DNA from: Lachnospiraceae bacterium UBA3863
Lineage (GTDB): Bacteria > Bacillota > Clostridia > Lachnospirales > Lachnospiraceae
DNA length: 25,244 bases
Assembly: GCA_002392385.1 (NCBI GenBank)
Contig: DGGX01000117.1
Span: 1 to 25,244, forward strand
Direction of reading: 5' to 3'
Shown: one piece after another, positions 1-25,244 of the stretch
How the letters are laid out: the number at the start of each line of letters is the position of its first letter
Numbering within the stretch: the stretch's first letter is position 1
Notes under the pieces: model-generated
What the model saw: the letters and a program-made list of their open reading frames with translations, nothing else
Database searches by the model: none
Told to the model about the DNA's origin: nothing
Made by a program: the position numbers and the translations under genes

Positions 1-64
1 GGGTACCTGGCATCCTCCCTTTTTACCGGACTTTTCAGGACGCCGCGCCGGCATTCACAATGAA

Positions 65-91
65 AGATCCCCCGGCAGGGCCGGGGGATCT
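65..91 (-). terminator. Hairpin terminator after the crh-like gene
   Basis: A perfect 12-bp stem (65-76 with 80-91) closes a 3-base loop. It lies 25 bases past the stop of the HPr-like gene and closes the long minus-strand operon. On the minus strand it is followed by TTTCATTGTG, a weak T-tract. The adjoining 13-mer CACAATGAAAGAT (56-68) recurs exactly at 16153-16165 beside another hairpin, so this may belong to a small dispersed terminator family. Bases 1-55 show no feature. Confidence 0.75.
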
Positions 92-115
92 CTTATGTCA
101 TCTTACTGCGGCTGC

Positions 116-385
116 TCAGGCGCCCTTGGCGATCCTGTGAAGGAGAAAGTCTTCGATCTCCTGCATGGCAGCGTTTTCATCCTCTCCGTCGGAGGAGACC
201 GTGACCTCTTCGCCATTCAGAAGTTCCAGAGACATCATGCCCATGATGCTCTTGGCATTTACATGCTTGTTCTTCGTGTCGAGATAAATGCGGCTCTCAT
301 ACTTGCTGGCTACCTGCACCAGTTCCGCGATGGGTCTCGGCTGAAGTCCCTGCGGGCATTCCACTCTGATTGCTTTCTTCACCAT
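116..385 (-). CDS. crh: HPr-family protein of Crh type (Gln15, Ser46)
   Basis: This 89-residue protein has the full length and fold signature of HPr. The active-site loop reads GLQPRP, so the His15 that accepts phosphate from enzyme I is Gln15. The regulatory site is intact: NAKSIMGMM places Ser46 where HPr kinase phosphorylates HPr and Crh. Bacillus subtilis Crh has the same Gln15/Ser46 pair and also lies beside whiA and rapZ. The expected role is therefore a seryl-phosphorylated cofactor for CcpA-like catabolite control, not phosphotransfer to sugars. A GAGGAGG ribosome site precedes the ATG. The first 89 bases overlap the end of whiA. hprK, its probable kinase, is four genes upstream in the same operon. 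Family assignment is firm; the Crh function is inferred from the residue swap and gene order. Confidence 0.88.
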   Translation of the reverse strand: MVKKAIRVECPQGLQPRPIAELVQVASKYESRIYLDTKNKHVNAKSIMGMMSLELLNGEEVTVSSDGEDENAAMQEIEDFLLHRIAKGA

Positions 386-1301
386 TATCGCCTCCTCTCA
401 AACGTTCCGCCGCTTCGGAGATCCTGCGAAGTCTGTGGTTGACACCGGACTTACCAATGGGCGGCCGGGCCTTCTCCCCCAGTTCCTGCAGAGATATGTC
501 CGGATATTCCATCCGGAGCTCTGCCATGGTCCGAAGGCTCTCGGGCAGTTTCCTGAGGGCACCGGTCCTTTCCAGGAACCGGATGTCCTCCAGCTGCCGC
601 TGCGCAGCCTGAACGGACTTGCCAATATTGGCGGCCTCGCAGTTGACCCGTCTGTTGAGGTTGTTCCGGATATCCTTGAGGATCCTGGAATTCTCCATCT
701 TCAGAAGGCTCACATGGGCACCCATGAGGTTCAGCACATCGACGATCTCCTCCGCCTCCTTGAAATACACGACACTGTATTTCTTGCGGTGGGAGAGTCT
801 GGGCTGTCTCCCCAGCCTGCGCAGGACGCTCATCAGCTGGTCGGCCTGCAGGTCGGAGATACAGGCGAATTCCAGATGATAGACCTTGTCCGGATCACTG
901 ACCGAGCCGATGCACAGGAACATTTCCCGGAGATAGCTTCTCCGGCAGCAGTCCCGGTCCAGAAGATCCTTCCGCACGGTCCCGTCCGCCTGCAGCAGGG
1001 CGCTCAGCGCCGCGAAGCTCTCTTCTCCTGCCGGCACTGTTACGATGCGCCCGCTGGGCATATCCCCTTTCCCCGGCAGTCTGAATTTAATATTAACGGT
1101 TTTCAGCATCAATGTAAAGTATTTTCTGACCACCTCGCCGCCCTCCGCGGGCAGCTGCAAGGCCATTTCTCCCGCCTTTTCCCCGTCCTGCATGAGGCCG
1201 TTCTGGCAGGACAGAAGGGCCGCCAGAGCCGCCGTCCGGCAGTGCCGCGCCTGGGGAATGAGTCCGGCCAGTTCTCCTTTAACCTCTGCGCTGTAAGACA
1301 T
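297..1301 (-). CDS. whiA: DNA-binding protein WhiA
   Basis: The 334-residue product matches WhiA: a degenerate LAGLIDADG-type N-terminal half (about 85-215, including RSYLREMFLCIGSVSDP and YHLEF) followed by a C-terminal helix-turn-helix region (about 225-305, ending NHRLRRISEAAERL). WhiA affects cell division and chromosome segregation in Firmicutes and sporulation in Streptomyces. The start is an ATG behind GGAGGAGGGAGG, 42 bases after the rapZ stop. The frame does not stop where WhiA proteins normally end. It continues about 28 residues in a Gly/Ser/Thr-rich tail that reads through the crh ribosome site and the first 89 bases of crh, so crh translation is probably coupled to whiA. The tail itself has no recognisable domain. 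Bacillus has yvcK between rapZ and whiA; it is absent here. Confidence 0.95.
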   Translation of the reverse strand: MSYSAEVKGELAGLIPQARHCRTAALAALLSCQNGLMQDGEKAGEMALQLPAEGGEVVRKYFTLMLKTVNIKFRLPGKGDMPSGRIVTVPAGEESFAALSALLQADGTVRKDLLDRDCCRRSYLREMFLCIGSVSDPDKVYHLEFACISDLQADQLMSVLRRLGRQPRLSHRKKYSVVYFKEAEEIVDVLNLMGAHVSLLKMENSRILKDIRNNLNRRVNCEAANIGKSVQAAQRQLEDIRFLERTGALRKLPESLRTMAELRMEYPDISLQELGEKARPPIGKSGVNHRLRRISEAAERLRGGDNGEESNQSGMPAGTSAETHRGTGAGSQQV

Positions 1302-1343
1302 AAACGCCTCCCTCCTCCGGACATCCGGTCCACCGCGGAGCCC

Positions 1344-2198
1344 TCAGTGAAGGTCTCTGTGGTGGATGGACAGACCGTAATTGCCGGCTCCCTGCAGGGC
1401 GCTGTAGAGCTGGTTGGCCATGGTGACGCTGCGGTGCTGTCCGCCCGTGCAGCCGATGGCGATGACCAGACTGTTCTTGCCCTCCTCGACGTAATAGGGA
1501 AGCAGGAAACGGAGCATGTCCGTCAGCTTGTCCATAAAGGTGCCCGCCTGGGGACAGGCGTTCACGAACTCCTGCACCTCCTTATCATTTCCTGTCAGGT
1601 GCCTGAGCCTGTCCACGTAATAGGGATTGGGGAGAAAACGGACGTCGAACACCAGGTCCGCGTCGGCCGGGATGCCGTTCTTAAAGCCGAAGGACTGGAT
1701 GGAGATCATCAGGGAATCGTAGGCCTTGTCCTCGACGAAGATCTTGAGCAGCTGCTCCCGCAGCTCCCGCACCAGCAGGTTGGAGGTATCGATGACGTAA
1801 TCGGCGGAGGACCGGATCTGCTTCAGGATCTCCCGCTCTCTGGCAATGCCGTCCTCGACCAGCCCCCGCGGGGCCACGGGATGGGACCGGCGCGTCTCCT
1901 TGTAACGGCGCACCAGCGTCTCGTCCGAGGCCTCCATAAAGAGGATCTCATAGGCATAGCCCCTGGTCCGCAGCTCCTCCAGCACCTCCTCCACATAGAC
2001 GAAGGGCTGGTCGGCCCGGACATCCAGTCCCAGGCAGACGCGGCTCACGTCATTGCCGGGCTGGTACACCAGCTCCATGAACTTGCCGATCAGTCTCACC
2101 GGCAGATTGTCCACACAGTAGTAGCCGGCGTCCTCCAGGATCTTGATGGCAGTGGCCTTCCCGCCGCCGCTCATGCCTGTCACCACCACAAATCGCAT
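1344..2198 (-). CDS. rapZ: RapZ/YvcJ-family nucleotide-binding protein
   Basis: This 284-residue protein has the RapZ/YvcJ layout: an N-terminal P-loop domain (VVTGMSGGGKATAIK at about 5-19, then GYYCVDNLP) and a C-terminal domain with IGCTGGQHRSV near residue 250, ending in the usual HHRDL. In E. coli RapZ binds small RNAs and sets glucosamine-6-phosphate synthase levels; in Bacillus YvcJ is a nucleotide-binding protein linked to competence. The P-loop carries Ala15 where Ser or Thr normally follows the Lys, with Thr16 next, so magnesium or nucleotide handling may differ. The ATG follows GGAGCGGAGAG and lies 12 bases after the murB stop, within the same operon. The family is clear; the molecular role in this host is not. 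Confidence 0.93.
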   Translation of the reverse strand: MRFVVVTGMSGGGKATAIKILEDAGYYCVDNLPVRLIGKFMELVYQPGNDVSRVCLGLDVRADQPFVYVEEVLEELRTRGYAYEILFMEASDETLVRRYKETRRSHPVAPRGLVEDGIAREREILKQIRSSADYVIDTSNLLVRELREQLLKIFVEDKAYDSLMISIQSFGFKNGIPADADLVFDVRFLPNPYYVDRLRHLTGNDKEVQEFVNACPQAGTFMDKLTDMLRFLLPYYVEEGKNSLVIAIGCTGGQHRSVTMANQLYSALQGAGNYGLSIHHRDLH

Positions 2199-2210
2199 AC
2201 TCTCCGCTCC

Positions 2211-3137
2211 TCAGAATTCTCCCAGATAGATCACTTCCCGCTCCAGTTCCACGCCGCTGTTCTCCAGGACCCTGCGCTGCACCTCTTCGATCAGGGCACG
2301 GATCTCCGCGCTGGCCGCGCTGCCCCGGTTGATCAGGAAGCCGCAGTGTTTCTCGGACACCTGGGCGTCCCCGATGGACAGGCCCTTGAGGCCGGCGTCC
2401 TCGATCAGCTTGCCGGCATAAGCGCCCTCCGGCCGCTTGAAGGTACTGCCGGCGCTGGGGTACTCCAGCGGCTGCTTGTCTCTTCTCTTCTGCGCCAGCT
2501 CCCGGATCCCTGCCCGGATCTCCTCGGGGTCTCCTTCCCGCAGGACAAAGACCGCCTCCGTGACCACTGCCTGCACGCGCTTGAGCAGGCTGGTCCGGTA
2601 GCCGAATTCCATCTCCTCGCCCTTCATCTCCCGGATCTCCCCGTCGGGGAAGAGGAGGCTGACGGTCTCCACCACCTGACAGAGCTCTCCGCCGTAAGCG
2701 CCTGCGTTCATGACGATGCCGCCGCCCACACTGCCGGGGATCCCGGCCGCGAATTCCATACCGGCCAGGCCAGCGCCCGCCGCGGCCGCCGCCACGGAGG
2801 CCAGGGAAGCCCCCGCGCCCGCGCGGATCCGATTGCCGGAGACGGTGACCTCCGCCAGGTCTCCCGCCATGGTCACCACCGCGCCGCGGTAGCCCAGGTC
2901 TCCCACCAGAATGTTGGTGCCTCTTCCCAGAATGAAGGCCGGTATCTCACTGTCCCGCAGGATCCGCAGGACCTCCCGCAGCTGGCCGCTGCCGGTCACT
3001 TCTATATACAGATCCGCGGGCCCGCCGGTCTTAAAGGAACAGTGGGCATCCATCCGTTCATCCGTAAGGACCGCGGGCGGCTCCTGCAGGGCTCTCAGAG
3101 CCCGCACTATCTCCGCCGCGGCGTTCATGCTGCTCAT
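2211..3137 (-). CDS. murB: UDP-N-acetylenolpyruvoylglucosamine reductase
   Basis: MurB reduces UDP-N-acetylglucosamine enolpyruvate to UDP-N-acetylmuramate with NADPH and FAD, the second committed step of peptidoglycan synthesis in the cytoplasm. The 308-residue sequence shows the FAD-binding motifs GRGTNILV (71-78) and GIPGSVGGGIVMNAGAYGGE (132-151), the YRTS arginine (181), and SAGSTFKRP, in which Ser231 is the expected proton donor. The short form without the long Tyr-loop insertion marks it as a type II MurB, usual in Firmicutes. The ATG overlaps the hprK stop by four bases (ATGA type), with a GAGGAGG ribosome site inside the end of hprK, indicating translational coupling. ATG codon 4 is a possible alternative start. 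Confidence 0.96.
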   Translation of the reverse strand: MSSMNAAAEIVRALRALQEPPAVLTDERMDAHCSFKTGGPADLYIEVTGSGQLREVLRILRDSEIPAFILGRGTNILVGDLGYRGAVVTMAGDLAEVTVSGNRIRAGAGASLASVAAAAAGAGLAGMEFAAGIPGSVGGGIVMNAGAYGGELCQVVETVSLLFPDGEIREMKGEEMEFGYRTSLLKRVQAVVTEAVFVLREGDPEEIRAGIRELAQKRRDKQPLEYPSAGSTFKRPEGAYAGKLIEDAGLKGLSIGDAQVSEKHCGFLINRGSAASAEIRALIEEVQRRVLENSGVELEREVIYLGEF

Positions 3138-4084
3138 TCGTCATCATCCTCCTCGCTGTGCCGGCGCATCATATTCTCGGTGACTCTTTTATAGAGCGCC
3201 TCCGCAGCGTTGTAGCCCATCTGCTTCTGGCGGTGATTCACGGCCGCCGCCTCGCATATGATGGAAAGATTCCGGCCGGGACGGATGGGGATCCGGTGGC
3301 AGACCACCTTATTGCCCAGGTATTCCGTGTAATTTTCCTCCAGGCCGATCCTGTCGTATTCCTTGTCCTTGCTCCACTCCTCCAGCTCGATGACCAGATC
3401 GATATTCTGGCTGTTGCGGACACTGGAGACGCCGAACAGAGTCTTGACGTCCACGATGCCGATGCCGCGGAGCTCGATGAGATGCTTGGTCACACTGGGG
3501 GCGGTCCCCACCAGAGTCACCTCGCTGACCTTGCGGATCTCCACCACGTCGTCCGAGACCAGACGGTGGCCCCTTTTGACCAGTTCCAGCGCCGTCTCCG
3601 ACTTGCCGATGCCGCTCTCGCCCGTGATCAGGACGCCCACGCCGTAAATGTCCACCAGCACGCCGTGGATCGAGATGGTAGGCGCCAGCCGGACATTCAG
3701 CCAGCGGATGAGCTCCGCCATGAAGGCGCTGGTGGCCATCTGGGTCCGGAGAATGGGCACATTGTAGTGCCTGGCGGTCTCCATGAAGACCTCATCCGGC
3801 TCCAGACCGCGGCAGAAGACCACGCAGGGCATGTCCAGGGACAGATAGCGGTCGTAGATATCCCGCTTCTCCTCCTCGCCCATCTTGTGGGTCATGTAGG
3901 AATATTCCACCAGACCGATGATCTGAATGCGTCCGGCGGCAAAATGGTCGAAATAGCCCGCCAGCTGGGTGCCGGGGCGGTTGATCTCCGGCTCCCGGAT
4001 CCGGATGCTGTGCAGGTCCATGGACGGTGTCAGATTGACCAGATCCATCTGCTCCGCGATCTCATTGAGTCTCACCACTGACAT
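3134..4084 (-). CDS. hprK: HPr kinase/phosphorylase
   Basis: HprK phosphorylates Ser46 of HPr and Crh when glycolytic intermediates are high and reverses this with phosphate, controlling catabolite repression. The 316-residue product has the N-terminal domain (1-130), HGVLVDIYG (140-148), the Walker A loop GESGIGKS (155-162), SDD (177-179) and the family signature ELRGIGIVDVKTLFG (204-218). I place the start at the ATG ending at 4084, behind AGAGG. The frame is open 62 codons further upstream, but that extension is low-complexity and antisense-like and lies inside uvrC. The gene overlaps the end of uvrC by 23 bases and murB by 4. The acidic tail SEEDDDE encodes the murB ribosome site. Its substrate Crh is the last gene of the operon. 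Confidence 0.96.
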   Translation of the reverse strand: MSVVRLNEIAEQMDLVNLTPSMDLHSIRIREPEINRPGTQLAGYFDHFAAGRIQIIGLVEYSYMTHKMGEEEKRDIYDRYLSLDMPCVVFCRGLEPDEVFMETARHYNVPILRTQMATSAFMAELIRWLNVRLAPTISIHGVLVDIYGVGVLITGESGIGKSETALELVKRGHRLVSDDVVEIRKVSEVTLVGTAPSVTKHLIELRGIGIVDVKTLFGVSSVRNSQNIDLVIELEEWSKDKEYDRIGLEENYTEYLGNKVVCHRIPIRPGRNLSIICEAAAVNHRQKQMGYNAAEALYKRVTENMMRRHSEEDDDE

Positions 4085-6092
4085 GGGATACCTCTCTTTC
4101 TGTCGTCTCTTCCGCTTCTGTCCTGTCTTCCGGTTCTGTCCTGTCTTCCGGTCCTGTCTTGTCTTCCGGGTGGAAGAAGGCGTATACGGCCCCCGCCTGT
4201 CTGCGTCCCAGCTCCGGGATCCGGGCCAGGGTCTCCTCGTCAGCCGCCGCGATCTCCCCGATGGTGGCAAAACGCCGCATCAGGGCTTTCTTTCTGGCCG
4301 GGCCGATGCCCGGGATCTCATCCAGCCGCGAGTGGATCTGGGCCTTGCCCCGCAGGGACCGGTGATATTCGATGGCAAAACGGTGGGCCTCATCCTGGAT
4401 GCGGGTGATCAGCTTGAAGCCCTCGCTCCGGGTATCGATGGGAAGCTCCACATTGTGAAAATAGAGTCCGCGGGTATTGTGGTCGTCGTCCTTGACCATG
4501 CCGCAGACGGGGATGTCGATCCCCAGTTTGTCCAGGACCTGCAGGGCGATATTGACCTGTCCGCGTCCGCCGTCCATCATGAGCAGGTCCGGATAGCGGC
4601 CGAAATCCTCCTCGTCCTCCCTGTGAAGGAAACGACGGGTCAGGACCTCCTCCATGCAGGCATAGTCGTTGGGTCCCTCCACGCTGCGGATCCGGAATTT
4701 CCTGTAGTCGCTGCGTTTGGGTCTGCCCTTCTCGAACACCACCATGGACCCCACGTTGGCGAATCCGCTGATGTTGGAGATATCGTAGGCCTCCATCCGG
4801 TCGGCCTTGTCCAAGCCCATGAGGTCCTTGAGTTCCTGCACGGCCCCGATGGTCCGTCCCTCCTCCCTGCGCAGCCTCTCCCTGTCCTTCTGCAGGACCA
4901 GGGCCGCGTTCTGGGAGGCCAGCTCCACCATTCTCTCCTTCTGGCCCCTCTGGGGGATCCGCAGGGTCACACGGCTCCCCCGCCGGCCGGACAGCCAGGT
5001 CTCCAGGAGCTCCGGGTCCTCCGGCGCCAGAGGCAGCAGGATCTCCCGCGGCACATAAGGCGCGCCGGCGTAGAACTGCTTCATGAATTCCGACAGGATC
5101 TCCGCGTCGCTCCAGCCGCTGATGTGGGTCATGTAGTGGTGCTCCCGTCCGATCATCCGGCCGTCCCGGATGAAGAAGCACTGGATGACCGCGTCGGCGT
5201 CCGCGCTCTCCCGCTCTGCAGCGATGCCCAGCACGTCCCGGTTCTCTCCGGGGCCTTCCGTGATCTTCTGCTTCTGGGCCACCTGCCGGACATCCTTGAG
5301 AAGGTCCCTGTAACGCATGGCCCGCTCGAAGGCCATCTCCTCCGAGGCCTCCTGCATCTTCTGCGTGAGGTCCTCAATGACCGGCTTATAATTGCCCGCC
5401 AGGAATTCCAACGCCCGGTCGATCCGCTCCCTGTACTCCTCCCGGGACACCCTGCCCGTGCAGGGAGCGCAGCAGCGTCCCATGGACATGTTCAGGCAGG
5501 GCCTTTCCTTCCCGCAGTCCCGGGGCAGGACCCGCCGGCAGTCCCTGAGCCCGTACATCCTGCCCAGCAGCTCTATGGTGCTGTGGACCGCCTGGGCGCT
5601 GGTGTAGGGCCCGAAATACCGGGCCTTGTCCTTCTTCTCCGTCCGCACGAAGAGAAGCCGGGGATAATCCTCCCCCATGGTCACCTTGATATAGGGATAG
5701 GTCTTATCGTCCTTGAGCATGGTGTTGTACTTGGGACGATTCTCCTTGATCAGGTTGTTCTCCAGGATCAGGGCCTCCAGCTCCGAATCCGTGACGATGT
5801 ATTCGAAGCGGCTGATCTGCTGCACCATGCGCTCGATCTGCGGCCCCCGGCCGACGATCTTGCGGAAATAGGACCGGACCCGGTTGTGAAGGTCCACCGC
5901 CTTGCCCACGTAGAGGATGGTCTCGTAGGCGTCCCGCATGATATACACACCGGGCTCATGGGGGAGTTTCTTCAACTCCCGGGCAAAATCAAAGCCTTCC
6001 GGCTGCGTATTCTGCGCAGCCGGAAGCTTCTCCTGCCGTTTCTTCCCGGACTTCTGCTCATTCTGCCCGACTTTGTTCTCAGGCTCTTTCAC
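4062..6092 (-). CDS. uvrC: UvrABC system protein C (excinuclease)
   Basis: UvrC makes both incisions in nucleotide excision repair after UvrAB locates a lesion. The 676-residue product shows the GIY-YIG domain (PGVYIM, LYVGKAVDLHNRVRSYF, about 47-76), a cysteine-rich stretch (about 185-211), a UVR motif (about 236-270), the RNase H-like nuclease half (about 400-560, with the Asp of MMDGGRGQ) and C-terminal helix-hairpin-helices (EIPGIGPARKKAL). The start is a GTG directly after the ftsH stop; homologues begin near FDFARELKKLP, so about 33 residues are extra. That extension encodes a perfect inverted repeat (5996-6026). The C-terminal tail is made of EDRTEP-like units encoded by 18-bp repeats. 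Both ends are therefore atypical, while the core looks complete and functional. Confidence 0.94.
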   Translation of the reverse strand: MKEPENKVGQNEQKSGKKRQEKLPAAQNTQPEGFDFARELKKLPHEPGVYIMRDAYETILYVGKAVDLHNRVRSYFRKIVGRGPQIERMVQQISRFEYIVTDSELEALILENNLIKENRPKYNTMLKDDKTYPYIKVTMGEDYPRLLFVRTEKKDKARYFGPYTSAQAVHSTIELLGRMYGLRDCRRVLPRDCGKERPCLNMSMGRCCAPCTGRVSREEYRERIDRALEFLAGNYKPVIEDLTQKMQEASEEMAFERAMRYRDLLKDVRQVAQKQKITEGPGENRDVLGIAAERESADADAVIQCFFIRDGRMIGREHHYMTHISGWSDAEILSEFMKQFYAGAPYVPREILLPLAPEDPELLETWLSGRRGSRVTLRIPQRGQKERMVELASQNAALVLQKDRERLRREEGRTIGAVQELKDLMGLDKADRMEAYDISNISGFANVGSMVVFEKGRPKRSDYRKFRIRSVEGPNDYACMEEVLTRRFLHREDEEDFGRYPDLLMMDGGRGQVNIALQVLDKLGIDIPVCGMVKDDDHNTRGLYFHNVELPIDTRSEGFKLITRIQDEAHRFAIEYHRSLRGKAQIHSRLDEIPGIGPARKKALMRRFATIGEIAAADEETLARIPELGRRQAGAVYAFFHPEDKTGPEDRTEPEDRTEAEETTEREVSHVSGETQ
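4108..4170 (-). repeat. 18-bp tandem repeat in the 3' end of uvrC
   Basis: Three and a half copies of an 18-bp unit with TCTTCCG starting at 4108, 4126, 4144 and 4162 encode the EDRTEP-like tail of UvrC. The array ends about 24 bases before the hprK start codon. Being a multiple of three, unit gain or loss would keep the frame. Confidence 0.8.
5996..6026 (-). other. Perfect hairpin near the start of uvrC
   Basis: A perfect 12-bp stem (CTTCCGGCTGCG, 5996-6007, with 6015-6026) and a 7-base loop lie 66-96 bases into uvrC. On the minus strand the stem is followed by GCTTTGATTTT, so it resembles an intrinsic terminator placed inside the reading frame. It encodes part of the N-terminal extension that UvrC homologues lack. 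It could act as an attenuator between ftsH and the rest of the operon, or be the relic of an intergenic terminator absorbed by the gene. Confidence 0.55.
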
Positions 6093-8306
6093 TTACTCCA
6101 GATCCTCCAGAGATACACCGGTGAAGATTCCCCGGTCATCCTTCTTCTCCTCGCCCGCCGGCGTCTCCTCCGCGGGTGCTTCTGCAGGTTCTTCCTCCGC
6201 AGGCGCTTCTGCGGGCTCCTCAGCGGTTTTTTCATCCGCAGGTGCTTCCGCGGTTTTTTCCTCTGCGGGTGCCTCGGCGGCCTTTTCTTCCGCGGGTGTC
6301 TCCGCGGGCAGTGCTGCCTGCGGCTCCGCGTTCTTGTCCTGCACGGCGGCCGTCTTCTCAGGCTCCTCACCCCGGATCTCGCGGAAGAGCTTCATGAACT
6401 CCTTGCCCGTGATAGTCTCCTGCTGGATCAGCACCCCGGCAATGCGGTCCAGAGCCTCCATGTTCTCGCTCAGGATATCTTTGGCCTCTTTATAGCAGCC
6501 CTCCAGGATCTGGCGGACCTCCTCGTCCACGGCCGCGGCAGTGACATCGGCGCAGTTGAGGACTACCCTTCCCTCCAGATACTGGCTCTCCACCGTGGCC
6601 AGTCCCATCAGGCCGAAATGCTCGCTCATGCCGTACTGGGTGACCATGTTGCGGGCAATGGCGGTCGCCCTCTCGATATCGTTGGATGCGCCGGTGGTCA
6701 CCGTGTCAAACTTCAGTTCCTCCGCGGCGCGGCCGCCCAGGAGTCCTACGATCATGGCATGCAGCTCCGCCTTGGAATTGAGATACTTCTCCTCCTCAGG
6801 CACCTGCATGACATAGCCGAGGGCGCCCATGGTCCTGGGCACGATGGTGATCTTCTGGACCGGCTCGGAATCCTTCTGTACGGCGCTGATCAGGGCGTGT
6901 CCCACCTCGTGGTAGGAGACGATCCTGCGCTCCTCCTGGTTCATGACACGGTCCTTTTTCTCCTTGCCTACGAGGACCTGCTCCACCGCTTCGAAGAGGT
7001 CCTTCTGGTTGACGAACTGCCGGCGGTTCTTGACCGCGTTGATGGCAGCCTCGTTGATCATATTGGCCAGGTCTGAGCCCACGGCGCCGCTGGTGGCCAG
7101 CGCGATCTCCTCCAGATCCACGGTCTCGTCCATCTTGACGTCCTTGGCGTGGACCTTGAGGATGGCGATACGGCCCTTGAGATCCGGCCGCTCCACGATG
7201 ATCCGTCTGTCAAAACGTCCGGGTCTCAGCAGAGCCTTGTCCAGGATCTCCGGGCGGTTGGTCGCCCCGATGATCAGGATGCCCTTGGTGGCCTCGAAGC
7301 CGTCCATCTCGGACAGGAGCTGATTCAGCGTCTGCTCCCGCTCCTCGTTGCCGCCGTAGCGGGAATCGCGGCTGCGGCCGATGGCATCGATCTCGTCGAT
7401 GAAAATAATGCAGGGGGCGTTCTTGTTGGCTTCCCGGAAGAGGTCTCTCACACGGGAGGCGCCGACGCCCACATAGAGTTCAATAAAGTCTGAGCCCGTC
7501 AGGGAGAAGAAGGGCACATGCGCCTCGCCGGCCACAGCCTTGGCCAGGAGGGTCTTGCCGGTGCCGGGAGGGCCTACCAGCAGCGCGCCTTTGGGAAGAC
7601 GTGCGCCGATACTGGCGTACCGGGCCGGATTGTGCAGGAAATCCACCACCTCCTGCAGGGACTCTTTGGCCTCGTCCTCGCCGGCCACGTCCTGGAAGGT
7701 CACGCCGGTCTCCTTCTGGACATATTCCTTGGCCGTGCTCTTGCCCACCCCCATGATGCCGCCTCCGCGGCCCATGCGGCGCATGATGAATCCGAAGAAG
7801 ACCCAGACCAGGACCAGAGGCAGGACATAGGACAGCAGGATATTCAGCACCATGCCGGAGCTGTCGGGGATATAGCCCTTCACAGTGACGCCGTAATCCA
7901 GCATCCTCTTCGTGAGCTCCGTGACCTCCTCCGCCATGCCGGTGTACATCTCCGTGTCGGAGTCCTTGACCTTGATCAGCAGACGGTCGGCCCGGATATC
8001 GACCTCCTCGACCTTGCCGTCCTCACACATCTGCAGGAACTCATTATAGGTAACTTCACTGCCCGCCGAGTCCCCGGACCGCATGAAATAACTGATCACC
8101 GAAAGCATCAGGACAGACGCCAGCAGCATGATCAGCAGACTCTGCCGCGGCCTTCCGCCGCTGCCGCTGCCGTCTCCTCTGCCGCCGCGATCTCCCCTGT
8201 CCTTATTATCGTCATCACCGGATCCCAGTCCCAGATCATCCAGCGAGAACAGCCGCAGACCCTTCCGCGGATCCTTCTTTTCTTTATTTCCGAATATAGT
8301 ACGCAA
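6093..8306 (-). CDS. ftsH: ATP-dependent zinc metalloprotease FtsH
   Basis: FtsH is a membrane-bound hexameric AAA+ protease that degrades misfolded membrane proteins and regulators. The 737-residue product has an Asp/Gly-rich cytoplasmic leader (about 25-52), membrane helices at about 56-74 and 153-175 around the extracytoplasmic domain, Walker A GPPGTGKT (245-252), Walker [12 protein letters not shown], the second region of homology ([20 protein letters not shown]) and the zinc motif HEVGH (466-470), where HEAGH is usual. From about residue 650 it carries an 80-residue Ala/Pro/Glu tail of [13 protein letters not shown] repeats, ending in SLEDLE. The start is TTG, supported by GGAGG five bases upstream (8312-8316). 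It is the first gene of the operon, and its stop abuts the uvrC start. Confidence 0.96.
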
Positions 8307-8339
8307 TCTATCCTCCGTTCAGTGAAACAATGTCATTAT

Positions 8340-8368
8340 ATTATATTAAGGATACCGGTTGTGCGCAA
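8340..8368 (-). promoter_or_regulatory. Probable sigma-A promoter of the ftsH operon
   Basis: On the minus strand TTGCGC (8363-8368) and TATAAT (8340-8345) are separated by 17 bases. A second TATAAT overlaps at 8335-8340. The site lies about 35 bases upstream of the ftsH TTG start and is the only AT-rich stretch in front of the seven-gene operon. Confidence 0.65.
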
Positions 8369-8392
8369 CATTTTTCCAAGCCCGCACAGGGG

Positions 8393-8451
8393 CTCACACA
8401 GGGGACGGTTCTCTGTGTGAGGTCCCGCACAGGGGACGGTTCTCTGTGCGG
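8393..8451 (+). repeat. REP-like palindrome pair (left)
   Basis: Two tandem palindromes lie at 8393-8421 and 8425-8451. Both have the core CACAGGGGACGGTTCTCTGTG; their outer arms differ (CTCACA/TGTGAG versus CCGCACA/TGTGCGG) but remain self-complementary. Folded, each gives a hairpin with two internal G-U pairs and a CGG loop. A broken half copy precedes them at 8382-8392. They resemble extragenic palindromes spread by REP-associated tyrosine transposases; no such transposase is in the window. Confidence 0.85.
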
Positions 8452-8477
8452 ACGCAGATAATTACGTACACACACGT

Positions 8478-8712
8478 AAGGATACAGGGTCCACAAGCAC
8501 CGAATGAAGAAGCATAATATACCAGGATCGCAGGGCGGCCCCTGCCAGCCAATGTCCCAACTCGGCCGCCGCTCTGAAGACCAGCGTCCTCAGACAGGAG
8601 GACAACGGAGGCGCTGCGCGGATGCAGCGCCTCCGAGCTGTCAGGGACCTTCCTGCGATCAGGTATATTTAAATGCTTCTTCATCAAAGGTGCTTGTGGG
8701 CCCTGTATCCTT
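8478..8712 (-). ncRNA. Candidate structured RNA element A
   Basis: A 235-base element is closed by a long interrupted stem: 8478-8535 pairs with 8653-8712 in blocks of 12, 11, 12, 7 and 8 bp. Inside is a 12-bp hairpin (8606-8617 with 8624-8635) with a 6-base loop. Read on the minus strand, the 3' side of that hairpin carries a core ending in GGCCGAGTTGGGA (8555-8567), shared with element B. The stems differ in sequence from element B but pair in the same places, which favours RNA structure over a transposon end. No credible reading frame, promoter or U-tract terminator is visible. The minus strand is assigned from the shared core; the transcribed strand is not proven. Confidence 0.6.
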
Positions 8713-8740
8713 GCCGAGTGTGCGAACTTCTGCGGCGCCC

Positions 8741-8856
8741 GCGCACAGAGAGCGGTCCACTGTCCGGCAACGACGGGGGCATGGCACGGAGGACGGTCCT
8801 CTGCCCGGTGTGCCATACATAAAGGGGCACGCTGGGAGACGGTTCTCTGTGTGAGG
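8741..8856. repeat. Degenerate REP-like copies between elements A and B
   Basis: Three eroded relatives of the palindrome lie at 8741-8766 (reverse orientation), 8783-8814 and 8831-8856 (forward). The middle one still folds through GGCAC/GTGTGCC. They fill most of the 159 bases between the two structured elements. Confidence 0.6.
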
Positions 8857-8871
8857 TCACCACTGCGTGCA

Positions 8872-9121
8872 CGAACGGGCATCCCGTGTCCGCGAGAGAT
8901 ACTTTTGAACGAGCGGCATGATACACAAGACCTGTGCAGAGCAGCTGCCGGGTCAGCCGCCGCAGTTCGGGCTGCGGCGGCTGTTGATCTCCGTGTCTGA
9001 GGCCACCGGCCAAAGGGGCGGGGGCCGAGTTGGGATCATTGCCCGGCAGATGCTCTGCACAGGTCCATGTGTATCACCGCGAAGTGATTCGTATCTCTCA
9101 CGGATATGGGATGACCGTTCG
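8872..9121 (+). ncRNA. Candidate structured RNA element B
   Basis: A 250-base element is closed by a long stem: 8872-8952 pairs with 9041-9121, including CGAACGG, CATCCC, GAGAGATAC, GATACACA, ACCTGTGCAGAGCA and CTGCCGGG with their partners. A perfect 12-bp hairpin (8954-8965 with 8972-8983) has a 6-base TTCGGG loop. Its 3' side contains GTGTCTGAGG and GGCCGAGTTGGGA (9023-9035), both also in element A in the same order. A further helix, TGATC with GATCA, corresponds to TGTCC with GGACA in element A. It does not match any RNA family I can name. Two G-U pairs in the basal stem slightly favour the plus strand as the transcript. Confidence 0.6.
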
Positions 9122-9142
9122 TATAAATAGCAGCGCGTCGCC

Positions 9143-9165
9143 GCACAGAGAACCGTCCCCTGTGA
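9143..9165 (-). repeat. REP-like palindrome, reversed copy
   Basis: GCACAGAGAACCGTCCCCTG and the following TGAG form the reverse complement of the left-hand REP-like unit. It lies 21 bases after element B. Confidence 0.8.
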
Positions 9166-9219
9166 GAGAAGTGATCCGTGGTTCGAGCGCCTACAGCGTG
9201 TCTTTTCATATGATGGCAG

Positions 9220-9252
9220 GCCTCACACAGAGAACCGTCCCCTGTGAGAGGC
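9220..9252 (-). repeat. REP-like palindrome, reversed copy with long arms
   Basis: The reverse-oriented unit is extended by self-complementary GGCCTCACA and TGTGAGAGGCC arms. Partial duplications of its right arm follow (CCTGTGAGAGGCCCCTGTGA) before the promoter of the regulator gene. Confidence 0.8.
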
Positions 9253-9291
9253 CTGTGAGAGGCCCCTGTGAGCCCCCCCCGCGCGTTTTTA

Positions 9292-9300
9292 TGCTATAAT
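9292..9300 (+). promoter_or_regulatory. Extended -10 promoter of the two-component pair
   Basis: TGCTATAAT is an extended -10 element 45 bases upstream of the regulator start. The -35 region is GC-rich and shows no consensus. The same nonamer occurs before the GH3 gene at 11430-11438. Confidence 0.6.
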
Positions 9301-9345
9301 AGACCCGTGTTCGCACAACTCTAGTCATGTGTGGGGTGATCTGGG

Positions 9346-10041
9346 ATGCTTTCGGTTGCAATCGTGGAAGATGACAGGGAATTTGCCCGCAGGATCGCGG
9401 AGTATCTGGCGCGGTATGAGAAGGAGAAGGGGACGGATATTCGTGTCCGTTATTTTCAGGACGGGGAGGATATCGTGGAGGAGTATGCGCCGGAGTATGA
9501 TGTCCTGCTCATGGATATTCAGATGGAGTTCATGAGCGGGGTGGACGCGGCGCGGAGGATCCGGGAGAAGGATCCGGAGGTGCTGATCCTCTTTATTACA
9601 AACGCGGCGCAGTTCGCGATCGAGGGGTATGAGGTGCGGGCCTTCGACTATGTGCTCAAGCCGGTCACCTATGAGACCTTCTGCGCGAAGATGGACCGGG
9701 CGCTGGCGCATATGCGGCGGGAGAAGGAGGAGGCCCTGCTCCTGCAGACGGCCAGCGGGGCTGTGAAGGTGCCTGTGAGGCAGATCCTTTATGCGGAGAG
9801 TCAGGGGCACCGGATGTATGTCTGCACGCGGCAGGGGACGGTGGAGACCCATATGCGGATGAACGATCTCGAGCAGCAGCTCCTGCCGCATGATTTCTTC
9901 CGGTGTCACAAAGGCTTCCTTGTCAATATGGCCGCCGTGGACCGTCTGGAGGAGAACGACTGTCTGATCGGAAGCCGCCGGATCCCGGTGAGCCGGAGAA
10001 AAAGGCAGGAATTCATGGATCAACTGACGAGGGTTCTCTGA
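9346..10041 (+). CDS. LytTR-family response regulator
   Basis: This 231-residue protein has an N-terminal receiver domain (about 1-120) with the acidic pair Glu8/Asp9, phospho-acceptor Asp57 (LLMDIQM), Thr85 and Lys105 (YVLKPV). A C-terminal LytTR DNA-binding domain follows (about 130-231, with the typical FFRCHKGFLVN segment). Such regulators (AgrA, VirR, LytR types) act as dimers on paired direct repeats, often for cell-surface or peptide-signal genes. The ATG follows GGGGTGAT. It is the first gene of a two-gene operon; the kinase starts one base after its stop. Targets are unknown; the GH3 gene immediately downstream is a candidate only by position. Confidence 0.92.
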   Translation: MLSVAIVEDDREFARRIAEYLARYEKEKGTDIRVRYFQDGEDIVEEYAPEYDVLLMDIQMEFMSGVDAARRIREKDPEVLILFITNAAQFAIEGYEVRAFDYVLKPVTYETFCAKMDRALAHMRREKEEALLLQTASGAVKVPVRQILYAESQGHRMYVCTRQGTVETHMRMNDLEQQLLPHDFFRCHKGFLVNMAAVDRLEENDCLIGSRRIPVSRRKRQEFMDQLTRVL

Positions 10042-10042
10042 T

Positions 10043-11356
10043 ATGCTGCATGAAATGTATTCGATCAGCCCGCCGGGGTACATGATCACACTGGCTTATC
10101 TCCTCTTCGGAGGTCTTTTTGTCTGGCTGAACCGGCGGCGTTACGGGCCGGTGCGGACGATCCTGACACAGGCTGTCTGGCTGGCCGCCATCGTCTCCCT
10201 GGCCATCCTCATTGAATCCCCTGACCGGCGTCTGTATCTGGTGCGCTTTCTGCTGATCCTGTCCATGGTCTATCTCAGCATGTACTCGCTCATGCGGGTG
10301 CCGGCCCTCAAGTGCCTGTACTTCCAGCTGTATGCCTTCACACTGGCGGAATTCACCACGGCGCTGGAATGGCATCTCTATTATTTCGGCACGCGGGTCA
10401 AGCATGTGCCGGACATCCTGCCGATCCGGATTCCCTTCTTCGTCGGGGTATACGGCAGCGTGCTCCTGATCGCGGCCTTCTTCTACGGCCGGTTCCGGGA
10501 CTACAACCGGGAGCTGGAGGTCCGGCGCAAGGACGTCCTCCAGGCGGCGGGACTGGCACTGCTGGTTTTTCTCGCGGCCAATGCGAGCAATTATTTCTCG
10601 GAGACGCCCTTCTCCTCCGCCGACCCGGGGCAGATCTTCATGATCCGGACGCTCATGAACCTGACAGGGGTCGTCTCCATGTATCTCCTGTACACGGCCC
10701 GCCGGGACGCGGACACGCGCCTGCAGGCGGAGCACATGCAGATGCTGATGCAGCAGATGTACGAGAATTACCGGGTGAACCGCAGCTCCATCGAGATGGT
10801 CTCTCAGAAATATCACGATCTGAAGCATCAGATCGCCTGGCTGCGGGAGGGGATCGACACGCAGGAGAAAAGGGACAGCCTGGACCGTCTCGAGGAGGAT
10901 CTCTCCGCTTTTGAGGCCCAGGCGGATACGGGCTGCGAGGTCCTGGACACCCTCCTCACCTCCGCCAGGCTCTCCTCACAGAAGGACGGCGTCCAGATCA
11001 CCTGCATCGCGGACGGCGCGCAGCTCGCCTTCATGGACCCCATGGACCAGGCCTCCCTCCTTGGCAATCTCCTGGACAACGCCGTCGAGGCGGTCCTGCA
11101 GATCCCTGACCGGGGCAGGCGCCTGATCAACCTGACCGTCGAGATGCGCCGCAACTTTCTGGTGATCTCCTGCGAGAACTGCTGCGAGGGCACCCGCCGC
11201 ATGGAGGGCGGCCTTCCGGTCACGACCAAGGGCGACGCGTCGGAGCACGGCTACGGCACGAAGAGCATCTCCGAGATCGCCGCCCGCTATGGGGGCAGCG
11301 CCCAGTTCTCCGCCTCCGACGACTGGTTCACCGTCAAGATCGCCATTCCCCGCTGA
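10043..11356 (+). CDS. GHKL-family sensor histidine kinase
   Basis: The 437-residue kinase has an N-terminal half with six or seven hydrophobic segments (about 14-30, 39-57, 66-84, 92-108, 131-148, 166-184 and 200-217). A short linker leads to the H-box KYHDLKHQ, with probable phosphorylated His258. The GHKL ATPase domain follows, with N-box NLLDNAVEA (342-350) and G-box HGYGTKSISEIA (402-413). This polytopic arrangement without a PAS or HAMP domain is the AgrC/ComD style, so the signal is probably sensed within or near the membrane. No peptide-signal gene is visible nearby. The start is an ATG one base after the regulator stop, with GAGGG upstream, so the two are co-translated. Confidence 0.92.
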   Translation: MLHEMYSISPPGYMITLAYLLFGGLFVWLNRRRYGPVRTILTQAVWLAAIVSLAILIESPDRRLYLVRFLLILSMVYLSMYSLMRVPALKCLYFQLYAFTLAEFTTALEWHLYYFGTRVKHVPDILPIRIPFFVGVYGSVLLIAAFFYGRFRDYNRELEVRRKDVLQAAGLALLVFLAANASNYFSETPFSSADPGQIFMIRTLMNLTGVVSMYLLYTARRDADTRLQAEHMQMLMQQMYENYRVNRSSIEMVSQKYHDLKHQIAWLREGIDTQEKRDSLDRLEEDLSAFEAQADTGCEVLDTLLTSARLSSQKDGVQITCIADGAQLAFMDPMDQASLLGNLLDNAVEAVLQIPDRGRRLINLTVEMRRNFLVISCENCCEGTRRMEGGLPVTTKGDASEHGYGTKSISEIAARYGGSAQFSASDDWFTVKIAIPR

Positions 11357-11384
11357 AGACGCGGGATATCGACCATTTGCGAAG

Positions 11385-11420
11385 AAAAACGACCGCTTGT
11401 GAAGCCGGTCGTTTTTTCTT
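11385..11420 (+). terminator. Intrinsic terminator after the kinase gene
   Basis: AAAAACGACCG (11385-11395) pairs with CGGTCGTTTTT (11406-11416), and the tract continues TTCTT. It ends the two-component operon 28 bases past its stop. The A-rich left arm could also let it work on the opposite strand. Confidence 0.88.
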
Positions 11421-11429
11421 GTTTAAAAG

Positions 11430-11438
11430 TGCTATAAT
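11430..11438 (+). promoter_or_regulatory. Extended -10 promoter of the GH3 gene
   Basis: TGCTATAAT lies 42 bases upstream of the GH3 start, just past the terminator. There is no clear -35. The same nonamer serves the regulator operon. A strong AAGGGAGG ribosome site (11468-11475) follows. Confidence 0.65.
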
Positions 11439-11480
11439 AGCAGCGTAAAATTGTTTGCACATCTTTGAAGGGAGGCAATT

Positions 11481-14400
11481 ATGGCAAAAGGACGCGCCTG
11501 GCGCGGCCTGGCAACGCTCATGGCATCGATCACCGCACTTTCCATGGCAGCACAGGTCACGACAGACAACTGGGCTGCCCGCATCAACAGCATGCTGGGC
11601 ACCAACAACTATGAGACCGTGAAGACCGCGGATGAACCCGCCAGCATGGGAGACCATTTCGTCTCGGAGTTCAGCTCGCTGGAGGAGATGCAGGCGGCAC
11701 AGAGAGATCTGTCCGTGCAGATCGGCGCGGAAGGCACTGTGCTCCTGAAGAACGACAACAAGGCCCTGCCCCTCAAGGCCGGCACAGAGAAAGTCACGCT
11801 CTGGGGTCTGCACACCTACATGCCCATCCTGGGCGGCATGATGGGCTCCACCGCCATGGCCAACTTTGAGGTGGGCCAGCCCCAGTACGGCATCGTGCAG
11901 GCGATGCAGGAGACCGGTTTCGACGTCAACCAGAAGTTCGTGGACCTGTACGCTTCCGAGGTCTGCGATCCTTTCCGCATGCAGACCAGCTTCTTCGGCA
12001 TGCCGGTTCCCGGACACGCCTTCCAGACCCTCTTCACGACCGCCTGGGAGAACTTCACCGAGTACAACATCGGCGAGGCGCCGCTCTCCGTCTATCCTGA
12101 CGACGTGCTGGCCTCCGCGGATGACACCGTGGCGGTGGTCCTGATCACCAGAGACAGCTCCGAAGCGGCGGACTACTATCCGACCATGAAGAGCTCCCTG
12201 GACAGCGACACCATCGACAAGCCCCTGGCCCTGTCCCAGAACGAGAAGGACCTGATCGCGGCCGCCAAGGCGCACAGCACCAAGGTCGTCGTCCTGATCA
12301 ACTCCTCAAGCGCCATGGAGCTCGAGCCCTTCCGCGCGGATCCCGAGATCGACGCCCTGGTCTGGGTCGGCGATCCCGGCAACTACGGCTTCCTCGGCAC
12401 GGCCGCCGTTCTCGCCGGCCAGGCCAACCCCTCCGGCAAGCTGACCGACACCTACGCCGTGAGCAGCGTGAGCGCGCCGGCCATGGTCAATTTCGGCGTC
12501 TATCTGTACGCCAAGAACTCTTCCAATGATCCTTCGATCTCCGAATTCGACTACGGCGATGCCTATCTGGTCGAGTCCGAAGGCATCTACCAGGGCTACA
12601 AGTACTATGAGACCCGCTATGAGGACGCTCTCCTCAACCAGGGCAACGCCAAGGCCTCTGAAGGCTCCATCGACGGCAAAGCCTGGGATTACAGCAAGGA
12701 AGTCTCCTATCCCTTCGGCTACGGCCTCTCCTACACCACCTTCTCGCAGGAGCTGCTGTCCGTGGACCTGACCGTGGGCGGCGAGGGCCATGCCTCCGTC
12801 AAGGTCACCAACACCGGTGACGTCGCCGGCAAGGACGCCGTGGAGCTCTTCTTCCAGGCCCCTTATACCGCCGGCAATGTGGAGAAATCCGCCGTGCAGC
12901 TCATCGCCATCGGCAAGACCGGCGAGCTGGCTCCTGGCGCCTCCGAGACCGTGGAACTGACCTTCGATCCCAGGTACATGACCAGCTACGACGAGACCGT
13001 CGTCAAGGCGGACGGCACCGAAGGCGCCTACATCCTGGATGCCGGTGACTACTATTTTGCCGTCGGCAACGGCGCCCACAACGCTCTGAACAACATCCTC
13101 CTGGCCAAACTCGGCGACGACGCGGCCGGTATCGTTTCCATCAATACCGAGGACACGGACGCCGCCCGCGCGGCTAAATGGACCCTGGCCGAGCGCGACG
13201 TCGAGACCTATTCCGTCAACGTGCAGAACGCCCTCCAGAACATGGATCTCAACAAGCTCATCCCCGGCAGCGTGGAGTACTTCACCCGCGCGGACTGGAC
13301 CAAAGGCTGGACGCCCGTGATGGATGTCACCCCCACCGATGACATGCGCATCGACCTGTCCAACAACCGCAACCAGCTCACCGAGAACGGCGAGGGCGTG
13401 ACCTGGGGCGCCGACAACGGCCTCATGGTCATCGATATGATGAAGACCGACGAGAACGGCCGCTACATCGGCGTCGTCGATCTCACCGATCCCGCCTGGG
13501 ACCAGCTGATCGACCAGGTGACCTTGGAAGAAGCCATCAACTACATCGAGAACGCCGGCAACGGCATGAACCGCATCGCCTCCATCGGCCTTCCCGCCAA
13601 CGCGATCCAGGACGGCCCGACTGGTTTTGCCAACGATCAGGTGGCGGCCTACTATGTGAAGTGGACCCCCAGCGAGAGCAGCGAGTCCACCTACGTGAGC
13701 CAGGACACCCCCGGCGCCCAGTGGACCATGAACGTATTCCCCACCGAGCCCGTCTGCGCCAGCACCTTCAACAGCGACATGATCCGCCGCGAAGGTGAGA
13801 TGTACGGTGAAGAGAGCCTGTGGAGCAACATCCCCGGCACCCTGGCCCCCGGCGCTAACCTGCACCGCGCGCCTTACTGCGGCCGCAACCACGAGTACTA
13901 CTCCGAGGATCCCATGATGACCAGCATCATGGTCACGGCCTTCTGCCAGGGCGGCACCGTCAAGGGCCTGATGACTGAGCCCAAGCACTTCGCTTTCAAC
14001 CACCAGGAAGCCAACCGCAGCGGTGCTTCCACCTTCATGACCGAGCAGGCTGCGCGTGAGAACGACCTCCGCGCCTTCCAGGAATCCCTGTCCTCCAACG
14101 CGGCCATGGGTCTGATGACCGCTTACAACCGTGTGGGCTGCGTCTACGCCAGCGCGCACTCCGGACTGCTTGAGCAGATCCTCCGCAAAGAGTGGGGCTA
14201 CCAGGGCTGGGTCGTCACCGACATGGCAGCGGCTCCCAACTACATGAACTGGCTCGACAGCGTCATGCACGGCACGGGCGGAATGCTCACCACGGCCAGC
14301 ACCACCGCCTCCGGCAAGAAGGGTTCCATGACCGCCAGCCGCGAGATGATCGAGAAGGACACCAATTTCCAGCAGCACATGCATGACGGCCTGAAGTATT

Positions 14401-14573
14401 ACATGTACAGCGCGGCCAGAAGCAACGCCCTCAACGGCATGACCGTCAACACCGAGATCCGCTATGTCCGCACCTGGTGGCAGAACGCCATCCTCGGCCT
14501 GAAGTTCGGTTCGGGCATCCTGGCGCTTCTGTTCCTGGCCCTGTGGCTCAAAGCACAGAAGAGCGCCAAGTAA
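11481..14573 (+). CDS. Membrane-anchored GH3 beta-glucosidase, permuted domain order
   Basis: This 1030-residue glycosidase carries the two GH3 domains in reverse order. The alpha/beta sandwich comes first (about 80-420, with GTVLLKNDNKALPL, NPSGKLTDTY and YPFGYGLSYTTF near 410), then an Fn3-like domain (about 425-530), and the catalytic barrel last (about 670-1000). In the barrel KHFAFNHQE contains Lys835-His836, and GWVVTDM contains the likely nucleophile Asp914. Permuted GH3 beta-glucosidases are known from rumen Clostridia such as Butyrivibrio and Ruminococcus. A hydrophobic N-terminus (about 8-25) and a C-terminal helix (about 1004-1022, followed by KAQKSAK) suggest membrane attachment. 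Codon use is strongly biased to a few GC-ending codons, as in highly expressed genes. The exact substrate cannot be read from the sequence. Confidence 0.9.
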   Translation: MAKGRAWRGLATLMASITALSMAAQVTTDNWAARINSMLGTNNYETVKTADEPASMGDHFVSEFSSLEEMQAAQRDLSVQIGAEGTVLLKNDNKALPLKAGTEKVTLWGLHTYMPILGGMMGSTAMANFEVGQPQYGIVQAMQETGFDVNQKFVDLYASEVCDPFRMQTSFFGMPVPGHAFQTLFTTAWENFTEYNIGEAPLSVYPDDVLASADDTVAVVLITRDSSEAADYYPTMKSSLDSDTIDKPLALSQNEKDLIAAAKAHSTKVVVLINSSSAMELEPFRADPEIDALVWVGDPGNYGFLGTAAVLAGQANPSGKLTDTYAVSSVSAPAMVNFGVYLYAKNSSNDPSISEFDYGDAYLVESEGIYQGYKYYETRYEDALLNQGNAKASEGSIDGKAWDYSKEVSYPFGYGLSYTTFSQELLSVDLTVGGEGHASVKVTNTGDVAGKDAVELFFQAPYTAGNVEKSAVQLIAIGKTGELAPGASETVELTFDPRYMTSYDETVVKADGTEGAYILDAGDYYFAVGNGAHNALNNILLAKLGDDAAGIVSINTEDTDAARAAKWTLAERDVETYSVNVQNALQNMDLNKLIPGSVEYFTRADWTKGWTPVMDVTPTDDMRIDLSNNRNQLTENGEGVTWGADNGLMVIDMMKTDENGRYIGVVDLTDPAWDQLIDQVTLEEAINYIENAGNGMNRIASIGLPANAIQDGPTGFANDQVAAYYVKWTPSESSESTYVSQDTPGAQWTMNVFPTEPVCASTFNSDMIRREGEMYGEESLWSNIPGTLAPGANLHRAPYCGRNHEYYSEDPMMTSIMVTAFCQGGTVKGLMTEPKHFAFNHQEANRSGASTFMTEQAARENDLRAFQESLSSNAAMGLMTAYNRVGCVYASAHSGLLEQILRKEWGYQGWVVTDMAAAPNYMNWLDSVMHGTGGMLTTASTTASGKKGSMTASREMIEKDTNFQQHMHDGLKYYMYSAARSNALNGMTVNTEIRYVRTWWQNAILGLKFGSGILALLFLALWLKAQKSAK

Positions 14574-14586
14574 GGAGGTAACAGAG

Positions 14587-14976
14587 ATGAAGAAATCATT
14601 TGGAACGATCCTGACCATTGTCGCCGTGATCCTCGCTGCCGCTGCTCTCTTCTTCTATTCCAAGGCCAGCAGCACCAACAGCATCGTCTTCACGCTGAAC
14701 ATCGCCGGCCTGGTCTGCGCAGCCGCCTTCCTGCTCCTCGGCAGGATGATGAGCGGAAAGCCCTTCCTGAGCCTGCTCGTCAGCGCCGCCGCCGTCCTCA
14801 TGATGGCAGCCTTCGGCTACAGCCTCGTCACGGAAGTGGAGGTCCTGGGCTACCTGATCTCCGGCCTCCGCACCTGGGCTGACGTCCAGTACTGGGCCTA
14901 CTTCTCCGTCGCAGCCCTCGTGAGCTGGCTCTTCCTGCTCGTCGCCTCCTTCACCGGCCTCGGCGCAGAAGCCTGA
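14587..14976 (+). CDS. Small four-helix membrane protein
   Basis: I do not recognise this 129-residue protein. It has four hydrophobic helices (about 5-24, 34-51, 60-80 and 104-123) with short, mostly uncharged loops. It begins 13 bases after the GH3 stop behind a strong AAGGAGGT ribosome site and shares the GH3 gene's codon bias, so both are almost certainly one transcript. A role in membrane insertion or anchoring of the GH3 enzyme is a guess from position. It has no transporter or enzyme motif. Confidence 0.8.
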   Translation: MKKSFGTILTIVAVILAAAALFFYSKASSTNSIVFTLNIAGLVCAAAFLLLGRMMSGKPFLSLLVSAAAVLMMAAFGYSLVTEVEVLGYLISGLRTWADVQYWAYFSVAALVSWLFLLVASFTGLGAEA

Positions 14977-15004
14977 CAGCTGTGCACATTGATCTGACAC
15001 GATG

Positions 15005-15055
15005 AAAGGTGCCGCCGTAATCCCAGGATTCCGGCGGCACCTTTTATATTTTTTC
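15005..15055 (+). terminator. Intrinsic terminator after the GH3 operon
   Basis: AAAGGTGCCGCCG (15005-15017) pairs with CGGCGGCACCTTT (15032-15044), followed by TATATTTTTT. It lies 28 bases after the membrane-protein stop and only about 15 bases before the esterase ribosome site. The sequence is nearly repeated at 16158-16207. Confidence 0.88.
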
Positions 15056-15082
15056 TCTTATTTCCTTCAAAAGGAGGCCCTC

Positions 15083-16072
15083 ATGAAAGAAGCAAAGCAG
15101 CGGCGCATCCTCCCCGCAGTGATCCTGCCGGTCCTGCTGATCCTCCTCTTCCTCGGTATTCTCTTCCATCGGAGCATCTCTCTGCTCATCGACAACCTCA
15201 CCGTCGGCAAGCTTCCGATGGATACTTTGGAGGAATGGGACCGCGGCACCTCTCTCAAGGGAATCGCCTACGCAGACGCGTCGCCGGCCCAGTATCTGGA
15301 CCTGTATATCCCGGCCGACACGGAACATCCCCGGCTGCTGGTCCTGATCCACGGCGGCGGATTCCTCTTCGGCGATTCCGACACGCGGCAGGTCCGTTGG
15401 ATGTACCGCTATTTCCGCGACCACGGCTATGCCGTCGCCTCGGTCAACTACCGGCTGGCGGAGGAGGCGCCCTACCCGGCCGCTCTCGAGGACTGCCGGT
15501 CAGCGCTCCGCTTCCTGCGGGAGAACGCGGACACCTACGGCTACAGCGCGGACCGCATCGCCCTCTTCGGAGAATCCGCCGGCGGCTACCTGGCCACTAT
15601 GTGCGCCGTGGCCGGTGAGGAGCAGATCGCCGTCCTGATCGACTACTATCCCTACATCGAACCGACCATGCTGCGGCAGGATCTCCGGGACATGGGCTTT
15701 CCCTACCCCTTCTACCTGCTGGCGAACAACTGGCTGATCGGCTCCACAGACGGCTTCGAGGACTTCGATTCCTGCTGGCACCGCAGGAATTTCAGCGAGA
15801 TGACCGAAGAAGAGAGGGCGGAAGCCAATCCGCTCTCCTATATCTCCGCTTCATCTGAAAATCTGCAGGAGCTCTCTGTCTACCTGATCCATGGGGATGC
15901 GGATATCACAGTCCCCTACGCCTCCTCCGTGCGCCTGTTTGAGGCTCTCTCCGACGTGCTCCCCGCGTCCCGTCTCACCTTCCGCACCGAACCCGGCATG
16001 GGCCACGCAAGTGATCCTCTCTACCGGGAGGAGATTTTGGAAGAGATCGACGCATTCATGAAGGCACATTGA
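15083..16072 (+). CDS. Membrane-anchored alpha/beta-hydrolase, esterase/lipase type
   Basis: The 329-residue product is an alpha/beta-hydrolase of the hormone-sensitive-lipase or acetyl-esterase kind. It shows the oxyanion motif HGGGF (90-94), nucleophile elbow GESAGG with Ser165, probable acid Asp274 in HGDADITVP, and His308 in GMGH. One hydrophobic helix (about 10-28) and no cleavage site suggest an N-terminal membrane anchor with the enzyme outside. The start at 15083 is set by AAAGGAGG five bases upstream; an ATG at 15002 in the same frame lies in the terminator hairpin and lacks such a site. No separate promoter is visible, so expression may come from read-through. Removal of acetyl or other acyl groups from plant glycans would fit the context, but the substrate is not determined. 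Confidence 0.88.
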   Translation: MKEAKQRRILPAVILPVLLILLFLGILFHRSISLLIDNLTVGKLPMDTLEEWDRGTSLKGIAYADASPAQYLDLYIPADTEHPRLLVLIHGGGFLFGDSDTRQVRWMYRYFRDHGYAVASVNYRLAEEAPYPAALEDCRSALRFLRENADTYGYSADRIALFGESAGGYLATMCAVAGEEQIAVLIDYYPYIEPTMLRQDLRDMGFPYPFYLLANNWLIGSTDGFEDFDSCWHRRNFSEMTEEERAEANPLSYISASSENLQELSVYLIHGDADITVPYASSVRLFEALSDVLPASRLTFRTEPGMGHASDPLYREEILEEIDAFMKAH

Positions 16073-16079
16073 CGGCAGG

Positions 16080-16144
16080 CTCACACAGGGGACGGTTCTC
16101 TGTGTGAGATGGGCTCTCACAGGGGACGGTTCTCTGTGTGAGCC
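16080..16144 (+). repeat. REP-like palindrome pair (right)
   Basis: Two tandem units at 16080-16108 and 16111-16144 match the pair at 8393-8451 in core and orientation; the 29 bases 16080-16108 equal 8393-8421. The outer arms of the second unit (GGGCTC and GAGCCC) are again self-complementary. They sit between convergent genes. Confidence 0.85.
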
Positions 16145-16157
16145 CTGTCATCCACAA

Positions 16158-16207
16158 TGAAAGATACCGCCGTGATCCCAGGATCACGGCGGCACCTTTT
16201 GTATTAC
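16158..16207. terminator. Bidirectional terminator between esterase and lipoprotein genes
   Basis: CCGCCGTGATCC (16167-16178) pairs with GGATCACGGCGG (16181-16192). On the plus strand CACCTTTTGTATT follows and would end the esterase transcript. On the minus strand ATCTTTCATTGTG follows and would end the lipoprotein operon. Sequence and spacing closely match the terminator at 15001-15050. Confidence 0.82.
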
Positions 16208-16225
16208 TCTTTTTCCTTCCAGTGT

Positions 16226-19200
16226 TTACGGTTCTGAAGGTGCCTTTTCTTCCGTTGTCGTTTCGGAAGCAGGTTCCTTCTCAGGCTCTTTGGCGGGTTT
16301 CTTTGTTTCCGCCGGCTTCGCTTCCTCAGTCACGGCAGGCTCCTCTGCCGGGGCTTCCGTCGGAGCGGCCGCGGTTGTCTCTGCAGGCGTCTCGCCGGCT
16401 TCCGCAGGCACGTCCGCAGGTGTCTCGGAGGTCTCTTCTCCGGTTTCCGCAGGTGCGCCTGCGGTTGTCTCAACGGCTGCCTCCTCAGATGTGGGCTCTG
16501 TCTCGATTTCCGTAGTTTCTTCGGTTACCGCGGCTCTCCCTGCCTCTGCAGGCGCAGTCACATCGCTGATGTTGACGGTGAGTCTGCCGCCGTCATAGCT
16601 GTCATTGCCTTCCGGGCTGACAACGAACAGGAGAATGTCTCCCGCCTTGACCTCGAAGGTCTCGTCAAAGGTCTCCTTCTTCTCCGCGGAGAAATTGCCG
16701 GTCGTGCCGATCCACTTTTTCTCCTTGCCGTTCAGGAAGATCCGCATGCAGGTGCCGTCAGCGGAGCTGTCGTCGCTGTTCGCGAACTTCGTGTAGTCGC
16801 CCTTGACCTGGATCGTGCCGTCCCTGGCCACGACCCACTTGTAGGCTGCGCTCTTGCCGCTGCCGGGTTCGACGAAGTCGGCCTTAAGCTCGGGCTTGCC
16901 GCCGTCAAAGTAGCGGTCGTTGTCCTTGTCGTAGGGCAGTTTGGAGAAGTTCTTGCCGTTCCAGTCGCTGGAGCCGTAGTACCAGCCGTCTGTACCGTGC
17001 TTGCCGAAGCTGGTCTTCAGGGTGGTGTCGTTGGTCCTGTCAGGATCAGGCGTCACCTCGCTGTAGGCATCCTGCGAAGGCTCCTCGGGCTCCTCAGGCT
17101 CCTCGGCGGTCTTGTCGCTGATGGTTACTTTCAGGCGGCCGCCGTCCCAACTGTCGTTGCCCTCGGGATTGACGGCAAAGATCAGGATATCGCCGGCCTT
17201 GACTTCGTACTCCTCGTCGAAGGTCACAGTGCGCTCATCAGAGAAGTTGCCCTGGATATCGCCGCCCATCCACTTCTTCTCGGTACCGTTCAGGAAGATA
17301 CGGACAGTCGTGCCGTCGGCGGAAGCGTCGTCGCTGTTGGCGAACTTGGTATATTCGCCCTTGACGCTGATCGTGCCGTCCTTGGCGACGACCCACTTAT
17401 AAGCCGCGTTCATGCCGTTGCCGGGTTCCACGAAGTCTGCCTTGAGTTCAGGCTTGCCGTCCTTGTAATAGCGTCCCGCTTCCTTGTCGTAGGGGAGCTT
17501 GGCAAAATTCTTGCTGTCCCATTCGCAGGTACCATAGTACCAGCCGTCTGTACCATGCTGACCGAAGGCTTCGGCCAGAACAGTGTTGTTGGTGCGGTTC
17601 GGATCAGGCTCGACCTCTTCGTAGCCGTCCTCGCCGGAGCCGGCCTTGTCACTGATGGTGACAGCCAGACGCCCGCCGTCGCTGCTGTCGTTGCCCTCGG
17701 GATTGACGGCAAAGATCAGTACGTCACCCTTCTTGACGTCGTAGTTCTCGTCAAAGGTCACGTTCTGGTCCTCGGCAAAGCTGCCGATGGTGCCCAGCCA
17801 CTTCTTCTCCTCCCCGTTGAGGAAGATACGGACACAGGTGCCGTCAGCGCCTTCATCCTCGCTGTTGGCGAACTTGGTGTAGTCGCCCTTGACGTTGATG
17901 GTACCGTCCTGGGCCACAACCCACTTGTAGGCGGCGTTCCTGCCCTGTCCGGGCTCGACATAATCTGCCTTGAGTTCGGGCTTGCCGTCATTGTAGTAGC
18001 GGTCGTTGTCCTCGTCGTAGGTCAGCTTGGAGAAATTCTGGCTGTCCCAGTCGCACATGCCGTAGTACCAGCCGTTGCTGCCCTGTTTGCCGAAATCATC
18101 GGCCAGGACGGCGTTGTTGGTACGGTCGGGATCGTCAGGCTCATCCGGATCGTCGGGCTCATCGGGCTCGTCGCTTCCGGAAACCTTGAATCTGGCATTG
18201 AGACGGCCGGCGTCCCAGGCGTTGTTGCCGTCAGGAACGATCTGGAAGCTGAAGATATCGCCCGCCTTGACATTCAGCTCCTTGAAGTCGAAGTCGAGGA
18301 CGTTGTCATTGCCGTCGCCCTGTTTGACAGCGACCTTCTTGTTCAGGATCTGCTTGTTGTTCTGGCTGATGATCAGCGTGATGCCGTCCGGCCAGGAAGG
18401 ATTGCTGTCGTTCTGTCCGTATTTGACATAGCTGCCGGTGAGATCGACCTGCCCGTCGTCCTTGACGACCCACTTGTAGATGGGCTGCATCTTGGCACCG
18501 GGGTGGACATAGTCCTTCTTCATCTCCAGGCCGCTGTCCTTCTGGGAGAGCCATGCATCGCCGTTTCTCTTGGTGAGAAGCTTGGCGTTTCCGAGGGATG
18601 TGCCCTCCATGAACCACCAGCCGTCATTGCCCTGATCGACAGAAGAGAGCTTGCCGAGTTCGGTGTTGTTGTCGTTGCCGGCGGTGAGGTTCACTTCTTC
18701 AGAATCCTCGATCACCACGGAGAGTCTGCCGCCGTCCCAGGCGTTATTGCCGTCGCGGCAGATCTGGAAGCTCAGCTTGTCACCGCGCTTGACGTCCAGT
18801 TTATTGAATTCGAAGTCGAGGACGCTGTCGTTGCCGTCGCCCCGTTTGACCTTCACCTTCTTGGTCAGAAGGACCTTGTTGTTCTTGTAGACTTTGAGTG
18901 TGATGCCGTCCGGGAAATTCGGGTTGGAATCCTCCTGGCCGAACTTGACGTAGGAACCGGTGATATCTACCTTGCCGGTCTCGCCGCAGACGAACTGGTA
19001 GATAGGATCCTGCGTGGCGCCGGTATGGACAAAGTCCTTCTTCATCTCCAGGCCGTCGGTCCTTCTGGAGTTCCATCCCTCGCCGTCAGGCGTTCTCTTC
19101 GTAAGTACCTTGGCGTCGGAGGGGGAGGAGCCTTCCAGGAACCACCAGCCGTCAGTGCCCTGCTCTGTGGAATCCAGGTCATTCAGGGAGGTGTTGTTGT

Positions 19201-21553
19201 CGTTGCTGCCTGCCTTCACCTTGGGCGTCTTGTTCGCGTCCTCGATGACGAACATGTACTTGCCGCCGTCGTAAGCGTTGTTGGGACCCGGATCCACGAC
19301 CATGGTGATGGCGTCGCCCTTCTTCACGCTGACATCATTGACAGACAGGGACTTGGTCACTTCTTTATCGGTCCTGGGGGCAAAATACTGCTTCTTGAGG
19401 ACCTTGCCGTTCTTCATCAGATAGACGGTGACGCCGTCGGGGAAGCTCGGATTGGCGTCCATGTTCAGGAGCTTGGTGTATTCCAGGTCGATGTTGATCT
19501 TGCCGTTCTCGGCGGCGATCCACTTGACGTTGGCGGACTTGCCCTTGTTTCCGGGCATGATGTAATCCTTCTTGATCTCCACGCCGTCGCTGGTGTAGTA
19601 CTTGTCACCGCCGGACATGCGCTCCACGTTCACGGCAAAGGAGGGATCGTGATAATAACCGAACTGATAATACCACCCGTTCTTGCCCTGCTTGCCGAAA
19701 TCATCCTTGGTGGAGGCGAAATTGGTCCGTTTGCCGGAGGGCTTGACGCTCTTCTCGTTCTTGCCCACCAGTCCGCTTGTGCTGTGGATGGCGAATTCAT
19801 ACTTGCCGCCGTCATAGGCTGTGTTGTCCAGGCCGTTGATGACCATGGTGATGTACTGGCCTTTTCTGACCTTGACGCCGCTGACATCCAGCCTCCTGGT
19901 CACTTCGCGGTCCACTTCCGGCACGAAGGTCTCCTGGCGCAGGAGGGTGCCGTCGAGATAGATGGAGACGCGGGTGCCGTCCGGCCAGGCGGGGTTGGCG
20001 TCCTCATTCCTGGTCTTGGTATAGGAAGCGAGCACGTTCACGGTGCCGTTCTGCGCCACCTTCCATTTGATGATGGCAGACCGGTCGTGCGGGCCGGGGT
20101 TGACATAATCGCGCTTGATCTCCAGAAAATCATTGCTGAAGTATCTGTCTTCACCCTTGTCATAAGGGGCCGCGTTATATGCGTTGAAGGGGTCGTCACC
20201 GTAGCCCCACTGGAAGATGAAGCCGTTGCTGCCCTGGGGACCGAAATCAACGCCCACATCCGCCCAGTTCTGGCGGGTCTCGGGGGTATTGATCTTCACG
20301 GCGCTCTCGTCCGACAGCCCGTTGACATCGAAGATCGTGATATCGAAGGCGCCGCCGTCATAGGAGGAGTTTCCCTCGGCGTCCACCATGAAGTAGAGAC
20401 GGTCTTCCGGTGTCACGTACAGCTTGGGAATACGTGTACGGATCTTGTTCTCCCCTTCGTCCGGGGCGTCCACGTGTTCCTCGTACAGGAGCTCGTCGTT
20501 CTTAAAGACCTTGACTTTGACGCCGTCCGGGAAGTCCGGGTTGCCGTCATGCTGTTCGAATTTGGAGTAGCGCACGCGGAGATCCACATTGCCGCTGACA
20601 GCCGGCGTCCAGGTCAGGATCGCGTTGTCGTTGATGGCGGGGTGGATGAATCCGCTGCTGATGGTGAGGTTGGGGGAAGTGCAGTTGATGTACTCGCCCT
20701 CATTCTCGTGGGAGACCAGTGCGGCGTCCTCGGGAGATGTGCCGAACATATACTCCCAGCCATTGTTCCCCTGCACGCCGAAGTCCTCGACGCTGTTGGC
20801 ATTGTTGTCGACGCGGAAGATGTCCTCCGCGCTCACAGGCGGCTCCGCGTTTACGTCGGAGATGGCCGCGTAGAGAGTGCCGCCGTCGAAAGCATTGTTC
20901 GCGCGGGGATCCACGACAAAATACAGGCTCTCGTGCCTCTTCACGCTGAGTCCGTCCACACGGATCTGCGCCAGTGTCTCCTCCGTGGTGCTGATATCCA
21001 CGTTTTCGAGCTTCAGAAGCTCTGTACCCTTGTAGACCAGGAGCTGTACGCCGTCCGGATACCCCGGATTCGCGTCTCCGTTCACGCTCTTGACATAGGT
21101 CACGACGACATTGACGTCGCCGTCCTCCGCCGCCCGCCACTCAAGGATCGGAGAGGCTGCCTCGGAAGTATGCAGGAACGTCTTCTTGACCTCCAGCCCG
21201 TTAGCGCCGGACTGGTAGTATTTCTCTCCGTCAAAAGAAGACAGTCTCCTGGACCGCTCCGGGTGGTCGGATCTCCCGTACCGGTAGAACCATCCGCCTT
21301 TCCCCTGTTCGCCGAAATCCACCACATTGAAGGCATTGTTGGTGCGGCCGGGAACATCCTCAAAGGGCGGTTCGTCGATCTCCTCCACTTCAAAATCTGA
21401 AGGCCAGGTCCCCGGGATCTGCGGAATATTCTTCATAGCCGCGCTGCCGCCTGCGCATCCGGCCAGAATTCCGATAGCTGCCAGTACAGCAGCGCCCGCA
21501 GCGACTGCTGCCCGGTTCGCACTGAGAAATCTGCGCATTCTGTCTAAAAACAT
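16226..21553 (-). CDS. Giant lipoprotein with nine beta-rich modules
   Basis: I do not recognise this 1775-residue protein as a named family. It starts with a lipoprotein signal (hydrophobic 15-29, lipobox LAGC, Cys33). Nine related modules of about 165 residues follow. A typical module has a DFG.QG..GW.Y start, a KKDYV..G strand, W.A...G.I.V..Y.K, a PDG.V..YLNG segment, V..GD...F.V.P and a closing N..DGG.....I.D. This resembles jelly-roll carbohydrate-binding or surface-adhesion repeats; I see no catalytic motif. Modules 7-9 are nearly alike, 5 and 6 form a pair, and 1-4 are more diverged. A 110-residue Ala/Thr/Glu/Pro tail ends the protein, without LPXTG. The ATG follows GGGAGG, 48 bases after the GH32-like gene, so it is probably co-transcribed and binds or displays the same polysaccharide. 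Confidence 0.85.
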   Translation of the reverse strand: MFLDRMRRFLSANRAAVAAGAAVLAAIGILAGCAGGSAAMKNIPQIPGTWPSDFEVEEIDEPPFEDVPGRTNNAFNVVDFGEQGKGGWFYRYGRSDHPERSRRLSSFDGEKYYQSGANGLEVKKTFLHTSEAASPILEWRAAEDGDVNVVVTYVKSVNGDANPGYPDGVQLLVYKGTELLKLENVDISTTEETLAQIRVDGLSVKRHESLYFVVDPRANNAFDGGTLYAAISDVNAEPPVSAEDIFRVDNNANSVEDFGVQGNNGWEYMFGTSPEDAALVSHENEGEYINCTSPNLTISSGFIHPAINDNAILTWTPAVSGNVDLRVRYSKFEQHDGNPDFPDGVKVKVFKNDELLYEEHVDAPDEGENKIRTRIPKLYVTPEDRLYFMVDAEGNSSYDGGAFDITIFDVNGLSDESAVKINTPETRQNWADVGVDFGPQGSNGFIFQWGYGDDPFNAYNAAPYDKGEDRYFSNDFLEIKRDYVNPGPHDRSAIIKWKVAQNGTVNVLASYTKTRNEDANPAWPDGTRVSIYLDGTLLRQETFVPEVDREVTRRLDVSGVKVRKGQYITMVINGLDNTAYDGGKYEFAIHSTSGLVGKNEKSVKPSGKRTNFASTKDDFGKQGKNGWYYQFGYYHDPSFAVNVERMSGGDKYYTSDGVEIKKDYIMPGNKGKSANVKWIAAENGKINIDLEYTKLLNMDANPSFPDGVTVYLMKNGKVLKKQYFAPRTDKEVTKSLSVNDVSVKKGDAITMVVDPGPNNAYDGGKYMFVIEDANKTPKVKAGSNDNNTSLNDLDSTEQGTDGWWFLEGSSPSDAKVLTKRTPDGEGWNSRRTDGLEMKKDFVHTGATQDPIYQFVCGETGKVDITGSYVKFGQEDSNPNFPDGITLKVYKNNKVLLTKKVKVKRGDGNDSVLDFEFNKLDVKRGDKLSFQICRDGNNAWDGGRLSVVIEDSEEVNLTAGNDNNTELGKLSSVDQGNDGWWFMEGTSLGNAKLLTKRNGDAWLSQKDSGLEMKKDYVHPGAKMQPIYKWVVKDDGQVDLTGSYVKYGQNDSNPSWPDGITLIISQNNKQILNKKVAVKQGDGNDNVLDFDFKELNVKAGDIFSFQIVPDGNNAWDAGRLNARFKVSGSDEPDEPDDPDEPDDPDRTNNAVLADDFGKQGSNGWYYGMCDWDSQNFSKLTYDEDNDRYYNDGKPELKADYVEPGQGRNAAYKWVVAQDGTINVKGDYTKFANSEDEGADGTCVRIFLNGEEKKWLGTIGSFAEDQNVTFDENYDVKKGDVLIFAVNPEGNDSSDGGRLAVTISDKAGSGEDGYEEVEPDPNRTNNTVLAEAFGQHGTDGWYYGTCEWDSKNFAKLPYDKEAGRYYKDGKPELKADFVEPGNGMNAAYKWVVAKDGTISVKGEYTKFANSDDASADGTTVRIFLNGTEKKWMGGDIQGNFSDERTVTFDEEYEVKAGDILIFAVNPEGNDSWDGGRLKVTISDKTAEEPEEPEEPSQDAYSEVTPDPDRTNDTTLKTSFGKHGTDGWYYGSSDWNGKNFSKLPYDKDNDRYFDGGKPELKADFVEPGSGKSAAYKWVVARDGTIQVKGDYTKFANSDDSSADGTCMRIFLNGKEKKWIGTTGNFSAEKKETFDETFEVKAGDILLFVVSPEGNDSYDGGRLTVNISDVTAPAEAGRAAVTEETTEIETEPTSEEAAVETTAGAPAETGEETSETPADVPAEAGETPAETTAAAPTEAPAEEPAVTEEAKPAETKKPAKEPEKEPASETTTEEKAPSEP
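16559..21346 (-). repeat. Nine tandem protein modules in the giant lipoprotein
   Basis: Module positions in coding order are: 1, 20849-21346; 2, 20321-20812; 3, 19775-20275; 4, 19235-19732; 5, 18701-19204; 6, 18179-18679; 7, 17645-18124; 8, 17111-17599; 9, 16559-17038. Linkers are short. Those around modules 7-9 are acidic and Pro-rich (EPDEPDDPD, EEPEEPEEPS, EVTPDPD). Modules 1-6 carry a D.NP..PDG segment. In modules 7-9 this becomes ADGT..RIFLNG followed by KKW, so the array falls into at least three subfamilies. Confidence 0.85.
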
Positions 21554-21601
21554 CTATATCCTCCCGCCTGAAAACTCGGAATTTTGTCTGCATCCCGGGT
21601 A

Positions 21602-23116
21602 TCACTGATACACCGTTACATTCTCCATGGTTACGCCGCTGCGGATGGCGAACAGCTGCCAATCAGTCCCCTGCGACCGGTACATTCTGGCAGTGAGCGC
21701 GATCTCGTCATCTACATACAGACTTGCAACACCATCACACAGCAGCAGCGTCATATGAATGCTGTCGCGGCCGGCAAGATCCATCTCCATGAAGGACTGG
21801 GCGTCCTCCTCAAAGAGTTTCGTTGTGTTGTAGAATTCAACTCGTCCTTCTTTTACGTTGAACACGTACGACAATGCGCCGACGTTCTCACTGTTTGGCG
21901 CGAAGGAAATGCCGAACATGTCTTCCTTCCCGTACCCGGTGAGATCCGCCTCGATCCGGATCCCGGTGTCATAGGGCTCGAACTGTACCAGTTCGTAGTC
22001 CTTCCCGCTGAATTGTACCTTGTTCTTTCCGTCGAAGCTGACGGTCTCCGTGATGGTCAGAGGCGACAGGGCCGCTTCATGAGAGAGGCGTGCTTTCACC
22101 TTCTCATTCACCACAGGGACCAGTGATCCGTCTTCTTTCTGCGCGAGCTGGTGCACGACCATATTGCCGGCCCAGTCATAATCGTTCAAGTCGTCGTGCC
22201 CGATCTTGGTTCCGTTCCATCCCACCACATACAGGTGCTCTCCGTCCGTCTCCAGGCGGCCGGCGTAGAAACCGTTTCCGTCGATCGTATCCTTTTCTGG
22301 GCGTGTGAAGGGCCCGTGTATGTTATCGCTGACCCGGAAATGCACCACGCGGTCCGGCCACTGGTCGGAGAAGGCGAGATACCACTTGCCGCCGAACTGC
22401 AGCAGGGAAGGGCATTCCATGTTGGTGCCGTATCCCATATCGTCCTCGAAGAAGACGCCTTCGTCCTTCCACTTGTGCAGGTCCGTCGACGTATATCTCG
22501 CGATCACGCCGTTCTTGTCCTTGCGCGTGACCACCAGCATCCAGTAGCACTGCTCCTCCGGCACATAGAAGACGTAGGGGTCACGGAAATCATTGGTGGA
22601 GTAGTTCTCGTCCGTAAAGGTATCCTCCGGGATCTTGGTGAAGTGCTCGAGATCCGTCCCCTCCGCGTGCATGATCGCTTCCGCCGGCTCGTAATAATCA
22701 TTGTGCCCGGTAAAGAAGGCGTGGTACTTGCCTTCCTGATCCTTCATGACACAGCCCGTGCCCAGGGCATTGTCCTGTTCCGTCGCGGATTCCGCGTATG
22801 GGAGAACGATCCCTTTGTTTTCGAAGGTGCAGTAATCCTCTGTCTGCAGAAGGGCCCACGGATGATAGCCGGTCTTACCGTCCCTCTGGTCCAGCAGGTA
22901 GTAGATATTCATGCGGCCGTCTTCGAAATACGGCATCGTGTCACCCACATAGCCGTCTAATGTCATGGGAAACAGCGTGGCTGCTTCCTGCTCCTGTGCC
23001 GCCGTGTCCGTTTTCTGATCTGTTGTCCCCCCGGCAGCGTTCCCGCCCTGTCCGCAGGCACTCAGAAACAACAGCAGCCCTGCTGTCATCAGTGCGATGG
23101 CCTTCTTACTATTCAT
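21602..23116 (-). CDS. GH32-like lipoprotein (fructan-active family)
   Basis: The 504-residue product has a lipoprotein signal ending in the lipobox LSAC (Cys21) and a low-complexity linker. A five-bladed GH32-type propeller follows, then a C-terminal beta-sandwich (about 350-504). The stabiliser motif FRDP (Asp179) and acid/base motif ECPSL (Glu234) are intact. The nucleophile region reads VGDTMPYF (Asp59) rather than the usual WMNDPNG. Such VGD.MP forms occur among GH32 and clan-J relatives, so I expect activity on sucrose, inulin or levan at the cell surface, but specificity is open. I prefer the ATG at 23116, with AGAGAGG five bases upstream, over the in-frame GTG two codons earlier. It lies 30 bases after the cytoplasmic GH32 gene and heads towards the modular lipoprotein, in one operon. 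Confidence 0.85.
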   Translation of the reverse strand: MNSKKAIALMTAGLLLFLSACGQGGNAAGGTTDQKTDTAAQEQEAATLFPMTLDGYVGDTMPYFEDGRMNIYYLLDQRDGKTGYHPWALLQTEDYCTFENKGIVLPYAESATEQDNALGTGCVMKDQEGKYHAFFTGHNDYYEPAEAIMHAEGTDLEHFTKIPEDTFTDENYSTNDFRDPYVFYVPEEQCYWMLVVTRKDKNGVIARYTSTDLHKWKDEGVFFEDDMGYGTNMECPSLLQFGGKWYLAFSDQWPDRVVHFRVSDNIHGPFTRPEKDTIDGNGFYAGRLETDGEHLYVVGWNGTKIGHDDLNDYDWAGNMVVHQLAQKEDGSLVPVVNEKVKARLSHEAALSPLTITETVSFDGKNKVQFSGKDYELVQFEPYDTGIRIEADLTGYGKEDMFGISFAPNSENVGALSYVFNVKEGRVEFYNTTKLFEEDAQSFMEMDLAGRDSIHMTLLLCDGVASLYVDDEIALTARMYRSQGTDWQLFAIRSGVTMENVTVYQ

Positions 23117-23146
23117 AGACACCTCTCTGAAGCGCGATGCGCGAAA

Positions 23147-24643
23147 TCAAATAATCAGGTCATATTTCACGACATCCATGATCACGTCCCCGTCGGCGCG
23201 GAAGGAGATCTGTTCTGCCGACAGGTCTGTGTAAAGCGCAGCGCTCATGACCTTGCGTCCGCCGTCTATGAACACCTCGCAGCTATTGCGGTCCAGGATG
23301 ACGCGGAAGCGCAGCTCCTCCTGCGCGTTCTCCACGTAGCACCTGCGCTGGTGCACGATCGCGCGCCGGGAACCGGAGAACTTCCGGTCGATCTTGAGGG
23401 TCGACTCCGAAGGACGGAAGCGCAGGGAGGTATAAGTCTCCCCGTCCTCGGCAAACCGCAGGACGAATTTCTGGTAGCTTTTCTCAGGATCCGCCGGGCG
23501 GACCCGGATCTCCATATCCACGACTCTTCCGCGGACACCGTCCAGGTACATGCGCTCCTTCGTGAGGTGCACGTTCCGGTGCTCCACGCGGTTCCTTCTG
23601 CACAGATCCAGTTCCCGGATGGGCTGCTGATACAGGCGGCCATCCCGGACAGAGAGCTCCCTGGGGGTACTCATCTGGCCCGCCCAGACTGCCTCGGGAT
23701 CGCGGATCGCACAGGCATCCCAGTTCTGCATCCAGCCGATCATGACTCTGCGCCCGTCCGGCGTGAGGATGGTCTGCGGCGCATAGAAATCGATGCCGTA
23801 GTCGATCGCCTGGTCGTATTCCGGGCGGAAATCCGCCGTCTCCCGGTCATAATCGCCGATCAGGCAGAGCGTCCCGTTTCCGTTGTGATACTCGAATCCC
23901 TTCGGCTCCATATCCTGCGGACTTACGAGCAGCACCTGCTTCCCGTCCAGTCCGAAGAAGTCCGGGCACTCCCACATCCTGCCGAAACGGAGCCCGTTGG
24001 TGATCAGGACCTTCTCGAACTCCCAGTGAAAGCCGTCCCTGCTCCGGTAGAGCAGGATCCTGCTGTCCCCGCCGGCATCCGCGATGCGGCTTGAGACCAC
24101 GCAGCGGTACATCCCGTCAGGTTCCCGCCAGATCTTCGGATCCCGGAAGTCTCTGGGATCGCTGCCTTCGGGAAGCATGTTCTCCGAAATAACAGGGTTC
24201 GCCTCATATTTCTCATAATCTTCGCCGTCGCCGACCGCGACGCTCTGCGTCTGCAGGCTGCGCACGCGGCCGTCAGGCAGCTTGTGCATGATCACGGAGG
24301 TGTAGATCAGGAGATGTGTTCCATCCTCCAGTGTCACCGCGCTTCCGGAGAAGCAGCCATCCTGGTCATAGTACTCGTCCGGTGCCATGGCAGCCGGCAG
24401 ATACTCCCAGTGCAGCAGGTCCCTGCTGACGGCATGCCCCCAGTGCATCGGTCCCCAGATCGGGGTGTATGGATAGTACTGATAGAAAAGGTGATACTCT
24501 CCCCGGAACACACAGAACCCGTTCGGGTCATTCATCCAGCCGGTCCGCGGGGTCAGATGGAACAAGGGCCTCTGCTCCGGCAGGATCCGTTTGCCGTAGA
24601 TCTCCTCATAGCGTCGGGCTTCTCTCAATGCCTGACTTGACAT
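23147..24643 (-). CDS. Cytoplasmic GH32 beta-fructosidase / sucrose-6-phosphate hydrolase type
   Basis: This 498-residue enzyme hydrolyses beta-fructosidic bonds in sucrose, sucrose phosphate or imported fructo-oligosaccharides. The canonical GH32 motifs are present: WMNDPNG with nucleophile Asp39, FSGSAV (98-103), FRDPK with Asp168 and WECPD with Glu225. A C-terminal beta-sandwich (about 340-498) follows, with VFIDGG. There is no signal peptide, so it acts inside the cell. The start at 24643 is set by AAAGGAG; the open frame reaches 24727 but would run back through a terminator hairpin. A neighbouring ABC solute-binding protein, with no PTS gene visible, argues for unphosphorylated oligofructose as substrate rather than sucrose-6-phosphate. 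Only about 43 bases separate it from the upstream terminator, and I see no clear promoter there. Confidence 0.92.
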   Translation of the reverse strand: MSSQALREARRYEEIYGKRILPEQRPLFHLTPRTGWMNDPNGFCVFRGEYHLFYQYYPYTPIWGPMHWGHAVSRDLLHWEYLPAAMAPDEYYDQDGCFSGSAVTLEDGTHLLIYTSVIMHKLPDGRVRSLQTQSVAVGDGEDYEKYEANPVISENMLPEGSDPRDFRDPKIWREPDGMYRCVVSSRIADAGGDSRILLYRSRDGFHWEFEKVLITNGLRFGRMWECPDFFGLDGKQVLLVSPQDMEPKGFEYHNGNGTLCLIGDYDRETADFRPEYDQAIDYGIDFYAPQTILTPDGRRVMIGWMQNWDACAIRDPEAVWAGQMSTPRELSVRDGRLYQQPIRELDLCRRNRVEHRNVHLTKERMYLDGVRGRVVDMEIRVRPADPEKSYQKFVLRFAEDGETYTSLRFRPSESTLKIDRKFSGSRRAIVHQRRCYVENAQEELRFRVILDRNSCEVFIDGGRKVMSAALYTDLSAEQISFRADGDVIMDVVKYDLII

Positions 24644-24685
24644 GTCTGCTTCTCCTTTTAGTAAGTTTATTAACGTCAGATGGGT

Positions 24686-24733
24686 AATAAAAAACCTGCG
24701 CCGCGCTTCGGTTCCGGACCTCCGCACGGCGCA
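24686..24733 (-). terminator. Terminator between the solute-binding gene and GH32
   Basis: On the minus strand TGCGCCGTGC pairs with GCGCGGCGCA (24724-24733 with 24697-24706, one G-U pair), followed by GG and TTTTTTATT. The loop contains a smaller GGTCCGGAACC fold. It ends or attenuates transcription between the transporter and hydrolase genes. The 64 bases up to 24797 show nothing else. Confidence 0.85.
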
Positions 24734-24797
24734 AGCACGGCCGCAATTACATCAATAGTTTCTCAGCTGCCTTGTTCTTCCGTAAACAGTGATATCC

Positions 24798-25244
24798 TTA
24801 CTGCTCCGCGTAGAAAGCATCCAGATACTTCTGGTAGATAGCCAGCAAATCGTTCAGTCTGTAGGAATCCAGCTCAGCCTGGAAAGCATCCCAGTCAGCA
24901 TCGGTGAAGCCGTTCATGATCCAGTCGGACTTGTGGGCGTTGATGCTCTTGGTGATGTCTGCCTGCAGGTTGGACAGCTCCTCGTTGTCCTCTCTGGTCA
25001 TGAAGACGTTCGGGAACACGTACTTGGTGTGCATGTCAGGGGTGTAGATGTCCTTGATCCAGTCGAGACGATACTGTGCATCGTCAGGGCAGGTCACATA
25101 TACGCCGTAGTACTCGTCGAGGATGGCCAGAGGGCCGTTGACGCTCTCCGCCTCACGGACTTCCACGGGGGAAGCGTCGCCGAGAGGAGCGTGCTGCAGC
25201 ATGGGATCGCCGTTCTCATTCTCGCCGAGAACGAAGATATCGAA
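24798..25244 (-). CDS. ABC transporter solute-binding protein, C-terminal part
   Basis: Only the last 148 residues are in the window; the frame is open through the right edge, so the gene starts beyond it. The ending DWIMNGFTDADWDAFQAELDS through LAIYQKYLDAF is typical of large extracellular binding proteins of carbohydrate ABC importers of the LplA type, which end in a helix with a W..F...L pattern. The visible part is rich in acidic and aromatic residues. It would deliver oligosaccharides to LplB/YtcP-like permeases, expected upstream outside the window. Adjacent GH32 genes suggest fructo-oligosaccharides. A strong terminator follows, which fits a highly expressed binding-protein gene that ends its own transcript. 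Confidence 0.8.
   Translation of the reverse strand, partial: FDIFVLGENENGDPMLQHAPLGDASPVEVREAESVNGPLAILDEYYGVYVTCPDDAQYRLDWIKDIYTPDMHTKYVFPNVFMTREDNEELSNLQADITKSINAHKSDWIMNGFTDADWDAFQAELDSYRLNDLLAIYQKYLDAFYAEQ

What the first reader, a model, noticed from the sequence alone, without database searches (positions are those of the whole stretch)
8478..9121. Two paralogous, covarying structured RNA-like elements in opposite orientation
Elements A (8478-8712, minus) and B (8872-9121, plus) share an asymmetric core: a 12-bp hairpin with 6-base loop, then TGTCTGAGG, then GGCCGAGTTGGGA followed by CATTG and GGCAG. Their long basal stems and the 12-bp hairpins have unrelated sequences in A and B yet pair perfectly or nearly so in each. 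A smaller helix also changes in step (TGTCC/GGACA versus TGATC/GATCA). Inverted ends of a transposon family would be the same in both copies; here pairing is conserved and sequence is not, as expected for RNA. I cannot match it to a named family. G-U pairs do not settle the strand, since B slightly favours the core strand and A its complement.
Basis: partly seen in the sequence, partly recalled or inferred. Interest (0 to 1): 0.88.

Follow-up and report, generated by a model that had tools for sequence, protein, structure and literature searches.

The report
Mobile giant hairpins with conserved tips
Two large hairpin-forming sequences in a bacterial genome belong to a family of non-coding, apparently mobile repeats whose sequence changes freely while the folded shape and a small motif near its tip stay the same.

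Summary
A (8468-8722, minus) and B (8870-9123, plus) are giant hairpins (shuffle z -15 and -16) with a shared three-way-junction core. Eighty-five aligned copies, A and B among them, keep 60 core pairs in 90.3% of cells; 58 of 60 pairs have two-sided changes. No Rfam family matches them at gathering score. Copies: 15 credible places in this genome, 26 of 61 genus genomes, its own included, few outside the genus, none but its own in 391 genomes of the class. The constant part is a tip motif, TGTYTGAG-hairpin-CGAGTT. The core strand folds better than its complement in 97 of 103 elements, so a folded single strand looks selected; in the window's own genome G-U counts stay near even. Promoter and terminator scans were negative; there were no transcript data. 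Best reading: non-autonomous mobile repeats recognised as folded strands, RNA or single-stranded DNA.

The parts
8468..8722 (-). Element A: giant imperfect hairpin; strong arms 8478-8501 / 8689-8712; core strand is minus
   Evidence: covariance-model match 8516-8669 minus, 128.5 bits
8516..8669 (-). Model-matched core of A: inner stem, P2 hairpin 8606-8635, P3 with tip motif TGTCTGAG (8589-8596) and CGAGTT (8559-8564), read on the minus strand
8870..9123 (+). Element B: giant imperfect hairpin; outer arms 8871-8902 / 9091-9122; core strand is plus
   Evidence: covariance-model match 8920-9075 plus, 161.4 bits
8920..9075 (+). Model-matched core of B: inner stem 8929-8952/9042-9065, P2 hairpin 8954-8983, P3 with tip motif TGTCTGAG (8994-9001) and CGAGTT (9026-9031)
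8723..8869 (.). Spacer between the two outward-pointing elements; holds REP-like repeats (8778-8810, 8824-8856)
8793..8832 (+). 5' arm piece of a third element of the C181/C143 type
   Evidence: 38 of 40 identical to the C181 plus-strand element; alignment score 35 against a maximum of 14 in 100 shuffles of the piece with its surroundings
9168..9220 (+). 3' arm piece of the same third element; B and its REPs lie where that element's core would be
   Evidence: 45 of 53 identical; score 33 against a shuffled maximum of 13
8390..8453 (-). Two REP-like repeats (GGGGACGGTTCTCTG on the plus strand) outside A
9137..9251 (+). Two REP-like repeats (CAGAGAACCGTCCCC) outside B
6093..8306 (-). Neighbouring gene: FtsH protease (AAA + peptidase M41), 5' end towards A
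9346..10041 (+). Neighbouring gene: LytTR-type response regulator, 5' end towards B

Best explanation
A and B are two members of a family of dispersed, non-coding, non-autonomous mobile repeats found so far in one bacterial order (Lachnospiraceae by record titles; the order name Lachnospirales is recalled). Shown: each member is one giant hairpin (median 270 nt, 69 enclosing pairs) with a near-invariant tip motif, TGTYTGAG-[hairpin]-CGAGTT, in otherwise freely changing, covarying helices; distribution is patchy; two members often form one unit with core strands pointing outwards; such units occur as near-copies beside unrelated genes. Supported: the form under selection is the folded core strand. 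Inferred: the folded strand is itself the mobility signal, a trans-acting nuclease or transposase recognising the tip motif of each end on single-stranded DNA or on an RNA copy; units persist mainly between convergent genes, where they do least harm; in the window's genome and in G190, REP-like repeats linked to a Y1 (HUH) transposase gene have become attached to the units and may have helped them spread. The enzyme is not identified.
For: Covariation in 85 sequences: 90.3% of cells paired, 58 of 60 pairs with two-sided changes, covariation score 0.699 against 0.190 shuffled and at most 0.111 slid. Core strand favoured: lower energy in 97 of 103, 691 G-U pairs against 382 on the complement; aligner blind to G-U: GT 222, AC 142, GT the larger in 54 and the smaller in 23 of 103. 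Motif columns T97, G98, T99, A103, G135, A136, G137 invariant in 85 of 85. Mobility: a 720-nt unit 94.6% identical in G159 and G175 with unrelated neighbours, one of about 680 nt 89.4% identical at two places of G190; a site occupied in G472 and empty in G959 and G378; B lies between pieces of an older element. Two-element loci: 32 of 32 in minus-then-plus order, one more in G949 of another genus. Gaps that carry elements: 19 convergent, 14 tandem, 3 divergent, against 5, 116, 26 for the other 147 gaps of the same loci.
Against: No target-site duplication and no common terminal sequence in the units read; unit ends differ between genomes. No gene was called between the two elements of a pair in the loci, so no transposase of its own. 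Y1_Tnp is in 10 of 12 carriers tested but absent from G195 and G098, and present in 4 of 7 genomes in which no element was found. The GT excess is weak in G000 (32 to 28) and G190 (83 to 75). Two elements at orthologous places persist in sister species, so movement there is not frequent. A deletion in G959 and G378 could mimic the empty site. In the window about 195 nt of the third element are missing, so B did not simply insert there.
Confidence: 0.5

Rival explanations
1. The fold works as RNA: the elements are structured non-coding or 3'-untranslated RNAs (mRNA stabilisers, RNase III substrates or protein-binding sites) that happen to be spread by mobile DNA; the tip motif is a protein-binding bulge.
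For: Core-strand G-U excess; Y100 varies C or T (68 and 16 of 85) while its possible partner G135 never changes; 19 of 36 element-bearing gaps lie between convergent genes, regions likely transcribed but not translated.
Against: No promoter-like enrichment upstream of the core strand (mean 7.63 against 7.72 on the other side, 96 elements) and few T-runs at the stem base (7 and 5 of 107); no fixed relation to gene direction among the 7 single elements in tandem gaps (3 one way, 4 the other); flanking genes unrelated apart from three weak matches. G-T is also tolerated better than A-C in folded DNA (established knowledge).
Confidence: 0.27
2. They are REPIN- or BIME-like elements moved by REP-associated tyrosine transposases, the giant hairpin being an outsized REPIN.
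For: In G190 some unit ends coincide with inverted REP-like repeats; a REP lies on the 3' side of 11 of 15 elements in G000 and 26 of 34 in G190; a Y1_Tnp gene of G000 is flanked by the same repeats; 10 of 12 carriers have a Y1_Tnp match.
Against: The same REP flanks 0 of 58 elements in the other genomes of the set; G195 (16 elements, genome 84% complete) and G098 (4, 99% complete) have no Y1_Tnp match, and 4 of 7 genomes without detected elements have one. So the REP link looks local, not a property of the family.
Confidence: 0.13
3. The perfect pairing is a DNA by-product: quasi-palindromes are made perfect by template switching between arms during replication, with no selection on a folded strand.
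For: Arms are very long and DNA palindromes do undergo such correction (established knowledge); GT and AC mismatches are near equal in G000 and G190.
Against: It predicts strand symmetry, but the core strand is favoured in 97 of 103 elements and GT exceeds AC over all genomes; it does not explain an invariant tip motif within variable helices. Between the sister species G472 and G949 five pairs changed: none on both sides, 2 kept on one side, 3 broken (small numbers).
Confidence: 0.1

Closest known systems
REPINs / REP doublets and BIMEs (PMC3116915: abstract and outline seen; PMC3733652: passages and section 16 seen)
   Same: Dispersed extragenic palindromes, inverted dimers, predicted hairpins in ssDNA or mRNA, non-autonomous, variable spacers; in G000 and G190 physically joined to a REP that also flanks a Y1_Tnp gene in G000.
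   Different: Median element 270 nt, not a 20-40 bp REP; arms differ greatly between copies; a strand-specific tip motif is conserved; no such REP in the other genomes and no Y1_Tnp in two carriers.
TIRtrons: RAYT-like genes with long, sometimes self-complementary TIRs that share a GGGGWSAS motif (PMC3733652 section 16)
   Same: The REP beside these elements, GGGGACGGTTC, resembles that motif and flanks a Y1_Tnp gene in G000.
   Different: It is off by one base from GGGGWSAS, and the resemblance concerns the flanking REP, not the giant hairpin.
bcr1 repeats of the Bacillus cereus group (recalled; only a search listing seen)
   Same: Recalled as mobile repeats of about 155 bp with a conserved RNA-like fold.
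   Different: Other host, size and sequence as recalled; no comparison was run.
Large structured RNAs in Rfam such as ROOL, GOLLD, HEARO (names recalled)
   Same: Large covarying non-coding structures (recalled).
   Different: No Rfam 15 family matches the elements at gathering score; the best low-threshold match, plant MIR839 on A, has 50.5 bits (E 7.8e-9) against a cut-off of 200 and I read it as long-hairpin likeness.

Membership tests
Known Rfam RNA family | Covariance-model score at or above the family's gathering score | tested here: not met
   0 matches in the window and none on the elements of 14 other loci (one rRNA and two tRNA matches elsewhere in them)
REP / REPIN | Short (20-40 bp) palindrome with a conserved tag tetranucleotide as the repeated unit | tested here: not met
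   Median element 270 nt; helices vary between copies
REP / REPIN | Inverted doublet as the unit | tested here: met
   32 of 32 two-element loci minus-then-plus; 43 other loci of the set showed a single element
REP / REPIN | Co-occurring REP-associated Y1 transposase | tested here: inconclusive
   Y1_Tnp in 15 of 20 genomes: 10 of 12 carriers (not G195, G098), 4 of 7 without detected elements, and G946, not assessed for elements
MITE (DDE type) | Terminal inverted repeats with target-site duplication, no coding capacity | tested here: inconclusive
   Inverted ends in some units; no gene called between paired elements; no target-site duplication in the units read
Structured non-coding RNA | Covarying base pairs beyond shuffles and slid controls | tested here: met
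   the controls do not fully correct for relatedness
Structured non-coding RNA | Transcribed as RNA | not testable with these tools
   No transcript data; no promoter-like enrichment
IS200/IS605-type ssDNA ends | Y1 transposase cuts next to a single-strand hairpin | not testable with these tools
   Needs a biochemical assay
Integron attC sites | Integrase-recognised folded strand with extrahelical bases | not tested
   No integrase search was made

The most novel reading that the evidence does not exclude
A class of mobile element whose two ends are encoded as folds rather than as sequences: each end is a giant hairpin free to change its sequence by compensatory mutation, and an unknown enzyme (or the strand itself, as a ribozyme) recognises only a bulged tip motif on one folded strand, so that two unrelated-looking ends can be paired in one unit.
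Probability: 0.3. Interest if true: 0.85.

Novelty: new variant of a known kind. Interest (0 to 1): 0.62.

Why it matters
Covariation is usually taken as strong evidence of a functional RNA. Here it occurs in what looks like mobile DNA, with enough copies (106 of the 107 elements come from one genus) to test which strand and which motif matter. It offers a natural set for asking whether a mobile element can be recognised by shape, and it warns that a covarying structure found in metagenomes need not be a cellular RNA gene.

Tried and rejected
Known RNA family: rejected. Cis-regulation of particular genes: not supported, the nearest called genes are unrelated between loci apart from three weak matches (25-38% identity). 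3'-UTR element with fixed orientation to its gene: first suspected (the gene on the outer side faces the element in 46 of 63 cases), dropped because 7 single elements in tandem gaps split 3 to 4 and two-element units keep their order in tandem and divergent gaps too. Promoter or terminator function: no enrichment (promoter scan on 96 of 107 elements, those with enough flank). RAYT/Y1 as the general mover: not supported. Viral carriage: 0 exact pattern matches in viral contigs, which tests one exact pattern only. Kink-turn reading of the tip (tandem G-A pairs): considered from memory, not testable because the columns do not vary.

Dropped rows and limits. Of 145 matches I kept 107 (removed: matches on the complementary strand of the same element, and places seen through two loci). 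Searches use 103 of 107 (at least 45 enclosing pairs). One search was given 64 of the 77 sources, with a strict cut-off that leaves out complementary-strand matches. The C173 match (59.1 bits) was dropped: no giant stem, and it reads like a ribosomal protein gene (by eye). Element limits come from folds with flanks and can run into flanking REPs. Gene calls are my own codon-scored ORFs, not curated. Large genome searches scored 7 to 49 candidates per genome, so absence is weak evidence.

Literature: searches listed no paper whose title or abstract start describes this family in the open-access library; beyond listings I saw only passages and section 16 of PMC3733652 and abstract and outline of PMC3116915.

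Full report
What is there. Elements A and B are real and at the stated places. Each folds into one giant hairpin, far more stable than shuffled sequence (z -15.0 and -16.1). Inside, a long stem opens into a three-way junction: a variable 12-bp hairpin (P2) and a second arm (P3) whose tip carries TGTCTGAG, a variable hairpin, and CGAGTT. A and B share that core and little else. Both lie among REP-like repeats (CAGAGAACCGTCCCC and inverse) that occur 135 times with at most one mismatch in this genome, against 0 for the reversed control. B and its REPs sit between the arm pieces of a third element (8793-8832, 38 of 40 identical to a relative; 9168-9220, 45 of 53), where about 195 nt with that element's core are missing. 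The neighbours are ftsH and a LytTR response regulator, both pointing away.

The family. A covariance model from 11 copies finds 16 places in the window's genome, 15 of them credible (the sixteenth, in C173, lacks the stem); a 63-nt fragment at the end of contig 39 was seen only by DNA search. In the genus 26 of 61 genomes match, the window's own included; G190 has 47 matches counted, 44 of them listed, at 44 places. One-per-genus sampling of the family gave 2 of 150 genomes, the window's own and G089. A second model from 85 sequences gave 4 of 392 genomes in the order, again counting the window's own, and only its own in 391 of the class. A closer look at 8 genomes found 16 matches in G195, 6 in G472, 4 in G098, 1 each in G089 and G259, and none in G163, G191 and G208. 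Several far matches are weak by score (E 0.0002 to 0.007 in G098 and four in G472), but each one read carries the same tip motif inside a giant palindrome. In some of them P2 is missing, so the tip motif, not the three-way junction, is the constant part. An exact pattern found 39 stretches in named genomes: Lachnospiraceae metagenome-assembled genomes apart from one record titled Ruminococcaceae and one titled Clostridia, with rumen, omasum or duodenum in several titles (records of the window's own genome may be left out there). Viral contigs gave none. That the window's organism is a ruminant-gut Lachnospiraceae is inference from this.

Covariation. On 85 aligned copies the 60 core pairs are formed in 90.3% of cells, 58 pairs have changes on both sides, and the covariation score is 0.699 against 0.190 in shuffles and 0.08-0.11 with partners slid. 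The alignment was fitted to the model and copies are related, so the exact numbers lean upwards; alignment A1 of 11 copies, made by MAFFT without a structure, already gave 35 of 60 pairs with two-sided changes. The tip columns T97, G98, T99, A103, G135, A136 and G137 do not vary in 85 of 85, and Y100 is C in 68, T in 16, A in 1. In the 107 elements the whole motif is exact in 93 and within one mismatch in 100. A fixed motif held in helices that are free to change, provided they pair, means that what is recognised is most likely a folded single strand.

Which strand. The core strand has the lower energy in 97 of 103 elements and 691 G-U pairs against 382 on the complement. The model and the element limits were set on the core-strand fold, which favours it, so I repeated the count by aligning arms with a scheme blind to G-U: GT 222, AC 142 (Wilcoxon P 2e-5, elements not independent). 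The excess is carried by G195 (26 to 11) and the other genomes (81 to 28); G000 (32 to 28) and G190 (83 to 75) are near even.

Mobility. A 720-nt unit of two elements and spacer is 94.6% identical between G159 and G175, in opposite orientation and beside unrelated genes; another of about 680 nt is 89.4% identical at two places of G190; further units in G151, G161 and G173 (78-81%) and in G203 and G172 (87-89%, in two pieces) lie in different places. The two elements of G472 compared are at orthologous places in its sister G949; one of these sites lacks the element, and the short-repeat array beside it, in G959 and G378. No target-site duplication was seen, and unit ends differ between genomes.

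Arrangement. The 107 elements lie in 75 loci. In all 32 loci with two elements (12 genomes) the order is minus then plus, cores outward, with core-to-core gaps of 93 to 875 nt. Searches chose many of these loci because two matches were adjacent; no adjacent pair in another order is among the places listed, a capped list. A pair in G949, another genus, has the same order. The order holds whether neighbouring genes converge, run in tandem or diverge, so it belongs to the unit and not to gene direction. Element-bearing gaps are convergent far more often than the other gaps of the same loci (19 of 36 against 5 of 147). Searches for promoters at the 5' side and T-runs at the stem base found nothing above the control side.

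REPs and Y1 transposase. In G000 and G190 a REP lies on the 3' side of 37 of 49 elements and some units of G190 end in inverted REPs; in the other genomes of the set it is 0 of 58. G000 has a Y1_Tnp gene flanked by the same REPs, as in the REPtrons and TIRtrons of PMC3733652 (section 16). Y1_Tnp is found in 10 of 12 carriers tested, but not in G195 and G098, and in 4 of 7 genomes in which no element was found. I read the REP link as a local association that may have helped the elements multiply, not as their defining mover.

How it most likely works. Shown: fold conservation, near-invariant tip, near-copies at unrelated places, outward pairs. Moderately supported: selection acts on the folded core strand. 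Inferred: the fold is the element's own mobility signal, read on single-stranded DNA (for example lagging-strand template) or on an RNA copy, by an enzyme supplied in trans. The main rival is a function as RNA in transcribed regions; the data do not exclude it. A pure arm-correction artefact is disfavoured by the strand bias and the tip motif.

Verdict on novelty. It resembles REPINs, BIMEs and MITEs in dispersal, inverted pairing and lack of genes, but does not meet their sequence-based definitions; I call it a new variant of a known kind. The bolder reading, an element whose ends are defined by fold alone, is open.

Noticed in passing
L118:3140-3603 and other places in G190: A second repeat family of about 480 nt with ends CCAATGTCATTTA / TAAATGACATTGG sits next to a REP beside several element units; a 480-base query gave 36 matches, many partial, in G190.
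   Followed up: partly
L228, L231, L233, L235 (G472): Four P2-less elements lie in arrays of a short repeat that matches their outer arms; L228 is about 950 nt upstream of a 16S rRNA gene, and long flank similarity suggests that L233 and L235 lie at rRNA operons too.
   Followed up: partly
L278:7483-9908 (G949): An IS66-type insertion lies between the short-repeat array and an element that are adjacent in G472.
   Followed up: partly
L116:1468-2223 (G000 contig 166): Y1_Tnp gene flanked by the CAGAGAACCGTCCCC repeats on both sides: a likely REPtron or TIRtron of this genome.
   Followed up: partly
window 16088-16136: Two REP copies in the gap after the ORF at 15002-16072.
   Followed up: no
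window 16226-21553 minus: 1775-aa ORF with many similar repeats (by eye) and no Pfam match at E 1e-8, beside two genes with GH32 domains at 21602-24727.
   Followed up: no
G000 contigs 33, 39, 151, 242 and several G190 contigs: Many elements lie near contig ends, so assemblies probably break at them and copy numbers are likely underestimates.
   Followed up: no
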